This document shows positions 1 through 64,000 of a DNA stretch of 64,000 nt, in pieces. The position numbers and the translations under genes are program-made. The stretch is taken from positions 1-64,000 of the forward strand of contig NZ_FNIE01000021.1 in NCBI RefSeq assembly GCF_900103985.1, in the 5' to 3' direction. The DNA comes from Actinacidiphila guanduensis (GTDB lineage: Bacteria; Actinomycetota; Actinomycetes; Streptomycetales; Streptomycetaceae). Position 1 is the first letter of the stretch, and each line of letters starts with the position of its first letter. Below the pieces are notes generated by a model. That model saw nothing but the letters and a program-made list of their open reading frames with translations, had not been told where the DNA came from and did not search any database.

Positions 1-20
1 TCAGCTGACGGCAGACTGAG

Positions 21-58
21 CGTCGGGGGCGGCTGCTGTCCAGCAGCCGCCCCCGACG
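21..58. terminator. Perfect hairpin, likely intrinsic terminator
   Basis: An 18-base arm (21-38) is followed by TC and its exact reverse complement (41-58), giving a stem of about 17 bp with a tetraloop. It lies 34 bases beyond the stop of the minus-strand DUF6461 gene. There is no T-tract, which is usual for actinobacterial terminators. It could also serve a gene left of the window. Confidence 0.7.
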
Positions 59-91
59 CGCGCGTGGCTCCTCGACGCCCGCCGGAATCGC

Positions 92-787
92 TCAGAGCCT
101 GCCCAAGTCCGGGCGCCCGCTGACGGCGACCGTGGGCAACTCCGAGTCCTCCACCAGGTCACGGGGCAGGGACAGCCCGAAGTGCCGCTCGATCACACCC
201 AGGGACATCGCCAACCTCTGGGCATAACGCCCCGCACCCACCTCCATCACGCTGCCGTCCGGCAACAGGACGCCCGCACCTCGTAGGTCCGGGTTCAGCA
301 GATCGGGGGTACTGCCCCATCGGCGGCCCTCTTCGGCCAGGCCGAAGGAGCACGCCAGTTCTCCACCGACCGCATACGAGAACATCGGTGGCGGATGGCC
401 GGCCTGCGGATCGAGGTTGACCGCCGCCGCTCCGGTACTCCGGGACAGTTCGGCGAGGAAGGCGCGCCGTGCGCCGCGGGCTTCGCCGTACTCCGCCGCG
501 AACGCCCAGCCGCCGGCATCTCCCAGGCGGGCGACGCCGACCTCGGGATCACCGAGCAGAGCCTCGACGTCCCGCCCCCCGGCGAGCACCGGCCGCTCCG
601 TCGGGTCCGCCGCCAACCGCGACGCCAACTCATGGACCCCGATGCCCTGTACGAAGGTCACACTGAAATACCAGGATGCGTGGGCGAGCCATCCCAGACC
701 GCTCTCCACAGCCTCACCGATCCCGTTCGGAGCCCGACGGGTCCTGCCGCGCGGCCCGTTCCGGACCGCCGCCCGAGCCTTGCTCAC
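92..787 (-). CDS. DUF6461 family protein
   Basis: A 231-residue cytoplasmic protein of the DUF6461 family, whose function is unknown and which is common in Streptomyces near SMI1/KNR4-like genes. The family signature is the aromatic and hydrophobic stretch around residues 34-55 (W-x5-W-Y-F-x3-F-V-Q-G) and the C-terminal region about an aspartate-rich loop and a terminal amphipathic helix. The GTG at 787 gives the longest frame, but it has no convincing ribosome binding site. The first 30 or so residues (Arg/Gly-rich) do not look like family sequence, so the true start may be internal. It overlaps the broken SMI1-like frame upstream, which suggests a deletion fused the two loci. Family assignment is from memory of the fold signature. 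Confidence 0.6.
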   Translation of the reverse strand: MSKARAAVRNGPRGRTRRAPNGIGEAVESGLGWLAHASWYFSVTFVQGIGVHELASRLAADPTERPVLAGGRDVEALLGDPEVGVARLGDAGGWAFAAEYGEARGARRAFLAELSRSTGAAAVNLDPQAGHPPPMFSYAVGGELACSFGLAEEGRRWGSTPDLLNPDLRGAGVLLPDGSVMEVGAGRYAQRLAMSLGVIERHFGLSLPRDLVEDSELPTVAVSGRPDLGRL

Positions 788-947
788 GCACCGGCCACAG
801 CGCGCCCGGAACTGCCTCCGCCACGGCCGCGGGCTCGGCCGGGCCGGGAAGCGCTACGTACGTCCGCGGCGTGTGCGTCCGCAACCACGCCTCGATCCGC
901 TCCCACGCGGCCGACGACCGCTCGGCCCGCACCTGCTCCGCTTCCAT
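714..947 (-). pseudogene. SMI1/KNR4-like N-terminal remnant
   Basis: The frame starting with ATG at 947 encodes a segment (AWERIEAWLRTHTPRTYVAL, then PGPAEPAAVAEA) typical of the N-terminus of Streptomyces SMI1/KNR4 proteins, which act as immunity or scaffolding proteins in toxin loci. After about 45 residues the similarity stops and the frame continues as Arg/Gly-rich sequence, ending inside the DUF6461 gene in another frame. A full-length member is about 150-200 residues, so this looks like a truncated relic. It could instead be a short expressed protein. Confidence 0.45.
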
Positions 948-1206
948 GGAGAGATGCTATGTGAAGCTCGCTTGAGTGGGCGGGAAAGCCCGCACGTCGG
1001 CCGCGTATCCTCACCTGCCGAGCAGTCGCCGCCACCAAGTGGTGGGCGCGGAGAACGTCGGGGCCGGCAGTGGGACTTGCCTGCCGGCTATGACGCGGCG
1101 TCGACGCAGTCCTCGTCCTCCTCGTCGGCCGGTGCGGGCAACCCAGCGGCTGCGGGGCACAAGTGGAAGCGGGAATCCCACGAGCCATCTGAGACAGAAG
1201 CCGAGA
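948..1206. other. Intergenic gap with small palindrome
   Basis: No credible gene lies between the SMI1-like remnant and the end of pirin. The only structure noted is a short palindrome CCACCAAGTGGTGG at 1032-1045, a possible regulator site. Confidence 0.4.
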
Positions 1207-2175
1207 TCAGCGCTCACGTCCCCGTGGTTTCAAGGGAGTCGGCGGAAGCTCCGGGGCCAGGAGGCGGGCGCCGTCGTAGCCGTGGACCTCGCCGAAGCGG
1301 TCACCCTCGTTCCAGTCCTCCCGCGCTCGTGCGATGTCATCGGCTGATCTGCCAATGAAGTTCCACCACATGACGATCTTCTCCGCGAACGGCTCGCCGC
1401 CCAGCAGCATCAGCTCGCTCGCGGTGTCCGCGAGGAGGGGGAGGTCGCGGCGGCCCGCGCCCAGGTAGAGGAGCGAGCCCGGGGTGAGGGGGACGCCGTC
1501 GACCACCGCGCTGCCCGACATCGACAGGGCCGCGTACTCGAAGTCCGGCTGCAGCGGCAGCCGCGCCGCCGTGCCCTCCGCGAGCGACAGGTCCGCGCCG
1601 ACCAGCGGCGAGTGGATCGTGCCCGGCGAGACCGCCGTGTCGAGCTCGCCCAGGATCACGGTCGCGCGCAGGCCGCCCGCCCCCGTCACCTCCGGCAGCT
1701 CGGCGTGGTGCTCGAAGGACGGCGCGATGTCCCGGCGGGAGTCCGGCAGCGCCACCCACAGCTGGGCCCCGTGCAGGTAGCGCGCGTGGTCGCGGGGCGA
1801 CTCCTCGGAGTGCGCGATGGCCCGGCCCGAGGTCATCAGGCCCAGCTCGCGCGGCCGTACGGTCTGCTTGCTGCCGAGGCTGTCGCGGTGCAGCACCTCG
1901 CCTTCGTGCAGCCAGCTGACCGTCTGCAGGCCCATGTGCGGGTGGGGCGGCACCTGCATGCCGGGTTCGCGCGCGATGTCGTCGGGGCCGTAGTGGTCCA
2001 CGAAGCACCACGCGCCGACCATCCGCCGGCCCAGGCTCGGCAGCAGGCGCCGCACCTGAGTGCTCTCGCCCAGCTGCACCGTACGGCCGGTGAGCAGTTC
2101 GCGGACCGGCGCGGCGGACACGTCCTCACGGCCGCCGCACTCGGTGGCGGCCGGCTTCAGATCGAGATTGCTCAT
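1207..2175 (-). CDS. Pirin family protein
   Basis: A 322-residue bicupin. The N-terminal cupin carries the pirin metal-binding set: H78 and H80 in HPHMG, then H122 and E124 in HSEE, matching the His-x-His and His-x-Glu ligands of human pirin and bacterial YhhW/YhaK. The C-terminal cupin follows, with EPFAEKIVMWWNF near residue 275. Pirins bind iron; some have quercetin 2,3-dioxygenase activity and others act as redox-sensing regulators, so the substrate here is unknown. The ATG at 2175 was chosen because a much longer in-frame extension upstream is Arg-rich noise on the antisense of AtuA. It is probably transcribed alone; a 206-base C-rich gap separates it from the AtuA-like gene. Confidence 0.9.
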   Translation of the reverse strand: MSNLDLKPAATECGGREDVSAAPVRELLTGRTVQLGESTQVRRLLPSLGRRMVGAWCFVDHYGPDDIAREPGMQVPPHPHMGLQTVSWLHEGEVLHRDSLGSKQTVRPRELGLMTSGRAIAHSEESPRDHARYLHGAQLWVALPDSRRDIAPSFEHHAELPEVTGAGGLRATVILGELDTAVSPGTIHSPLVGADLSLAEGTAARLPLQPDFEYAALSMSGSAVVDGVPLTPGSLLYLGAGRRDLPLLADTASELMLLGGEPFAEKIVMWWNFIGRSADDIARAREDWNEGDRFGEVHGYDGARLLAPELPPTPLKPRGRER

Positions 2176-2381
2176 GCCCCGATGATGCCCCGCGCCGGCG
2201 CCCCGCGGGCCCACCGCCCGCCCGGTGTTTCGGCCCCGGCGCCGGGACGGAGCCGACGCAACGCAGAACACGCCGGGGCCGGCGCCCGTCTCCGGCGAAC
2301 ACGCCCGGGCCCGCCCGCCGCCTGCGGCGCACTCGAACGCCCCCTGTCCCACACGCGCCTGCATCGCGCGGGGCGCCCCCC

Positions 2382-4205
2382 TCACCGCCCCTCCCGGTCC
2401 ACCAGCCCCTCCGGGATGTCCGCCAGGCACCCCCGCAGCCTCTCCCCCAGCGCCTTCGCCTGCGGGTCCGCCCGTGTCGAGGAGGCCACCCCCTCCCCCA
2501 GCAGCCCGTGCAGCACGAAGTTGACGGCCCGCAGGTTCGGCAGCTCGTAACGGCTGACCGGCAGCCGCGCGGTCTCGGGCAGCATCGCCCGCAGCCGGGG
2601 CACGTCGAGGTAGGAGTGCAGCCAGGCGTAGGCCGCGTCGTCCCGCGCCCACAGCCCGACGTTCGCGTCGCCCCCCTTGTCCCCTGAGCGGGCGCCGACC
2701 AGCGTGCCCAGTGGTAGCCGTACCGTGCGGCCGGGCGGGACGGTACGGGCGCCGGGACGCTGCGGGGCGCGGGTCGGCAGGGCGTCCGGGAGTACGGCGT
2801 CGGCGCGGGGGCCGGGCAGCGGCGCGGCGGCGGTGGGCGGGCGCGGCACGGGGAGGCGGGTGCCGTCGGGCAGGACGGTGACGGCGTGGACCTCCTCGGC
2901 CGGCAGCAGCGCGGGCCAGTGGACGCCGTATCCCGTGGACGTGGGCGAGGCGTGCTCCACGTAGAGCCCGGGATAGCCGGCGAGGGCGAAGGAGGCGACG
3001 GCGGAGAAGAAGCCGCGGCCCGCGCGGGCCGGGTCGGGGTCCTTGACGGTGAGGGTCAACCGGTCGACCTCGCCGCCGTGTTCGCGCCGCAGGTCGTAGC
3101 CGGCGAAGGCGGCCGGGCCGCCGGTGGCGTCGCGCAGGGCGGCCTCGGCGAAGTCGGCCTTGGCGTCCAGGTCGAGGCCGGTGAGCACGAAGACCGCGGA
3201 ATTGCGGTGCCCGCCGAGGCGGTTGACGCACACCTTGACGTCGGGCGGCGCGGGCTCGCCGACGACGGGGCCGACGGCGACGCGGTCCTCGCCCTGCTGG
3301 GTGAGCCGGATGGAGTCGAAGCGCGCGACGACGTCGGTGTTGGCGTAGGCGGGCCGGCCTGTCTCGTACAGGAGTTGGGCGGTGACGGTGCCGACGGTGA
3401 CCGCGCCGCCGGTGCCCGGGTGCTTGGTGATGACGCTGGAGCCGTCCGGGTGGAGTTCGGCGATGGGGAAGCCGGGGTGCACCGGGTCGGGGATCTCGGT
3501 GAAGAAGGAGTAGTTGCCGCCGGTGGCCTGGGTGCCGCACTCGATGATGTGGCCGGCGGCCACCGCGCCGGCGAGCGCGTCCCAGTCGTCCCTCGCCCAG
3601 TCGAAGGCCCAGGCCGCGGGTCCCACGACGAGCGAGGCGTCGGTGACGCGCCCGCAGACCACCACGTCGGCGCCCGCGCGCAGCGCTTGGGTGATGCCCC
3701 AGCCGCCGAGGTAGGCGTTCGCGGTGACGGCGTCGCCGGCGCCGAGCGGGCTGCCGGTGTCGAGGTGGGCCAACTCGTGGCCGCGCGAGCGCAGTTCGGG
3801 CAGCCGGTCGAGCAGGTCGTCCCCCTCGATGTGGGCGACGCGGGGCCGCAGCCCGGCCTTGGCAGCGAGTTCGCGGACCTTGGCGGCAAGTCCCGCCGGG
3901 TTCAGGCCCCCCGCGTTGACCACGATCTTGATGCCGCGCTCCAGGCAGGTGGCGAGCACGTCGCGCAGTTGCAGGAGGAAGGAGGCCGCGTAGCCGCCGT
4001 CGGGGTCGCGCTGCCGGGCCTTCCACAGCAGCAGCATCGTCAGCTCGGCGAGGTAGTCGCCGGTGAGGACGTCGATGGGGCCGCCCTCGACCATCTCGCG
4101 GGCGGCGGAGAGCCGGTCGCCGTAGTAGCCCGAGCAGTTGGCGATCCGCAGGACGTCGCGGGCCCTGCCGCCGGAGGAGCCGTCCGCACCACCCGCAGGG
4201 GTCAC
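2382..4205 (-). CDS. AtuA-like acyclic terpene utilisation protein
   Basis: A 607-residue protein with two parts: a large N-terminal DUF1446/AtuA domain (motif NCSGYYGDR near residue 23; GDYLAELTM near 49; NAGGLNPAG near 98) and a C-terminal AtuA-like ferredoxin-fold domain beginning about residue 508 (LVGARSGDKGGDANVG). AtuA is needed for citronellol/geraniol catabolism in Pseudomonas, but its exact reaction is not established. Actinobacterial homologues often sit beside acyl-CoA carboxylase or dehydrogenase genes, which are absent next to this copy. GTG at 4205 follows GGGAGAG at good spacing. No membrane segment or signal peptide is visible, so it is cytoplasmic. Confidence 0.85.
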   Translation of the reverse strand: MTPAGGADGSSGGRARDVLRIANCSGYYGDRLSAAREMVEGGPIDVLTGDYLAELTMLLLWKARQRDPDGGYAASFLLQLRDVLATCLERGIKIVVNAGGLNPAGLAAKVRELAAKAGLRPRVAHIEGDDLLDRLPELRSRGHELAHLDTGSPLGAGDAVTANAYLGGWGITQALRAGADVVVCGRVTDASLVVGPAAWAFDWARDDWDALAGAVAAGHIIECGTQATGGNYSFFTEIPDPVHPGFPIAELHPDGSSVITKHPGTGGAVTVGTVTAQLLYETGRPAYANTDVVARFDSIRLTQQGEDRVAVGPVVGEPAPPDVKVCVNRLGGHRNSAVFVLTGLDLDAKADFAEAALRDATGGPAAFAGYDLRREHGGEVDRLTLTVKDPDPARAGRGFFSAVASFALAGYPGLYVEHASPTSTGYGVHWPALLPAEEVHAVTVLPDGTRLPVPRPPTAAAPLPGPRADAVLPDALPTRAPQRPGARTVPPGRTVRLPLGTLVGARSGDKGGDANVGLWARDDAAYAWLHSYLDVPRLRAMLPETARLPVSRYELPNLRAVNFVLHGLLGEGVASSTRADPQAKALGERLRGCLADIPEGLVDREGR

Positions 4206-4388
4206 CGTACTCTCCCGTCACTTCGCCTCAGGGTCACCGGCCCGCACGATCATCCTGGCGGCCGCGGGCGGCGCGCAAGACCGCGGCGCAAGACCGGGCG
4301 CCGGCACACGACGGGGGGGCGACCGCGTGCCGGAGGCGCAACGCCGCGGTGCGCGCGGGGCGTTGTGCGGCGGTGGTTGAATCGCGGG

Positions 4389-4982
4389 ATGAGCCAGCCG
4401 CCGGAGCACCAGCCAGAAGCCGCCGCACCGCAGCCGTCGCCCGAAGCCGCCCGCGAGCAGGGGCTGTTGTCGGTCGACGAGGTCATCGACATCGTGGACG
4501 AGCACGACAACGTCGTCGGCACCTCGCCCCGCGGCGAGGCGTACGCGCGCGGCCTGCGCCACCGCTGCGCGTTCATCCTCGCCCGCGACGCCGAGGACCG
4601 GATCTTCGTCCACCGCCGCACCGCCCGCAAGCTCGTCTTCCCCTCGATGTACGACATGTTCGTCGGCGGCGTGGTCGGCGCCGGCGAGTCCTACGACGAG
4701 ACGGCGCTGCGCGAGGCCGAGGAGGAGCTGGGCGTCAGCGGACTCCCCCAGCCCACCCGGCTGTTCACCTTCCTGTACGAGGACGCCACCGGGCGCGGCT
4801 CGTGGTGGTCGGCGGTCTACGAGGTGCGCTGCGAGCTGCCGGTGCGGCCGCAGGCGGAGGAGGTGGCCTGGCACGCCTTCCTCACCGAGGAGGAGCTCAC
4901 GGCCCGGCTGGAGGAGTGGCCCTGGGTGCCGGACGGGCTGGCGGCGTACCGCAGGCTGCGGGAGCTGCGCGGGCCGCGCTGA
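4389..4982 (+). CDS. Nudix hydrolase, YfcD-like
   Basis: A 197-residue protein with a complete Nudix box at residues 94-116: G-x5-E-x7-REAEEELGV, including the three metal-binding glutamates. The region around it (VDEVIDIVDEHDNVVG at 29-44, then an HRCAFIL strand) resembles the YfcD/isopentenyl-diphosphate-isomerase-like Nudix subgroup. The substrate is probably a nucleoside diphosphate derivative, but this cannot be read from sequence. The first 24 residues are Pro/Glu/Ala-rich and look like a flexible tail. The ATG at 4389 is divergent from AtuA with a 183-base gap. It precedes two DUF202 genes on the same strand by 87 bases and may form a loose transcription unit with them. Confidence 0.9.
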   Translation: MSQPPEHQPEAAAPQPSPEAAREQGLLSVDEVIDIVDEHDNVVGTSPRGEAYARGLRHRCAFILARDAEDRIFVHRRTARKLVFPSMYDMFVGGVVGAGESYDETALREAEEELGVSGLPQPTRLFTFLYEDATGRGSWWSAVYEVRCELPVRPQAEEVAWHAFLTEEELTARLEEWPWVPDGLAAYRRLRELRGPR

Positions 4983-5069
4983 TGGGCCGGGGTGCCGGGG
5001 GCCTGCGGCCCGGCGTGGCGGGGCCGGGCTGCGCGGCCGCGGCCGGAAGGCGCTGGTTAGGGTGGCCCC

Positions 5070-5483
5070 GTGAGTGGTTTCGGGCGGCTGCGGGCGGCGC
5101 GGGAGTCGGTGGGGCTCTGGTTCGCGCCCGAACGGGTCCGCAGCGAGGGCACCACGCCCGATTACCGTTTCTCGCTCGCCAACGAGCGCACCTTCCTCGC
5201 CTGGATCCGCACCGCCCTCGCCCTGATCGGCGGCGGCTTCGCGGTGGACCAGTTCCTCACCGACCACCTCACCCAGTGGGTGCGGGCCGCCCTCGCGCTC
5301 GCCCTGCTGGCCGGCGGCGTCCTGTGCTGCCTGCGGGCGGTCAACCACTGGGTGCGCTCCGAGCGCGCCATACGGCTGGGCCGCAGCCTGCCCGCCTCCC
5401 GCTTCCCGGCGCTGCTCGCGGTGCTGGTGGCGGTGCTCGGCCTCGCGATGGTGGTCGTGGTCGTCTTCGGCTGGGCCGGATGA
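5070..5483 (+). CDS. YidH/DUF202 family membrane protein
   Basis: A 137-residue inner membrane protein. The DUF202 signature is the segment FSLANERTFLAWIRTALALI at about residues 34-53, followed by three hydrophobic helices (about 46-65, 72-90 and 112-135). Function is unknown for the family (E. coli YidH). The GTG at 5070 is the only start that keeps the N-terminal cytoplasmic segment. It overlaps the next DUF202 gene by an ATGA junction (5480-5483), so the two are translationally coupled and probably form a hetero-oligomer. Confidence 0.85.
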   Translation: MSGFGRLRAARESVGLWFAPERVRSEGTTPDYRFSLANERTFLAWIRTALALIGGGFAVDQFLTDHLTQWVRAALALALLAGGVLCCLRAVNHWVRSERAIRLGRSLPASRFPALLAVLVAVLGLAMVVVVVFGWAG

Positions 5484-5839
5484 GCGGTACGGAGCCCGGC
5501 GGGCCCCGCCCGGCCGTCGAGACCGACCGCGACCCGGGGCTCCAGCCCGAGCGCACCCGCCTGGCCTGGCGCCGTACCACGCTGTCCTGGGCGGTGGCCG
5601 GGGTGCTCGCGGTGCGGCAGGCGCTGCGGGCCGACGACAGCGCGGTCGGCGGGATCGCGGTGGGGCTGGCCGCCTTCGGCTTCCTGGGCATCCTCGTCCT
5701 GGCCCACCGCCGCCTGACGGGCCTGGACCCCGCCCGCCCCGAAGCGCTGCCGAACCGCTGGGCCGTGGCGGCGGCGGCCTGCACGCTCCTGCTCGCGCTG
5801 TGCGGCGCCGCCCTGGTGTGGTGGGGCAGCACGGGCTGA
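5480..5839 (+). CDS. DUF202 family membrane protein, second subunit
   Basis: A 119-residue membrane protein starting at the ATG that overlaps the stop of the upstream DUF202 gene. It has the shortened signature PERTRLAWRRTTLSWAVAG near residues 24-42 and three predicted helices (about 35-50, 56-75 and 95-115). Paired DUF202 genes, one YidH-like and one shorter YidG-like, are a recurring arrangement. E. coli yidG/yidH is the reference pair, and neither has an assigned biochemical role. Confidence 0.8.
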   Translation: MSGTEPGGPRPAVETDRDPGLQPERTRLAWRRTTLSWAVAGVLAVRQALRADDSAVGGIAVGLAAFGFLGILVLAHRRLTGLDPARPEALPNRWAVAAAACTLLLALCGAALVWWGSTG

Positions 5840-5900
5840 GCACAAGGGTGAACGGGCTGAGCAGGGGCTGAGAGCACGGGCCGAGCACGGCCCGAGACCG

Positions 5901-5960
5901 CTCCCGCCGAGCCCCACCGAGGCCGGCCAAGGCCCGTCGAGGCCGGCCGAAGCCCGCCGA
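5901..5960. repeat. Degenerate 10-bp tandem repeats
   Basis: Six consecutive 10-base units ending CGA or CAA (for example CTCCCGCCGA, GGCCCGTCGA, AGCCCGCCGA) fill the gap between the convergent DUF202 and GntR genes. Within them a 20-base unit beginning CGAGGCCGGCC is nearly repeated at 5918-5937 and 5938-5957. The stretch just upstream (5830-5900) also holds looser copies of GGGCTGAG and GAGCACGG. Confidence 0.6.
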
Positions 5961-6024
5961 ACCCGACAGGCCCACTCCCCCCGAGCCGAACCCAACCGAG
6001 CCCGGCTCCCACAGCCGCCCCCTC

Positions 6025-6759
6025 CTACGGCGCCAGGATGTCCAGTTCGCGCAGCGCCCCCACGCAGATCTCCCGCATCAGGTCCTCCGCCGCCCGGGCG
6101 TCGCGGGCGCGGACGGCCTCGGCGACGCGGACGTGGAGGGTGACGGCTTCCGGGTCGGGCGCGGTGAACATCACATGGTGCTCGGTGCGCCCGGTGAGCA
6201 CTTCGGCGACCACGTCGCCGAGCCGGGCGAACATCTCGTTGCCGGAGGCGTCGAGGACGACCCGGTGGAAGGCGATGTCGTGCACGAGGTACGCGGCGAG
6301 GTCGGCGGCCCGGGCGGCGGCGGCCATCTCGGCGGCGAGCACGGTGAGTTCACGGCACTGCTCGGGGGTGGCCGCCTCGGCGGCGAGCCCAGCGGCCACC
6401 GGTTCGACGGCCGTGCGCAGGGTCGTCAGGGACCGCAGTTGCCGGGAGCGGTCGGCGCCGGCCAGCCGCCAGCGGATCACCGCGGGGTCGAAGACGTTCC
6501 ACTCCTCGGTACGGCGGACGGTGACACCCACCCGCCGCCTGGACTCCACCAGGTGCATGGCCTCCAGGACCCGTACGGCCTCGCGCACGACCGTCCGGGA
6601 GACGCCGTAGCGGGCTTCGAGCTCGTCGATGCGCAGCACCGTGCCCGGCGGGTGCTCGCCCGAGGCGATGGCGGGGCCGAGTTCGGCCAGGACCTTCGAG
6701 TGCAGACCGCCGCCCGCCTCCGCGGCCCCCGCCCCACGCGGACTGTCGTGATCGGACAT
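6025..6759 (-). CDS. gntR: FadR-type GntR regulator of gluconate genes
   Basis: A 244-residue regulator. The N-terminal winged helix-turn-helix spans roughly residues 18-85, with the recognition helix in LEARYGVSRTVVREAVRVLE. A C-terminal all-helical FCD ligand domain follows (about 100-230) with its spaced His/Asp/Glu metal and ligand residues (VHDIAFHRVVLDASGN). The regulator is divergent from gluconokinase and permease, so by standard GntR logic it should repress them until gluconate or a phosphorylated derivative binds. The AT-rich 187-base gap between them holds candidate operators. The ATG at 6759 is the natural start. The symbol is assigned from context. Confidence 0.85.
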   Translation of the reverse strand: MSDHDSPRGAGAAEAGGGLHSKVLAELGPAIASGEHPPGTVLRIDELEARYGVSRTVVREAVRVLEAMHLVESRRRVGVTVRRTEEWNVFDPAVIRWRLAGADRSRQLRSLTTLRTAVEPVAAGLAAEAATPEQCRELTVLAAEMAAAARAADLAAYLVHDIAFHRVVLDASGNEMFARLGDVVAEVLTGRTEHHVMFTAPDPEAVTLHVRVAEAVRARDARAAEDLMREICVGALRELDILAP

Positions 6760-6814
6760 GGGCCAAGCCTAAGAGAACCGGAAAGCCGGACACGCCGGCT
6801 CACCTCACCACCAC

Positions 6815-6862
6815 TTGTATGACTATTAGGTCACAACCTCTTGAATAAGTATTACCAATAGG
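6815..6862. promoter_or_regulatory. Divergent gntR/gntK control region
   Basis: This is one of the few AT-rich segments in the window. It contains TGAC-N6-GTCA at 6820-6833 (flanked by TTGT and ACAA at 6815-6836) and the near-palindrome AATAAGTATT at 6844-6853. Either could be the operator of the FadR-type regulator, and -10-like hexamers occur on both strands. Exact promoter elements could not be fixed by eye. Confidence 0.5.
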
Positions 6863-6946
6863 TGTTCAGTGGTCGCCACGCCGCCGGTCCCGGCTCCCCC
6901 GTACGAGACCGGCGGCGCCCATCCGCAGCTGCAAGGAGGCAGGGCA

Positions 6947-7459
6947 ATGACGGCCGCGTCGAAGACACCACCGGTGGTCGTGGTCATGGGAGTCTCCGGC
7001 TCCGGCAAGTCCACCGTGGGCGGCCTGCTCGCCGAGCGCCTGGGCGTCCCCTACGCCGAGGCCGACGACTTCCACCCGGCGGCCAACATCGCCAAGATGT
7101 CCGCCGGGCACCCGCTGGACGACGCGGACCGGGCGCCCTGGCTGGACGCCATCGCCGAGTGGATCGCGGCGCACGAGGGCCACGGCGGCGTCGTCAGCTG
7201 CTCGGCGCTGCGCCGCCGCTACCGGGACCGGCTGCGCGAGGCGGCGCCGGACCTGTTCTTCCTCCACCTGGACGGCCCGCAGGAGCTGATCGCCGCCCGA
7301 CTGGCCGCCCGCATGCAGCACTTCATGCCCTCGGGGCTGCTCGGCTCCCAACTCGACGCGCTGGAACGGCTGGAGCCCGACGAGTCCGGCGCCGTGGTGT
7401 CCATCGAGGGCGGCCCCCAGCAGATCGCCGAGCGCGCCCTGGCCCTCCTGCCCGACTGA
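6947..7459 (+). CDS. gntK: Gluconokinase
   Basis: A 170-residue gluconokinase of the P-loop (GntK/IdnK) family that phosphorylates gluconate to 6-phosphogluconate for the pentose phosphate pathway. The Walker A motif GVSGSGKST is at residues 15-23. Family motifs AEADDFHPAANIAKM and SCSALRRRYRDRLR follow, with the LID and substrate segment near FMPSGLLGSQ. Length fits the usual 165-180. The ATG at 6947 was chosen over an in-frame GTG at 6869 because AAGGAGG sits 7 bases upstream and the P-loop then falls at the normal distance from the N-terminus. It is followed by gntP. Confidence 0.95.
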   Translation: MTAASKTPPVVVVMGVSGSGKSTVGGLLAERLGVPYAEADDFHPAANIAKMSAGHPLDDADRAPWLDAIAEWIAAHEGHGGVVSCSALRRRYRDRLREAAPDLFFLHLDGPQELIAARLAARMQHFMPSGLLGSQLDALERLEPDESGAVVSIEGGPQQIAERALALLPD

Positions 7460-7676
7460 CCCCGGCCGAACGGCCGAGCGGCCCCACCGCACGACCGAAC
7501 GCACAGGACCGCACCCCACCCGCACGACCGAAGCGGCACCGGGCCGCAGCGCCCGCCCGTGCCACCCACCCGTGGCCCGACCGCCACGTCCCACCCGCCC
7601 GTCGACGGAACACCACCGCCCCGCGCCACCACCGCGAGGCGCACCCCACCCGTCCCGCACCCTCCTGGAGTCCTCC
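7460..7676. other. C-rich gntK-gntP spacer
   Basis: A strongly cytosine-skewed, low-complexity spacer with CCGCACGACCGAA occurring twice (7487 and 7520 regions). No gene, promoter or attenuator was identified. Co-transcription of gntK and gntP is likely, but not provable by eye. Confidence 0.4.
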
Positions 7677-9074
7677 GTGTCCGCACTCAGCGTCGAGCTG
7701 CTGGCCGCCGCCCCGCCCCCGACGATCACCGACGCCGGCAACACCCGGCTCGCCCTGGCCGCGCTCGCCGGCATCGCCGTCATCGTGCTGCTGATCTCCC
7801 GCTTCAAGCTGCACGCCTTCCTCGCCCTGACGATCGGCTCGGGCGTGCTCGGCTCGGTCGCCGGCGCCCCGCTCGCCAAGACGATCACCAGCTACAGCAA
7901 CGGGCTGGGCTCCACCGTGGCGAGCGTGGGCACCCTGATCGCACTCGGCTCCATCCTCGGCAAGCTACTCGCGGACTCCGGCGGCGCCGACCAGATCGTG
8001 GACACCATCCTGGCCAGGACCAGCAACAAGCGGCTGCCCTGGGCGATGGCCCTGATCGCGGGCCTGGTGGGGCTGCCGCTGTTCTTCGAGATCGGCATCG
8101 TGATGCTGATCCCCGTGGTGCTGCTCGTGGCCCGGCGCAGCGGCGAGTCGCTGATACGGATCGGCATACCCGCCCTCGCCGGCCTGTCGATCATGCACGG
8201 CCTGGTGCCGCCGCACCCGGGGCCGCTGGCCGCGATCGACGCCATCCACGCCGACATGGGCACCACCCTCGCCCTGGGCGTGCTGATCGCCCTGCCCACG
8301 CTCGCCATCGCCGGCCCGCTCTTCGGCCGGTTCGCCGCCGGCTGGGTGGACGTGGCGCCGCCGGAGCGGATGACCCCGGCCCGCCCCTCGGACGACCTGG
8401 AGCGGCGGCCGAGCTTCGCCGCCACCGCGTGCACCATGCTGCTGCCCGTCGTGCTGATGCTCGCCAAGGCGCTCGCCGATGTGATCATCGACGACCAGAG
8501 CAGCCTGGCGTACCGGATCTTCGACGTGATCGGCACGCCGCTGGTCGCGCTGCTGGCCGCGGTGATCGTGGCGATGTTCGCCCTCGGGCGGGCCGCGGGC
8601 TTCGACAAGCAGCGGCTGTCGGCCACCGTGGACGCCTCGCTCGCGCCGATCGCCGGCATCATGCTCATCGTCGCCGCCGGCGGCGGCTTCAAGCAGACGC
8701 TCATCGACTGCGGGGTCGGCCAGACCATCCTGGACTGGTCGAAGGACTGGAACATCTCCGCGTTGCTGCTGGGCTGGCTGATCGCGGTGCTGATCAGGGT
8801 GGCCACCGGCTCGGCGACCGTGGCGATCATCTCGGCCTCGGGCCTTGCGGCGCCGCTGACGGCAGGCATGTCGACCAGCCACACCTCGCTGATGGTGCTC
8901 GCGGTGGGCGCCGGCTCGCTCTTCTTCTCGCACGTCAACGACGCCGGGTTCTGGCTGGTCAAGGAGTACTTCGGGATGGACGTCCCGCAGACGCTGAAGA
9001 CGTGGTCCGCGATGGAGACGGTGATCTCGGTGGTGGCGCTCGGCTTCGTGATGCTGCTGTCGGTGATCATCTAG
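7677..9074 (+). CDS. gntP: Gluconate:H+ symporter GntP
   Basis: A 465-residue, roughly 12-14-helix permease of the GntP family that imports gluconate. Diagnostic motifs are visible: LVPPHPGPLAAIDAIHADMG in the middle of the protein, the glycine-rich IAGIMLIVAAGGGFKQTL region, and LFFSHVNDAGFWLVKEYFGM near the C-terminus. The GTG at 7677 is preceded by CTGGAG, and starting there removes a Pro/Arg-rich leader unlike a membrane protein. It lies 217 bases after gntK across a cytosine-rich gap with no gene; a perfect hairpin follows its stop. Confidence 0.93.
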   Translation: MSALSVELLAAAPPPTITDAGNTRLALAALAGIAVIVLLISRFKLHAFLALTIGSGVLGSVAGAPLAKTITSYSNGLGSTVASVGTLIALGSILGKLLADSGGADQIVDTILARTSNKRLPWAMALIAGLVGLPLFFEIGIVMLIPVVLLVARRSGESLIRIGIPALAGLSIMHGLVPPHPGPLAAIDAIHADMGTTLALGVLIALPTLAIAGPLFGRFAAGWVDVAPPERMTPARPSDDLERRPSFAATACTMLLPVVLMLAKALADVIIDDQSSLAYRIFDVIGTPLVALLAAVIVAMFALGRAAGFDKQRLSATVDASLAPIAGIMLIVAAGGGFKQTLIDCGVGQTILDWSKDWNISALLLGWLIAVLIRVATGSATVAIISASGLAAPLTAGMSTSHTSLMVLAVGAGSLFFSHVNDAGFWLVKEYFGMDVPQTLKTWSAMETVISVVALGFVMLLSVII

Positions 9075-9087
9075 GACGACAGGCAAG

Positions 9088-9133
9088 CGGCGAGCGGCCG
9101 CCGCGGGGGGCTTCCCGCGGCGGCCGCTCGCCG
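9088..9133 (+). terminator. 20-bp perfect hairpin after gntP
   Basis: The arm 9088-9107 is exactly complementary to 9114-9133 around a six-base loop. The hairpin begins 14 bases after the gntP stop and precedes the convergent glucarate dehydratase gene, so it can terminate both directions. There is no T-tract. Confidence 0.85.
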
Positions 9134-9195
9134 TTCGACGGGGGCTGCCGCTCGCCGTTCACCCGGGCTTCGCCGACCCCGCACCCGAGGGCGCA

Positions 9196-10551
9196 TCACC
9201 AGCGCGGCACGCTCGGCGTCGTCCAGCCGGGTTCGGCCAGCCGCATCGCCGCCGCGTCGTCGCGGTCGCGCATCGAGCCGTCGTCGTCCAGCCAGCGCCG
9301 GTGCAGGGCGGCAAGGGCGTCCCGGTCGAGTTCGACGCCGAGGCCCGGCAGGTCGCTGACGGCCAGCCGGCCGCTGTCGAAGACGTGCCGGCGGGTGATG
9401 ACGTCCTCGGTCTGCCACGGGTAGTGCGAGTCGCAGGCGTAGTCGAGGTTGGGCACCGTGGCGGCGACGTGGGTCATGGCGGCCAGGCTGATGCCGAGGT
9501 GGGTGTTGGAGTGCATCGACAGGCCCACGCCGAAGGTGCGGCAGATCGCGGCCAGGTGCTGGGTGTTGCGCAGCCCGCCCCAGTAGTGGTGGTCGGAGAG
9601 CACGACCTGGACCGCGCCGCGGGTGAAGGCGTCGCGGATCTCGGGGAAGGTGGTCACGCACATGTTGGTGGCCAGCGGTACGGCGGTGCCCGCGGCGACC
9701 TGCGCCATGCGGTCCGTGGTGCTCGCCGGGTCCTCCAGGTACTCCAGGACGTCGCCGAGTTCACCGGCCACCTTCAGCGAGGTCTCCACCGACCAGGCCC
9801 CGTTGGGGTCCAGGCGCAGCGGCTTGCCGGGGAACGCCTCGGCGAGCGCGCGGATCGCGGCGACCTCCTGCTCGGGCGGGAAGACGCCGCCCTTGAGCTT
9901 GAAGGAGCCGAAGCCGTAGGTGTCGGCGAAGCGGCGGGCCTGGGCGACGACGCCCTCGGGGTCCAGGGCCGCGCCCCAGTCGTCGCTCTCGCCGCGGCCC
10001 TGCGGGTGCTCGGCGAAGCGGTAGAAGAGGTAGGCGCTGTAGTCCACGGCGTCGCGCACCTTGCCGCCGAGCAGGGCGTGCACGGGCAGGCCGAGGCACT
10101 TGCCGAGGGCGTCCAGGCACGCCACCTCGAAGCCGGAGACGACCGACAGCCGCAGCTTGTCGGCGGTCTGGACACCGCGCAGGCCGCCGGTGTCCACCGA
10201 GTCGGAGACCTCCTCGGGCAGGGCGCACACCCGCGCGGCCAGGTCGGCGAGGCCGTTGAGGTCGGCGAGCCGGTGGCCGGGCAGCGCCTCGGCGAGGGGG
10301 GCGGCCAGGTCCAGGTAGCGGGTGTCGCCGTAGGTCTCGCCGACGCCGGTGGTGCCGTCCGCGGTGACCACCTCGACGATGAGCCGGGGGGTGTAGGGCT
10401 GGTGGACGCCTTGGGTGTTGAGCAGCGGCGGGTCGGCGATGAGGATGGGGGTCAGCCGCACCTCCGCGACGGTCAGCGCAAGGCCGCGCGGGGATCCGGC
10501 CGGCTCGGACACCGCGGCCGCCGTCTGCATATGTGAATTATGTTCACCCAT
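9196..10551 (-). CDS. gudD: Glucarate dehydratase, enolase superfamily
   Basis: A 451-residue enolase-superfamily enzyme of the glucarate dehydratase subgroup, converting D-glucarate (or L-idarate) to 5-keto-4-deoxyglucarate. Visible catalytic elements are the KLK pair in FGSFKLKGGVF, metal ligands in LRLDPNGAW, EYLEDP and the later acidic strand, and the family-specific NMCVTTFPEI, LSDHHYWGGLR and HSNTHLGISLAAMTH segments. The start at 10551 is supported by a promoter that would place the transcript 5' end next to this ATG; an in-frame ATG at 10530 is the alternative. With the gluconate operon it makes a sugar-acid module, although aldolase and KDG genes are absent here. Confidence 0.92.
   Translation of the reverse strand: MGEHNSHMQTAAAVSEPAGSPRGLALTVAEVRLTPILIADPPLLNTQGVHQPYTPRLIVEVVTADGTTGVGETYGDTRYLDLAAPLAEALPGHRLADLNGLADLAARVCALPEEVSDSVDTGGLRGVQTADKLRLSVVSGFEVACLDALGKCLGLPVHALLGGKVRDAVDYSAYLFYRFAEHPQGRGESDDWGAALDPEGVVAQARRFADTYGFGSFKLKGGVFPPEQEVAAIRALAEAFPGKPLRLDPNGAWSVETSLKVAGELGDVLEYLEDPASTTDRMAQVAAGTAVPLATNMCVTTFPEIRDAFTRGAVQVVLSDHHYWGGLRNTQHLAAICRTFGVGLSMHSNTHLGISLAAMTHVAATVPNLDYACDSHYPWQTEDVITRRHVFDSGRLAVSDLPGLGVELDRDALAALHRRWLDDDGSMRDRDDAAAMRLAEPGWTTPSVPRW
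10533..10547. promoter_or_regulatory. Palindrome at gudD start
   Basis: GTGAA-N5-TTCAC, a palindrome overlapping the first codons of the glucarate dehydratase gene and lying just downstream of its predicted transcription start. This position suits a repressor roadblock. No local regulator is an obvious partner. Confidence 0.45.
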
Positions 10552-10559
10552 AAGACCAC

Positions 10560-10589
10560 AGGGTAGGTGGGGCGCCTCAGGGGCGTCAA
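10560..10589 (-). promoter_or_regulatory. Promoter of glucarate dehydratase gene
   Basis: On the minus strand TTGACG (10589-10584), an 18-base spacer and TACCCT (10565-10560) match the housekeeping consensus. Transcription would start near 10553, giving a leaderless or almost leaderless message from ATG at 10551. Confidence 0.55.
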
Positions 10590-10752
10590 CGCGGCCCCCA
10601 CCTGGCGTCCCTCGTGTGAGCCGAGCCCGCCGGGGAGCGCCACGGCCGCCGCCCCCTCACGTACCGCCCAGCCGTGCCCGCGCCCTCGCCGCAGCCACGC
10701 GGCCCCCGCACCCGCGGCCCGAGCGAACACCGGACGACAGCAGGCGGAACAC

Positions 10753-10781
10753 TGGACGACATACCAACCGGTCGGTAATAT
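10753..10781 (+). promoter_or_regulatory. Promoter and TetR-type operator of acyl-CoA genes
   Basis: TGGACG (10753-10758), 17 bases and TAATAT (10776-10781) make a plausible promoter. The palindrome TACCAACCGGTCGGTA (10762-10777; 7 of 8 base pairs symmetric) fills the spacer. Transcription would begin about 10788 and translation at 10790, so the message is probably leaderless. The TetR gene at 14107-14739 is the natural candidate to bind here. Confidence 0.6.
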
Positions 10782-10789
10782 GCTGGCCC

Positions 10790-11839
10790 ATGAGCGCTCC
10801 CGACTCCCTCCCGGGCCTCGACCTCGACCGGCTCCGCGCCCACCTGGACCGCGAGCTGCCCGGGCTGCTCGACGGCGACCTGCGGGCCGAGCTGATCCAG
10901 GGCGGCCGGTCCAACCTCACCTACCGCGTCACCGACGGCACCGGCACCTGGGTGGTCCGCCGTCCCCCGCTCGGCCATGTGCTGGCCACCGCCCACGACA
11001 TGGCCCGCGAGCACCGGGTGATCAGCGCCCTCGCCCCCACCTCCGTCCCCGTCCCGCGCACCCTGCTGCTCTGCGAGGACCCGGAGGTGATCGGCGCGCC
11101 CTTCTACGTCATGGAGCACGTCGCCGGCACCCCGTACCGCAGCGAGGAGCAGCTGCGCGCGCTCGGGCCCGAGCGCACCCGCGCGGCCGTGCACCACCTC
11201 GTGGACACCCTCGTGGACCTGCACGCGGTGGACCCCGCGGCGGTGGGGCTGGCCGGGTTCGGCCGGCCCGAGGGCTTCCTCGACCGGCAACTGCGGCGCT
11301 GGGGCAAGCAGCTGGACTCCTCCCGCAGCCGCGAACTGCCCGGCATGGACGAGTTGCACGCCGGCCTCGGCCGCACGCTGCCGCACTCCCCCGCCCCGGC
11401 GATCGTGCACGGCGACTACCGCCTGGACAACGTCCTGATGGACCCGGACGGGACACCGACCGCCGTGCTCGACTGGGAGATGTCCACCTTCGGCGACCCG
11501 CTCACCGACCTCGGCCTGCTGGTGATGTACAGCGAGCAGCGCGACGCCGACCTCCTGTCGGCCCCCACCACCGGCGGCGCCCCCGGCCACCCCTCGCCGC
11601 AGGAGATCGTCGGCCGCTACGCCGAGCGCTCGGGGCGCGACGTGGCCGCCGTCGACTGGTACACCGCCTTCGCCTACTTCAAGCTGGCGGTGATCGTGGA
11701 GGGCATCCACTACCGCTGGACCCTCGGCCGGACCGTCGGGCCGGGCTTCGACCGGATCGGCTCGGTCGTCCCGGTCTTCGTCGCACGCGGCCTGGAGCGG
11801 CTCGCGCGGCCCTCCGGCCACTCCCACAGCGAGGACTGA
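10790..11839 (+). CDS. APH/ACAD10-like phosphotransferase
   Basis: A 349-residue protein kinase-like phosphotransferase of the APH family, of the type paired with acyl-CoA dehydrogenases (like the kinase domain of mammalian ACAD10/11). The catalytic loop HGDYRLDNVL starts about residue 206 and the metal-binding LDWEM follows at about 226. The N-terminal glycine-rich strand region (LIQGGRSNLTYRV) is near residue 40. By analogy with ACAD10/11 it may phosphorylate a 4-hydroxyacyl-CoA so that the neighbouring dehydrogenase can process it; this is inferred. Six bases separate it from the acyl-CoA dehydrogenase, so they form one operon. Its promoter carries a TetR-type operator. Confidence 0.85.
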   Translation: MSAPDSLPGLDLDRLRAHLDRELPGLLDGDLRAELIQGGRSNLTYRVTDGTGTWVVRRPPLGHVLATAHDMAREHRVISALAPTSVPVPRTLLLCEDPEVIGAPFYVMEHVAGTPYRSEEQLRALGPERTRAAVHHLVDTLVDLHAVDPAAVGLAGFGRPEGFLDRQLRRWGKQLDSSRSRELPGMDELHAGLGRTLPHSPAPAIVHGDYRLDNVLMDPDGTPTAVLDWEMSTFGDPLTDLGLLVMYSEQRDADLLSAPTTGGAPGHPSPQEIVGRYAERSGRDVAAVDWYTAFAYFKLAVIVEGIHYRWTLGRTVGPGFDRIGSVVPVFVARGLERLARPSGHSHSED

Positions 11840-11845
11840 GCACCC

Positions 11846-13060
<1,215 letters not shown>

Positions 13061-13101
13061 CGCTTCTACGGAGCCGGCCCCCGCACGCCGTGTCCTTGGC
13101 G

Positions 13102-14085
13102 TCAGGGCGTGACCACCAGGCGGCCGGTCGTCGTGCCCTCCGCCACCCTGGCCACCGCGTCCGCTGCCTCCGTCAGAGGGAGGCGGGCGGAGATCAGGGG
13201 GCGGATGGAGCCCTTGGCGGCCAGATCGGTGAGTTCCTGGTGGGCGGCGGGGATCGCCGCCGGGTCCTGGGTGGCGTACAGGCCCCAATGGAGGCCGAGG
13301 ATGGCGTAGTTCTTCACCAGGGCGTGGTTGAGGGCGGGCGTCGGGATCGTGCCGCTGGTGAAGCCGACCACGACGATGCGGCCCTCGAAGGCGACGCACT
13401 TGGTGGAACGGGCGTAGGACTCGCCGCCGACCGGGTCGTAAACGACGTCGGCGCCGCGCCCGCCGGTGAACTCCTTGACGGCGGCGACGAAGTCGCCGGC
13501 GTGGCGGTCCACGACGAGGTCGGCCCCGAGCGCGGCGGCCGCCTCGGCCTTCTCCGGGCCGCCCACGACACCGACGACCCTGGCGCCCGCGGCCTTGCCG
13601 AGCTGCACGGCCGCGCTGCCGACGCCGCCCGCGGCCGCGTGGACCAGAAGCGTCTCGCCGGGCCGCAGCGCCGCCCTGCGGTGCAGGCCGAACCAGCCGG
13701 TCTGGTAGGCGATGTGCAGGGCGGCCGCCTCGGCGTCGTCCAGCGCGTCGGGCGCGGGCAGCACGCCCGCGGCGGGCACGACGGCGTACTGCGCGAAGGC
13801 TCCGCCGGGCAGCGCGGCGGTGCTGATGACGCGCGTGCCGGGTTCGGGTCCCGTCACGCCCGGCCCGGCCGCGTCCACCTCGCCGCACATCTCCACGCCC
13901 GGCGTGAAGGGCAGCGGCGGCCGCACCTGGTACTGCCCGCGGCACAGCATCGCGTCGGGGAAGTTGACGGCGGCGGCCCGCACCCGCAGGCGCACCTGGC
14001 CGGGCCCGGGCTCGGGGACGGGCACCTCGTCCAGGCGCATGACGTCGCGCGGCTCGCCGGTCTCGTGGACGCGCCATGCCTTCAC
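13102..14085 (-). CDS. NADPH:quinone oxidoreductase family protein
   Basis: A 327-residue zinc-independent medium-chain dehydrogenase/reductase of the quinone oxidoreductase type. The N-terminal GroES-like half contains AAAVNFPDAMLCRGQYQ and FTPGVEMCGEV. The Rossmann half carries the NADPH motif AAAGGVGSAAVQLGKAAGARVVG near residue 145. It lacks structural-zinc cysteines. GTG at 14085 was chosen because GGGAG lies eight bases upstream and the frame then begins with the family-typical VKAWRVHETGEP; a TTG at 14100 is possible. It is 21 bases downstream of the TetR gene and probably co-transcribed, which suggests it is part of the same regulated acyl-CoA or enoyl metabolism. Confidence 0.88.
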   Translation of the reverse strand: MKAWRVHETGEPRDVMRLDEVPVPEPGPGQVRLRVRAAAVNFPDAMLCRGQYQVRPPLPFTPGVEMCGEVDAAGPGVTGPEPGTRVISTAALPGGAFAQYAVVPAAGVLPAPDALDDAEAAALHIAYQTGWFGLHRRAALRPGETLLVHAAAGGVGSAAVQLGKAAGARVVGVVGGPEKAEAAAALGADLVVDRHAGDFVAAVKEFTGGRGADVVYDPVGGESYARSTKCVAFEGRIVVVGFTSGTIPTPALNHALVKNYAILGLHWGLYATQDPAAIPAAHQELTDLAAKGSIRPLISARLPLTEAADAVARVAEGTTTGRLVVTP

Positions 14086-14106
14086 GGGCTCAACTCCCAA
14101 GGGGGG

Positions 14107-14739
14107 TCAGGGCAGCCGCACGGAGTGCAGCAGCAGGTCGGAGAACTCCGCGGCGACCTGCCGCGCGGACAGCGGGCCGTCCGCGCGGTACCAGGTGCCG
14201 AGGTGGTGCACGGAGCCGAAGAAGAAGTCCGCGACGAGGTCGGCGCTCGCCTCGGGCCGGAACCGGCCCGCGCGCTGCCCCTCCTCGATCAGGCCGCGGA
14301 ACCTCTCGTGGTAGCGGCGCCGCTCGGCCCGCACCGCCTTCTGCTGGTCGGGGCCGAGGTGGTGCATGGACAGGAAGAAGATCTTCGTGTCGTCGAGGTT
14401 CTCGATGCTGGTGACGACGACGTCGGCGGCGGCCTCGGCCAGCCGCTCCTCCACCGGCGCCGCGCTGGAGGCGATGGCTTCCAGCCGCTCGGTCTGCAGC
14501 CGCAGCACGCGGCCGTAGATCTCGTGGAGCAGGTCGTCCTTGGCGCCGAAGTAGTGGTAGAGCGCGCCCTTGGTGACGCCGGCGGCCGCCACGATCTCCT
14601 GCACCGAGGTGCGGTCGTAGCCGCGCTCGGCGAAGAGCCGGGTGGCCTCGGCGAGCAGCCGCTCGGGGACCGCGCCGGCCGGGGCGGGCCGCGCGCCCTG
14701 CTCCCCGCTGCCGGTGCCGCCCGTCGCATCGCGTGCCAT
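14107..14739 (-). CDS. TetR family regulator
   Basis: A 210-residue TetR/AcrR repressor. The DNA-binding domain is at residues 26-72, with the recognition helix in VQEIVAAAGVTKGALYHYFGAKDDLL. The C-terminal ligand domain resembles the fatty-acid-type TetR_C (IFFLSMHHLGPDQQ, FFFGSVHHLGTWYR). A 23-residue Gly/Ala-rich tail precedes the HTH. Its neighbours on both sides are acyl-CoA genes. The operators at 10762-10777 and 17306-17321, which share GGTCGGT, are its likely targets, with an acyl-CoA as likely inducer. Both statements are inferred. Confidence 0.88.
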   Translation of the reverse strand: MARDATGGTGSGEQGARPAPAGAVPERLLAEATRLFAERGYDRTSVQEIVAAAGVTKGALYHYFGAKDDLLHEIYGRVLRLQTERLEAIASSAAPVEERLAEAAADVVVTSIENLDDTKIFFLSMHHLGPDQQKAVRAERRRYHERFRGLIEEGQRAGRFRPEASADLVADFFFGSVHHLGTWYRADGPLSARQVAAEFSDLLLHSVRLP

Positions 14740-14773
14740 GGCCTGTGCCTTTCCTGAGGCTCGGGAGGGGGTG

Positions 14774-14803
14774 CCGGTGCCCGCCGCGAGGCGGGCGGAC
14801 CGG
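14774..14803 (-). terminator. Hairpin after acyl-CoA ligase
   Basis: GCCCGCC (14779-14785), loop GCGA, then GGCGGGC (14790-14796), with an outer CCGGT/ACCGG pairing at 14774-14778 and 14799-14803. It lies 13 bases past the stop of the minus-strand ligase gene and upstream of the TetR start. Confidence 0.6.
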
Positions 14804-14815
14804 CGTCTACGGACC

Positions 14816-16486
14816 CTATCCGGCGCCCTGCCCCGTCACCGCCCGCAGCTCGCGCCGCAGGATCTTGCCCGACGCCGTCTTCGGCAGCTCGGTGAGCACC
14901 TCGACCTGCCGCGGGTACTTGTACGCCGCCAGCCGCTCCCGGCAGTAGGCGACCAGGTCGCCGGGCTCGGCCTTCTCGCCCGGCCGCAGGCTGACGTACG
15001 CCTTGACGCTCTCGCCCCGGTAGGCGTCGGGCACGCCGACGACGGCGGCCTCGCGCACGGCCGGGTGCGTGTAGAGGACGTCCTCGACCTCGCGCGGCCA
15101 GACCTTGAACCCGGAGGCGTTGATCATGTCCTTCTTGCGGTCCACGACGTAGAGCCAGCCGTCCTGGTCCATGAACCCGATGTCGCCGGTGCGCAGTTCG
15201 CCGCCGGGCAGCGCCGCCTGCGACTCCGCGGGCCGGTCCAGGTAGCCGGGGACGACCATGGGGCCGCGCACGGCGATCTCGCCCTGCTCGCCGAAGGGCA
15301 CCTCGGCGCCGGCCTCGTCCAGGATGCGCACCATCGTGCCGGGCCCGGGCACGCCGACCGCGAGGGTGCCGGAGACGGGATCAACGGGGGCCTCCTCGCC
15401 GGGCGGCACCGTGGCGCAGGGCGCGGTGCACTCGGTCAGGCCGTAGCCGTTGGCGAGGTAGAGCCCGCCGGAGCGGGCCCGGAAGGACTCCACCACCGCG
15501 GGCGGCAGCGGGGCGCCGCCGGAGGAGACCAGGCGGAAGGACGCGAAGTCGGCGGGGCCCGCGTCGGGCCGGGCGAGCAGCGCCATGAACGCGGTGGCCG
15601 GCCCCACGGTGTAGGCGGGGCGGTGCTCGCGGAAGGCGTCGAGCACCACGCCGGGTTCGAAGCGGTGCGCGAGCGCGAGGGTGTGCCCGCCGGCCAGGGC
15701 GGAGGCGAACTCGCAGACCATGCCGGTGATGTGGAAGAGCGGGGCGAGCGCGAACAGCACCGCGTCCTCGGGGAGTTGCTGCAGCCGCACCTGCCGGTGG
15801 GCGTTGAAGGAGATGTTGCCGTGGGTGTTCAGCGCGCCCTTGGGGCGGCCGCTGGTGCCGGAGGTGTAGCTGACCAGCGCGGTGTCGCCGGCCTGCGGCA
15901 GTGGCAGGTCGGGGCGCGGGCCGGCGGCCGCCCGGGCGGCGGCGAGCAGGTCGTCCGCGCCCTCGCCGGGTGCGGTCCGCGGGCCGGTCAGCGCCCGCGG
16001 GTCGTCGCGGGTCTGCAGGTCGTACTCGCTGGCGGTCAGCGCGATCCGCACCGGTGAGGCGGCGGCCGTGGCGCGGACGGAGGCCTGCCAGGCGGCCGGT
16101 GAGCAGACCAGGGCGGCGGCGTGCGCGTCGAACAGCACGTGCGCCAACTCGTCGTGCTTGTACATGGGGTTGACGGGGATCACGGCGCCGCCGGCCTTCC
16201 AGGTGCCGAGCACGGCGATCGCGAACTGCGGGATGTTCTGCAGCATCACCGCGAGCCGGTCGCCGGGGGCGAAGCCGCGGGCGGCCAGGTGGCGGGCGAA
16301 CCCGTCGGACAGCGCGTCCAGTTCGCGGTAGGTCAGGGCGCCGTCGAAGTAGCGCAGGGCGGCCCGCTCGGGCCGGTGCGCCGCGGCGTCCAGGAAGGCG
16401 TGCAGCACGGACGGCGGGTGGTCGCCGGGGGTCTGCTGCTCGGCGGTGTAGAACTTCAGCCAGGGCTGGTCGGCGTAGCCGCTCAT
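14816..16486 (-). CDS. Long-chain acyl-CoA ligase (AMP-binding)
   Basis: A 556-residue adenylate-forming enzyme that activates carboxylic acids to acyl-CoA via acyl-AMP. The P-loop YTSGTSGRPKG is at residues 207-217; NGYGLTECTAP (A5 motif), ELRTGDIGFMDQDGWLYVVDRKKDMI (A7-A8) and the catalytic lysine motif LPKTASGKILRREL near the C-terminus are all intact. The substrate is probably a medium- or long-chain or aromatic acid. The ATG at 16486 overlaps the last bases of the SDR gene by four bases, so both are in one operon expressed from the promoter near 17310. Confidence 0.93.
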   Translation of the reverse strand: MSGYADQPWLKFYTAEQQTPGDHPPSVLHAFLDAAAHRPERAALRYFDGALTYRELDALSDGFARHLAARGFAPGDRLAVMLQNIPQFAIAVLGTWKAGGAVIPVNPMYKHDELAHVLFDAHAAALVCSPAAWQASVRATAAASPVRIALTASEYDLQTRDDPRALTGPRTAPGEGADDLLAAARAAAGPRPDLPLPQAGDTALVSYTSGTSGRPKGALNTHGNISFNAHRQVRLQQLPEDAVLFALAPLFHITGMVCEFASALAGGHTLALAHRFEPGVVLDAFREHRPAYTVGPATAFMALLARPDAGPADFASFRLVSSGGAPLPPAVVESFRARSGGLYLANGYGLTECTAPCATVPPGEEAPVDPVSGTLAVGVPGPGTMVRILDEAGAEVPFGEQGEIAVRGPMVVPGYLDRPAESQAALPGGELRTGDIGFMDQDGWLYVVDRKKDMINASGFKVWPREVEDVLYTHPAVREAAVVGVPDAYRGESVKAYVSLRPGEKAEPGDLVAYCRERLAAYKYPRQVEVLTELPKTASGKILRRELRAVTGQGAG

Positions 16487-17271
16487 ACCGCTTCCCCTTT
16501 CCCGCCCGTGCGGTCCTCGTACAGGCGCTGGAGCTTGTTCATCCCGCGCAGCCAGCGTTCGGGTTCGGTGGCGCGGGCGGCGTGGAAGCCGGCGACCTCG
16601 GGGTGCGGGAGGATCAGGAAGCGCTCGTCCGCGATGCCGTCGAGGACCGCCTTGGCGACCTCCTCGGGCTCGATGGCGGTGGGCGCCAGGACGAGTTCGC
16701 CCGCGATGCCGGCGGCGGTGAGCATGTCGGTGCGCACCCCCTGCGGGCAGACGGCGTGCACGCGGATGCCGCGGTGCCGGTAGGTGAGCGAGAGCCACTC
16801 GGCGAAGGCGAGCGCGCCGTGCTTGGTCACCGTGTACGGGGCCGCGCCGATCATCGTCAGCAGGCCGGCGGCGGAGACGGTGGACACGAAGCGGCCCGAG
16901 CCGCGCTCCAGCCACTCCGGCAGCAGGGCGCGGGCGGCGCGGACATGGCTCATCACGTTGACGTCCCAGGCCAGTTCCCACGCCGCGTCCTCGGCCTCGG
17001 GGCCGCCACCGGTGCCGACCCCGGCGTTGGCGCAGAAGACGTCGACGCCGCCGCCGAGCGCGTCCCGGGCGGCGGGGACGATGCCGGAGGCGTCGCCCGG
17101 GACGACCGCCGCGCCGATCTCGGCGGCCAGGTCCCGCACCGACTCCTCGGTGAGGTCGTTCACCGCCACGCGGGCCCCCGCGGCGGTGAAGGCGCGGGCG
17201 AGGGCGGCCCCGATTCCGCCGCCCGCCCCGGTGACGACCACCCGGGCGCCGCGCAGCGCTTCCTCGACCAC
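16483..17271 (-). CDS. Short-chain dehydrogenase/reductase
   Basis: A 262-residue classical SDR. The cofactor motif TGAGGGIG is at residues 14-21, DASGIV marks the adenine-binding Asp, NAGVG follows, and the catalytic pair is Y146 and K150 in YTVTKHG. It likely oxidises a 3-hydroxyacyl-CoA or related alcohol with NAD(P). GTG at 17271 is preceded by GGGAG at five bases. The gene is first in an operon with the acyl-CoA ligase (4-base overlap). An operator half-site shared with the phosphotransferase promoter sits just upstream. Confidence 0.9.
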   Translation of the reverse strand: MVEEALRGARVVVTGAGGGIGAALARAFTAAGARVAVNDLTEESVRDLAAEIGAAVVPGDASGIVPAARDALGGGVDVFCANAGVGTGGGPEAEDAAWELAWDVNVMSHVRAARALLPEWLERGSGRFVSTVSAAGLLTMIGAAPYTVTKHGALAFAEWLSLTYRHRGIRVHAVCPQGVRTDMLTAAGIAGELVLAPTAIEPEEVAKAVLDGIADERFLILPHPEVAGFHAARATEPERWLRGMNKLQRLYEDRTGGKGEAV

Positions 17272-17301
17272 GGTGTCTCCCTCGACTCGATGGCGGATAT
17301 C

Positions 17302-17321
17302 GGCATACTAAGCGGTCGGTC
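17302..17321 (-). promoter_or_regulatory. SDR-ligase promoter with GGTCGGT operator
   Basis: Read on the minus strand, TAGTAT (-10, complement of ATACTA at 17305-17310) is overlapped by the sequence TACTAAGCGGTCGGTC (plus-strand 17306-17321). This is a partial palindrome with the same GGTCGGT half as the operator at 10762-10777. It is likely a second target of the local TetR. Confidence 0.45.
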
Positions 17322-17338
17322 ACCGCTGCGGAACCCCG

Positions 17339-17376
17339 CCGCGGGAGCGTGCGCGGCCGGGCGCACGCCCCCGCGG
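17339..17376 (-). terminator. Hairpin after penicillin acylase gene
   Basis: Arms 17339-17354 and 17361-17376 pair over 15 of 16 positions (one A-C mismatch) around GGCCGG. It lies seven bases beyond the stop of the minus-strand acylase gene. Confidence 0.75.
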
Positions 17377-17382
17377 GACCCG

Positions 17383-20187
17383 TCAACGGTGTGCGGGGAA
17401 CTCCACGACCTGCTGGAAGGTCGGGCGGTTCTGCCAGCTGATCCGGTCGTCGGTGATGCCGCCCAGCGGGCGCTGGACGATCGAGTCGGCGCACCACTGG
17501 TCGCCGGCCGCGCACCCGCTGTCGTCGCCCGGGTAGAGGGTGCTCGCGGGCACCGCGGCCGCCTGCTTCAAGGTGGCCAGCAGCATGTCCCGGCAGGCGG
17601 CGAGCTGCCCGCCGCCGCAGTACGCCTGGGCGAGCGGCCCCTGCACGGGCTCGCCGAGCACCCGCCGCAGGTCCTTGTCGGTGTACGACCACCAGCCGTA
17701 CTGGAAGGAGCTGCCCGCGTGCGCGCCGGTCGGGCCGTGCCCGGCCGAGGGCGACTCGTCGACCGTCAGGCTCGCGGCCAGCGCGTCGTACAGGTCGCCG
17801 CCCAGGCCCGGCCGGAACTCGCCCTGGACCAGCAGCGGCCACCAGGCGTCCATGATCCGCACCGCGTCGGCGTCGGCGTAGGTGTGCGAGCCGGCCGAGG
17901 TCTCGGTGCGCTTGGCGCCGTGCGCCTGCCAGGCGGTGAGCGCCCGGACGGCCGCGGCCTCCTGCGGGTCGGTGACCGGCGCGCTGCCGATGACCTGGAG
18001 CAGGTCGGGCAGCAGGTCCTCGCCGCGCAGGTCGGTCAGGGCCGCGTCCTCCATGGCCTCGGTGAGCGAGGCCCGGGTCACCCCGCCAGCCCGCACCAGC
18101 GCCTTGACCCGGTCCTCCAGCAGGTCGGCCCGGTGCACGGAGCCGTCGCCGAAGCCGGCCGCGGTGTAACCGGGCGCCTGCTTGTTGTTCCAGCTGACGT
18201 AGTAGTCCTGGTCGATCGACTGCGGGTGCTGGGCGGGCGGGGTGTAGTCGGCGGTGTTGTGCGCGGGGTCGAAGCCCTGCCAGTCGTACGGCCCGGTCCC
18301 CCACACCGGGAAGGAGGGGTCGACGCCCGGGGCCCGCACCGGGTTGGTGCCGCTGTTGTAGTACGCGATCTGGCGGGAGTCGGCGTAGAACCAGTTGAAG
18401 GTGTAGTTGATGTCCTGCGCGGCCTTCTGGAAGGAGGCCGCGTCGTGCACGAAGCCGGGGTCGTTGAGTTCCTGGAAGCCGATGATCGAGTCGGCCTCGT
18501 GCATGTAGGAGCTGCGCAGCTGGGTGTACGCCACCGGCGTGCCGCCGACCGTGGCCCGGTACTCCACCGGCCCGTAGGCGGTGCGCCACACCTGCATCCG
18601 GTACGAGCCCGCGGGCGTGGAGTCGGCGAGCGTGGGCGACCAGGAGTTGGTGCGCTCCAGCTTCTCCATCGGCACGCAGGTGCCGTGCAGCAGGTAGTGC
18701 GTGTCGTCCTGGCACAGCCGCACCGCGTAGGTGTCGGTGACGTCCTGCGCCGCGGAGGTCGCGCTCCAGGCGTAGTCCTGCCCGCGGCCGAGCTCCACGT
18801 ACATCCCCAGGCCCGCGAAGGAGGCGCCGCGCGCGCTGATGCCCGGGCCCTGCAGTTCCTGCAGCATCAGCAGCTGGGGCGCGAAGTAGCCGGTCTGCGG
18901 GCCGAAGACGGCGACGGGGTGGCCGCTCGCGGTGTGCGCGCCGCTGACCACCAGGGCGTTGGACATGCCCTTCTTTGGGGTGTCGAAGAGGTTCGCGGGC
19001 AGCATCCCGGGGCTCTTGGTCGTCGCCTGCGTGGCGCCGCCGGTGGCGTCGTGGACCAGCGGTTCGGGCACCACCGAGCCGGGGTCGGGCAGCGCCTCGC
19101 CCTGCGGGTCGGCCGGCTTGCCCGCGTACGGGAAGCTGCTGCCGTCGTGGACGGTGGAGGTGGCCTCGGGGTCGTCCCGCTCGCGGAAGGACTCCCAGAC
19201 CTTCGTGCCCTCCTGGACGCCGTACTTCTGCTGGGCGGCCGCGAGCGACAGCGCCTGCTGCACCTCGCCGCCGCCCCCGGTGCCGAACAGGGCGCCGATC
19301 ACCGAGGCGAGCGCGATCAGGTCGGTGAGCTTGAAGGGCTCGATGTCACCGGCGTTGGTGATCGGGTCCACATGGCCGGTCAGGTCGTACTCGCCGGGGA
19401 AGGAGCGGCTGTTCTTCGCGGCGGTGATGTACGCGTTGATGCCGTCGATGTACGACTGGGCGTCGGCCATCGCCTGCCGGCCGCGGTCGCCGGCGTTCGT
19501 GTTCAGCCAGTCGATCTGCGCCTGCAGGTCGTCCTCGGTGTACGGCGCCTGCCGCCAGAACTCCTGCTCCAGGCCGCGGTTGGCGGCAGCGCCGCCCGCG
19601 AAGGACGACAGCTCGCCGCGGCCGACGTGCCGGAAGAGGTCCATCAGCCACAGCCGGTCCTGCGCGGCCGCGTACCCGGCGCCGAACTCGGTGCCCGAGC
19701 GGGTGGTGCCCTTGATGTGCGGCACACCGGTGGCCTTGTCCCGGGTGATCGTCACGTCCGCGCGCGGGCTGGTCACGGAGGCGACCTGGCCCGCGGGCAC
19801 GCCGAAGGAGGAGTCGTCGAAGAACGTGTCGATCGTGGCGTCGGTCAGGCCCTGATAGCCGGTGGCGAGCGAGGAGTACGGCCCGAGCTGGTCCATGGTG
19901 TGCGCCGGGCGGGTGCCCAGCACCTTGTTGGCGAGGATGTCGGCGAGGGTGGCGTTGCCGTTCTCGCCGGGCGGCAGGATGTCGGAGCACTGCCCGCCGC
20001 AGTAGTCGCTCCCGCCGTCGGCCGCGTGGCTCGCCCCCGGGGCGAGGAGGGTGGCGGCGAGCGCGAGGAGCGCGGTCGCGGCGGCGGCACGGAGTTTCAG
20101 CCGGTGCCTGGGCCGGGCGTGGGGGGTGCGCGGGGCATGAAGGGTGCGGGTCGAGGTGCCGGTCGGGCGTGGGGTCCGTAGCGGCAT
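17383..20187 (-). CDS. Secreted penicillin acylase family hydrolase
   Basis: A 934-residue N-terminal-nucleophile amidase. A Sec or Tat signal is visible: an Arg/Pro-rich stretch, hydrophobic core at about residues 33-49 and a cleavage region ASHA about 52-55. The alpha subunit follows, then the linker. Autoproteolysis should expose Ser409 in the motif KGMSNALVVSG; the beta subunit contains family motifs such as FGPQTGYF and NKQAPGY. Relatives include aculeacin A acylase, acyl-homoserine lactone acylases and cephalosporin acylases. Such enzymes remove acyl chains from lipopeptides, quorum signals or beta-lactams. Substrate cannot be told from sequence. The ATG at 20187 has GGAAGGAGC upstream. 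A hairpin terminator follows the stop. Confidence 0.9.
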   Translation of the reverse strand: MPLRTPRPTGTSTRTLHAPRTPHARPRHRLKLRAAAATALLALAATLLAPGASHAADGGSDYCGGQCSDILPPGENGNATLADILANKVLGTRPAHTMDQLGPYSSLATGYQGLTDATIDTFFDDSSFGVPAGQVASVTSPRADVTITRDKATGVPHIKGTTRSGTEFGAGYAAAQDRLWLMDLFRHVGRGELSSFAGGAAANRGLEQEFWRQAPYTEDDLQAQIDWLNTNAGDRGRQAMADAQSYIDGINAYITAAKNSRSFPGEYDLTGHVDPITNAGDIEPFKLTDLIALASVIGALFGTGGGGEVQQALSLAAAQQKYGVQEGTKVWESFRERDDPEATSTVHDGSSFPYAGKPADPQGEALPDPGSVVPEPLVHDATGGATQATTKSPGMLPANLFDTPKKGMSNALVVSGAHTASGHPVAVFGPQTGYFAPQLLMLQELQGPGISARGASFAGLGMYVELGRGQDYAWSATSAAQDVTDTYAVRLCQDDTHYLLHGTCVPMEKLERTNSWSPTLADSTPAGSYRMQVWRTAYGPVEYRATVGGTPVAYTQLRSSYMHEADSIIGFQELNDPGFVHDAASFQKAAQDINYTFNWFYADSRQIAYYNSGTNPVRAPGVDPSFPVWGTGPYDWQGFDPAHNTADYTPPAQHPQSIDQDYYVSWNNKQAPGYTAAGFGDGSVHRADLLEDRVKALVRAGGVTRASLTEAMEDAALTDLRGEDLLPDLLQVIGSAPVTDPQEAAAVRALTAWQAHGAKRTETSAGSHTYADADAVRIMDAWWPLLVQGEFRPGLGGDLYDALAASLTVDESPSAGHGPTGAHAGSSFQYGWWSYTDKDLRRVLGEPVQGPLAQAYCGGGQLAACRDMLLATLKQAAAVPASTLYPGDDSGCAAGDQWCADSIVQRPLGGITDDRISWQNRPTFQQVVEFPAHR

Positions 20188-20604
20188 GTCTGCTCCTTCC
20201 GGAAGCCGGTGCGCGGAGGTTACTGCCGGTACCCCGCCCCCGAAAGGCGAGGACGGGTCAGGTTTTGGGCCCCCGCGAGCGAAGGGCCCCAGCCGTGGGT
20301 GCCCGTGAGCGTGAAGGGCGCCGCCCGGGGGTGCTGTTGAGTGTGAGGGTCCCCGGCGGGGGTGCCCGTGAGCAGGAACCAGCGGGAGGTGAAAAGCCCT
20401 GGAGCCGAAGGGCGCGTCGCTGTCGAAAGGGAGATCACGCGCAGGCCGTGAGGAACGAGCGGCCGAGCATGTTCGACCGTCGACAGTGACTCCAGCGCCC
20501 GGAGGCGGAAGGGCGTCTAGAAAAAGGAGGGGTGGGCAGGGGTAACGTGGTGCGGCGTTTGGGGGGCGTGCAGGTTAACGGGTGTGAAGGACGGGGGGAG
20601 ACGT
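20188..20604. other. Intergenic region with short direct repeats
   Basis: A 417-base gap between the divergent acylase and Ppx genes. It holds GGGTGCCCGTGAGC-like units near 20297 and 20358 and a GTGAGCGTGAAGGGC variant between them. No small gene with a ribosome binding site was found. Promoters for both flanking genes should lie here, but no clear -35/-10 pair stands out. Confidence 0.45.
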
Positions 20605-21537
20605 ATGCGTCAGGCGGGGGTGCTCGACGTCGGGTGCCACAGCGCGCTGCTGACGGTGGTGCGGGCGGCGCCCGGGGCGGGGCTGGAGCCGGTCTTCTCC
20701 CGGAAGGTGCGGCTGCGGCTGCACCGGACGCTGGACGACGCCGGGCGGCTGGACGACGCCGGGGTGCGCAGTGTGGAGCGGGCCGTGGCGCGGACCCGGC
20801 CGGACGCCTCGGTCTTCGCCTTCGCCACCTCCGTGATCAGGGACGCGCCGAACCGCGACGAGGTCATCGGCCGCGTGGCGCAGGCCACCGGCACCCGGCT
20901 CAGCGTGCTCAGCGGTGAGGAGGAGGCGCGGCTCGCCTATGTGGCCGCCCGCCGTTGGGCCGGCCCGGGGACGGGCCCGCTGCTGGTGCTGGACATCGGC
21001 GGCGGCACCGTGGAGGTCGCCGCGGGTGCGGCGGCGCGCCCGGACCGGGCGCTCTCGCTGCCGCTGGGCGCCCGCCGCGTCACCCGGGACCGCCTCATCA
21101 GGGGCTCCGGCAAGAACCTCTCCCCGGCCCGCAGCCACCTGCGCCGCGCGCTGGCGTCCGTTCCCGAACTGCCCGCGGCCGGACCGGGCGTACGCGTGCT
21201 CGCCTGCTCCAAGACCTTCGAGCAGCTAGCCGCATTGGCCGCCGCCGACGTTCCGGGAGCGGACCCCCGGGTGCTGACCCGCGCCGGGCTGCACGCCGCG
21301 GTCCGGCTGCTGGCCCGTACCCCGCTCGCCCAGCGCGGGGGGCTGCCGGGGATCTCCCGGCACCGCGCCGGGCAGTCGCTGGCCGGGGCGCTGGTCGCGG
21401 AGGCGCTGATGGAGGCGTGCGGGGCCGAGGCCGCCGAGATCTGCCCGTGGTCCACCCGCGAGGGCCTGCTCCTGGAACGGCTCGCACTCAGCCGCCCTGC
21501 GGCAGGAGCGTACCGAGAGGGCCCAGGTCGAGGTTGA
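20605..21537 (+). CDS. Ppx/GppA phosphatase family protein
   Basis: A 310-residue member of the actin-like ATPase superfamily related to exopolyphosphatase and guanosine pentaphosphatase. Motifs: an N-terminal VLDVGCHSALL phosphate-1 loop, ATSVIRDAPNRD, LSGEEEARLAY and the phosphate-2 loop LVLDIGGGTVEVA near residue 128. It is the short single-lobe-pair form lacking the C-terminal HD domain. The ATG at 20605 was chosen because GGGGGGAG lies five bases upstream; a GTG at 20584 is possible. Its 3' end overlaps the convergent gas vesicle gene gvpK by 50 bases, so transcription may interfere. Confidence 0.88.
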   Translation: MRQAGVLDVGCHSALLTVVRAAPGAGLEPVFSRKVRLRLHRTLDDAGRLDDAGVRSVERAVARTRPDASVFAFATSVIRDAPNRDEVIGRVAQATGTRLSVLSGEEEARLAYVAARRWAGPGTGPLLVLDIGGGTVEVAAGAAARPDRALSLPLGARRVTRDRLIRGSGKNLSPARSHLRRALASVPELPAAGPGVRVLACSKTFEQLAALAAADVPGADPRVLTRAGLHAAVRLLARTPLAQRGGLPGISRHRAGQSLAGALVAEALMEACGAEAAEICPWSTREGLLLERLALSRPAAGAYREGPGRG

Positions 21538-21985
21538 GGTCCTCCATGGCCAGGCCGTGCTGCTCGCACAGGTCGGCCATGCGGTCGTGGAGCACCATCA
21601 GCGTCATGCCCAGCCGCTCCTCCTGATCCTCCGTCAGGTCGCCCTGGTCCACCCGGTGCAGTGCGGTCCGCTCCATCAACTGCCGCAGCAGTTCGACGAT
21701 GGTGAGCACCAGCTTCATCAGGTCGCGCTCCACCGTGTCGGGGTCGGCGCGCACCCGGCCGGCAGGCAGCGGGCGGGGGGATCGGGGGAAGGGGCCGCCG
21801 CTGCCGCCCGTGGAACCGCCCGTGCCGTTCCGATGGCTCTCGCCGGTCGGGCTGTTCACGCCGTTCACGCTGTTCGGGTCGCCGCCCGCCGCTCCGCCGT
21901 CGCCGTCCCGGGCGGCCGCGCCCGGGAGGAGGTCGAACGCCTGGGCCGCGGCCCTTGCCACGTCGTTCCACCGGTCGTCGGTCAT
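21488..21985 (-). CDS. gvpK: Gas vesicle protein GvpK
   Basis: A 165-residue GvpK. The conserved C-terminal domain (about residues 80-160) begins DPDTVERDLMKLVLTIVELL, continues MERTALHRVDQGDLTEDQEERLG and ends with LNLDLGPLGTLLP. GvpK is an accessory factor for gas vesicle assembly. The N-terminal 75 residues are low-complexity Gly/Ser/Pro, longer than in cyanobacterial GvpK. The ATG at 21985 is the first good start; upstream frame is Arg-rich and unlike the family. It is the last gene of the operon, 154 bases after gvpS, and overlaps the ppx 3' end. Confidence 0.93.
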   Translation of the reverse strand: MTDDRWNDVARAAAQAFDLLPGAAARDGDGGAAGGDPNSVNGVNSPTGESHRNGTGGSTGGSGGPFPRSPRPLPAGRVRADPDTVERDLMKLVLTIVELLRQLMERTALHRVDQGDLTEDQEERLGMTLMVLHDRMADLCEQHGLAMEDLNLDLGPLGTLLPQGG

Positions 21986-22139
21986 CGCTACCGCCTCGCT
22001 CCGTTCGTACGGTGTGCCGGGCCGTGCCCGGTCGGCTCCGTGGCGCGCAGCGCACAGGGACCGACCGGGCACGGCCGCGCCGGGCCTCATGTCTCGCGTC
22101 CGGTGCCGTATCAGGGTGGCGCCGTCCACCGACGGGCGC

Positions 22140-22334
22140 TCACCAGGGCGCCGGCGCGCCGGGTCCCAGGGAGCGGATCACCGCCCGCAGGTTGATGTGC
22201 ACCAGGTCCACGTCCGCCACCGACAGCACGACGTCCCCGGTCAGCACGGCGCCGCCGTTCAGCAGCCGGTCCAGCAGGTCGATCAGCGCCACCTGCCGCT
22301 GGGCGGGCGCGGCGTCCCTGGGCTCAGGAAGCAT
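22140..22334 (-). CDS. gvpS: Gas vesicle protein GvpS
   Basis: A 64-residue GvpA/J-type protein, which in Streptomyces clusters is called GvpS. The gas vesicle fold is seen in QVALIDLLDRLLNGGAVLTG and DVVLSVADVDLVHINLRAVI (helix-strand-strand-helix). It is shorter than GvpA, lacks the long C-terminal tail and is probably a minor shell or tip component. The ATG at 22334 overlaps the end of gvpL by 11 bases, indicating translational coupling. Confidence 0.88.
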   Translation of the reverse strand: MLPEPRDAAPAQRQVALIDLLDRLLNGGAVLTGDVVLSVADVDLVHINLRAVIRSLGPGAPAPW

Positions 22335-23136
22335 GGGTTTCCTCCTGCGCGGCGGCCGTCGTGGCGAAGGAGTACGGCGCCCAGGGGCCGGTGACCTCCA
22401 CCCGCACACCCGGGCGGACGCTACCGAGCGCGTCGAGGGCGGCGCGGAAGGCGTCCTCCTGCGCGGCCGGGACGAGGAACGCCAGGTTGGCGACGTTCTC
22501 GCCGGCGGCGGACGACAGCACGCCGGCCTGCGGGCGGTGCCGTACGCAGGCCACGGCGAACTGCCCGGCCCGCTCCAGCACCCGCTCGGCCATCGCCTCG
22601 GCCTCGCCGTAGGAGCGCCGCTCGCCCTCGCGCTGGGCCCGCCGCATACGCAGGTATTCGCGCCCGGAGGCGGCCGGACCACCCGCTGCGGGTGTACGGG
22701 ATGCCGGGCGCGGCTCCGCGTACACCTTGACGCCGAACTCCCGCCGCCCGTCGAGCCGTTGCAGCAGGGGCTCGAAGGTGCGCGCGCTCAGCGCCAGCAT
22801 GCCCCGTACCCCGGCGTCGTCGGCGTAGACGCTCGCCAGGCGCATCGGCAGCACGGTCAAGGTGCCGAACAGCGCGGCCACCACCTCGTGGTGGGCCCGG
22901 GCGAGCTGCTCCAGCCGTCCCAGGTCGTCCAGTTGGGCCCGCAGGCCCTCCTCGCCGAACCGGTCGGCGGGCACGTCGGAGACAAAAGCGGCCCAGCCCT
23001 CGGCCCGTACCGCCCGCAGCGGGCTCGCCGCGGGGCCGACGGCGCCCAACCGGCGTGCAATGGCGTCGAGTTCCGGCGTGTCGCGGGCGACGGCGTACAC
23101 GTAGCAGAGCGTGGCCACGCCGGTCCGTGCGCTCAT
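22324..23136 (-). CDS. gvpL: Gas vesicle protein GvpL (GvpL/F family)
   Basis: A 270-residue GvpL/GvpF family protein. N-terminal domain: YVYAVARDTPELD, then ALFGTLTVLPMRLASVYADD. C-terminal domain: REFGVKVYAE and NVANLAFLVPAAQEDAF with GPWAPYSF near the end. GvpF/L proteins bind GvpA and help nucleate vesicles. An insertion (about residues 147-170, Pro/Ala/Gly) separates the domains. The ATG at 23136 overlaps gvpJ by four bases. Confidence 0.92.
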   Translation of the reverse strand: MSARTGVATLCYVYAVARDTPELDAIARRLGAVGPAASPLRAVRAEGWAAFVSDVPADRFGEEGLRAQLDDLGRLEQLARAHHEVVAALFGTLTVLPMRLASVYADDAGVRGMLALSARTFEPLLQRLDGRREFGVKVYAEPRPASRTPAAGGPAASGREYLRMRRAQREGERRSYGEAEAMAERVLERAGQFAVACVRHRPQAGVLSSAAGENVANLAFLVPAAQEDAFRAALDALGSVRPGVRVEVTGPWAPYSFATTAAAQEETHAS

Positions 23137-23561
23137 CGGTCCGCCTCCTCGGCCGTGTGGGCGCGCGTACCGCGACCGGACCCCGCCGGCACCTCGGCCT
23201 GTGCGCGCAACCGCTCGATCTCGGCCCGCAGTTCGCGGTTCTGCTCCGCGAGTTCGCCGGGCGACGGGCCGCCGTCGCGGTTCCCGCCACGGGCACCCGA
23301 GGAGAGCGACGGGTCGTGCTCCCACCAGTCGATGCCCATCTCCTTCGCCTTGTCCACGGAGGCGACCAGCAGCCGCAGCTTGATCGTCAGCAGCTCGATG
23401 TCCAGCAGGTTGATCTGCACATCGCCCGCGATGACGATGCCCTTGTCGAGCACCCGCTCCAGGATGTCGGCGAGGTTGGCGGCACCCGGACCCTGGCCGT
23501 ACGGGTCGGCCACCGACGGCGGTCCCGTACGGCCGGCCAGGCCGAAGCCGGGTTCAGGCAT
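23133..23561 (-). CDS. gvpJ: Gas vesicle protein GvpJ
   Basis: A 142-residue GvpJ-type shell protein. The GvpA-like core is at about residues 28-77 (NLADILERVLDKGIVIAGD, then VQINLLDIELLTIKLRLLVAS). A C-terminal extension follows with GIDWWEHDP and a short coiled coil (LAEQNRELRAEIERLRAQAE near 105-125). The DWWE motif is typical of actinobacterial GvpJ. It overlaps gvpY by eight bases and gvpL by four, all in one operon. Confidence 0.92.
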   Translation of the reverse strand: MPEPGFGLAGRTGPPSVADPYGQGPGAANLADILERVLDKGIVIAGDVQINLLDIELLTIKLRLLVASVDKAKEMGIDWWEHDPSLSSGARGGNRDGGPSPGELAEQNRELRAEIERLRAQAEVPAGSGRGTRAHTAEEADR

Positions 23562-24156
23562 CGCCGCCGCCCTCGCCGCCGGTCCGGCGCGCGCCCCGAG
23601 GGGACGACGAGCGGGCGCTGCTCGCGGACTTGCGCCCGCTGCTGCCCGACGACGTGCCGCCCGTCCTCTTGCGGGGAGCGCTCTTCTTCGCCGCGGTCTT
23701 CTTGGCGGCCGTCTTCGCCGCGGGCTTGCGCGCGGTCTTCTTGGCGGCGGCCTTCTTCGCCGGCGCCGCCTTGGCCTTGTCCGGCCCTGACTCCTCGCCG
23801 GCCGCTTCCCGGTCCGGCCCGCCCAGGGCCCCCGCCGCCTTCCGGACCCCGTTGCCGAGGCCCGCTGCGGGAACGTGCTCGCGCAGGGTGCCGGCCAGGC
23901 CGCCGGCCCGCTTCGTCAGCGCCTGCGTCGTGGCCGCCCTGGTGGCGCCGACCGCGCGCTCCACGGCGTCGACGTCCACTCTGCGCAGGACCGGCGCACG
24001 GCTCAGCGCGGCTTTCAGCACCGCCGAGTCGACAAAGCGACTGCCGGCGGCGCCGGCCAGGCACACGCCCACCCCGACGGCCAGCCCGGCCTTCCTGCTG
24101 CGGCCCAGGGCGTACCCGCCCGCCAGGGCGGCCGCCACCTTCGCGTTCGTCATCAT
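23554..24156 (-). CDS. gvpY: GvpY-like protein with histone-H1-like tail
   Basis: A 200-residue protein at the gvpY position of Streptomyces gas vesicle operons. Residues 1-50 contain a glycine-rich hydrophobic segment (VAAALAGGYALGRSRKAGLA) that could insert in a membrane or pack on a hydrophobic surface. Residues 50-115 are helical. Residues about 125-200 are a Lys/Ala/Pro tail with repeated AAKK units, then a Ser/Arg/Gly tail, like histone H1 or bacterial HU extensions. The role is unknown. gvpZ, the usual next gene, is absent, so this operon goes from gvpY directly to gvpJ. Confidence 0.8.
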   Translation of the reverse strand: MMTNAKVAAALAGGYALGRSRKAGLAVGVGVCLAGAAGSRFVDSAVLKAALSRAPVLRRVDVDAVERAVGATRAATTQALTKRAGGLAGTLREHVPAAGLGNGVRKAAGALGGPDREAAGEESGPDKAKAAPAKKAAAKKTARKPAAKTAAKKTAAKKSAPRKRTGGTSSGSSGRKSASSARSSSPRGARRTGGEGGGDA

Positions 24157-24208
24157 CGCACCTGCACCTCGTTCAGCTCGGGTTCGGGTTCGGGTCGGAC
24201 GGCTGCCG

Positions 24209-24457
24209 TCAACCGCCCTGCTGGGAGCGGGACTCCAGCCACTCCAGGCGGTCCAGCAGCTCGTCCTCGCGCCGGTCGAACTCCGCCTCGTCGATGCGCC
24301 CGTCGAGCAGTTCCCGCTCCAGCGCGGCCAGTTGCTCCCGTACGGGCGCCGGGTCGTACATCTCCCGCTCGGCCTCGGCGACGACCTGCCCGACCACCCA
24401 CACGGTGCCCCGCACCGGCAGCAGCGGCAGGCCGAGAAGCCCGCTGACCAGTCCCAC
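24209..24457 (-). CDS. gvpG: Gas vesicle protein GvpG
   Basis: An 82-residue GvpG: an N-terminal hydrophobic segment (MGLVSGLLGLPLLPVRGTVWV) then the conserved helical region with YDPAPVREQLAALERELLDG and EAEFDRREDELLDRLEWLE. It is an accessory assembly protein. GTG at 24457 is three bases before the gvpF stop, so translation is coupled. Confidence 0.9.
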   Translation of the reverse strand: MGLVSGLLGLPLLPVRGTVWVVGQVVAEAEREMYDPAPVREQLAALERELLDGRIDEAEFDRREDELLDRLEWLESRSQQGG

Positions 24458-24460
24458 GGC

Positions 24461-25174
24461 TCAGACGAAGCTGTAGGGCGGCAGGGGGCCGCTGGTGCGG
24501 AAGGCGTACGCGTCGCCGCAGCGCTCCGCCTCGCCGTGCACCGCCTCGGCGAAGGCCGCGGCCTGCTTGCGGTCCACCAGGAAGGAGACGTTGAGGAACG
24601 TCCCGCCGGTGGCCGGCGCCTCGCGGGTGCGCACCGCCGCGGGCGTCAGGGCGTCCATGATGCGGGCGGCGTCCTTCTGCTGCCGGGCCTGCGCCTGCTG
24701 GGCGGCGAGTTCGCCGAGTTCCATCTTCAGCCGCCGGTCGCCGGGGCGTTCGCGGGCCAGCTCGTTCAGCCGGCGCGCCTCGGGCACTTCGGCGAGCACC
24801 TGCCGGAGCAGGTCGTCCTCGTCCCGGGAGACCTTGACGTTGTACTCGCGGCAGCCGTCGAGTTCGGCCAGCCGGTCGGTGTACTGCTGCTCGCGCTCGC
24901 GCACCGAGGCGATGGTCTGCTCGTCGTCGGGGGCGACCAGGCCGAAGCGCATCGGCAGTACGGGGCCCTCGGACAGCAGGTGTTCGAGCACCCCTTGATG
25001 GGCCATCACGTCCCGCCGCTTGGCGCGCAGCCCCTCGGGCGCGTCGCTGACGACGACACCGAGCTGCCCGGAGGTCAGCACCCGCAGCTCGCGCGCGGGT
25101 TCGCCGACCCCCTTGAGCCCTTCCACGCGCAGCGGGTGCTCCTTGCCGGCGATGCCGTAGACATAGGTGGGCAC
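24461..25174 (-). CDS. gvpF: Gas vesicle protein GvpF (GvpL/F family)
   Basis: A 237-residue GvpL/F protein: YVYGIAGKEHPLR at the N-terminus, EGPVLPMRFGLVAPDD near residue 72, REYNVKVSRDEDDL, then a long amphipathic helix and the C-terminal FLNVSFLVDRKQAAAF and GPLPPYSFV. GvpF is a minor structural/assembly protein that contacts GvpA. GTG at 25174 has a strong AAGGAGG at the end of gvpA, two bases after the gvpA stop; a longer in-frame extension runs over gvpA in another frame and is not real. Confidence 0.92.
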   Translation of the reverse strand: MPTYVYGIAGKEHPLRVEGLKGVGEPARELRVLTSGQLGVVVSDAPEGLRAKRRDVMAHQGVLEHLLSEGPVLPMRFGLVAPDDEQTIASVREREQQYTDRLAELDGCREYNVKVSRDEDDLLRQVLAEVPEARRLNELARERPGDRRLKMELGELAAQQAQARQQKDAARIMDALTPAAVRTREAPATGGTFLNVSFLVDRKQAAAFAEAVHGEAERCGDAYAFRTSGPLPPYSFV

Positions 25175-25176
25175 GC

Positions 25177-25620
25177 TCAGTCCTCCTTGCGCCGCGAGGC
25201 CGTCCGCCGGCTGCTGCTGCTGCCGGACCTGCCGGAACTGCTCTTCTCCTCGTCGCCCTCGCGGTCGCCGCCGTGGATCGTCTCGGATATCGCCTCGGCG
25301 GCGCCGGCCAGCACGCCCTTGGACTTGCCCTTCGCGCCGGACTCGGTGGCCTCGCCGACCAGGTCGGTGAGCTGCGAGGGCGCCTTGCGGCCGGCTTCGA
25401 GGTCCAGCCGGTTGCACGCCTCGGCGAAGCGGAGATAGGTGTCCACACTGGCCACCACGATGCGGGCGTCCACCTTCAGGATCTCGATGCCCACCAGGGA
25501 GACGCGCACGAAGGCGTCGATGACGAGCCCCCGGTCGAGGATCAGCTCCAGGACGTCGTAGAGGTTTCCGGAGCCCCCGCCGCGAGAGACGGAGGAACTG
25601 CTCTGCGTGACGACACTCAT
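25177..25620 (-). CDS. gvpA: Gas vesicle major shell protein GvpA
   Basis: A 147-residue GvpA-type structural protein. The canonical gas-vesicle shell segment is at about residues 18-70 (LYDVLELILDRGLVIDAF, VRVSLVGIEILKVDARIVVA, SVDTYLRFAEA). Typical cyanobacterial GvpA is about 70 residues; here an additional 75-residue hydrophilic tail (Lys/Gly/Ser/Arg, ending SSRRTASRRKED) is present, as in other Streptomyces copies. ATG at 25620 follows GAAAGGAATGC. It is the second gene of the operon after gvpO. Confidence 0.93.
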   Translation of the reverse strand: MSVVTQSSSSVSRGGGSGNLYDVLELILDRGLVIDAFVRVSLVGIEILKVDARIVVASVDTYLRFAEACNRLDLEAGRKAPSQLTDLVGEATESGAKGKSKGVLAGAAEAISETIHGGDREGDEEKSSSGRSGSSSSRRTASRRKED

Positions 25621-25729
25621 GCCGCATTCCTTTCTGGGGCCGTGCGGCCGCGCCCCGCCCCGGGCCCGCGCGGCAGCGGTGCGCGCGTGCGCACCGGCCG
25701 GCCGCGGTTCGAGCCGGGTCGACGGGGAG

Positions 25730-26020
25730 TCAGCGGTCCACCTGCCCCCGGGAGTAACGGCGGACGCGCTCGTAGCCGAGCACCTCGCCGTTCGAATTCG
25801 TGTCCACGCGGTAGGAGGCCATCACGCTCGTGGTGTCGGGAACCCGTGGGAGCTCGACCATCTCCACGTGCGCGCGCCATCCGCGGTCCGTCGCCTCCAC
25901 CGCCGACACCCCGGCCGGCTCGCACTGCAGCAACTCGGCCATCTGGCCGATGACCTCGCGCATCACCCGGGCGAGCGGCATGCGCTCGCCCGAGTCGGTG
26001 CTGTCTTCCTTCGTCGTCAT
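25730..26020 (-). CDS. gvpO: Gas vesicle protein GvpO
   Basis: A 96-residue GvpO. The core MREVIGQMAELLQCEPAGVSAVE continues as a three-stranded sheet, GWRAHVEMVELPRVPDTTSVM then ASYRVDTNSNGEVLGYERVRRYSRGQVD. GvpO affects gas vesicle gene expression or assembly in haloarchaea. It heads the nine-gene operon gvpO-A-F-G-Y-J-L-S-K; no clear sigma recognition sequence was found in the 146 bases upstream. ATG at 26020 was chosen because the family begins here; the preceding 61 in-frame residues are Arg-rich. Confidence 0.9.
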   Translation of the reverse strand: MTTKEDSTDSGERMPLARVMREVIGQMAELLQCEPAGVSAVEATDRGWRAHVEMVELPRVPDTTSVMASYRVDTNSNGEVLGYERVRRYSRGQVDR

Positions 26021-26111
26021 GCTTCGTTCCAGACGGGTAGGTCCGATGAGGCAGGACCGCGTCACCGCGGCTGGAGGTCGCCTGCCCCCGACCTTCCGGA
26101 CGTATGCACCC

Positions 26112-26164
26112 GCCTGCCGGCGCCGCCCCGGGACCCGGTCGGCGGGGCCGCCTGCGCGGCAGGC
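26112..26164 (-). terminator. Possible terminator of methyltransferase gene
   Basis: GCCTGCC (26112-26118) and GGCAGGC (26158-26164) can pair at the base of a GC-rich stem just past the stop of the minus-strand methyltransferase gene. The internal pairing is irregular, so this is tentative. Confidence 0.35.
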
Positions 26165-26166
26165 TC

Positions 26167-26916
26167 TCAGCCGCGCGCTTCCCGCAGCACGAACACGCCC
26201 CAACCCAGGTATTCACGCTGGTAGGTGAGATGGCGGCGCCGGCTGTGGTCCAGGAACTCGCGCATGTCGGCGGCGTCGGGGTGGTCGGCGGGAACGGCCC
26301 GCAGCCACTCGTCGATCGTGAACCACTGCTCGGCCGCGTAGCGGTCCCAGCTGTCGCGGTCGGCGAGCACCATCTCGACCAGTTCCATGCCCGCCGACGC
26401 GAACCGGTCCACTGTCCCGGCCAGCGACAGGTACTCCTCCGGCTCGACGCCGACCGCCTCGTACGCCTCCTCCGGCACGCCGTCCGCCCAGAACGGCTCG
26501 CCGATCAGCATCAGCCCGCCCGGCTTCAGCGCCCGGCGCAGCAACTCGACCGTGCCCACCGCGCCGCCGCCGATCCAGGTCGCGCCGAGGCACGAGACGA
26601 CGTCGAAGGCGTGCGGCTCGGCCTCGTAGGCGGCCGCGTCGCCCCGCTCGAAAACCACTTCGGGGCCGACGCCCAGCTCCGCCGCCCGCAGCCGGGCCGC
26701 GGTCAGGAACACCTGGCTGATGTCGACCCCGACACCGCCGACGCCGTAGCGCTCGGCCCAGCGCAGCAGCATCTCGCCCTTGCCGCAGGCCAGGTCGAGC
26801 ACCCGCTGCCCCTTCTGCAGCCGGCAGATCCGGCCGAGGAGCATCAGCTTCTCCTCGGTGATCGGGTTGAGGATGCGGTGTCCCGACTCGGCGATCTCGT
26901 GGTGGCGCAGGCTCAT
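26167..26916 (-). CDS. Class I SAM-dependent methyltransferase
   Basis: A 249-residue methyltransferase. SAM motif I is VLDLACGKGEMLLRWAE at about residues 38-54, followed by GVDIS (motif II region) and FDVVSCLGATWIGGG (motif IV/V). The C-terminus (DRDSWDRYAAEQWFTIDEWL) matches a group of conserved actinobacterial methyltransferases of unknown substrate. ATG at 26916 is preceded by CGAGGAGC. It lies upstream of gvpO on the same strand with a 146-base gap, so a link to the gas vesicle operon is only positional. Confidence 0.87.
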   Translation of the reverse strand: MSLRHHEIAESGHRILNPITEEKLMLLGRICRLQKGQRVLDLACGKGEMLLRWAERYGVGGVGVDISQVFLTAARLRAAELGVGPEVVFERGDAAAYEAEPHAFDVVSCLGATWIGGGAVGTVELLRRALKPGGLMLIGEPFWADGVPEEAYEAVGVEPEEYLSLAGTVDRFASAGMELVEMVLADRDSWDRYAAEQWFTIDEWLRAVPADHPDAADMREFLDHSRRRHLTYQREYLGWGVFVLREARG

Positions 26917-27113
26917 GCGGCTCCTCGGTGCTGCGGCGGCGGGGCCGGCGCGGGTCCCGGCCGTGGGTGCCCCGGAAAAGGGGCGGAACCCGCGCATCGT
27001 GCCGGAAGGGGCGGCCGGACGCCAAACGGTATGCGGCGCGGAGGTACCGATCGGGGGTGGCGGCCGGCGCGTTCGGGGGCAGCCGGGAGTCGGCGGTGGC
27101 CGCGCGACCGAGT

Positions 27114-27177
27114 CCTGCGACGGCCCTGCGACGGCCCTGCGACGGTCCTGCGCGGTCCTGCGCGGTCCTACGACGGC
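27114..27177. repeat. Tandem 10-11-bp repeats
   Basis: Three copies of CCTGCGACGG(C/T) (11 bases each, 27114-27146), two of CCTGCGCGGT (27147-27166) and a final CCTACGACGGC. The last copy overlaps the stop codon of the minus-strand epimerase gene. Confidence 0.85.
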
Positions 27178-28334
27178 AGCGCTGTCAGGCTCTCGGCGGT
27201 CGCGAGCACCGTCTCCTCCCAGGAGCGCGGCTGCCAGCCGAGCAGGCGGCGGGCCCGGTCGCTGCGGACGTGCCGGATGACACCGAGGTTGGGGACCATG
27301 GCGGCTGCCTCCGGGTTGCGCCGGGCGGCGAACTTGACCGACCAGTCCGGCAGTTTGCGGGTCGGCACGCGCGCGCCGGCCGGGCCGAGGCGGTGCCTGA
27401 GCAGCGCGGCGATGTCCCGCAGGCCGACGGCGTCGCCCGCCGCGGCCAGGAAGCGCCGCCCGGCGGCCGCGGGGTCGGACATCGCCCGCAGGTGCAGGTC
27501 GGCGACGTCGCGGACGTCCACCACGGCGAAGTACATCCGCGGCACGCCCTGCATCGCGCCCTCCAGCAGCCGCTTGACCAGGCCGATCGAGGAGGCGTAA
27601 TCGGGGCCGAGCACGGGCCCGAAGATCCCGACCGGGTTGACGACGGCCAACTCCATTGCGCCGCCCTCGCGTTCGGCGAAGTCCCAGGCGGCACGCTCGG
27701 CCAGGGCCTTGGACTTCACATAGGCGCCGACGCCCGGGCTCGCGGTGTCGGTCCAGTCCTCCTCGGTGAACGGCCGCTCGGTCGGCGGGTGGCCGTAGCC
27801 GATGGCGGCGAAGGAGGAGGTGAGCACGACCCTGCGCACCCCGGCGTCGCGTGCCGCCCGCAGCACGCGCAGGGCGCCCTCCCTGGCGGGAGTGATCACC
27901 TCGTCCTCGTCCTTGGGCGCGCCCGGCGGGAAGGGCGAGGCGACATGCAGGACGTAGGCGCAGCCCTCGACGGCCTCGCTCCAGCCGTCGTCGGCGGAGA
28001 GGTCGGCGAGGGTGAAGGTGAGGGGGTCCGGGGTGGGGCTGGTGGGGGCCGGGGCGTCCGAGGCGGGGGCGTCCGAGGCAGTGTCCGGGACCGGGCCGCG
28101 AGCATTGGGCGCGGGGGCGTTGCGTGCGGGAGCGTCCTTTGCGTGGGCCTCCGGAGCGGCGGTGCGGGTGCCGTTCAGGGCGCGGCCCGCCGCGACCATG
28201 GCCCGCACGTCCGGCTCGCGCGCGGCCGAGCGGACCGTCGTACGGACCCGGTAGCCGCGTTCGAGGAGTTGGGCGATGCAGTGGGCGGCGAGGAAGCCCG
28301 AGCCGCCGGTGACCAGTACGCGTTCCCCGCTCAT
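27168..28334 (-). CDS. NAD-dependent epimerase/dehydratase with low-complexity insert
   Basis: A 388-residue extended SDR resembling dihydroflavonol-4-reductase/cinnamoyl-CoA reductase-like enzymes. VTGGSGFLAAH at residues 8-18 binds NAD(P); VLHVASPFPPGAPKDEDEVI and the catalytic Y-x3-K in AYVKSKALAE are intact; NPVGIFGPVLG follows. The odd feature is an Ala/Pro/Asp-rich insertion at about residues 62-105 (repeated DAPA and NAPAPNA units) in the loop after beta-2, absent from typical members of about 340 residues. ATG at 28334 is used. Tandem repeats overlap the 3' end. Substrate unknown. Confidence 0.85.
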   Translation of the reverse strand: MSGERVLVTGGSGFLAAHCIAQLLERGYRVRTTVRSAAREPDVRAMVAAGRALNGTRTAAPEAHAKDAPARNAPAPNARGPVPDTASDAPASDAPAPTSPTPDPLTFTLADLSADDGWSEAVEGCAYVLHVASPFPPGAPKDEDEVITPAREGALRVLRAARDAGVRRVVLTSSFAAIGYGHPPTERPFTEEDWTDTASPGVGAYVKSKALAERAAWDFAEREGGAMELAVVNPVGIFGPVLGPDYASSIGLVKRLLEGAMQGVPRMYFAVVDVRDVADLHLRAMSDPAAAGRRFLAAAGDAVGLRDIAALLRHRLGPAGARVPTRKLPDWSVKFAARRNPEAAAMVPNLGVIRHVRSDRARRLLGWQPRSWEETVLATAESLTALPS

Positions 28335-28537
28335 GCCGTGTCGCTCCTGTCCTGGTGGGCCGCGTTCGGCGGGCCCGTGGTCTTCGGGTCGCGGCCCTCC
28401 GCGGGTGCGCTCTGCGGGCGCCCCTCGGCGGGCCTCGCCTCCGATCGTGCCCGCGCCGGTCACGGGCAGTAAGCCCCTGCCGGCCCTGGTACCCGCGGGG
28501 ACAGGATGCGCGGGCGGGGTCGCCGTACGCTGGCGGC

Positions 28538-29491
28538 ATGGCGACGGCGAGCGGACTCGGCGACTACCTGCGGGCGTGCCGCGAGCGGCTGCGGCCCGGC
28601 GAGGTGGGACTGCCCGAGGGCGCGCGACGGCGGGTGCCGGGGCTGCGGCGCGAGGAAGTGGCGCTGCTCGCGGGGATCAGCGTGGAGTACTACCTGCGAC
28701 TGGAGCAGGGCCGTGACCAGCACCCTTCCGACCAGGTACTGGACAGCATCGCGCGGGCGCTGCGGCTGGAACCGGACGCGGAGGCGTACCTGCGGGCCCT
28801 CGCCCGGCCGCTGCGGCCGCCCGCGCGGCGCCGTCCGGGCCGGCCCGAGCGGGTGAGCCCTGGCGTACGGACGCTGATCGCCACCTGGGAGACCACGCCC
28901 GCGATGGTGCACGGCCGCACCATGCTGACGCTGGCCGCGAACCCGATGGCGGTGGCGCTCAATCCGCTCTTCGCCGCGGGCGTGAACACGCTGCGTGCCG
29001 CCTTCCTGGAGCCGGAGATGCGCGCGTTCTACCGGGATTGGGACGCGATGACGGCGAAGACGGTCGCGTATCTGCGCTCGGTGGCGGCGGGGGTGGACGA
29101 TCCGCGGCTGCTGGAGGTGGTCGGGGAGCTGAGCGTGCACAGCGAGCGGTTCCGGACGCTGTGGGCGCGGCAGGATGTGCGGCTGACGACGAGCGGGGTG
29201 GCGCTGCTGCGGCACCCGCAGGTCGGTGACCTGGACCTGCACTACGAGAAGCTGGCGCTGCCGGGGGCGCCGGGGCAGATGCTGGTGACGTACCACGCGG
29301 AGCCGGGGTCGGTGTCGCACGAGCGGCTGCTGTTGCTGGCGCACTTGGCGCGGCGGACGGCGGACGGGGCGGCGGGACCGCCGAGTGTGCCACCGGGTGG
29401 GCCTTCCGGTGCGGGGGCGGGCGTGGTGGGCGAGCGGGCCGCCGAGGAGGCGGTGGGCGGGACGGGCGACGTGGTCAGGGGGACGCGTTGA
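28538..29491 (+). CDS. XRE-family regulator, MmyB-like
   Basis: A 317-residue transcription regulator: N-terminal helix-turn-helix at about residues 30-77 (LRREEVALLAGISVEYYLRL then QGRDQHPSDQVLDSIARALRL) and a C-terminal MmyB-like ligand-binding PAS-type domain (TPAMVHGRTMLTLAANPMAVAL, LRHPQVGDLDLHYEKLALPG). The C-terminal 50 residues are Gly/Ala-rich. This class is very frequent in Streptomyces and often regulates an adjacent, divergent oxidoreductase gene: here the epimerase at 27168-28334 starts 203 bases away on the other strand. That pairing is inferred. Confidence 0.88.
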   Translation: MATASGLGDYLRACRERLRPGEVGLPEGARRRVPGLRREEVALLAGISVEYYLRLEQGRDQHPSDQVLDSIARALRLEPDAEAYLRALARPLRPPARRRPGRPERVSPGVRTLIATWETTPAMVHGRTMLTLAANPMAVALNPLFAAGVNTLRAAFLEPEMRAFYRDWDAMTAKTVAYLRSVAAGVDDPRLLEVVGELSVHSERFRTLWARQDVRLTTSGVALLRHPQVGDLDLHYEKLALPGAPGQMLVTYHAEPGSVSHERLLLLAHLARRTADGAAGPPSVPPGGPSGAGAGVVGERAAEEAVGGTGDVVRGTR

Positions 29492-29528
29492 CACTTCAGG
29501 CCCTGCGCAACCATGCTGAGGCCGTAGC

Positions 29529-29541
29529 TGAGCAAGCGCTT
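29529..29541. promoter_or_regulatory. TGAGCAAGCGCTT operator, copy 1
   Basis: TGAGCAAGCGCTT, with palindromic core CAAGCGCTTG at 29533-29542, 43 bases upstream of the MaoC start. The same 13 bases recur at 30809-30821 upstream of the TetR gene. Confidence 0.7.
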
Positions 29542-29583
29542 GGAAACCGGTGTACCCCGGAACCGTGCCCTGCAGGAGGCCCC

Positions 29584-30045
29584 ATGTCCCAGCCCCGTAT
29601 CTTCGCCTCGGTCGACGAGCTGCGTGCCTCCGTGGGCGAGCAGCTCGGCCCGACGGACTGGCGGGAGATCGACCAGAAGCGGATCGAGCTGTTCGCGGAC
29701 GCGACCGACGACCACCAGTGGATCCACGTCGATACGGAGCGGGCGGCGCACGGTCCGTTCGGCAGCACGATCGCCCACGGTTTCCTGACGCTCTCGCTGG
29801 TGTCGTCGCTGGCCGCGGAGCTGTACCGGGTCGAGGGCGTGCGGATGGCCGTGAACTACGGCGTCAACAAGGTGCGCTTCCCCGCGGCGGTGCCCGTCGG
29901 CTCGCGACTGCGGGCCACGGCGAAGCTGGCCGAGGTTGCGGAGGCTGGCGGGGGCGTGCAGTTGGTGGCGCAGGTGACGATCGAGCGCGAGGGCGGGGAG
30001 AAGCCGGTGTGTGTGGCGGAGACGGTGGTGCGGTTCTACTTGTAG
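29584..30045 (+). CDS. MaoC family (R)-specific enoyl-CoA hydratase
   Basis: A 153-residue hot-dog-fold hydratase. The hydratase-2 motif is present: FADATDDHQWIHVD (catalytic Asp and His) followed by GPFGSTIAHGFLTLSL. It would hydrate trans-2-enoyl-CoA in beta-oxidation or polyketide precursor supply. ATG at 29584 follows GCAGGAGG. Convergent TetR gene lies 100 bases downstream. The operator TGAGCAAGCGCTT precedes both. Confidence 0.93.
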   Translation: MSQPRIFASVDELRASVGEQLGPTDWREIDQKRIELFADATDDHQWIHVDTERAAHGPFGSTIAHGFLTLSLVSSLAAELYRVEGVRMAVNYGVNKVRFPAAVPVGSRLRATAKLAEVAEAGGGVQLVAQVTIEREGGEKPVCVAETVVRFYL

Positions 30046-30144
30046 GGCGCGCTTGGTGCCGGGCCTTGTGGCAGAGCGCGGCGGGGCCGCGGCGGTCGTG
30101 GCGGGCTGCTTGCTCGCGGTGCCACGTACAGCCAGGCGCCGGGG

Positions 30145-30756
30145 TCAGTCCGCTCGGCGGACCATGCGCAGGACGAGGTCGGCGTAGAGCTCGCCCACCT
30201 CGTCGGGCGTACGGTGGCCGGCCGGATTGAACCAGCGCGCCACGTCGATGCACAGCGAGAGCACCGCCAGGGTGGTGCCGGAGACGTCGGCCACGTCGAA
30301 CTCCCCGGCAGCGACGCCGTCCCGGATCACCGAGCGGATCGCCTCCTCGCTCTGCCGGCGCATCACGACGATCTCCGCGAAGTGCTCCTCGGCGAGCGCG
30401 CCCAGCTCGTACTGCACGATGCGGCCGGTCGTGTGGTGCTCGGCGTGCCAGCGGACGAAGGCGCGTACGGCGGCGGCCAGTCGCTCGGCCGCGGTGCCCT
30501 CGGCGTCCCGAGCCTCCTCGAGCATCGCCAGCGAGCGCACGTGGCCCACCTTGCTGATCTGGTAGAGCAGTTCTTCCTTGGTCTTGTAGTGGATGTAGAG
30601 CGCGGCCGGGCTCATGCCGGCCCGGCTCGCGATGTCCCGGGTGGTCGTGGCGTGGTACCCGCGCTCGGCGAACGCCTCGACCGCGGCGACCACCAGCCGC
30701 CTGGCGGCGTCGGGGGTGATCTCGCCCCATGCCTGGATTGCCGCCTCCGCGCTCAT
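30145..30756 (-). CDS. TetR family regulator
   Basis: A 203-residue TetR repressor: HTH at about residues 18-62 (AVEAFAERGYHATTTRDIAS, RAGMSPAALYIHYKTKEELL), then a C-terminal domain resembling TetR_C_33-type regulators of fatty acid genes. ATG at 30756 has GAGGAG eight bases upstream; an ATG-less extension to 30792 is weaker. Probably autoregulated through TGAGCAAGCGCTT at 30809, 53 bases upstream, and controls maoC through the copy at 29529. Confidence 0.87.
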   Translation of the reverse strand: MSAEAAIQAWGEITPDAARRLVVAAVEAFAERGYHATTTRDIASRAGMSPAALYIHYKTKEELLYQISKVGHVRSLAMLEEARDAEGTAAERLAAAVRAFVRWHAEHHTTGRIVQYELGALAEEHFAEIVVMRRQSEEAIRSVIRDGVAAGEFDVADVSGTTLAVLSLCIDVARWFNPAGHRTPDEVGELYADLVLRMVRRAD

Positions 30757-30808
30757 TGCCCGCTCCTCACACCCGTCGGTTGACAGGGTCACACCCTACC
30801 GGGAAGGG

Positions 30809-30821
30809 TGAGCAAGCGCTT
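30809..30821. promoter_or_regulatory. TGAGCAAGCGCTT operator, copy 2
   Basis: Exact 13-base match to the copy before maoC, located 53 bases upstream of the TetR start on the divergent side. It probably serves autoregulation. Confidence 0.7.
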
Positions 30822-31079
30822 AGCGGCACTGGTGGGTGCTCTTGGGGAGCGCGGGCGAGCGACGCGTACGGCGGGGCCGGGCGCGGGAAGGCGCGCGGAC
30901 GGGGGGCGCGCGGGAAGGCGCGCGAACGTACACAGGCGCGGGGAGGGGCGCGGCAAAAGCGGGCGAACGCGCAGGGGCGCGGGCGGCGCGCGAACGTATA
31001 GGGACACGGGCGGAGAGAGGCCCGAAGGCGGGGCAGCCGCTCGGCTCGAACGCCCGCGTACGTGCTCAGAACACCGCGC
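30822..31079. repeat. Low-complexity G-rich gap with direct repeats
   Basis: The 258-base gap between the TetR operator and the acyl-CoA dehydrogenase stop has no gene. It is G-rich on the plus strand. GCGCGGGAAGGCGCGCG occurs at 30881-30897 and 30908-30924, and GGCGCGCGAACGTA at 30917-30930 and 30985-30998. These look like replication-slippage repeats. Confidence 0.65.
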
Positions 31080-32228
31080 TCAGAACGCCGACACTCCCGT
31101 CAGCGCTCGTCCGATGAGCAGCTTGTGGATCTGGCTGGTGCCCTCGTACAACGTCATCACCCGCGCGTCGCGCAGCAGCTTGCCGACCGGGTACTCGTCG
31201 ATGTAGCCGTAGCCGCCGAAGACCTGGAGGGCGTTGTTGGCGCAGCGGACGGCGGCCTCGCTGGCGTAGAGCTTGGCGGTGGAGGACTCGGTCGCGAAGG
31301 GCAGACCGCGGTCGATGCGGTCGGCGACCCGCCAGGTGAGCAGGCGGGCGGCGTCCACGTCGACGGCGATGTCGGCGAGCAGTTCCTGCACCAGCTGGTG
31401 GCCCGCGATCGGCGTGCCGAACTGCTCGCGCTGCCCGGCGTACCCGGTGGCCGCCTCCAGGCACGCCTGGGCGATGCCGACGCAGCCCGCGGCCACCGAC
31501 ATCCGCCCCTTGGCCAGGGCCGACATGGCGACCGAGAAGCCCTTGCCCTCGGGGCCGAGCAGGGCGCTTTCCGGAACCCGTACGGCGTCCAGCACCAGCT
31601 CCGCGGTCGCCTGCCCGCGCAGGCCGAGCTTGCCGTGCACCTCGCGGCGGATGAGCCCGGGGGCATCGGTGGGCACGAGGAAGGCGCTGATGCCGCGGTG
31701 GCCCTCGCCGCCGGTGCGGGCGAAGAGCAGGACGACGTCGGCCCAGGTGCCGTTGGTGATGAACATCTTGCTGCCGGTCAGCAGGTAGTCGCTGCCGTCA
31801 CGAATGGCGCGGGTGGTGAGGTTCGCGGCGTCGGAGCCGGTGCCGGGTTCGGTGAGGCCGAAGCAGCCGAGCGCTTCGCCGGAGGTGAGCCGGGGCAGCC
31901 AGTCGCGCTTCTGCGCCTCGGTGCCCCAGGTGTTTATCGACTTGGCGACAAGGCCGAGCGAGACGGAGACGATGCCGCGCACCGAGGACTCGGCCCGGCC
32001 CAGCTCCTCGGTGACCAGGCAGTACGCGAGGTGGTCGCCGCCCGAGCCGCCGTGCTCCTCGCCGATGGTCAGGCCGAGGAAGCCGAGCGCGCCGAGCTTC
32101 TTGACGATGCCGCGGTCCACGCTCTCCGCCCTGTCCCACTCGGCGGCGTGGGGAGTGATCTCGCGGTCGGCGAAGTCCCTGGCCAGCGCCTGGACGGCGG
32201 CCTGCTCCTCGGACAGCTCAAGGTCCAC
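31080..32228 (-). CDS. Acyl-CoA dehydrogenase
   Basis: A 382-residue acyl-CoA dehydrogenase of the short/branched-chain type. FAD/substrate signatures: CFGLTEPGTGSDAANLTTRA near residue 125 and GSKMFITNG near 155; the C-terminal domain has FGTPIAGHQLVQELLADIAV and ends with the catalytic-loop segment MTLYEGTSQIHKLLIGRALTG, where the Glu is the usual general base in this subgroup. GTG at 32228 is preceded by TGGAG at the right spacing. It is divergent from a TetR gene; the 19-bp operator at 32246-32264 lies 18 bases upstream of the start. Confidence 0.92.
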   Translation of the reverse strand: MDLELSEEQAAVQALARDFADREITPHAAEWDRAESVDRGIVKKLGALGFLGLTIGEEHGGSGGDHLAYCLVTEELGRAESSVRGIVSVSLGLVAKSINTWGTEAQKRDWLPRLTSGEALGCFGLTEPGTGSDAANLTTRAIRDGSDYLLTGSKMFITNGTWADVVLLFARTGGEGHRGISAFLVPTDAPGLIRREVHGKLGLRGQATAELVLDAVRVPESALLGPEGKGFSVAMSALAKGRMSVAAGCVGIAQACLEAATGYAGQREQFGTPIAGHQLVQELLADIAVDVDAARLLTWRVADRIDRGLPFATESSTAKLYASEAAVRCANNALQVFGGYGYIDEYPVGKLLRDARVMTLYEGTSQIHKLLIGRALTGVSAF

Positions 32229-32245
32229 TGCGCTCCAGCCCTTCC

Positions 32246-32264
32246 AAACTAGCACCGCTAGTTT
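32246..32264. promoter_or_regulatory. 19-bp operator AAACTA-N7-TAGTTT, copy 1
   Basis: AAACTAGC ACC GCTAGTTT: perfect eight-base arms. It lies between the divergent acyl-CoA dehydrogenase (start 32228) and TetR gene (start 32293), ideally placed to control both. The core matches the site at 36444-36462. Confidence 0.8.
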
Positions 32265-32292
32265 CTTGTCGGCAGCCTCTACTATGTGCCGC

Positions 32293-32919
32293 ATGGCACG
32301 CCCCCGCAAGCCCCTGCTCAGCCGCGACCGCATCGTGGCGGCAGCGCTCGCCCTCATCGACGCCGAGGGCCTGGCCGCGCTGTCCACCCGGCGGCTCGCC
32401 GCGGAACTCGGCGTCAGCGGGCCCTCGCTCTACAACCACTTCGCCACCAAGGAGGCGATCCTCGACGCCGCCGCCGACACGGTCATCGGCAACGTCGACG
32501 TGTCGATGTTCGGCGACGGCCGGCACGACTGGCGCGCCGCCCTGCTGGAGTGGGCCCGCTCCTACCGCGCCGCCCTCACCGCCCACCCGAACATCGTGCC
32601 CTTCCTCGCGGTCGGCCCCGGTCTGCGTCCGGCCGGCCTGCGGATGGCCGACGCCGTCTTCGGCGGCATGGTCGAGGCGGGCTGGCCGCCGGCGCAGGCC
32701 ACCCGGATCGGGGCGCTGATGCGGTACTTCGTCACGGGCTCCGCGCTCGGCACCTTCGCCGGCGGCTTCGTCGGCGACCCGGCGGCCTACGACCCCGCCG
32801 ACTACCCCCACCTCGGCCAGGCCCACCGCCTCGCCGACCACCGCGAGCAGGTGGACGCCGCGGCTTTCGAGACGGGCCTGCGGGCGCTGGTGGACGGGCT
32901 GGCCCTGCAGTTCCGCTGA
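32293..32919 (+). CDS. TetR family regulator (TetR_C-type)
   Basis: A 208-residue TetR repressor: RKPLLSRDRIVAAALALIDA, then the HTH LSTRRLAAELGVSGPSLYNH with FATKEAILDAAADTVIG. The ligand domain resembles the TetR/TetR_C_1 group. The start is ATG at 32293 (another ATG at 32284 in frame), with no ribosome binding site, so it may be leaderless. Its binding sites are probably the two AAACTA-N7-TAGTTT palindromes, one between itself and the acyl-CoA dehydrogenase and one before the aldehyde dehydrogenase gene. Confidence 0.88.
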   Translation: MARPRKPLLSRDRIVAAALALIDAEGLAALSTRRLAAELGVSGPSLYNHFATKEAILDAAADTVIGNVDVSMFGDGRHDWRAALLEWARSYRAALTAHPNIVPFLAVGPGLRPAGLRMADAVFGGMVEAGWPPAQATRIGALMRYFVTGSALGTFAGGFVGDPAAYDPADYPHLGQAHRLADHREQVDAAAFETGLRALVDGLALQFR

Positions 32920-32963
32920 GGCGGTTCCGTGCGGTCCGGGGGCTCGCCGGACGGTGCGATAGG

Positions 32964-33002
32964 CGGTGCGGTCGGACGGTGCGGTCGGACGGTGCGGTCG
33001 GA
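32964..33002. repeat. Three perfect 13-bp tandem repeats
   Basis: CGGTGCGGTCGGA repeated exactly at 32964-32976, 32977-32989 and 32990-33002 in the gap between the TetR gene and the FomD-like gene. Confidence 0.95.
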
Positions 33003-33084
33003 TGGTCCCCGGCTCGCCCGGCCTGGTGCCGCTCGCGGCAAATCCGGTGCCCTGTACGGCCGTTGCGGTGACAGGATGACGCGC

Positions 33085-33621
33085 ATGACCGACATCGCTG
33101 CCGAACCTGCTCCCGCAGGCACCCTCGTCCAGGTCAACTACCGCAAGTACGACGGCTCCCTGCACTGGAACCTGCGCATGCGCCGCCTCGGCGAGGACGA
33201 GCACGGCACCTGGCTCGGCCTGCCCGCCAACGGCGTGATGCGCAAGGGCCACAACCCCGAGGTCCCTCTGCCCGAGGCCCATGTCATCCTCTTCCCGCGC
33301 GACGCCTGGTGGACGGCCGTTTTCAACGACGCCCCGCGCACGACGGAGATCTACTGCGACATCACGACTCCTCCCCGCTGGCTCTCTCCCACCGAGGTCA
33401 CCATGGTGGACCTCGACCTCGATGTCCTGCGCAAGCGCGGCGCCGACCTCCCCCTCCTCGTGGACGAGGACGAGTTCGCCGAGCACCAGGTCCGCTACGG
33501 CTACCCCGCCGACGTCATCCGCTCCGCCGAGCAGTCCGCCCAGTGGCTGATGACCGCCGTCGCCAACGGCATCGGCCCCTTCGGCGGCGCCCACCTCCCC
33601 TGGCTCGCGATGGTCGCCTGA
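33085..33621 (+). CDS. DUF402/FomD-like protein
   Basis: A 178-residue DUF402 protein. The signature runs from VQVNYRKYDGSLHWNLRMRR through WWTAVFNDAP, TTEIYCDITTPP, VTMVDLDLDVLRKRG and the C-terminal helix. The acidic set D-x-D around VDLDLDV and the later DEDEF are the metal-binding residues of the FomD/DUF402 fold. FomD hydrolyses cytidylyl-phosphonate in fosfomycin biosynthesis; other members are nucleoside di- or triphosphatases. The start is ATG 33085 (AGGA upstream) or ATG 33076. It is not obviously in an operon. Confidence 0.85.
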   Translation: MTDIAAEPAPAGTLVQVNYRKYDGSLHWNLRMRRLGEDEHGTWLGLPANGVMRKGHNPEVPLPEAHVILFPRDAWWTAVFNDAPRTTEIYCDITTPPRWLSPTEVTMVDLDLDVLRKRGADLPLLVDEDEFAEHQVRYGYPADVIRSAEQSAQWLMTAVANGIGPFGGAHLPWLAMVA

Positions 33622-33704
33622 CGGGCCCGGCCTTTCGTCGACCCGCCCTGCCCTGCCCGGTCGCGCTCCCCGTACGGCCTGCCCGGTCAGGGCCGGTCGT
33701 ACGG

Positions 33705-34787
33705 TCAGAACACCACCAGCGCGCGCCCACCCCGCCCGGCGGTCATCGCCTCGAACGCCGCCGGTATGCCGTCCAGCCCGATCCGGTCGGTGACCAACTG
33801 CCCCAGGTCGAATCGCCCTTCGCGGACATGCCCGGCCAGCACCGGCAGGTCCCGCGCCGGGTCGCAGTTGCCGTACACGCAACCGCTCAGCGTCCGCCCG
33901 AAGTAGAACAGCTCCAGCGCCGAGAACGTCACCTGCTGCTCCTGCCCGCCGATCCCGACCACGATCGTGCGGCCGCCACGCCTCGTGGACGACCACGCGG
34001 TCCTGATCGTCTCGGCCCGCCCCACGCACTCGATCGCCACATCCGCCCCGTACCCTCCGGTGACCCCACGGATCCGCTTCGCCGTGTCCTCCCCCGCCAC
34101 CACGAACTCCGTGGCTCCCGCCGCCCTCGCCAGCTCCTCCTTCCCCGCTGCCGCATCCACCGCCACCACCTGTCCCGCACCCGCGATCCGCGCCGACTGC
34201 AGCACCGCCAGGCCGACCCCGCCCACGCCGAACACCGCGACTGTCTCGCCTGCCCGCACCGCCGCCGCATGGTGCACCGCCCCGTATCCGGTCAGCACCG
34301 CACACCCCAGCAGCGCCGCGTCCTGCAACGGCACCCCGTCCGGCAGCGGCAGCACCGCGCTCCCCGCCACCACCGTCTCCTCCGCGAACACCCCCGTGCC
34401 CAGCCCCGGGTACAGCGCGCTCCCGTCCCCGGCGAGCCGCGCGTACGGTTCGGCCGCGCCCGCCGCCGAGTTCGCACACAGCCACGGCTCGCCCAATCCG
34501 CAGAAGTGGCACGCTCCGCACGCCGGCGCCCAGTTGAGCACCACCGCATCCCCTACGGCCACATGCGTGACGCCCTCCCCCACCGCCACCACCGTGCCCG
34601 CCCCCTCATGCCCCAGCACCGCAGGCACCGGCTGCCGCAACGTCCCGTTCGACAGCGACAGATCCGAGTGACACACCCCCGCCGCCGCCAACCGCACCCG
34701 CACCTGCCCCGCCCCCGGCCCGGGCAACTCGATATCGGCCACCCTCAGCGGCGCGTTGACCTCCGGCAGTACAGCGGCGCGAACCAC
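33705..34787 (-). CDS. Zinc-dependent alcohol dehydrogenase
   Basis: A 360-residue medium-chain zinc alcohol dehydrogenase. Catalytic zinc ligands: Cys in GVCHSDLSLSNG and His/Glu in LGHEGAGTVV; structural zinc cysteines in CGACHFCGLGEPWLC. NAD motif VFGVGGVGLAVLQSARIAGA near residue 183. Closest to class III-like or mycothiol-related MDRs (for example M. tuberculosis Rv0162c type). GTG at 34787 follows AGGAGG at short spacing. It lies 173 bases downstream of the aldehyde dehydrogenase, same strand. Together they would oxidise an alcohol through the aldehyde to an acid. Confidence 0.92.
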   Translation of the reverse strand: MVRAAVLPEVNAPLRVADIELPGPGAGQVRVRLAAAGVCHSDLSLSNGTLRQPVPAVLGHEGAGTVVAVGEGVTHVAVGDAVVLNWAPACGACHFCGLGEPWLCANSAAGAAEPYARLAGDGSALYPGLGTGVFAEETVVAGSAVLPLPDGVPLQDAALLGCAVLTGYGAVHHAAAVRAGETVAVFGVGGVGLAVLQSARIAGAGQVVAVDAAAGKEELARAAGATEFVVAGEDTAKRIRGVTGGYGADVAIECVGRAETIRTAWSSTRRGGRTIVVGIGGQEQQVTFSALELFYFGRTLSGCVYGNCDPARDLPVLAGHVREGRFDLGQLVTDRIGLDGIPAAFEAMTAGRGGRALVVF

Positions 34788-34807
34788 GATGCCTCCTGAA
34801 CGATGTG

Positions 34808-34852
34808 CGGTGTGCGGGTGCGGTGTGCGGGTGCGGTGTGCAGCGGGTGCGG
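34808..34852. repeat. 13-bp tandem repeats between ADH and ALDH genes
   Basis: CGGTGTGCGGGTG occurs at 34808-34820 and 34821-34833, then a third, interrupted copy to about 34849. GCGAGGACGCCC is also repeated at about 34884 and 34919 in the same gap. Confidence 0.8.
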
Positions 34853-34960
34853 TACCGCGGTTGTGCGGCAATGACGGATGCAGGCGAGGACGCCCAGCGA
34901 GTCCAGAGAGTGGTGAAAGCGAGGACGCCCGGAGAGTGGGGGCCGGGGAGCGGGGAGGGC

Positions 34961-36406
34961 TCAGAGCTGGAGCGACTTCGTCTGCAGGTACTCCGCCAGC
35001 CCGTGCGCCCCCAGTTCCCGGCCCACTCCCGACTGCTTGTACCCGCCGAACGGTGCCCGCGCATTGAACCGCCCACCGTTGATGTCCACCTGCCCGGTGT
35101 CCATCCGCCGCGCGAAGGCGACCGCCTGCTCCTCGTCCGCTCCCCACACCGCCCCGGCCAACCCGTACACCGTGCCGTTGGCGATGCGCAGCGCGTCCTC
35201 CTCGTCCTCGTACCGGATCAGCACGATCACCGGGCCGAAGATCTCCTCCTGCGCGATCACCATCCCGGGCTCCACGTCGGCGAAGACCGTCGGGCGGACG
35301 TAGTACCCGGTGGTCAGCCCCTCCGGTGCCTCCGGGCCGCCGGTCGCGAGCCTGGCGCCCTCCGCCACGCCCTTGCGTATGTAGCCGCGGACCCGCTCGC
35401 GCTGTTTGGCGTTCACCACCGGGCCCAACCGCTCACCCGGCACGTACTTCGCCGCGGCCGCCACCGCCAGCTCCACCGCCTCCTCGTAGCGGGCGGCGTC
35501 CACCAGCATCCGGGTCCAGGCACTGCACGTCTGGCCGGAGTTCGCGAACACGTTGGCCACCCCGACGTTCACCGCCCTCGCCAGGTCCGCACCCGGCAGG
35601 ATCACGTTCGCCGACTTGCCGCCCAGCTCCAGCGCCACCCGCTTGACCGCGCCACCCGCCGCGGCACCGATCCTGCGCCCCACCGCGGTGGACCCGGTGA
35701 AGGAGACCATGTCGACGTCCGGGTGCTCGGCCAGCGCCTGCCCTGCCACCGGCCCGAGCCCGGTGACCAGGTTGAACACCCCCGCGGGCACCCCGGCCGC
35801 CTCCAGCACCTCCGCGAACAACTGCGCCACCAGCGGCGTGTCCTCGGCGGGCTTGAGCACCACCGTGCAGCCTGCCGCGAGCGCGGGCGCCACCTTCGCC
35901 ACGATCTGGTGCAGCGGGTAGTTCCACGGCGTGATCGCGCCCACCACGCCCACCGGCTCCTGGAACACCCGCGAGTTGCCGATCCGCTCCTCGAAGGCGA
36001 ACTCGGCCGCCAGATCGGCGTACGTGCCCATCACCGTGATCGGCAGCGCCGCATGCACGGCCGCGGAGAACCGCAACGGCGAGCCCAGCTCCGCCGTCAC
36101 CGTGGCGGCGATCTCCTCCTTCCGCTCGGCCATCAGGTCCCTGGCTGCGGCGAGCACGGCGGCCCGCTCGGCGGGCGCGGTGGCCGCCCACCCGGGCAGC
36201 GCCGCCCGCGCGGCCCGCACCGCCGCGTCCACGTCCCGGCCGTCGCCTGCCGGCACCCGCCCGATGACCTGCTCGCTCGCGGGGTCCACCACGTCGATCC
36301 ACTCCCCGGCCGCCGCCGGGCTCCACTTGCCGTCGATGAACAGGCCGTCGTGCGCCTGCTGGATACGCGCCTGCGCACCGCCCGCCGGTTCCGTCCTGCC
36401 GTCCAC
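34961..36406 (-). CDS. Aldehyde dehydrogenase
   Basis: A 481-residue NAD(P)-dependent aldehyde dehydrogenase. NAD-binding and catalytic elements: TPWNYPL, KPAEDTPL, FTGSTAVGRRIG, the general base Glu in LELGGKSAN and the nucleophile Cys in NSGQTCSAWTRM, then EEIFGPVIVL and APFGGYKQSGVGRE. Length is normal. GTG at 36406 has GGGAGG seven bases upstream, and starting there keeps the 19-bp operator (36444-36462) outside the coding region. Downstream is the alcohol dehydrogenase. By the shared operator, the TetR at 32293 should regulate this pair. Confidence 0.93.
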   Translation of the reverse strand: MDGRTEPAGGAQARIQQAHDGLFIDGKWSPAAAGEWIDVVDPASEQVIGRVPAGDGRDVDAAVRAARAALPGWAATAPAERAAVLAAARDLMAERKEEIAATVTAELGSPLRFSAAVHAALPITVMGTYADLAAEFAFEERIGNSRVFQEPVGVVGAITPWNYPLHQIVAKVAPALAAGCTVVLKPAEDTPLVAQLFAEVLEAAGVPAGVFNLVTGLGPVAGQALAEHPDVDMVSFTGSTAVGRRIGAAAGGAVKRVALELGGKSANVILPGADLARAVNVGVANVFANSGQTCSAWTRMLVDAARYEEAVELAVAAAAKYVPGERLGPVVNAKQRERVRGYIRKGVAEGARLATGGPEAPEGLTTGYYVRPTVFADVEPGMVIAQEEIFGPVIVLIRYEDEEDALRIANGTVYGLAGAVWGADEEQAVAFARRMDTGQVDINGGRFNARAPFGGYKQSGVGRELGAHGLAEYLQTKSLQL

Positions 36407-36443
36407 GCCGCTGCCTCCCAGCTCGCCCTTAGCGTTCAGCGCC

Positions 36444-36462
36444 AAACTAACGCCGATAGTTT
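36444..36462. promoter_or_regulatory. 19-bp operator AAACTA-N7-TAGTTT, copy 2
   Basis: AAACTAACGCCGATAGTTT, identical to the site at 32246-32264 in the two six-base arms and the spacing of seven. It is 38 bases upstream of the aldehyde dehydrogenase start. It is presumably bound by the TetR encoded at 32293-32919. Confidence 0.75.
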
Positions 36463-36579
36463 TTCGTGGCCAGGCCCCTCGCCCCGCACCCGATTCCCCG
36501 CCGCCCGCCCGCGCGCCCACCGCCCTACGAAGTCAGCGCCCCACGAACCCAGCGCCCCGCAGCTTCACAAGCTCCGGAC

Positions 36580-38817
36580 TCAGCGAGCCGCCTCCATGCG
36601 TATCGGGAAACCGTTCAGCACCGCCGTGCCCGAGAGCGGGTCCAGCCGCGAACCGTCCAGCAACTGGTTGACGTTCGCCCCCGGCTCCCGCCCCGCGCTC
36701 TCCAGCCGCGTGCCCTCCCGGTCGTGCCCCCACCCGTGCGGCATACAGGCCACCCCGCGGCGCACCGCCTCCGTGATCTCCACCGGTGCCGTGATCTCGC
36801 CGCCGTCGCCCTTGATCCTGGCGAGGTCACCGTCCGCCAGGCCGAGTCGCGCGGCGTCCTCGGGGTGGAGCTGCACGGTGCAGCGGTTGCTGCCGCCGGT
36901 GAGCGCCGGCACGTTGTGCATCCAGGAGTTGTTGGAGCGCAGGTGGCGGCGGCCGATCAGCACGAGCCCGTCGCCCTCCGCACCTGCCCGCACTGCGGCA
37001 CGCAGCCTCGGCACGTCGGCCGCTATCTCCGGCGGGGCCAGCTCGACCTTCCCCGAGGGCGTGCGCAGCACCTCCGGCAACCTGGGCTGCAACGGCCCCA
37101 GGTCGATTCCGTGCGGATGCGCCAGCACCCGGTCCAGGGTGAGCCCTTCCGGATCGGCACCGAATCCGTCCCCGTACGGCCCCAGGCGCAGCATCAGATC
37201 GAGCCGCTTCTCGTACCCGGTGGCGCCGGTGAGCGCGGCGGCCAACTGTCCCGCGTCGCGTCCGTGGACCGGCGAGTGCGGGTCGGCGGTCTCCTTGGCG
37301 AGTCGGCGGCCGATCGTCTGGGCGTCCACGGCGGCCGGGTCGGCGTCGGGGCCGGACTGCCCCAGGACAGCGAGGGCGAGGCGGGCCAGGATCTCCGGCT
37401 CGTCGAGCGCTCCCTCGTCCAGGGGCACCGCGGGCGGCGTGTAGCGGACCGTGTTGCGTACGGCCAGCGTGCTGAACGCGAAGTCGTAGTGGGCGCTTCG
37501 GGACGGCGGAGGCGGCGGCAGGATGACATCGGCGTGGCGGGCGGTCTCGTTGAGATAGGGATCGACGGAGACCATGAACTCCAGCCCGGCCAGCGCCTGG
37601 TCCAAGCGGCGGCCGTCGGGCGCGGAGAGCACCGGGTTGCCCGCGATGGTGATCAGCGCGCGCAGCCTGCCCTCGCCCTCGGTGTCGATCTCCTCGGCGA
37701 GCGCGGCCGCGGGCAGCTCGCCCTTCACCTCAGGCCGCCCGGAGACCCTGCTGTGCCAGCGGCCGGTGCGGAAGCCCTTGCCCGGAGCGGGTGGCCTGGG
37801 TGCCCGGGCTGTGGCGGCGAGCGGGAACATCGCGCCACCGGGCCGGTCGAGGTTGCCGGTCAGGGCATTGAGCACATCCACCAGCCAACTGGTCAGCGTG
37901 CCGAACTCCACGGCGGTGCTGCCGAGCCGGCCGTAGACCACCGCGCGACGCGCACCGGCCAGTTCGCGGGCGAGGACACGGATGTCGTCGGCGGGCACAT
38001 CGCAGTAGCGGGCCACTTCCTCGGGGGCGAAGTCCGCCGCCAGTGCCCGTACTTCCTCGATGCCCAGCAGGTGGGCCCCCGTCTCGCCCGGATCGGTGAG
38101 CCCCTCGGCGAAGAGCACGTGGACCATGGCGAGCAGCAGGGCCGCGTCGGTGCCGGGGCGGGGGGCCACATGGCGGTCGGCGGCCCGCGCGGTCCTGGTG
38201 CGGTGCGGGTCGATCACGACCAGGCGGCCGCCGCGGCGCCGCAGTGCCCTGAGCTTGCCGGGGAAGTCGGCGGCCGTGGCCAGGCTGCCGTTGGAGACCA
38301 GCGGGTTGGCGCCCAGGAGCAGCAGGTGGTCGGTGCGGTCCAGGTCGGGTACAGGGATGGCGTTGGGGTCGCCGAAGAGGTGCCCGCAGGAGACGTGCTT
38401 GGGCATCTGGTCCAGCGTGCTGGCGGTGAATACGCTGCGGGTGCCCAGGGCGGCCACGATCTGGCCCGGGTACAGACTGCCGGCCATGGTGTGCACGTTG
38501 GGGTTGCCGAGGTAGATCCCGACCGCCTCCCCTCCGTAGGCACGGGTGACCGCTCCGATTCCCGCGGCCACGGCGGCGAACGCGTCGGGCCAGTCGGTCT
38601 CCACGAGTCGGCCGCCGCGGCGCACCAGCGGCCTTCGCAGCCGATCGGGGTCTGCGTCGAGAGCGCCGAACGAGGCGCCCTTCGGGCAGATGAAACCGGC
38701 GCTGAACACGTCCTCCCGGTCGCCCCGGGCGTGTGTGACCCGCGTTCCGTCGATGGTCAGACTGAGTCCGCACGTGGCCTCGCAGAGCGGGCAGATGCGC
38801 AGTGCGGTGCGTGGCAT
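36580..38817 (-). CDS. Molybdopterin-dependent oxidoreductase
   Basis: A 745-residue molybdopterin oxidoreductase of the DMSO reductase superfamily. The N-terminal [4Fe-4S] domain shows CPLCEATCGLSL and the fourth cysteine in FICPKGAS. Molybdopterin segments follow (GIYLGNPNVHTM, LLLLGANPLVSNGSL, VVIDPHRTRTARAADRH), and the C-terminal Mo-bis-MGD domain has GRRHLRSNNSWMHNVPAL and the dinucleotide-binding VACMPHGWGHDREGT. There is no twin-arginine signal, so the enzyme is cytoplasmic. Reaction unknown (formate dehydrogenase/nitrate reductase relatives). ATG at 38817 is preceded by GGGGGAG. No electron-transfer partner is adjacent. Confidence 0.9.
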   Translation of the reverse strand: MPRTALRICPLCEATCGLSLTIDGTRVTHARGDREDVFSAGFICPKGASFGALDADPDRLRRPLVRRGGRLVETDWPDAFAAVAAGIGAVTRAYGGEAVGIYLGNPNVHTMAGSLYPGQIVAALGTRSVFTASTLDQMPKHVSCGHLFGDPNAIPVPDLDRTDHLLLLGANPLVSNGSLATAADFPGKLRALRRRGGRLVVIDPHRTRTARAADRHVAPRPGTDAALLLAMVHVLFAEGLTDPGETGAHLLGIEEVRALAADFAPEEVARYCDVPADDIRVLARELAGARRAVVYGRLGSTAVEFGTLTSWLVDVLNALTGNLDRPGGAMFPLAATARAPRPPAPGKGFRTGRWHSRVSGRPEVKGELPAAALAEEIDTEGEGRLRALITIAGNPVLSAPDGRRLDQALAGLEFMVSVDPYLNETARHADVILPPPPPSRSAHYDFAFSTLAVRNTVRYTPPAVPLDEGALDEPEILARLALAVLGQSGPDADPAAVDAQTIGRRLAKETADPHSPVHGRDAGQLAAALTGATGYEKRLDLMLRLGPYGDGFGADPEGLTLDRVLAHPHGIDLGPLQPRLPEVLRTPSGKVELAPPEIAADVPRLRAAVRAGAEGDGLVLIGRRHLRSNNSWMHNVPALTGGSNRCTVQLHPEDAARLGLADGDLARIKGDGGEITAPVEITEAVRRGVACMPHGWGHDREGTRLESAGREPGANVNQLLDGSRLDPLSGTAVLNGFPIRMEAAR

Positions 38818-39119
38818 CGGTCTCTCCCCCTTCCTTCAGGGCGCGTGGAGCGGTCTCGCTCGCATGGTGGGTCGTACGCGTGGTGATCGCCGGCGAAGCG
38901 GCGTTCGATCCCCGCTTCGTCCCGGTTTCGGCTGATGTTGTCGATCATGGCGCATCGAACAGTCGCGCGCTATCCCTCGAAAGAGTGTTCGTCGGCCGAT
39001 CGCGGCTCCGGCCGTTGCTCCCCGGTCTCGGGGGCGGACCGGCAACGTACCGGCGGTACGCAGATTAGCCCGCCGAAGGTCCGGCCGGAGGGTTTTCCAC
39101 AGGCGGGACGGGAGGGTTG
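38818..39119. other. Intergenic gap upstream of molybdopterin gene and hmgA
   Basis: About 300 bases between divergent genes. A short open frame at 38935 lacks a ribosome binding site and family resemblance, so it was not called. Promoters for both neighbours should be here; TTGTCGATC occurs near 38939 but no -10 partner was recognised. Confidence 0.4.
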
Positions 39120-39159
39120 CCGTGGTGATTCCTATGGCTCAGCATAGGAATCACCACGG
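39120..39159. promoter_or_regulatory. Perfect 17-bp-arm palindrome before hmgA
   Basis: The arm CCGTGGTGATTCCTATG (39120-39136) is followed by GCTCAG and its exact complement (39143-39159). It ends 20 bases before the hmgA start codon. Symmetry, length and position suggest a strong operator; the GntR encoded directly after hmgA (40499) is a natural candidate to bind it. Confidence 0.75.
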
Positions 39160-39179
39160 GCACGACGCGGGGAGCAGGC

Positions 39180-40502
39180 ATGGACGCCACGAGCAGCACC
39201 GGGCAGCAGGACGGCAAAGACCTCGCCTACCAGCCGGGGTTCGGCAACCAGCACAGCACGGAGGCCGTCCCCGGCGCCCTGCCGGTCGGCCGCAACGCGC
39301 CCCAGCGGGCTCCCTTCGGCCTGTACGCCGAGCAGTTGAGCGGCACCGCCTTCACCGAGCCGCGCGCCCGCAACCGCCGCAGCTGGCTGTACCGCATCCG
39401 CCCCTCCGCCGCCCACCCGACCTTCCGCCGCATCCCCAACGGGGCGTTGCGCAGTGCCCCCTTCCAGGAGGTCGAGCCCGATCCGAACCGGCTGCGCTGG
39501 GGTCCGCTGCCGGTTCCCGACACCCCCACGGACTTCGTCCAGGGCCTGGTCACCGTGGGGGGCAACGGGGACGTGCTGCGCCGCGAGGGCATCGGCATCC
39601 ACTGGTACGCGGCCAACCGCTCCATGGAGCGCCGGGTCTTCTCCAGCTCCGACGGGGAGTTCCTGATCGTCCCGCAGCGCGGCGCCCTGCTCCTGCACAC
39701 CGAACTCGGCCTGCTGCGCGCCGAACCGGGGCACGTCGCCCTCGTGCCGCGTGGCGTGCGGTTCCGGGTGGAGCTGCTGGAGACCGCGGCGGCGGGCTAT
39801 GTCTGCGAGAACTACGGGCAGCCCTTCCAGCTCCCCGACCTCGGCCCCATCGGCGCCAACGGGCTGGCGAACGCACGGGACTTCCTCGCCCCCGTCGCCG
39901 CCTACGAGGACCGCGAGGAGGACACGGAGGTCGTCAACAAGTTCGGCGGACACCTGTGGGCCGCCGTCTACGACCACTCCCCGCTGGACGTCGTGGCCTG
40001 GCACGGAAACCACGTGCCCTACCTGTACGACCTGCACCGCTTCAATGTGCTGGGCTCCATCAGCTACGACCACCCGGACCCCTCGATCTTCACCGTGCTC
40101 ACCTCCCCCTCCGACACCCCGGGGCTGGCCGGCGCGGACTTCGTCGTCTTCGCCCCGCGCTGGCTCGTCGGCGAGGACACCTTCCGCCCGCCCTACTTCC
40201 ACCGCAACGTGATGTCGGAGTTCATGGGCCTGATCGAGGGGGCCTACGACGCCAAGGCGGAGGGCTTCGTGCCCGGCGGCGCCTCCCTGCACAACATGAT
40301 GTCCGCGCACGGCCCGGACCGCGCCACCTTCGAGCGCGCCAGCAGCGCGGAACTGCGGCCGCAGAAGGTCGACGACGGCCTGGCGTTCATGTTCGAGACC
40401 CGCTGGCCGATCGTTCCCACCGCCCGGGCGCTCGGCGCCGTCCACCGTCAGGAGGACTACGACAAGGTGTGGGAAGGGCTGGGGAGGAACTTCCGGCCGT
40501 GA
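39180..40502 (+). CDS. hmgA: Homogentisate 1,2-dioxygenase
   Basis: A 440-residue HmgA, the iron enzyme that opens the homogentisate ring to maleylacetoacetate in tyrosine/phenylalanine catabolism. The bicupin family signatures are [12 protein letters not shown] near residue 19 and the iron-site C-terminal stretch [20 protein letters not shown] with [16 protein letters not shown]. Length is normal. ATG at 39180 follows GGGGAGCAGG. No maleylacetoacetate isomerase, fumarylacetoacetase or hpd gene is present in this window. It overlaps the next gene (GntR) by four bases, which makes local control likely. Confidence 0.95.
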
Positions 40503-41245
40503 CGTCCTTCGCCCCCGACTCGCTCGTACTCAACGGCAAGCTGCCCCTGTGGTACCAGGTCTCGCAGTCGCTGCGGGCCTCGATACTGGGCCGCCATGCC
40601 GACGCGCCCCTGCGGCTGCCCACCGAGGAGGAACTGGCCGGCCACTACGGCGTCAGCGTGCTGACGATGCGCCAGGCTCTCAAGGAACTGGAGCAGGAGG
40701 GCCTGATATCCCGGCGCCGAAGACGCGGCACCTTCATCGAGCCAGCCGCCCTGCGCGGCGCCCCGGTGAAGCTGCTCGGCTCCGTGGACGCGATCGTCGC
40801 CCAGCAGTCCGGCGAACGTGCGGAGGTCATCGGACACGGCACCGCGCCCCTGCCCCCCGGGGCCGCCGAGCACTTCCCGGATCTCACCGAGGCGGTGACC
40901 TTCCGCCGGCTGCGCCGCGACGCCTCCGGCGAGCCCACCAACTGGGCGCAGAACTGGGTCCGCCCCGAACTCGGCGCCCGCATCGACCTCGCCGACCTCG
41001 AACGCCACCCGATGACCAAGGTGCTGAGGGACGTACTCGGCGTGCGCATCAGCCGCATTACCGACACCGTCGAGGCCCGCCTGGCCGACCCCGAGACGGC
41101 CGAACTGCTCGAAGTGCCGCTGCTCAGCCCGATACTCCACTACACCGGCGTCACCTACGACGACACAGACCGGGCCGTCGATGTCGTGCACATCCGCTAC
41201 CGGGGCGACCGCTTCTCCTTCACCGTCACTGTGGAGGCGACCTGA
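40499..41245 (+). CDS. GntR/HutC-type regulator (UTRA domain)
   Basis: A 248-residue HutC-subfamily regulator. The winged HTH is at about residues 14-80 ([43 protein letters not shown]). The UTRA ligand domain follows (from residue 95, with [14 protein letters not shown], and the strand [17 protein letters not shown] at the end). GTG at 40499 overlaps the hmgA stop, so it is co-transcribed with hmgA and probably a homogentisate- or tyrosine-catabolism-responsive repressor of it, acting at the palindrome 39120-39159. The effector is inferred. Confidence 0.9.
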
Positions 41246-41259
41246 GGGCCGTCAGTAGC

Positions 41260-42519
41260 ATGCTTCCAGTGAGCGACGACGCGCCTTTGCTGCACGATCT
41301 GATGCCATGGTCGGTGCGCCCCCTGCGCATCGGCCGCAGCTGGCCGATGGCCCCCGACCCCGCCTGTCTGCGGGACCGCTGGACCCTGCTGGTCCAAGCG
41401 CCCGACGAGACCCGCGCCGCGCTCTTCCACCCGACCAGGGCCCGCGGCCTGCACACCCCGGTCGCCCAACTGCCCGGCCACCGCACCCCCACCACCGCGC
41501 TCGCCCGCGAGGACGGCCCCTGCCCGGAGCCGGTACGCATCCAGCACGGCGCCCACGACCACCAGTGGCTGATACCCGACCACCGGGTCATCGACGCCGC
41601 CCGGCCCGAACTGTGGCGGGTCGTCGACGGCCGGCAGGTCTTCACCGTGGAGCAGACGCCGCTGCCCGACACCGACGAGCCCGCTCTCACCTTCTCCGCG
41701 CTGCTCCCTGACGGCCGCTCACCGGCCGGCCGGCCCGGTCTGATCCGTCCGCTCTACCGGCAGCCCGGCGGCCAGGACCCCAACCTCGCACCGGGCCTGA
41801 CCGAATGGGTGTCCGCGCGCGTCCGCACCGAGGCCGGCGCCGAGGACGTGCTCGCCTGGATCGCCGCCGCGGCCCGGCCGAGCCACCGCGGCTGCGCGGT
41901 GCCCTTCCCCCGCGACCCCGCGCTGTGGCAGGAGGGCATCGCCCTGGGCCGCAGGTCGCTGTGGCTGCACACCCGAGGCGCCCGCTTCTCCGACCCGGCC
42001 CAGGACCGGCCCGCCGACCGGCTGCGACCACCCGGGGGCAGCCGCCCCTACGTCAGGGCCCCGCTCCCGGCCAGCCCCCGGCCCGGGGAGCTGCGCTACG
42101 ACCCGCAGGAGCAGACCTTGTGGATCGGCGCCGGACAGATCTCCCCCGTCGTGCCCGCCGCCTGGGAGGCGACCGCGGGCGGTGTAGGGGTGCTGGAAGC
42201 CTGGTACGCGCGGCGCACGGCCGAAGGCGAGCCCGGCTCCCTGGAAGCGCTGCGGCCCCCCGCGTGGACGCGGGCGACGACGTCCGAACTCCTGGAGTTG
42301 ATCAGCGTGCTGACGCTGCTGGACGCGCTCCGCGGGGAGTTGCGGAGTTTCGCCGGGGAACTGGCGGCGGCATCAGACGGCGGCACGGGCGCCGCCGGGG
42401 TGGGAGCGGTGGCGCTGCGGGCGGCCGGGGTGCTGCCGGTGCCCTCCGCGAGGCGCAGACCGGCATCGGTCCTGGCGCACCACGAGGAGGGCCCTGACGG
42501 GCAGTTCGCCCTGCTGTGA
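41260..42519 (+). CDS. Type ISP restriction/modification-like protein
   Basis: A 419-residue protein that resembles the C-terminal target-recognition part of type ISP restriction-modification enzymes, a family found as stand-alone genes in Streptomyces. It has LLHDLMPWSVRPLRIGRSWP at the N-terminus, DLMPWSVRP-type segments, PGLTEWVSARVRTEAGAEDV in the middle and RPPGGSRPYVRAPLPASPRPGELRYD, then a C-terminal four-helix region (LELISVLTLLDALRGELRSFAGELAAASD). No SAM motif I (DPF/NPPY methyltransferase) or helicase motif is visible, so it is unlikely to be an active enzyme alone. It follows the GntR gene by 14 bases. Its function is unknown. Confidence 0.5.
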   Translation: MLPVSDDAPLLHDLMPWSVRPLRIGRSWPMAPDPACLRDRWTLLVQAPDETRAALFHPTRARGLHTPVAQLPGHRTPTTALAREDGPCPEPVRIQHGAHDHQWLIPDHRVIDAARPELWRVVDGRQVFTVEQTPLPDTDEPALTFSALLPDGRSPAGRPGLIRPLYRQPGGQDPNLAPGLTEWVSARVRTEAGAEDVLAWIAAAARPSHRGCAVPFPRDPALWQEGIALGRRSLWLHTRGARFSDPAQDRPADRLRPPGGSRPYVRAPLPASPRPGELRYDPQEQTLWIGAGQISPVVPAAWEATAGGVGVLEAWYARRTAEGEPGSLEALRPPAWTRATTSELLELISVLTLLDALRGELRSFAGELAAASDGGTGAAGVGAVALRAAGVLPVPSARRRPASVLAHHEEGPDGQFALL

Positions 42520-42599
42520 GCACGGCGGACGCTGCGGCCGGTGGGGAGGTCGGCCGCGGACCGCCGCGGGGGCCGGACGGGCGTCCGGTGCCGGTGCGG

Positions 42600-42863
42600 T
42601 CAGCCCCGGTTGCCGAACAGCGACCTGCGCAGACGGCGGAGCGGGGCGAAGAGCGACACGCGGGCACCCTTGTTGGCCCGGGTGTGGACGGTGTTGCGGG
42701 AGGTCAGCTCGCGCATGAGCACGGTCGCCTCCTCGGTGTCACGCTGCGGCACGGCGGGACCGGCCAGCACCGACAGGTGCCGGTCCAGGCGCGCGCTCGA
42801 CGCGCTCGAACCGCAACTGACGGCAGGCACTCTGGGCCTGCTGTGCATCGCTATCTGTTCCAT
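42600..42863 (-). CDS. Small conserved basic protein
   Basis: An 87-residue protein. N-terminal half VSCGSSASSARLDRHLSVLAG then EATVLMRELTSRNTVHTRAN, then an Arg-rich C-terminus SLFAPLRRLRRSLFGNRG. It resembles a family of about 80-90-residue hypothetical proteins recurring in Streptomyces genomes. ATG at 42863 follows GGGGAG. The amphipathic Arg/Leu tail could bind membrane or nucleic acid. No function known. Confidence 0.6.
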   Translation of the reverse strand: MEQIAMHSRPRVPAVSCGSSASSARLDRHLSVLAGPAVPQRDTEEATVLMRELTSRNTVHTRANKGARVSLFAPLRRLRRSLFGNRG

Positions 42864-43030
42864 GACTCTCCCCACCCTGTCGAGGGCACCCGGCACGGGC
42901 AGGTTAACCCTATCGCCCCGCCGCGTCACGTGCGCATCCCCTTGCCCGTCTCGTCGCCGATTCACCTTCCACTCAAGGGTGTTGACGCCGGAGCGGATGC
43001 CCGCGGGAGCGGTCGGAAAGTGACGACGGC

Positions 43031-43819
43031 TCATGCCGCAGCGGTGAATACGGGCAGGTAGCCGCCCGACTGGCCGGCCTGCGTCGGATGGTAGGACTCC
43101 TCCGGCGGCAGCGTCACGCTCCTCAGCCAGGGCGCCTTCGAACACAGTTCGTGTCCCGCGAAGGCGTGCCGGACGTCGGCGAAGGCGAACCCGTGCGCGG
43201 CGGCCCGCGCGGCGACGGTGGTGTCCAGGTCGTCGGCGGCGCTGTCAAGAGCCCTGCGCTCGGTGTCCCCGAGACCGAGCAGGCAGTCCCCCGGCACCTG
43301 GTACAGCCGCGGGTAACCGAGCACCACCACCCGGGCGTTGGGGGCCTTGGCACGGATCGCGCTGTAGACGGTGTCGAGCCGGCCGGGCAGCGTGTCGCGT
43401 ACGTAGGCGCGGGCCTGCGCGATCCGGTCCAGGCACGTGCTGCCCAGGGAGGTCACGCAGGTGGTCATGACGTCGGGGAACCCGGCGTCATCCCCTCCCA
43501 CGCTGATGCTGACCAGACCGGTGGAGGAACTCAGCCTCGCCAGTTGGCCTGCGGTCACGTCACCGGTGGTGGCACCCGAGCAGGCGGCGAAGACGAAGGA
43601 CGAGGGATGGTGGGCGGCTGCCCACAGCTCCGGGTACGCCTTGCTGCTGCGCTTGCAGGCCCCGGCACCGGACTCGTAGGCACCCGCGCCGAGACCGGAG
43701 GAGTAGGAGTCGCCGAGCGCGGCGTACGAGACCGCGGCGGCGCGGGCGGAGGCCGCGCCCGTGAGGACGGCGGCGAGGGCGAGGAGCAACGCGGAGAAGG
43801 CCGATGCGTATCGGTACAT
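43031..43819 (-). CDS. Secreted SGNH/GDSL lipase
   Basis: A 262-residue GDSL esterase/lipase with an N-terminal signal peptide (hydrophobic core residues 6-22, ASARAAA cleavage). Block I GDSYSSGLG carries the nucleophile Ser; block II and III elements follow in FAACSGATTGDV and VGGDDAGF (oxyanion Gly and the N-equivalent Asp variation), and the His in SYHPTQAGQ at the C-terminus. Disulphide-forming Cys pairs (about 55/80, 117/125 and 177/226) are typical of the S. rimosus-type extracellular lipase. It probably hydrolyses lipids or esters in the environment. Confidence 0.92.
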   Translation of the reverse strand: MYRYASAFSALLLALAAVLTGAASARAAAVSYAALGDSYSSGLGAGAYESGAGACKRSSKAYPELWAAAHHPSSFVFAACSGATTGDVTAGQLARLSSSTGLVSISVGGDDAGFPDVMTTCVTSLGSTCLDRIAQARAYVRDTLPGRLDTVYSAIRAKAPNARVVVLGYPRLYQVPGDCLLGLGDTERRALDSAADDLDTTVAARAAAHGFAFADVRHAFAGHELCSKAPWLRSVTLPPEESYHPTQAGQSGGYLPVFTAAA

Positions 43820-43993
43820 GTCGGTGAACCCTTTCGGACGCTTTCCGGACGGGACTTCACGGTCCCGCTGGGTTCATGTCCGGACAGATGTGCGGCAAAT
43901 CAACCCTTACGCGTGGTTTGTGACGGAGAGTCACGGTCGGCGCGACCCGAAATACGCTGGGCGAATCCCGCCGGGTGCCGGATCATGGGCCCC

Positions 43994-45193
43994 ATGTCCG
44001 CCGCGAAGCCCAGTACATCGAGGAGGCCGGTGCCGCCCGTCCCGCCAACTCCCGCAGGCAGGTCCCGTTCCGCCGGAAGGCCCGGCGCCGCCGGGAAGTC
44101 CGCCGTGCCGGCCGACCCGTCCCTCGCGCTTCCCGTCCACTTGCGCCTGGACGACAGCGACTCGCCGTCGGACGTCGTGGACGCCCTCTTCCTCGGCCGC
44201 TTCACCTCGGGTGAGCACCCCTTCGCCCGCGGCGCCTCGCTGGAGAACGTCAAGGCCGGCCTCACCCTGGTGCCCGCGGGGGCCGACGTGCTGCGCCAGG
44301 CCAAGGACAAGGACCGCAGCGCGATCCTGGCCGAGGGCGAGGGCTGGACGATCCTCGTCTCACGATGGAACCAGGGCGCCGACGTCACCGTGATCGCCGT
44401 CTCCGACGAACTCGCCGAGCAGGTACTGAAGTCGTCCGTCGACGACGCGGAGGACAAGCCCGAGCCGGAGTCCGACAGCGTCTCCATGGGCTTCTGGTAC
44501 GTCTCGCCCCGCCGCGGCGCCCACCGCACCACTCGCAAGATCTCCGCCACGCCGTGGGAGGAGCTGCGGGGGAACTACTCGGCGCCGGTCGCCGACGCCA
44601 TGGACAGCCTGATGAAGCTGACCGCAGACGACGTCACCGGCCGGTTGCTGCTGCTGCACGGCCCGCCGGGCACCGGCAAGACCTCGGCCCTGCGCACCCT
44701 GGCCCGCTCCTGGCGCGACTGGTGCCAGGTCGACTGCGTGCTCGACCCCGAGCGGCTCTTCAACGACGTCGGCTACCTGATGGACATCGCCATCGGAGAG
44801 GACGACGGCACCGAGGGCGGCCGCTGGCGGCTGCTCCTGCTGGAGGACTGCGACGAGCTGATCCGCGGCCAGGCCAAGCACGAATCCGGGCAGGCCCTGT
44901 CCCGGCTGCTCAACCTCACCGACGGCCTGCTCGGACAGGGCCGCAACGTCCTGGTCGGCATCACCACCAACGAGGACCTGGAGCGCCTGCACCCCGCCGT
45001 GGTCCGTCCCGGGCGCTGCCTGGCCCGTATCGAGGTCGGCCGGCTCACCCACAAGGAGGCCGTGCAGTGGCTCGGCACGAGCGAGGGCATCGGGCGCGAC
45101 GGTGCCACCCTGGCCGAGCTCTACGCGCTGCGCCGCGGCGCCTCGCCTGCCCTGCCGGTCCCTCCGCAGACGAGCAACGGCCTGTATCTGTGA
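43994..45193 (+). CDS. AAA+ ATPase with DUF5925 domain
   Basis: A 399-residue ATPase. Residues 1-45 are Pro/Ser/Ala-rich. The DUF5925 domain (about residues 50-160) includes VDALFLGRFTSGEHPFARGA. The AAA core follows: Walker A GPPGTGKTSALRTL near residue 222, Walker B RLLLLEDCDELI near 277, sensor-1 VLVGITTNEDLERLHPAVVRPGRC (with arginine finger) and a short C-terminal lid. Such proteins are conserved in Streptomyces near hmgA/lipase genes with no assigned role. ATG at 43994 (43985 also in frame) is used. Confidence 0.85.
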   Translation: MSAAKPSTSRRPVPPVPPTPAGRSRSAGRPGAAGKSAVPADPSLALPVHLRLDDSDSPSDVVDALFLGRFTSGEHPFARGASLENVKAGLTLVPAGADVLRQAKDKDRSAILAEGEGWTILVSRWNQGADVTVIAVSDELAEQVLKSSVDDAEDKPEPESDSVSMGFWYVSPRRGAHRTTRKISATPWEELRGNYSAPVADAMDSLMKLTADDVTGRLLLLHGPPGTGKTSALRTLARSWRDWCQVDCVLDPERLFNDVGYLMDIAIGEDDGTEGGRWRLLLLEDCDELIRGQAKHESGQALSRLLNLTDGLLGQGRNVLVGITTNEDLERLHPAVVRPGRCLARIEVGRLTHKEAVQWLGTSEGIGRDGATLAELYALRRGASPALPVPPQTSNGLYL

Positions 45194-45230
45194 CGGCCGG
45201 GCATCCGGGCGGCGGGTGCGGACAGCGGCG

Positions 45231-45257
45231 GCGGCAGGGACGTGGGCGGCCTGCCGC
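45231..45257. terminator. Weak hairpin between convergent genes
   Basis: GCGGCAGG (45231-45238) and CCTGCCGC (45250-45257) can pair over eight bases with an 11-base loop. It lies between the convergent ATPase and GntR genes. Confidence 0.35.
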
Positions 45258-45266
45258 GGCGGGTGC

Positions 45267-45647
45267 TCAGGAGTCCGGTTCGCCGTAGGTGGCGCGCAGG
45301 GCCTCCTCCACTGCGGCGAGCGCGGCCTGCCGGTCCAGGCCCAGGCGGCGCGCCCGGTCGGCGAAGGCCCCCGCCGCGGCGGCCACTTCACGGGCGTGGG
45401 CGTCGCCGGCCGCGATGTAGGTGCCGTGCCGGCCGCGGGTCTCGATCACCCCGTCCTCTTCCAGCGCGCGGTACGCCTTGGCGACGGTGTTGACCGCGAG
45501 CCCCAACTGCTCGGCCAGGCCGCGTACGGTGGGCAGCTTGTAGTTGACCGGGAGGAGGCCCGCCCTGGCCTCCTCGGCGATCTGCCCGCGCAGTTGCTCG
45601 TAGGGCGCGGTGGCCGCGTCCGGGTCGATCGTGATCTTCAGGCTCAT
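45267..45647 (-). CDS. GntR regulator, YtrA type
   Basis: A 126-residue short GntR regulator: winged HTH with APYEQLRGQIAEEARAGLLP and GLAVNTVAKAYRALEEDGVIETRGRHGTYIAAGD, then a brief C-terminal helical dimerisation tail. Such YtrA-type proteins have no large ligand domain. It overlaps its upstream neighbour, the methyltransferase-Nudix gene, by four bases, so it is in an operon with that gene. Usual YtrA partners are ABC transporters; none is present. Confidence 0.88.
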   Translation of the reverse strand: MSLKITIDPDAATAPYEQLRGQIAEEARAGLLPVNYKLPTVRGLAEQLGLAVNTVAKAYRALEEDGVIETRGRHGTYIAAGDAHAREVAAAAGAFADRARRLGLDRQAALAAVEEALRATYGEPDS

Positions 45648-46777
45648 GCTCCGGATAGTGGCACAGCGGGGGGCGCCAGGGGCACCGCCCGGCCCGGACC
45701 GCCCGGCAGGTGGGCGATGCCGTCGCCGCTCTCGTGCAGGTGGAGCAGGAAGCGGTGGCCCGCCCGGTAGGCGTCCAGGCCGGCCCGGCAGTAGGCGACG
45801 AGGTCGTCAGGGAGCGCCTCCAGCGGATACCAGCCCAGCTCCGAGCACTTGTGCGGCTCGCGGTTGACCGGCTGGGGCCCGTCCGCCGCCAGGTGCGCGC
45901 GGAAGAACCAGCCGATCCTGGCCCGGCCACCGGGCGCCCGGTGCTGCATCACCAGGACCGCCTCCACGTCCTCGGGCGCGAGGTCGAGGCCGATCTCCTC
46001 GCGGGTCTCGCGCAGGAGCGCGCTCCGCACGTCCTCGCCGTCCTCCAGGTGTCCGGAGGGGGCGTGCAGCAGGCCGTCCGCGTATCCGGTGCCGCTGCGG
46101 CGGGCGAGCAGCACCTCACCGTCGCGCTCCAGGAGGAGGTGGACGTCGACGATCTCGGCGTGCCTGGTGGGCGGGGCAGGGTGGATGACGGCCGCATAGC
46201 GCTCGTCGGAGACCTCGCGCCCCCACAGCGCGGGGTCGTGGGCGAGTTGCTCGATCGTCACCGATCCGCCGAGAGGCGCGGCCAGTGCGGCGAGTGTGCG
46301 CGCGTCGATCCCGGCCGGGTCCTCGGTGCCCCAGCGGCCCTCGACCAGGACCAGCCGGCCGCCGGGACGCAGCAGTTCGGCCCAGCGGCGCAGTGCGGCG
46401 GCGGGGTCGGGCACAGCCCAGAGCAGGTGGCGGACGAGCACGGCGTCGAACCGGCGGTCGGCGACGGGAGGTTCCGCGGCGTCGCCCAGGAGTACCCGCG
46501 CGCTTGTCCCGGAGAGCTTGGCGCGGGCCGCTTCGGCCATCCGCCGCGAGCTGTCGACCGCGGTGACCCGGTGCCCTTCCTGGGCCGCGAGAAGGGCGAG
46601 GCTGCCGGTGCCGCAGCCGAGGTCGAGCACGTCGGCGGGCGGGCGCGGGAGCCATGAGCGCAGCCTGGCCGCCCAGGCGGCTCTGACCTGCCCGTCGCGC
46701 AGGCCGTGGTCGGGTTCGTCGTCGAAGTGGGCGGCCGCCTCGTCCCAGTACCGCCGCTCGTCCGTGCCGGTGCTCAT
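45644..46777 (-). CDS. Methyltransferase-Nudix fusion protein
   Basis: A 377-residue bifunctional protein. N-terminal class I methyltransferase (about 1-200): SAM motif I VLDLGCGTGSLALLAAQEG, acidic DSSRRM, DAVLVRHLLWAVPDP and LRPGGRLVLVEG. C-terminal Nudix hydrolase (about 205-350) with the complete box GHLEDGEDVRSALL then RETREEIGLDL. The linker carries HAEIVDVHLLLERDGEVLLARR, which is the Nudix strand. Possible role: making and cleaning a nucleotide substrate, or joint processing of a methylated nucleotide. It overlaps the YtrA-type GntR gene. Both catalytic motifs are intact. Confidence 0.88.
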   Translation of the reverse strand: MSTGTDERRYWDEAAAHFDDEPDHGLRDGQVRAAWAARLRSWLPRPPADVLDLGCGTGSLALLAAQEGHRVTAVDSSRRMAEAARAKLSGTSARVLLGDAAEPPVADRRFDAVLVRHLLWAVPDPAAALRRWAELLRPGGRLVLVEGRWGTEDPAGIDARTLAALAAPLGGSVTIEQLAHDPALWGREVSDERYAAVIHPAPPTRHAEIVDVHLLLERDGEVLLARRSGTGYADGLLHAPSGHLEDGEDVRSALLRETREEIGLDLAPEDVEAVLVMQHRAPGGRARIGWFFRAHLAADGPQPVNREPHKCSELGWYPLEALPDDLVAYCRAGLDAYRAGHRFLLHLHESGDGIAHLPGGPGRAVPLAPPAVPLSGA

Positions 46778-46816
46778 GGGGACAGCGTGTCACCCGCCAC
46801 TGACAACGGACCTCAC

Positions 46817-46883
46817 GCGCCGGCCGGCTCCCCTGTCCGGGGCCCGGCCGGCGCCGCACGTCACCGGAGGCGTCGGCCTCCGG
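46817..46883 (-). terminator. Tandem hairpins after lipase gene
   Basis: CCGGAGGC (46864-46871), loop GTCG, then GCCTCCGG (46876-46883) lies 11 bases past the lipase stop. A second inverted repeat, GCGCCGGCCGG/CCGGCCGGCGC (46817-46827 and 46844-46854), follows. Together they form a double terminator before the methyltransferase-Nudix start. Confidence 0.65.
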
Positions 46884-46894
46884 CACCGCCGGGG

Positions 46895-47761
46895 CTAACC
46901 GAGCGCCGACAGGCAGGTGGTGGGGGTGGCGTGCGCGGGGTCGAGCGCGTTCGCGGCCTCGTGGAAGGCGATGAGGTCGGTTGTGCCGACGGTCACGTGC
47001 TCCGAGGCGTCCACCGGGCACAGGTCCTGGAGCACCACGTTGTGGACGTCCGGCCCGGACAGGGCCTGGGTGGTGTACGGGGTGACCACCTCGTCGTACT
47101 TGGTGGAGATCACCGTGTAGTGCACCCCGGGGACGGTGTCCCCGCCGGCGTTCAACTGCTGCTGGAAGGCGGACCCGGCGACCTGGTCGGCCAGCCCGGG
47201 CAGGGCGGCGTTCAGGAAGTCCGAGGCGCCGGGGAAGTACGGGAGCAGCGCCGTCAGTCCGTCGAGCGTGGTGCCGTGGTTGTCGGGCGCGATGCCGACC
47301 AGGGTGTTCACCTTGGCGGCGCCGCCGAGGAACTTCAGGTAGTAGCGCGGCATCATCCCGCCTTGGGAGTGGCCGACGATGTCGACCTTGGCGGCGTGGG
47401 TGGCGGCCAGTACCCGGTCGGTGAAGTCCGACAGCTGCTGCGCCGACTGGGCGATCGGCGTCAGGCCGCCGATGAGCGAGTCGCCGGGCAGCATGCCGTA
47501 GTCGAAGGAGAAGACGCAGTAGCCGCGGGCGACCAGGTAGGGGGCGAAGACCAGCCAGTTGTCGTTGCCGTTGGCGAAGGTGCCGTGCACCAGGACGACG
47601 GGCCTTGGGTGCTGGGCGGAGGGGTGGCAGGAGAAGTCGTTCCAGCCGCTGCTGGGCGCCGGGCCGGTGGTGGCGGACGCCGAGGTGGCGGCGATGGGCA
47701 GGACCGTCAGCGCGGTCGCCATAGAGAGCGCGGCCAGGAGCCGTCTCCAGGGCAGCCTCAT
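46895..47761 (-). CDS. Secreted lipase, alpha/beta hydrolase
   Basis: A 288-residue class-2 type extracellular lipase. Signal peptide at residues 1-32 (LLAALSMATALTVLPIAATSASA). Ser132 in GHSQGGMMPRYYL is the nucleophile. VLVHGTFANGNDNW holds the oxyanion motif, and the catalytic Asp/His lie near the C-terminus (TTDLIAFHEA and the HATPTT region). Cysteine pairs suggest disulphides. Two conserved direct repeats and possible operator sites lie 84-130 bases upstream. It is similar in type to the triacylglycerol lipases of Streptomyces exfoliatus and S. albus. Confidence 0.9.
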   Translation of the reverse strand: MRLPWRRLLAALSMATALTVLPIAATSASATTGPAPSSGWNDFSCHPSAQHPRPVVLVHGTFANGNDNWLVFAPYLVARGYCVFSFDYGMLPGDSLIGGLTPIAQSAQQLSDFTDRVLAATHAAKVDIVGHSQGGMMPRYYLKFLGGAAKVNTLVGIAPDNHGTTLDGLTALLPYFPGASDFLNAALPGLADQVAGSAFQQQLNAGGDTVPGVHYTVISTKYDEVVTPYTTQALSGPDVHNVVLQDLCPVDASEHVTVGTTDLIAFHEAANALDPAHATPTTCLSALG

Positions 47762-47844
47762 GGGGTCTCCTCACAGGTGGGGGAAGTGGGCGCACATGCG
47801 ACACCCGGCAGCCTGTGATCCGGATCACCTTGCTGGGCTCATGA

Positions 47845-47890
47845 CAAGTTACGCACGGGTAGGAAGCCGCTGCCAAGTTACGCGCGGGTA
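47845..47890. promoter_or_regulatory. Direct operator-like repeats upstream of lipase
   Basis: CAAGTTACGC(A/G)CGGGTA is found at 47845-47861 and 47874-47890, 29 bases apart. The second contains TTAC-N6-GTAA symmetry (TTACGCGCGGGTAA). They are likely binding sites for an activator or fatty acid-responsive repressor of the secreted lipase. Confidence 0.6.
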
Positions 47891-48082
47891 AAAAATGCCG
47901 TCCATTCCCACCGATCCCCTCGCGGACACAGCGGACGGACAGGGCCGAAGTCCCCCGCGAGGGCGCCCAGGTGACGCGGCGACGGCGGTTTTCGGCAGTC
48001 TTCAGAGGCCACCCATCCTGACCGCAGGACTCGGCGGCGCACGCGTTCGAGTCGCTGACCTGGGAGAACCGCGCTAAGGTAA

Positions 48083-48098
48083 TCGAACAGAGGTACGA
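48083..48098 (+). promoter_or_regulatory. LexA (SOS) box before dnaE2
   Basis: TCGAACAGAGGTACGA matches the actinobacterial LexA consensus TCGAAC-N4-GTTCGA at 11 of 12 conserved positions. It lies 52 bases upstream of the dnaE2 start, so the mutasome operon should be DNA-damage inducible. Confidence 0.8.
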
Positions 48099-48150
48099 GG
48101 AACGTTTCGGGTGGATGGCCGAAAAGGGGCGGGAGTGACGGAGGTGCGGC

Positions 48151-51100
48151 GTGGCGGGCTTCGCCCATCTGCATGTCGCGTCCGGTTACTCCGCGCGCTA
48201 TGGCGCCTCGCACCCGGAGCAGCTCGCCCGATGGGCAGCCGAGCGGGACATGCCCGCACTGGCGCTGACCGACCGCGACACCGTCACGGGAGCGGTGCGG
48301 TTCGCCGCGGCCTGCGCCGCGGAAAGGGTGCGCCCGATCCTCGGCATCGACCTGGCGGTGGCGCAGACCGCGCCGCCCCCACCGCGGCAGCGCCGCCGGA
48401 CCCCGGTGCGCGGCGGCGCCCATGTGGTCGAGCCGCCGCTGCGGTTCGTGCTGCTCGCCCGGGACCGGGAGGGCTGGGCCCGGCTGTGCCGGATCACCTC
48501 CGCGGCGCACGCGGGCACCGCAGGCGGCGCGGCGCCGGTGATGGTGCCCTGGGCGGCGCTGCGGGAACACGCGGGTGACGGGCTCATCGCGCTGCTGGGG
48601 CCCCTGTCGGAGCCGGCGCGCGCCCTGGCGGCCGGGCGGGAGGACGTCGCGGCGCGGCTGCTCGCCCCCTGGCAGGAGGTCTTCGGCGACGGGCTGCGGC
48701 TGGAGGCGGTCGTCCACGGCCGTCCCGGGACCGGGCCGGGTTCGCTGCGGCTTGCCGCCCGCACCCTTGCGCTCGCCGACCGGACCCGTATCCCCGCCGT
48801 CCTCACCAACGCCGTCCGCTACGCCGATCCGCAGCAGCACCGGCTCGCCGACGTGCTGGACGCCGCGCGGCTGCTGCGGCCGATCGACCGGCGGCGCCTG
48901 GACACCGGCCGGCGCTGGCTCATGGAGGAGGCGCGGATGGCGCAGGTCGCACAGAAGGTCGCCGAGTGCGCCGGCGCGGGCCCGCGCCGCGCCGGGCGGC
49001 TCCTCGCGGACACCGCCGCCACAGCGGACGCCTGCCGCCTGGACCCCTTCGCTGACCTCGGACTGGGAGGCGCCCGGCACTTCCCCGAACCCCAGGTCGT
49101 CGGAGCCGAGCCGGGCCCCGAGGGCGCCGCCCGGCTGCTGCGGCAGCGCTGCGAGGCCGGTATGACCCGCCGCGGCCTGGAGCGCGACCAAGAGGCGCAG
49201 GCACGACTGGAACAGGAGCTGGGAGTCATCTCGCGGATGGGCTATGACTCGTATTTCCTGGCCGTCGGGCAGGTCGTGGCCGACATCCGCGACCTGGGGA
49301 TCAGGGTCGCCGCACGCGGCTCGGGCGCGGGCTCCCTGGTCTGCCATGCGCTCGGCATCGCCACCGCCAACCCGCTCGACCACCGCCTGCTGTTCCAGCG
49401 CTTCCTCAGCGAGGCCCGCAAGGATCAGCTGCCGGACATCGACATCGACGTGGAGTCGGCCCGGCGGCTGGACTGCTACGACGCGATCTTCCGGCGCTTC
49501 GGCCACGAGCGGGTCGCGGTCACCGCGATGCCCGAGACGTACCGGGCGCGCAGGGCGCTGCGCGACACAGGACTCGCGCTCGGCATCCCGCCGGACGAGG
49601 TGGACCGGATCTCCAAGAGCTTCCCCCACCTGCGCGCCTGCGACATCACCAGCGCCCTGGCCGAGCTTCCCGAGCTGCGCTCCCTGGCCGCCGAGGCGGG
49701 CAGCTACGGGCGGCTGTGGGAGCTCGCCGAGGGCTTGGACGCCCTGGTGCACGGCATGGCCATGCACCCGTGCGGTGTGATCATCAGCGACGCCACCCTG
49801 CTGGACCGGCTGCCGGTGCAGCCCACGCCCCAGGGCGACTACCCGATGGCCATGGCCGCCAAGGAGGAGGTCGAGGCGCTGGGCAACATCAAGCTCGATG
49901 TCCTCGCGGTCCGGATGCAGTCCGCGATGGCCCATGCCGTCGCGGAGATCGAGCGGGTGACGGGTCGGCGGGTGGACCTCGACGACCCCCGGCAGGTGCC
50001 GCTGGACGACGTCTTCGCCTTCAAGCTCATCCAGGAGAGCCGCACCATAGGCATGTTCCAGCTGGAGTCGCCGGGCCAGCAGGACCTGCTGTCGCGGCTG
50101 CAGCCCCGCGACGTCCAGGACGTCATCGCCGACATCAGCCTCTTCCGCCCGGGCCCGGTCCAGGGCGGCATGCCCGAGCGATACGTCGCCGCCCGGCACG
50201 GCGGCGAACCGCAGTACCCCGACGGCCGCCTGGAGAGCGTCCTCGCCGACACCTACGGGGTGACCATCTGGCACGAGCAGATAATCGAGACCCTCGATGT
50301 GATGACCGGCTGCGGGAAGGACCAGGCGGAGGTCGAGCGGCGGCGGCTCGGCGACAAGGAGGCGCTGCCCGGGATCAGGCAGTGGTTCCACGACGCGGCC
50401 ACCGCCCGGGGCTTCGACGCGAAGGTCCGCGACGAGGTGTGGGCGACGATCGAGGCGTTCGGCGCGTACGGGTTCTGCCGTGCGCACGCGGTCGCCTTCG
50501 CCGTGCCCGCCCTGCAGTCGGCCTGGCTGAAGGCGCACTACCCGGCGTTCCTCCTGGCCGGACTGCTGGAGCACGATCCCGGCATGTGGCCCAAGCGGGT
50601 GATCGTCGCCGACGCTCGCCGCCATGGGGTGCCGGTGCTGCCGGTGGACGTCAACCGCTCGCGGGCCGCGCACATCGTGGAGCGCGCCGAGCAGGGCCGG
50701 TGGGGGGTCAGGCTGGCGCTGTCCGGGGTGCGCGGCATCAGCGAGGAGGAGTGCGCGCGGATCGAGGCGGGGCAGCCGTACCGGTCGCTGTCGGACTTCT
50801 GGCAGCGCGCCCGGCCCAGCCGCCCGGTCGCCGAGCAGCTCGCGGAGATCGGTGCCCTGGGCGGCTTGTACGAAGGGCGGCTGACCCGCCGGGACCTGCT
50901 GCTGCAGATCGCCGAGCTGCACCGGCAGTCCCGCAGCCGGACCGCCGGCGCGGGGCAGCTGCCCTTCACCGCCGCCCCGGTCGGCGGGGCGGAGCCGAGC
51001 GGGCTTCCGGAGATGACCAGCCGCGAGTCCCTGGGGGCGGAGCTGCACACCCTGGGCATCGACGTCTCCCGCCACCTGATGGAGCACCATCACCGGCTGC

Positions 51101-51612
51101 TGCGGGAGATCGGCGCCACCGACGCCGCCCACCTGGCCGACGTGCGGGCCGGCCGGCAGGTGCTGGTCGCCGGGGTGCGCTCCGCGACGCAGACCCCGCC
51201 CATCGCCAGCGGCAAGCGGATCATCTTCGTCACCTTGGAGGACGGCTCCGGCCTGGTCGACCTCGCCTTCTTCGAGGACTCCCACGAGGCGTGCGCCCAC
51301 ACCGTCTTCCACTCCGGGCTGCTGCTGGTGCGCGGCACCGTCCAGGTCCGCGGCACCCGGCGCACGATCGTGGGCACCATGGCGTGGGACCTGGAGGAGA
51401 TCGCGGCCACCCGCCGCGACCACGGCCCCGAGGCCGCCCTCGCCCTGCTCGGCGCCACCCGCCCGCACCCCACCCCGGCGCAGCCGCAGCGCACCCTGGC
51501 CAACGGCACCACCGGCGCCCGCCTGCACCCCTACGCCGACCTCCAGCCCGCGGGCACCCGCACGGCGGACCTGCGCAAGCTCGGCCACCGCAGCCCGGGG
51601 AGCGCCGGATGA
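48151..51612 (+). CDS. dnaE2: Error-prone DNA polymerase DnaE2
   Basis: A 1153-residue C-family polymerase. N-terminal PHP domain (FAHLHVASGYSARYGAS, ALALTDRDTVTGAV). Polymerase catalytic aspartates at PDIDIDVE (about residue 428) and IKLDVLAVR (Asp about 583). Then a fingers region (GRFRPGPVQ-like LFRPGPVQGGMPERYVAARH), an HhH segment and an OB-fold (VAGVRSATQTP). DnaE2 replaces the main polymerase for induced mutagenesis and lesion bypass. GTG at 48151 has GGAGG upstream. The downstream imuB overlaps by four bases, and a LexA-type box precedes it. No proofreading exonuclease is fused. Confidence 0.93.
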   Translation: MAGFAHLHVASGYSARYGASHPEQLARWAAERDMPALALTDRDTVTGAVRFAAACAAERVRPILGIDLAVAQTAPPPPRQRRRTPVRGGAHVVEPPLRFVLLARDREGWARLCRITSAAHAGTAGGAAPVMVPWAALREHAGDGLIALLGPLSEPARALAAGREDVAARLLAPWQEVFGDGLRLEAVVHGRPGTGPGSLRLAARTLALADRTRIPAVLTNAVRYADPQQHRLADVLDAARLLRPIDRRRLDTGRRWLMEEARMAQVAQKVAECAGAGPRRAGRLLADTAATADACRLDPFADLGLGGARHFPEPQVVGAEPGPEGAARLLRQRCEAGMTRRGLERDQEAQARLEQELGVISRMGYDSYFLAVGQVVADIRDLGIRVAARGSGAGSLVCHALGIATANPLDHRLLFQRFLSEARKDQLPDIDIDVESARRLDCYDAIFRRFGHERVAVTAMPETYRARRALRDTGLALGIPPDEVDRISKSFPHLRACDITSALAELPELRSLAAEAGSYGRLWELAEGLDALVHGMAMHPCGVIISDATLLDRLPVQPTPQGDYPMAMAAKEEVEALGNIKLDVLAVRMQSAMAHAVAEIERVTGRRVDLDDPRQVPLDDVFAFKLIQESRTIGMFQLESPGQQDLLSRLQPRDVQDVIADISLFRPGPVQGGMPERYVAARHGGEPQYPDGRLESVLADTYGVTIWHEQIIETLDVMTGCGKDQAEVERRRLGDKEALPGIRQWFHDAATARGFDAKVRDEVWATIEAFGAYGFCRAHAVAFAVPALQSAWLKAHYPAFLLAGLLEHDPGMWPKRVIVADARRHGVPVLPVDVNRSRAAHIVERAEQGRWGVRLALSGVRGISEEECARIEAGQPYRSLSDFWQRARPSRPVAEQLAEIGALGGLYEGRLTRRDLLLQIAELHRQSRSRTAGAGQLPFTAAPVGGAEPSGLPEMTSRESLGAELHTLGIDVSRHLMEHHHRLLREIGATDAAHLADVRAGRQVLVAGVRSATQTPPIASGKRIIFVTLEDGSGLVDLAFFEDSHEACAHTVFHSGLLLVRGTVQVRGTRRTIVGTMAWDLEEIAATRRDHGPEAALALLGATRPHPTPAQPQRTLANGTTGARLHPYADLQPAGTRTADLRKLGHRSPGSAG

Positions 51613-52640
51613 GCCCCCGCCGGTACATCGCGCACCTCCACCTGCACGCCGAGCCGGACGAGGAGCAGCTCGCGGACATCCTGGAGCTGCTCTCCGGTGT
51701 CACCCCGCGGCTGCAGGCGTTCCCGCCGGACGCCGTCCAGCTCGACCTCACCTCGGCGCTGCGGTACTTCGGCAAGGACCCCGGCGAGCTGGTGCAGATG
51801 GCGCGGATGCGGCTGACGGCCATGTACGGCATCGAGACCAGCGCGGGCCTCGCGGGCAATCGCATGCTGGCCGCGATGGCGGCGGCCGCCTCGCCGCCGG
51901 GCGGCACCACCCGGGTCCCGGCCGACCGGGCGGGCGTGGAGGCGTGGCTGTACCCCCGCCCGGTGGCGGCGCTGCCCGGGGTCGGCCGGGCGACGGCGAC
52001 GGCACTGGGCAGGTACGGCCTGCACACCGTCGGACAGGTGGCGGCCACTCCCGCGGCCACCCTCCAGCGCATCCTGGGCGCCGCGCCGGCCAGGATGCTG
52101 GCCGAGCGGGCCCGCGGCCACGACCCCCGCCCGGTCACCTCGGCCACGCCCGCGGCCCACATGACCGCCGACCTCGTGCTCGACCGGGACTGCCTCGATC
52201 CGGCGCAGCACCACCGCGCCGTCCTCGGCCTGGCCGAGCAACTCGGCCTGCGGCTGCGGGCCGAGCAGCAGGCCGCCGGCCGACTCACCCTCACCGTCCG
52301 CTACGCCGACCGCACCGCCACCACCCGGACCGGCACCCTGCCCGGACCCACCGACCACTCACCGGTGGTGATCGCCGCCGCTCTCGGGATCCTGGCCTCG
52401 CTGGGGCTGGAGCGTGCCCGCGTCCGCGCCTACGCGCTGCGGCTGGACGATCTGCGGCCGGCCGCGCGGACGCCCCGCCAGCTCACGATGGACCCCGCGG
52501 ACGAGCGCGCCCGCGCCGCCGAGTCGGCGGGCGACCGCGCCCGCCGCCGCTTCGGCCCGGCAGCCGCCCACCCCGCGACTCTCGCCGGCCCGCGCGAAGA
52601 CCGCCCGCGCGGGGACGGCCCGCGGCCGGACCGATCGTGA
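51609..52640 (+). CDS. imuB: ImuB-like Y-family polymerase homologue, reduced
   Basis: A 343-residue Y-family polymerase relative that has lost catalysis. Where active enzymes have HVDMDAFF, this has IAHLHLHA (residues 7-14), so both palm aspartates are His. The fingers-equivalent segment of about 70 residues is missing, and SIDEA is replaced by FPPDAVQLDLT (38-48), without the catalytic Glu. The HhH region ALPGVGRATATALGRYGLHT and little-finger part remain. RQLTMD (about residue 290) resembles a beta-clamp-binding motif. It likely acts as the ImuB adaptor that brings DnaE2 to the clamp. Its start ATG overlaps the dnaE2 stop. imuA is absent nearby. Confidence 0.85.
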   Translation: MSPRRYIAHLHLHAEPDEEQLADILELLSGVTPRLQAFPPDAVQLDLTSALRYFGKDPGELVQMARMRLTAMYGIETSAGLAGNRMLAAMAAAASPPGGTTRVPADRAGVEAWLYPRPVAALPGVGRATATALGRYGLHTVGQVAATPAATLQRILGAAPARMLAERARGHDPRPVTSATPAAHMTADLVLDRDCLDPAQHHRAVLGLAEQLGLRLRAEQQAAGRLTLTVRYADRTATTRTGTLPGPTDHSPVVIAAALGILASLGLERARVRAYALRLDDLRPAARTPRQLTMDPADERARAAESAGDRARRRFGPAAAHPATLAGPREDRPRGDGPRPDRS

Positions 52641-52649
52641 CGGGTCCGC

Positions 52650-52687
52650 GGGGCGGGTACGGCACGGCGAAACCGCCGTGACGCCCC
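52650..52687 (+). terminator. Hairpin after imuB
   Basis: CACGGCG (52663-52669), loop AAAC, CGCCGTG (52674-52680), supported by an outer GGGGCG/CGCCCC pairing at 52650-52655 and 52682-52687. It starts ten bases beyond the imuB stop. Confidence 0.65.
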
Positions 52688-52875
52688 GTCAGCAAGCCCC
52701 GTTCCGCGACTGCTCGACCGGGCCGCCACTCGGACGAGTGAATCCGTACGAATCGGAAGGCCGACCGGAACAAGCCTCGGACACGGTGCGTTCCGACATA
52801 CACAGGCAGTAATCATCGACTTCGTTCACCGACATCGCGAAGGCCCGGCCGCCGCCGGTCCGAAGAGGAGTGACC

Positions 52876-53340
52876 ATGAGCCAGACGCCCGCACGCAGCC
52901 CGCTGCTGGACCTGCTGAGCAGCCGGCAGAACGGCGTGCTCGTCACGATCAAGCGGGACGGCCGTCCGCAGTTGTCCAACGTGACGTTCTTCTACGACGA
53001 GTCCACGCGCTACGTCCGCATCTCCGCCACCGACGCCCGGGCCAAGACGCGGAACCTGCGCCGTGATCCACGCGCGAGCTTCTACGTGACGACACCCGAT
53101 CTCGGGGCCTACCTGGTCGCGGAAGGGAACGCGGAGCTGACCCCGGTGGCAGCCGATCCCCACGACGCCACCGTGGACGAGCTGGTCGAGCTGTACCGGG
53201 CGATAGCCGGCGAGCACCCGGACTGGGAGGAGTACCGAGCGGCGATGGTGGCCGACGGCAGGCTGGTCATCAAGCTGCGGGTGGAACGCGCCTACGGATG
53301 GGGCCGCGCCGAAGGCGGGACCAGCGGCGCCCTGGACTGA
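52876..53340 (+). CDS. PPOX-class F420/FMN-dependent protein
   Basis: A 154-residue split-barrel flavin-reductase-like protein (pyridoxamine 5'-phosphate oxidase fold). VLVTIKRDGRPQLSNVTFFYDES, then YVRISATDARAKTRNLRRDPRASFYVTTPD and FVELYRAIAGEHPDWEEYRAAM are typical of Rv1155-like F420-binding enzymes. The reaction is unknown, and F420 is consistent with an actinobacterial host. ATG at 52876 follows GAAGAGGAG. A hairpin terminator at 53431 separates it from the protease. Confidence 0.9.
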   Translation: MSQTPARSPLLDLLSSRQNGVLVTIKRDGRPQLSNVTFFYDESTRYVRISATDARAKTRNLRRDPRASFYVTTPDLGAYLVAEGNAELTPVAADPHDATVDELVELYRAIAGEHPDWEEYRAAMVADGRLVIKLRVERAYGWGRAEGGTSGALD

Positions 53341-53352
53341 CGGCTCGACCGG

Positions 53353-53418
53353 CAGCCCGGCCGACAGCCCGGCCGAACGGGGCTCAGCGGCAGGAGCGAG
53401 GAGACAGGAGCAAGGAGA
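53353..53418. repeat. Two short tandem duplications
   Basis: CAGCCCGGCCGA is repeated at 53353-53364 and 53365-53376, and CAGGAGC(G/A)AGGAGA at 53391-53404 and 53405-53418. Both lie just after the PPOX gene, before the bidirectional hairpin. Confidence 0.85.
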
Positions 53419-53430
53419 GGGGAGAACGGC

Positions 53431-53465
53431 GGTGCCCCCGCCGCGCGGAGGACGGCGGGGGCACC
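53431..53465. terminator. Bidirectional hairpin
   Basis: GGTGCCCCCGCCG (53431-53443), a nine-base loop, then its exact complement (53453-53465). It lies between the convergent PPOX gene and protease gene. Confidence 0.75.
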
Positions 53466-53513
53466 TGAAAGTGACACCGGAGACGGGCTCACCGGCCGAA
53501 GTGCGGCCGGGGA

Positions 53514-54536
53514 TCAGTAGACGCTGACCCCGTAGGCGCTGAGGGCCTCGGTCACGGGCTGGAAGTACGTCGTGCCGCCGGAGGTGCAGTTGCCGCTGCC
53601 GCCTGAGGTCAGGCCGATGGCCTTGGTGCCGTCGTACAGCGAGCCGCCGCTGTCGCCGGGCTCGGCGCAAACGTTGGTCTTGATCAGGCCCGAGACGACC
53701 TCACCGCTGCCGTAGTTGACGGTGGCGTTGAGGGCCTGGACGGTGCCGCTGTGGATACCGGTGGTGGAGCCGCGGCGCTTGACGGACTCGCCGACGAAGG
53801 CGTTGGCGGCGCTGGTGATGTCCTGGCTGCCGACGGTGCCGTCGTGGGCGACGGAGGTGTCGTAGCGGACGATGCCGTAGTCGTTGCCGGGGAAGCTGGT
53901 GCCGGTGGTGGGGCCGATGTAGCTGCCGGAGCCCGTGTAGTAGTCGGGGTAGCCCTCAGTGCAGTGGCCGGCGGTGAGGAAGTAGTAGGTGCTGCCGCTG
54001 CGGACGTTGAAGCCGACCGAGCAGCGCCAGCTGTCGGTCTCCACGGCGTCGCCGCCGGACAGGAGCTTGCTGAAGGTGCCCGGGACGCGGGAGATGCGGA
54101 CCGCGTCGCCGTAGCCGGCGGTGGCCTTGGTGAGCCGGTCGAGCTGGGCGGAGGTGACGCGGCTGTCGGCCTCGACCTGCAGGGTGTCCGTGCGGGGGTC
54201 GACCGCCCAGGCGGTGCCGGCGATGTCGGTGCTGCGGGCCGCGTTGCCCGCCTGGTTGAGCTGGGCGGTGCTGTGGGCGACGAGGTGGGCGGTGCCGCCG
54301 GCGGCGTGGACGGCGTCGGCTGCCGCCTGGGTGGTGACGTTGACGACCGTGGTGTGGGCCGCGGCGTCGTAGTAGGTGCCCGCGGTGTTGTCCGTGCCGA
54401 GGTGGGCCGCGAGGGATGCGGCGGCCTCAGGGGACGTGGTGGAGGGGGCGGCGTGGGCAGAGGGGAGCGCGAAGGCGGTTGCGGCCAGCAGGCCGGAGGC
54501 GACGGCGAGGAGCTGCAGGCGCCGGGTGGACTTCAC
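53514..54536 (-). CDS. Secreted S1 protease (streptogrisin/alpha-lytic type)
   Basis: A 340-residue precursor: signal peptide (1-29, [21 protein letters not shown]), an N-terminal pro-domain (about 30-165, Ala-rich) and the mature S1 domain with catalytic His191 (TAGHC), Asp219 (NDYG) and Ser296 (GDSGGS). Paired cysteines fit disulphides. It belongs to the chymotrypsin-like S1E group with pro-peptide chaperone. It is an extracellular protease for nutrition or morphological development. The propeptide must be cleaved at about residue 165 before activity. Confidence 0.93.
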
Positions 54537-54683
54537 TCATTCCTCCTGTGGGGGATGGAGGTGCTGTGCCCGGATGGCACGAGGACCGGGCCGAGGGCGG
54601 ACCGGTCGGGAAAGGGTTGACCATGGACCGTCAGGATCGAACCGATAAACGAACATCACATCCGTCTGACGAGCACTCACAGG

Positions 54684-54712
54684 AGTATTCAGGTCTCACA
54701 GGTAACACACAA
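54684..54712 (-). promoter_or_regulatory. Candidate promoter of the protease gene
   Basis: On the minus strand TTGTGT (54712-54707), a 17-base spacer and AATACT (54689-54684). It lies 148 bases upstream of the protease start, in an AT-rich patch with CCTGTGAG direct repeats. Recognition by the housekeeping sigma factor is possible. Confidence 0.35.
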
Positions 54713-54796
54713 GAGGGACTCAGGAACCGCTTGAGGCGGGCACAGCAACACCCCGGCGGTTCTGGGGCCGCCGGGGCGCACGGAAATGACAGCGTC

Positions 54797-55549
54797 TCAG
54801 CTGGTGAGAACGGCGCGCTCCCCTGCTTCGAGGGCGATGGGAAGGGTGTTGCCAGGGGGCGGGAAGGGACAGACGAAGGCGTCGGCGAAGGCGCACGGCG
54901 GGAGTTGGGTCCGGTTGAGGTCGAGCAGGAGCGAGCCGTCCGGGGCGGGCCGGGGCGCGTAGAGGAAGCGGAACCGGAAGCTGGTCGTGCCACTGGTGGC
55001 GTCGGCGAGGACGGCCCAGAGCCGACCGTCCTCCTGGACGGCAGCCGAAAGGGTGAGGGCGGTGCCGTCGAGGGCGAAGGCGAGCTCGCCGTCGAGGCCC
55101 AGACCGCGCTCGCGGCCGTCGTGGTTGGGCACCCGGACAGTGCGCTCGGCACCGTAGGGGTGGAAGACGGCGGGCACGGTCCAGCGCTCGCTCCAGTCGA
55201 AGGCGTCGATGCCCGCGAAGGACCGGCGGGCCGGGGCCTGGGGGTCCCAGACACGGATCGCGAGCAGGCCCTCGCGGTCGATGGCGAGCACCTTGACGCC
55301 GTCGGGCAGCAGCAGGGGGCGGCCCTCGGTCTCCAGGGCGGCGGCCACGCCGTCGGTCTCGTGCACCACGGCGCCGTTCTCCTGCCGCCACACACCGGGC
55401 AGGCCGGGGATCAGGCCGTCGGCGAGGTCGGCCAGCCAGTAGGTGCCGGTGAGCGCGAGGGGGCCGTGCGGGGCGGACACCGAGGCGGCGCGACGCTCGC
55501 GCCAGCGGTCCCAGTGGGCGCGGGGGCCGGCGGCGATTCCGGTACTCAT
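54797..55549 (-). CDS. DUF1684 family protein
   Basis: A 250-residue protein of the DUF1684 family, function unknown. Family motifs: an N-terminal LTGTYWLADLADG, RFLYAPRPAPDGSLLLDLNR, and the C-terminal PPCAFADAFVCPFPPPGNTLPI. The family forms a beta-rich fold, and homologues occur widely in Actinobacteria and Bacteroidetes. It lies 66 bases downstream of the DUF5685 gene on the same strand and is likely in the same transcription unit. Confidence 0.85.
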   Translation of the reverse strand: MSTGIAAGPRAHWDRWRERRAASVSAPHGPLALTGTYWLADLADGLIPGLPGVWRQENGAVVHETDGVAAALETEGRPLLLPDGVKVLAIDREGLLAIRVWDPQAPARRSFAGIDAFDWSERWTVPAVFHPYGAERTVRVPNHDGRERGLGLDGELAFALDGTALTLSAAVQEDGRLWAVLADATSGTTSFRFRFLYAPRPAPDGSLLLDLNRTQLPPCAFADAFVCPFPPPGNTLPIALEAGERAVLTS

Positions 55550-55615
55550 GGCGTCAAGCGTCGCACAGGGGTCCGAATGCCCCGTGGGGTGCCCGTGGGC
55601 CGAGGAGCCGGGAGG

Positions 55616-56860
55616 TCAGCAGCCGCAGTCGCAGTCGCAGCAGTCGCACCCGTCGCAGTCCCCGCAGCACTGGCAGCAGTCACCGCATCCGTCGCACCCG
55701 TCGCAGTCGCAGGCGCTGCACCACGCCTCGCGGCGCTGCCCGGTCCAGGGGTCGTCGTGGTCGGTGCAGCACAGCCGGCAGGTGCAGCACAGTCCGGCGT
55801 AGACGAGGCAGCCGGGCAGCAGGCCGCGTCGGCGCGGGGGTTCGGGCGGGGGGAAGCCGCCGGGGCCGAAGGGGTTGCCCGTGCCGCCCGGGTTCTGCGC
55901 GGGGGCGCCCGGCGCGTAGGGGTTGCCGCCGTACGGGTTGCCGCCCGAGGCGTTGCCCTCGTACGGGCGCTGGTCCGAGGCCGAGTGGGAGCAGGTGCCG
56001 GCGCCGAACGCCCGGTCGACGGATCGCTGGAGTTCGTGGACGAGCAGCGTGTGAGTGAGGCGGGCCGCGGCGGAGCCGGCGAACTCCACCTCGCGCAGGG
56101 CGAGGCGTATGCCGTGGCGGGCGTCGTCGCACAGCCGCCGGGCCTCGCCGAGGTCGGTGCCGATAACGGTGAGCGGGTTCCAGGCTCCGGTGCGGGTGTC
56201 CTCGGCCAGGTCCTCGACCGCGTCGAGCAGGTGGGCGAGCCGGCCGAAAAGCCGGCCGACCTCGGCGAGCGGTTGGGCGTTGCCGGGGCGGCCGGCGAGC
56301 ACCGCGGTGTGCGCGAAGGCCGCCGCGGTGGCGGTCTCGGTGGGTTCGGTGACGGTCAGGACGCCGGTGCCCGGTCCGGCCGCGGCCTCCAACTCGCCCT
56401 GCCGGCCGACGGCGTCGACCAGGACCGCGGTGTCGAAGCCCAGGGAGCCACCGGTGCGGGCGCCGGCGACGTCCCAGCGGCGGGCCACCGTGCGGGCGGC
56501 GAGCGCGACGGGCCGCCGGCCGAACACCCCGTCGCCGTCCTGGACATGGTCGCGCATCTTCGCCGAGGCAAGCACCAGGGAGACGGCGGCGGCCAGGCGC
56601 GCGCCCTCACCGGTGGCCACGGAGGCGCCGCGCATCCCGCGCAACGGGCAGGGCCCGGCCTTGCGGTGGCCGGTGGCGGAGGGGGCCGACTGGGCCTCGG
56701 TGAGGACGGAGACGATGAGACCGTCGTAGTTGGTGGCGACGCGGGCGAACTGCCCGTGCCCGTCGCGCAGGGCCAGGCACAGCCCGCACAGGTGCGCCAG
56801 CCAGGAGGCCGCCATGCCCTCGGACATGCGGTGGCGGCAGGGTCTGATGATCCCGAACAC
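55616..56860 (-). CDS. DUF5685 family protein with cysteine-rich tail
   Basis: A 414-residue protein. The DUF5685 domain is at about residues 1-285 (FGIIRPCRHRMSEGMAASWL, HLCGLCLALRDGHGQFAR, TNYDGLIVSVLTEAQ, EVGRLFGRLAHLLDAVEDLAED), with the early C-x-H-R and C-x2-C pairs, and is followed by a Gly/Asn/Pro linker. The last 66 or so residues contain 22 cysteines (many CDC, DCC and GDC units), a possible metal-binding or redox knob. The family is associated with regulation or lantibiotic-like peptides in Streptomyces; function unknown. GTG at 56860 was chosen to begin with FGIIRPCRHR. Confidence 0.8.
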   Translation of the reverse strand: MFGIIRPCRHRMSEGMAASWLAHLCGLCLALRDGHGQFARVATNYDGLIVSVLTEAQSAPSATGHRKAGPCPLRGMRGASVATGEGARLAAAVSLVLASAKMRDHVQDGDGVFGRRPVALAARTVARRWDVAGARTGGSLGFDTAVLVDAVGRQGELEAAAGPGTGVLTVTEPTETATAAAFAHTAVLAGRPGNAQPLAEVGRLFGRLAHLLDAVEDLAEDTRTGAWNPLTVIGTDLGEARRLCDDARHGIRLALREVEFAGSAAARLTHTLLVHELQRSVDRAFGAGTCSHSASDQRPYEGNASGGNPYGGNPYAPGAPAQNPGGTGNPFGPGGFPPPEPPRRRGLLPGCLVYAGLCCTCRLCCTDHDDPWTGQRREAWCSACDCDGCDGCGDCCQCCGDCDGCDCCDCDCGC

Positions 56861-57187
56861 GACTGCATTCCCCCCGATCACCGCACCGGCTCCGAGTTGT
56901 GACCGGCGGTCAGGTTTCGGCCGTGCGCCAGCGGTCATGTTATCGGCGCGGCGCAAGGGCGCCGTAGGGCCGTACGGCCGCGGTTATCACCCGATCGTGG
57001 AGGACGTTCCCATCGCCTCGTCAGCTCTCCAGGGCCTGCCCCTGCTTGACGGTGCGCCACTATCGTGTGTGCCAGTACCGTCACAACTCGCCCTCAGGGC
57101 GACTTTCCCCTTGGCGCATCACCCTCATCATGGATGACGATAGGACTAAGCGGACGGTACCGACCGCGTGCGAGAGAGGAGGCGTCC
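56861..57187. other. Divergent promoter gap
   Basis: A 327-base gap between the DUF5685 gene and sepF paralog. TTGACG at 57046 lacks a -10 at usual spacing. No gene with an RBS was found other than the SepF paralog start. Repeats and palindromes are not striking. Confidence 0.4.
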
Positions 57188-57631
57188 ATGGGTTCGGTTC
57201 GACGGGCGAGTGCCTGGCTGGGCCTCGTCGACGACAACGGCGGCGAGGGTTACTACGACGAGGAGTACGCCGACTACGGCGATGGTCCGGCGCGCCCCGA
57301 CACCTGGGTGACCGACCCGCGGGTGCGGGTGGCCGCCGAGTCGGCGGAGGAGGAGGGCCGCCGTATCGCCACGGTGACGCCCGACGGCTTCCGTGACGCC
57401 CGCGGTATCGGCGAGCTGTTCCGCGACGGGGTGCCGGTGATCGTCAACCTCACCGCGATGGAGTCCGCCGACGCCAAGCGCGTGGTGGACTTCGCCGCCG
57501 GCCTCACCTTCGGTCTGCGCGGCTCCATCGAGCGGGTGGCCAACCGGGTCTTCCTGCTGACTCCGGCGGACTACTCGGTGATGAACGCCGACGCCCACCG
57601 CGGCGGCGACGGCTTCTTCAACCAGAGCTGA
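57188..57631 (+). CDS. sflA: SepF-like cell division protein
   Basis: A 147-residue SepF paralog. The N-terminal amphipathic helix ([20 protein letters not shown]) and acidic [13 protein letters not shown] precede the SepF core ([68 protein letters not shown]). SepF bundles FtsZ and anchors it to membrane. Streptomyces has three copies; this non-dcw locus copy resembles SflA. It would act at branching or division. ATG at 57188 has a strong AGAGGAGG. The symbol is assigned by synteny from memory. Confidence 0.85.
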
Positions 57632-57632
57632 C

Positions 57633-57664
57633 CCCTGTCCGGCGGGTGCGCCCGCCGGACAGGG
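57633..57664 (+). terminator. 14-bp perfect hairpin after sepF-like gene
   Basis: CCCTGTCCGGCGGG (57633-57646), loop TGCG, exact complement (57651-57664). It begins one base beyond the stop codon and also serves the convergent acyl-CoA dehydrogenase. Confidence 0.85.
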
Positions 57665-57709
57665 TGCGGCCCCGGCCCACGGGGTCCGGCCGGATGCCCG
57701 CGCGCCGCG

Positions 57710-58897
57710 TCAGCCGCGGAAGGCGTCGATTCCGGTGAGCGCCTTGCCGAGCACGAGCTGGTGCATCTCGACGGTGCCCTCGTAGGTGAGGACGGACTCC
57801 AGGTTGGTGGCGTGCCGCATGACGGGGTACTCCAGCGAGATGCCGTTCGCGCCCAGGACGGTGCGGGCGGTGCGGCAGATCTCGATCGCCTCGCGCACGT
57901 TGTTGAGCTTGCCGAAGCTGACCTGTTCCGGGCGGAGCCGTCCCGCGTCCATCCGCCGCCCGAGGTGGTGGGCGAGCAGGATGCCCTTGTGCAGTTCGAG
58001 CGCCATGTCCGCGAGCTTGGCCTGAGTGAGCTGGAAGCCCCCGATGGGACGGCCGAACTGCTCGCGGCTGCGGGCGTAGTCCAGCGCCGCCTCGAAGCTC
58101 GCGCGCGCCGCGCCCACGGCGCCCCAGACGATCCCGTACCGGGCGTGGTTAAGGCAGCTCAGGGGACCGCGCAGCCCCGTGACCTCGGGAAGCACCGCGT
58201 CGGCCGGCAGCCGCACACCGTCCAGGACGAGCTCGCTGGTCACCGAGGCCCGCAGGCTCCACTTGTGCCGGATCTCCGGCGCCGAGAAGCCGGGAGTGCC
58301 GGCGGGCACGAGGAAGCCGCGCACGCCCTCGTCGGTGCGGGCCCAGACGACGGCGACACCGGCCACGGAGCCGTTGGTGATCCACATCTTGCGGCCGTCG
58401 AGTACCCAGTCGGAGCCGTCACGCTTGGCGCGGGTACGCATCGCCGCCGGGTCGGAGCCGTGATCGGGCTCGGTGAGGCCGAAGCAGCCGATCACCTCAC
58501 CCGCGGCCATCGCGGGCAGCCACTGCTGCTTCTGCTCCTCGGAGCCGTAGCGGTGGATGGCGTACATCGCGAGCGAGCCCTGCACCGAGACAAGTGAGCG
58601 GATACCGGAGTCGGCGGCCTCCAGTTCCAGGCAGGCCAGGCCGTACTGGACGGCGCTCGCGCCCGCGCAGCCGTAGCCGGTCAGCTGCATGCCCAGGGCG
58701 CCGATGGAGCCCAGCTCTCGGGCCAGTTCGCGGACGACGGGCAGCTCGCCGCGCTCGTACCAGTCGGCGACATGCGGCAGCACCCGGTCGGCGGCCCACT
58801 GCCGCACCGTGTCGCGCACGGCGAGTTCCTCGGGCCCGAGCAGTTCGTCGAGGCCCAGCGGATCGTGCGGGTCGAATGCGGCGGGCGCTGCGGGCAT
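57710..58897 (-). CDS. Acyl-CoA dehydrogenase, glutaryl-CoA type
   Basis: A 395-residue acyl-CoA dehydrogenase whose sequence resembles glutaryl-CoA dehydrogenases (LTEPDHGSDPAAMRTRAKRD near residue 145, GRKMWITNGSVA, VLGANGISLEYPVMRHATNLE and ESVLTYEGTVEMHQLVLGKALTG). The Glu of YEGT is the catalytic base in this subgroup. ATG at 58897 has GGAGG upstream; the 106-residue extension further up is Gly/Arg noise. Likely co-transcribed with the MFS transporter 50 bases upstream. Lysine/tryptophan degradation is possible. Confidence 0.9.
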   Translation of the reverse strand: MPAAPAAFDPHDPLGLDELLGPEELAVRDTVRQWAADRVLPHVADWYERGELPVVRELARELGSIGALGMQLTGYGCAGASAVQYGLACLELEAADSGIRSLVSVQGSLAMYAIHRYGSEEQKQQWLPAMAAGEVIGCFGLTEPDHGSDPAAMRTRAKRDGSDWVLDGRKMWITNGSVAGVAVVWARTDEGVRGFLVPAGTPGFSAPEIRHKWSLRASVTSELVLDGVRLPADAVLPEVTGLRGPLSCLNHARYGIVWGAVGAARASFEAALDYARSREQFGRPIGGFQLTQAKLADMALELHKGILLAHHLGRRMDAGRLRPEQVSFGKLNNVREAIEICRTARTVLGANGISLEYPVMRHATNLESVLTYEGTVEMHQLVLGKALTGIDAFRG

Positions 58898-58947
58898 GGC
58901 GGGACCTCCGGCGGCGGGTGGTGCGTGATCGGCGCCGACGTTACGGG

Positions 58948-60696
58948 TCAGCCCCCTGCCCGTCCAGAGCGCGCGGCGACGGCACGCCGCGCACTCCCCT
59001 CCCCCGCGAGATCCTCGCCTCCGGCCGCCGCAGAGGGCTCGCCGTCCGTCGCTGCCGCACCCACACCCGCCGACGCCGACTGCGACGCCGGCCCAGGCTC
59101 CGACTCGGGCTCCCGCTGCGACTGCGACTCCAGTCCCGTCTCCGGCTCCAGTTCCGCCTCCGACTCCGCCGCAGCCCCCTTCGCCCCCTCGCCCGCAGCC
59201 CCCGCCACCCCGCACTCCATCACCCGCGGCAGCCGCAACGCCGCCAGCGCCCCCGCCAGCAGCAGCACCGCGCTGACCACGAGCGTCACATGGAGCCCGT
59301 GCACGAAGGACTGCCGCGCCGCCTGCCGCAGCGCGTCACCCGGCCGCCCGCCGATCCGGCGGGCCACGTCGTACGCCCCGCCCAGCGACTGCCCCGCAGC
59401 AGCGGTGTCCGCAGGGCCGACACCCCGGGCCCGCGGCCCGTACACCGCGTTCATCACACTTCCGAGCAGCGCGATGCCGAGGCCCGCGCCCAATTGGTAC
59501 GAGGTCTCGCCGATGGCCGCCGCCCCACCCGCCCGCTCGGCCGGCGCCTCGCTGAGCATCGACTCGTAGGCACCGAAGAGCGTGGTCTCCAGGCCGAAGC
59601 CGAGCGCGACGAAGGCGCAGGTCAGGAGTTGCGGGCGGTCGTGCTGGCCCACGGCGGTGACGGAGAACACCGACAGCGCGGTGAGCACGAAGCCGCCGGC
59701 CACCATCCGGCGCGGCCCGAGCCACCGCAGCAGCCGTGCCCCGAACAGCCCCGCCGCCATGGCGGCGAACGTCAGCGGCAGCAGCCGCAGACCGGTGTCC
59801 ACAGGACTCAGGCCCAGCACCAGCTGGAGATACTGCACGGCGATGAGTTCGAGCCCGACCAGCGCCAGCATCGCCAGCACGATGCAGCCGACCGACGTCG
59901 AGAACGCGGCCCTGGTGAACATCCGCACATCGATCAGGGGATGCGGCAGGCGGCGCTGCCGCCGCACGAAGAACACCAGCAGGGCGAGGCCGCCGAGCAG
60001 CGGCACCCACACCGAGGCGTCGAGCAGATGCGTGGCAGCCCCGAACCGCTGGATGCCGAAGACGGTGCCGAGCACGCCCAGCGCCGCGGTGACGGCGCCC
60101 ACCAGGTCCCACGGCTCCTCCCCGCAGCCGCGCGACTCCGGCAGCAGCATCCGCCCGACCACCAGCATCACCGCCATCAGCGGCAGGTTGACCAGGAAGA
60201 CCGAGCCCCACCAGAAGTGCTCGACGAGGAAGCCGCCGAGCACAGGCCCCACGGCGGCACCGACCGCGGCCACCGCGCTCCACACGCCGATCGCCATGGC
60301 GCGCTCGCGGCGGTCGGGGAAGACCTGCCGCAGGATCGACAGCGTGGCCGGCATGATCATCGCACCGCCGGCGCCCAGGAGGGCGCGCGCGCCGATCAGC
60401 ACATGGGCGTCGGGGGCGAAGGCCGCCAGCGCCGAGGCGGCGCCGAAGAGCGCGTACCCGGTCAGCAGCACCCTGCGGCGGCCGAACCGGTCACCGAGCG
60501 TGCCGAAGAGGATCAGCAGCGAGGCGGCGGTCAGCGGATACGCGTCCACGATCCACAGCAGATCCTGCGCACCGGGCCGCAGATCCTCGGTCAGCGCCGG
60601 TACCGCCACGTGGAGTACGGTCGCGTCCACCGCGACCACCAGCAGGCTGACGCAGAGGACGACAAGTACGGTCCAGCGGCTGACCGGCCGCGCCAT
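58948..60696 (-). CDS. MFS drug exporter, DHA2 (EmrB/QacA) type
   Basis: A 582-residue 14-TM transporter. Motifs: N-terminal VAVDATVLHVAVPALTEDL (motif D1), LGDRFGRRRVLLTGYALFG (motif A), ARALLGAGGAMIMPATLSIL (motif B), and AVGPVLGGFLVEHFWWGSVFLVNLPL (motif C). The last 75 or so residues are Glu/Ser/Pro/Gln-rich and not membrane-like, longer than in homologues. It probably exports a hydrophobic drug or metabolite. ATG at 60696 has GGAGG upstream. The upstream 10-bp repeat array (60731-60880) may contain its control sites. Confidence 0.9.
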   Translation of the reverse strand: MARPVSRWTVLVVLCVSLLVVAVDATVLHVAVPALTEDLRPGAQDLLWIVDAYPLTAASLLILFGTLGDRFGRRRVLLTGYALFGAASALAAFAPDAHVLIGARALLGAGGAMIMPATLSILRQVFPDRRERAMAIGVWSAVAAVGAAVGPVLGGFLVEHFWWGSVFLVNLPLMAVMLVVGRMLLPESRGCGEEPWDLVGAVTAALGVLGTVFGIQRFGAATHLLDASVWVPLLGGLALLVFFVRRQRRLPHPLIDVRMFTRAAFSTSVGCIVLAMLALVGLELIAVQYLQLVLGLSPVDTGLRLLPLTFAAMAAGLFGARLLRWLGPRRMVAGGFVLTALSVFSVTAVGQHDRPQLLTCAFVALGFGLETTLFGAYESMLSEAPAERAGGAAAIGETSYQLGAGLGIALLGSVMNAVYGPRARGVGPADTAAAGQSLGGAYDVARRIGGRPGDALRQAARQSFVHGLHVTLVVSAVLLLAGALAALRLPRVMECGVAGAAGEGAKGAAAESEAELEPETGLESQSQREPESEPGPASQSASAGVGAAATDGEPSAAAGGEDLAGEGSARRAVAARSGRAGG

Positions 60697-60730
60697 GGGC
60701 AAACCTCCACGCTTGTCCGCGATCCCCCCG

Positions 60731-60880
60731 CTGCATGTGATTCCCGCCGATACCCGGCCATCTTCGGCGATCCCCTGCGATCACTGTCGATCCATGGGCA
60801 AGCCCGGCAAGCCGACATGATCTCCGGCGATCCCTCGCGAGTCGTCGCGATCATGCACGATCACCCGCGAGCGGGGCGGA
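60731..60880. repeat. Helically phased degenerate 10-bp tandem array
   Basis: Fifteen consecutive 10-base units, all ending in A and 12 of them in GA; the best match consensus TCNCC(G/C)GCGA (for example TCTTCGGCGA, TCTCCGGCGA, TCACCCGCGA). GATC therefore recurs in exact 10-base register at 60769, 60779, 60789, 60819, 60829, 60849 and 60859. It lies 34-184 bases upstream of the MFS start. A ten-base period cannot be coding. Confidence 0.75.
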
Positions 60881-61207
60881 TGCGACAGCGTACGCGAGAG
60901 ACCTGTCCGCCCTCTGTGACCCAGCCCACGCGTACCCCGGGCCGCGCCCCGGCACGGCCGGGTCCACCCGATCGGACCCACCCGGCGATCCTCAGGGAAA
61001 CCCTGAATAAATTCGAGGGAAATAAGCGCCAAATAAGCAAAGCCCGATGTGAGTATCAACACCCGAACATAAACTTCACCGCACCCTCCGCATTCGCGCC
61101 AAACCCCGTCCGCCAAAGGGGTGGTGAGACGCAGTCCACATCACATCGTCATTACAAATCAGCCCGTGCAGCGGTTCTTGACTGTCACACGCTGTAACGT
61201 CGTTTGA
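60881..61207. other. AT-rich intergenic segment before PAP2 gene
   Basis: About 330 bases with an AT-rich patch (61005-61085) that includes CTGAATAAATTCGAGGGAAA and AAATAAGCAAAG. TTGACT at 61178 lies close to the GTG start of PAP2 (61208) but its -10 would be at 11 bases, so no promoter is claimed. No gene seen. Confidence 0.45.
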
Positions 61208-62437
61208 GTGCGTACCGATAGCAGGAGCCACGGCGCGGCCGGACGCTCGTCAGGCGGCCGGCCGCCTCTGATGAGCCGAACACGCGTCTGGCTGTTCGCC
61301 CTGACCGTGACGGCCTACGTGGCCATCGTCATCGGCGTCGTCACCGACTCCAAGCTGGTGACGCTCGACTGGCAGGTCATGTTCTGGCGTCCGTACAAGC
61401 AGTGGCCGCAGATCCACCCGTTCCTGGACTACTTCGTGGTCCTCGGGCAGCGCGGCCCCACCGCCGTGATCGTGCTCTGCTGGCTGTGCTGGCGCGGCTG
61501 GCGGCGCAGCACCCTGCACCCCCTGCTGGTCTTCGGCACCTCGCTGCTGCTGCTCAACATCACCGTGGGCGCCGTGAAATACGGCCTCGGCCGGCTCGGG
61601 CCGCATTACGCGACCACCGTCGGGTCGGCGGAGATGTTCGCCGGCGGGGATATATTTCCGTCCGGCCACACCGCCAACGCCGTGGTGACCTGGGGCGTTC
61701 TCGCCTACCTGGCCACCACCCCCCGGGCCAGGCGCTGGGGCTCGGTGGCCAGCGCGCTGCTCGCGCTGGGCGTCGGCGCCACCACCGTCTACCTGGGCAC
61801 CCACTGGGTGAGCGACGTGCTGCTCGGCTGGGCCGCGGGGCTGCTGATCCTGCTGGCGCTGCCGTGGTTCGAGCCGGCGATGGCCAAGGCCGAGCAGTGG
61901 CTCACGCAGGCGTGGCGGCGGCTGCGGTCCCGCGCCCGTCGGCCGGCCACCGGCCCTGCCGTGAAGCCGGTCGCGAGCCCGGTCGCAGACCCCGCGACGA
62001 GCCCGGTCCCGACCCCCGTCACGGCCCCCGCGGACGCGTCCGGCCTGGTCGCCGCCCGTACGGCGGAGGCAGCCGACCAGGGCGCCCCCCAGCCGGCCGA
62101 ACCGGTCACGGCGGGCAGCGCGGCAGCGGCCGCGACGGGGGGCACCGCAGCGAGCGGCACCGTCACGGGCTCGGCCGCAGGCGCCCTAACTGGCACGGCA
62201 ACCGCCACCGGCACGGCCGCCGGAACCGTCACCGGCCCGGCGAACGGCGCGCCAGGCCCCGCCCCGGCCCCTCCCACAGCCCCCCACCTGGGCGGACGCC
62301 CTCACACCGGCCGCAACGACCGTACGCCGCTGACCCCGGTCGGCAGCCGCCGCCCGCTCACGGAGCGGCAGCCGGTACGGCCCGCGCCGCCGCTCACCCC
62401 TGCCAGCAGCGCCGCACGCGGCCCTCGGCCACGGTGA
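61208..62437 (+). CDS. PAP2 family phosphatase with Ala/Thr-rich tail
   Basis: A 409-residue membrane phosphatase. Five or six transmembrane segments span about residues 25-220. PAP2 motifs: KYGLGRLGP, the PSGHTANAV block and the GTHWVSDVLLGW block with the catalytic His and Asp. Residues about 240-409 are a low-complexity Ala/Thr/Pro/Gly tail, probably cytoplasmic or extracellular. Likely dephosphorylates a lipid phosphate such as undecaprenyl pyrophosphate or phosphatidate. It overlaps the convergent I78 gene by 44 bases. Confidence 0.87.
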   Translation: MRTDSRSHGAAGRSSGGRPPLMSRTRVWLFALTVTAYVAIVIGVVTDSKLVTLDWQVMFWRPYKQWPQIHPFLDYFVVLGQRGPTAVIVLCWLCWRGWRRSTLHPLLVFGTSLLLLNITVGAVKYGLGRLGPHYATTVGSAEMFAGGDIFPSGHTANAVVTWGVLAYLATTPRARRWGSVASALLALGVGATTVYLGTHWVSDVLLGWAAGLLILLALPWFEPAMAKAEQWLTQAWRRLRSRARRPATGPAVKPVASPVADPATSPVPTPVTAPADASGLVAARTAEAADQGAPQPAEPVTAGSAAAAATGGTAASGTVTGSAAGALTGTATATGTAAGTVTGPANGAPGPAPAPPTAPHLGGRPHTGRNDRTPLTPVGSRRPLTERQPVRPAPPLTPASSAARGPRPR

Positions 62438-62612
62438 AGTTGAGCCGCCCGGCGACGAACTCCATCGTCACCACCGCCTCGGGCGGAAGACTGCGCACCG
62501 TGGTCCAGCCGCGTTCCCGGGCCCGCCGTTCGGCCTCTTCGAGGGCGAGTCCGGGATAGGCGTCGAGGTCGTCACTCGGATTGCGGCCGGGAGGGTTCGG
62601 TAGGGATGACAT
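62394..62612 (-). CDS. I78-type peptidase inhibitor-like protein
   Basis: A 72-residue protein resembling the I78 family of small serine protease inhibitors: LALEEAERRARERGWTTVRS then EAVVTMEFVAGRLNFTVAEG and a C-terminal RVRRCW. No signal peptide is visible, so it may act inside the cell. ATG at 62612 is used. The 3' end overlaps the PAP2 gene tail by 44 bases. Confidence 0.7.
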   Translation of the reverse strand: MSSLPNPPGRNPSDDLDAYPGLALEEAERRARERGWTTVRSLPPEAVVTMEFVAGRLNFTVAEGRVRRCWQG

Positions 62613-62789
62613 ACCCGCCACCGTATTCGACCGAATAGCCGAAAGCATCCGCTCGGCGGTGAAGCCGGGAACTCACACCTTCCGCACAGTTCCTGCACAC
62701 AATCCGATGAGTGCCGCGGCTATTACCGGACAAGAAGAACGCCGCCCAAGCGTCTGCCCCGTACGACGCATCACATGCACGCCGACGCG

Positions 62790-64000
62790 TCACACGCGCG
62801 CAGCCGCCGCCCGGGCCAGGCCGGCCGCCGACAGCAGTCCGCCGGCTGTCCGGCCGTAGGCGGCCCGCGCCGCGGCCCGGGGCCGGGCGGCGGGCCGCGC
62901 CCGGGAGTCCAGCAGCCGCTGGTAGAGCCGGACGTGGCGGGCCGCGATCACCGCCGGGTCGAACCGCTCGCCGGCGACCAGCGCGGCGCGGCCCATCCGG
63001 CGGCGCAGCGCGTCGTCCGCGACCAGCCGCAGCAGGGCCGCGGCGATGGCGGGCACGTCCCGCGGCGGGACGAGCAGCCCGTCGACCCCGTCGTGGACGA
63101 TCTCGCGCGGGCCGTGCGGGCAGTCGGTGGCCACGACCGGCAGCCCGGCCCGCATCCCCTCCACGATCGTCATGCCGAAGGACTCCAGGGTGGAGGTGAC
63201 CGCGAGGATCGAGCCGCGGGCGAGTTCCGGTTCGATCGGGGTGACCGCGCCCATCAGCCGCACATTCTCCCCGACGCCGAGCTCCGCGATCAGCGCCTGC
63301 AGGCTCGCCCGCTTCTCCCCGCCCCCGTACAGCCGCAGGGTCCAGTCCGGGTGGGCCGCGCAGACCAGGGCGAAGGCCCGGATGAGGTCGTCGTAGCGCT
63401 TGCCCTCCGCCAGGCGCCCGGCGGCGACCACGACCGGCGCCGAGCAGTCGGAGGGCGGCACGGGCGAAGGCGGGGCGCTGTTGGGGACGGCTGCGACGGG
63501 GACACCCGGCAGGCGCCTGCGGTAGGCGGCGGCGTCGGCCCGCGTGGTGGTGGTCACCGCGTCGAGCGCCGGGTAGGCGCCGCGCAGGCACTGCAGCAGG
63601 CGGCGCGGGTGGGAGTCGAGGGTGAGGTGCTCCTGGGCGACGCGGACCAGGCGGCGCGGGGCCTGCCGGGCGAGGTGCACGTTGAGGCCGGGGCGGGTGC
63701 CGACGACGACATCGGCGTCGAGGCCGGTGAGGAAGTCGCCGATGAGCTCGTCCGTCCGGGCGCTGTACATCGCGTGCCGGGGGTCGGCCCGCGGGTAGAC
63801 GCGGGAGGGCTCGCGGTGGCGCGGGTCGTCCGCGAGGTCGTCGGGGCCGCCCTTGCGGATGTCGGCGAGATGACGCAGCCGGATGCGCGGGTCGTGCGGT
63901 ATGCGCGGCTCGTCGTGGTTGCGGAAGACCGAGACGACCTGCACGTCGTGGCCGTCGGCGGCGAGCTGCCCGGCCAGATTGCGGGTGGTGCGGATGGTGC
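62790..64000 (-). CDS. Glycosyltransferase family 4, partial
   Basis: A GT-B glycosyltransferase running off the right edge. 403 codons are in the window, lacking the N-terminal start. The visible part begins TIRTTRNLAGQLAADGHDV (acceptor-binding region) and has the family-4 C-terminal domain: VVVAAGRLAEGKRYDDLIRAF, the EX7E-type SILAVTSTLESFGMTIVEGM and GLPVVATDCPHGPREIV. It likely uses a nucleotide sugar to glycosylate a cell-surface or secondary metabolite substrate; identity unknown. The stop is at 62790. Confidence 0.9.
   Translation of the reverse strand, partial: TIRTTRNLAGQLAADGHDVQVVSVFRNHDEPRIPHDPRIRLRHLADIRKGGPDDLADDPRHREPSRVYPRADPRHAMYSARTDELIGDFLTGLDADVVVGTRPGLNVHLARQAPRRLVRVAQEHLTLDSHPRRLLQCLRGAYPALDAVTTTTRADAAAYRRRLPGVPVAAVPNSAPPSPVPPSDCSAPVVVAAGRLAEGKRYDDLIRAFALVCAAHPDWTLRLYGGGEKRASLQALIAELGVGENVRLMGAVTPIEPELARGSILAVTSTLESFGMTIVEGMRAGLPVVATDCPHGPREIVHDGVDGLLVPPRDVPAIAAALLRLVADDALRRRMGRAALVAGERFDPAVIAARHVRLYQRLLDSRARPAARPRAAARAAYGRTAGGLLSAAGLARAAAARV

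Follow-up and report, generated by a model that had tools for sequence, protein, structure and literature searches.

The DUF5685 protein encoded by Actinacidiphila guanduensis combines a conserved, two-part cysteine-rich tail with a domain that is predicted to adopt a class I isoprenoid-synthase fold, a placement of the family that is new here and comes from structural models. Since DUF5685 is tailed in Streptomyces, and a cysteine-rich string is found on a J-domain partner elsewhere, the domain is accompanied by such a string in cis or in trans. Tentatively, and with a little less than even confidence, we read the protein as an isoprenoid-synthase-fold DUF5685 protein with a zinc-type site, a hydrophobic cysteine anchor and a metal-thiolate tail, the anchor and tail together being the counterpart of the string on the J protein. 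A likely fold, predicted motifs of an active site and a partner can thereby be assigned to a widely kept family of unknown function.

Reading frame, conservation and anatomy of the tail

The window analysed here is the whole stretch of 64,000 nucleotides from positions 1 to 64,000 of the forward strand of contig NZ_FNIE01000021.1 (A. guanduensis, GCF_900103985.1). The open reading frame (55616..56860, reverse strand) encodes 414 amino acids and runs from a GTG start at 56860, preceded upstream by a ribosome-binding-like GGGGGG stretch, to a stop at 55616. Its product contains 28 cysteines, 22 of which fall in the last 66 residues, exactly as counted in the first-pass annotation, and no second stop-free stretch of 66 residues with at least 15 cysteines was found in the six frames of the whole 64-kb window. 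The DUF5685 assignment made at that stage was borne out by Pfam (PF18937, residues 1–235, E 1.5e-20, 74.1 bits against a gathering cut-off of 26.7), and the protein represents the single DUF5685 match in the 8.2-Mb source genome. It had no match in NCBIfam or PADLOC, and the Pfam scan detected no J domain in it. Third-position GC was 0.95 both in the first 300 codons and in the tail, and all cysteine codons were TGC; the frame is therefore continuous, and the earlier statement that codon use does not suggest a frame error agrees with these values.

The closest relatives of the window protein are mostly from Actinacidiphila. All 79 relatives obtained from genome contigs were tailed, with 15–24 cysteines in the last 66 residues, and because the tail had served as one of the six patterns by which they were recruited, a search with the Pfam domain alone was made. 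DUF5685 was thereby matched in 79 of 101 Streptomycetaceae genomes, the source genome counted. Conservation in homologues had been one of the checks proposed in the first-pass annotation. Apart from the source genome, 78 Streptomycetaceae genomes contributed 79 loci to the domain-only search, and at 74 of these the last 66 residues held at least 12 cysteines. Among the five loci below this number, one meets a contig end (L083), one has a frame that runs on (L087), one contains N (L090), one has another tail (L092) and one is cut to 123 aa (L175). The L092 protein (1501-2859) is a second DUF5685 copy of genome G080, with a Gly/Ser-rich tail and 10 cysteines in the last 66 residues, and the same genome also holds a tailed copy (L139). 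The expectation that DUF5685 proteins vary at the C-terminus thus held for length and exact order, but not for the high cysteine content, which is steady in most relatives.

The pooled Actinomycete set comprised 169 rows (149 distinct, 144 with at least 12 cysteines), pattern-recruited rows included. L127, a partial tail-less frame from the phylum search (E 5.2e-6), was left out of the pooled counts, six coriobacterial rows were left out of the pooled tail and invariant-residue counts, and a second, equal DUF5685 match in G031 was not among the loci counted. Viral contigs yielded no confirmed DUF5685 relatives.

The tail is preceded by a linker rich in Gly, Asn, Pro and Tyr (residues 291–345; 55826..55990, reverse strand), matching the Gly/Asn/Pro linker described earlier, which is predicted to be disordered to residue 331 (pLDDT < 50 at 291–331). 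It leads into a conserved hydrophobic cysteine module (residues 346–381; 55718..55825, reverse strand), delimited in an alignment of 14 chosen rows (A2). This module of approximately 36 residues has a consensus of the type GCxVWxGLxCTCQxCC...DPWxxxRRxxxC, with a mean hydropathy of 1.53 for residues 346–365 and, in the AlphaFold model, a helix at 347–359 within a block of pLDDT 75–87. The distal Cys/Asp/Gly tail (residues 382–414; 55619..55717, reverse strand) ends in C-x-C and has pLDDT < 50 at 385–414. The distal-tail set, from which L083, L087, L090, L092, L175, L127 and six coriobacterial rows were left out, comprised 164 rows with duplicates counted, and in 163 of them this part spans 16–67 residues with 8–28 cysteines; the exception, L117, lacks the module. 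The composition of the distal part in this set was 45% Cys, 19% Asp, 15% Gly and 0.6% His, and the number of cysteines grew with tail length (r 0.83).

The order of residues was likewise biased. In the last 36 residues of the 144 distinct sequences, CxC (863 observed vs 528 shuffled) and CxxC (530 vs 297) exceeded their shuffled counts, CC fell below (594 vs 922) and CCC was avoided (30 vs 370), while C-x-C formed the tail end in 109 of 144 sequences compared to a shuffle mean of 15. Across 552 close pairs, cysteine was retained at 0.70 vs 0.52 with shuffled tails and aspartate at 0.48 vs 0.29; the alignment in this test rewards matches, so that the informative quantity is the gap to the shuffled tails. 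The order bias and close-pair retention would fit selection for the arrangement of thiols, as in metal-thiolate tails. A functionless artefact, arising from a low-complexity GACTGC repeat or a frame error, would account for the simple codon set (TGC, GAC and GGN), but was rejected as practically inconceivable in view of the in-frame GC3, the presence of the tail at 74/79 loci and a cysteine retention above that of shuffled tails.

When the source genome was searched with the tail module, the present gene scored best (E 1.2e-21) among the 150 of 418 candidates scored, the next reaching E 0.42 and 1.46. Two outlying Actinomycetes keep the Cys/Asp end, with the hydrophobic module absent in L117 and, by eye, weakened in L247 (5001-6008), and the two parts of the tail may therefore be lost separately. 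Membership of CYSTM (PF12734) was rejected: the family was absent in five rescanned DUF5685 proteins, and the matches in 2 of 60 members (best E 1.1e-5) were taken as a composition effect.

Predicted fold, aspartate motifs and cysteine site

The DUF5685 domain (residues 1–288; 55997..56860, reverse strand) was modelled with AlphaFold on an alignment of 60 sequences chosen for diversity (A1), giving pLDDT >= 90 at 251 of 414 residues, nearly all within residues 1–285. The top Foldseek match of this model was the prenyltransferase MoeN5 (E 6.7e-5), followed by isoprenyl diphosphate synthases, with modest TM-scores for the top matches (0.38–0.40 by query, 0.47–0.59 by target, rmsd 6–6.5), and VIA-align superposed it on 4jxy over 243 residues (Z 21.8, rmsd 2.7). 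The coriobacterial protein L113, which is tail-less, was modelled as well (alignment A3, pLDDT 92); this model had MoeN5 as its sole Foldseek match below 0.001 (E 8.3e-4) and aligned to 4jxy with Z 18.4. For both models, the 50 VIA-align matches listed were isoprenoid synthases, one of them (9a4c) an HEPS2-ACP complex.

Agreement with the models came from HMMER, where the A1 profile matched the polyprenyl synthetase 4lob (E 2.3e-4) with both Asp-rich motifs in register. The first motif, DHVQD (residues 104–108; 56537..56551, reverse strand), pairs with HDDVVD of 4lob, and the second, DAVEDLAEDTRTGAWNP (residues 213–229; 56174..56224, reverse strand), with IDDILD; no counterpart of the KT lysine of IPPS was seen in this one weak alignment. 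Among the invariant columns of A1 are C25, C28, C71, D104, D108, D213, D217, D221, N228 and P229. The five aspartates, N228 and P229 were invariant in 146/146 distinct Actinomycete proteins, a count that left out L127, L174, L175 and L176 (cut or partial) and six coriobacterial rows, and the coriobacterial rows carried LD[DN]xxD and DAxxDxxxD in 17/17 cases. DUF5685 thus resembles the trans-isoprenyl diphosphate synthases (PF00348) and MoeN5 in predicted fold and in two Asp-rich motifs in register. It differs from them in the first motif (DHxxD in Actinomycetes, whereas Coriobacteriia have LDDxxD or LDNxxD), in having DAxxDxxxD...NP in place of DDxxD as the second, in the additional cysteine site and cysteine tail, in the lack of a Pfam match to PF00348 and possibly in the KT lysine.

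None of 60 DUF5685 members matched PF00348 at E <= 1, and none matched PF00494 at that threshold. Profile-profile comparison, in which secondary structure was unused and the controls were reversed and column-shuffled, scored 25.2 (all DUF5685), 26.6 (coriobacterial) and 16.7 (Streptomyces-type alone) against PF00348, and 20.3, 18.8 and 17.6, respectively, against PF00494, compared to controls reaching 16.6, 19.7 and 19.1. The Streptomyces-type set alone accordingly did no better than its controls, and the PF00494 scores were at or near control level. The corresponding probabilities against PF00348 were weak (3.6 % for all DUF5685, 5.9 % for the coriobacterial set), and PF00348 and PF00494, known superfamily mates, reached just 22 % against each other. 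As these profile-profile scores are weak, it is the models together with the HMMER match that support the fold.

A putative zinc site is formed by C8 (56837-56839), C25 (56786-56788), C28 (56777-56779) and C71 (56648-56650; all reverse strand), four cysteines that were invariant in 146/146 distinct Actinomycete proteins. In the coriobacterial rows, Cys was never found at position 8 (15/15 rows reaching it) and the third Cys was part of CxxH in 17/17 (17 of 18 genomes aligned); in the same alignment, nine Actinomycete rows had Cys at position 8 and Arg at the place of the coriobacterial His. We read the differences at these two positions as a swap of the fourth ligand of the putative site.

Cysteine-rich J-domain partners of tail-less DUF5685 proteins

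DUF5685 was present in 18 of 197 Coriobacteriia genomes and was tail-less in all 18, with 0–1 cysteines in the last 66 residues. In 16 of these genomes, the gene is directly followed by a J-domain gene whose product has 5–9 cysteines in its last 45 residues, as exemplified by the cysteine-rich end LCCGIWCCGPALCRMC. The remaining two, from one genus, hold a string J gene that is unlinked, with 8 cysteines in the last 45 residues (L279, L280). J-domain proteins were surveyed in 12 genomes of Coriobacteriia. Six of them have DUF5685, including both with the unlinked gene, and six lack it, the latter picked before their J proteins were seen. Of 47 matches, 46 were examined, one weak match in G165 being left out. 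A string J protein was found in 6/6 genomes with DUF5685 vs 0/6 without, in plain counts ignoring ancestry, and none of the 21 J-domain matches from the six genomes lacking DUF5685 was of this kind.

The combination of a tail-less DUF5685 protein and a string J protein was also seen in 2/2 Clostridia, Pusillibacter and Subdoligranulum. In Pusillibacter, the J gene lies directly after DUF5685 and its product has a DnaJ domain (E 3.4e-18) and 7 cysteines in the last 45 residues, while ispD and ispF are found approximately 4 kb upstream of the pair, a gene run suggestive of an isoprenoid link. The J protein of Subdoligranulum (J domain E 2.8e-11 with the coriobacterial profile) has 9 cysteines, and in linker and string it looks very similar to the tail of the Streptomyces-type proteins. 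The Pusillibacter pair resides on a plasmid (L245 1-10810) within a housekeeping-like run of genes (ispD, ispF, cdaA, gmk, rpoZ and priA), which is odd for a plasmid.

In the source genome, none of the four J-domain matches bears a cysteine tail, and a search of at most 6 kb on either side of the 79 Streptomyces-type loci found no J gene. The strings of the J proteins are of the same general type as the Streptomyces tail, both being cysteine-rich, C-terminal and placed after a Gly/Pro/Asn-type linker, and the tail looks like the string of the J partner in cis. A cysteine string on a chaperone partner in some gut bacteria hints at an undescribed two-part system; no publication on J-domain proteins with a cysteine-string motif, or on bacterial ones with a prenyl link, was found in the open-licence literature. 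At one coriobacterial locus (L227 2380-6289), genes for a MarR-type regulator, DUF5685, the J protein and Hsp70 lie in a row on one strand.

Possible functions and gene neighbourhood

In the arrangement that we favour, the N-terminal ~285 residues would form a class I isoprenoid-synthase fold keeping both metal-binding Asp motifs, and we infer that it may bind prenyl diphosphates. This domain would include a four-ligand structural zinc-type site, Cys4 in the present protein and probably Cys3His in Coriobacteriia. The flexible linker would join it to a two-part cysteine module, whose short hydrophobic segment probably docks on the membrane or on the domain, and whose disordered CxC/CxxC/Asp tail most likely forms thiolate clusters with soft metal ions (Zn or Cu). 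As a whole, the module would be the functional counterpart of the cysteine-rich J-protein string found beside tail-less DUF5685.

A simpler view, taken in the first-pass annotation, is that of a metallothionein-like metal store fused to a domain serving only as a carrier. Metallothioneins are small free proteins of very high cysteine content with CxC and CxxC. The window tail shares with them the cysteine richness, the CxC/CxxC clusters and a distal part without a stable predicted fold, but is an Asp-rich C-terminal tail with a hydrophobic module on a 414-aa protein whose domain is confidently modelled. SlyD-type tails, which are flexible, His-rich and nickel-linked metal-binding ends on an enzyme, resemble it as a flexible Cys/Asp-containing end, though not in the scarce histidine of its distal part. 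What stands of the store is a kept tail with a metal-thiolate-like pattern, plausible distally, and its Cys/Asp-rich, order-biased and disordered character, as well as a variable length with which the cysteine number rises, would suit such a role. Nevertheless, the tail has two parts and a module conserved beyond the needs of a store, and the domain, placed in a predicted isoprenoid-synthase fold, carries invariant catalytic-type residues. Since the comparable cysteine-rich string on a J protein elsewhere is also unpredicted by a store, the simple version is incomplete, and we consider it unlikely, if still a serious candidate. The domain could instead be a pseudo-enzyme, acting as a non-catalytic adaptor of protein homeostasis with Hsp70 and J proteins, in which the cysteine module switches client or membrane binding in response to redox state or zinc. 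The Hsp70 gene that comes next after the J gene at two loci of Coriobacteriia is in line with this, as is the divergent sepF-like cell-division gene found upstream of DUF5685 at 77 of 79 Streptomyces-type loci; however, invariance of both Asp motifs is unusual in a pseudo-enzyme and the 79 Streptomyces-type loci are devoid of a J gene, making the adaptor improbable.

A further explanation is S-prenylation, whereby the domain would attach prenyl groups to the string's cysteines, in cis in Streptomycetaceae or on the J partner in Coriobacteriia and Clostridia, for membrane anchoring. In eukaryotes, farnesylated and string-cysteine J proteins, such as DNAJC5 (cysteine-string protein), are membrane-anchored and combine a J domain with a cysteine-rich lipid-anchoring end. 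This architecture of J domain and cysteine string in one chain is found in the coriobacterial and clostridial partners, not in the window protein. The predicted fold with invariant Asp motifs, the presence of a cysteine string alongside the domain in almost every genome examined and the excess of C-x-C tail ends argue for S-prenylation, and precedent is given by the isoprenoid-synthase-like peptide prenyltransferases ComQ, ChrPC and PalQ (PMC13290415). ComQ, PalQ and the P domain of ChrPC are like DUF5685 in possibly pairing an isoprenoid-synthase fold with a peptide or protein acceptor, but they modify Trp, as does every characterised enzyme of the ComQ/PalQ class according to the same text (PMC13290415), whereas the candidate acceptor here is cysteine-rich. 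The trans-IDS-like peptide prenyltransferases moreover have in common a Gln just ahead of the second Asp motif, as stated there (PMC13290415); this residue is His in 146/146 Actinomycete and Tyr in 17/17 coriobacterial rows, and DUF5685 was for that reason not classed with the Trp-prenylating enzymes. A tail of approximately 16 cysteines rich in Asp would also be an odd lipidation target, and the C-x-C ending may be inherited, so that S-prenylation appears highly doubtful; should it be true, which we give only a slim chance, it would constitute an undescribed bacterial protein-lipidation system parallel to the eukaryotic J proteins. More generally, a domain acting on prenyl diphosphates would leave two roles for the string: it could be the product site, implying bacterial protein prenylation by a new enzyme class, or a metal- or membrane-related device linked to isoprenoid metabolism.

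The sepF-like gene next to the window gene (57065..57631, forward strand; Pfam SepF E 6.5e-23) was taken as the longest open reading frame, its true start perhaps lying inside, and is presumably SepF2. The two exceptions to the divergent arrangement are L018 and L073, and the link was not found in any of the seven other Actinomycete loci examined (L018, L229-L231, L247-L249). In Antrihabitans sp. YC2-6 (L018), tandem DUF5685 genes (4707-5756 and 6001-7143) occur with the sepF-like neighbour absent. SepF2 of S. venezuelae is described as a divisome component (PMC8748795). The window gene is not named in the passages of the WhiA and BldC papers that were read, though it may be covered there by a locus tag, and DUF5685 appears as a superfamily listed in C. 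difficile in one publication; no publication on SCO1748, or on SCO1749 with SepF, was found in the open-licence literature. No match to a Zur box consensus was found in the window, an upstream alignment of 12 loci revealed no clear common operator beside the DUF5685 gene, and a promoter and terminator scan found nothing. Downstream of the DUF5685 gene and on the same strand, a DUF1684 gene lies at 54797-55549 of the window, and such a gene is present in 28 of the 79 loci.
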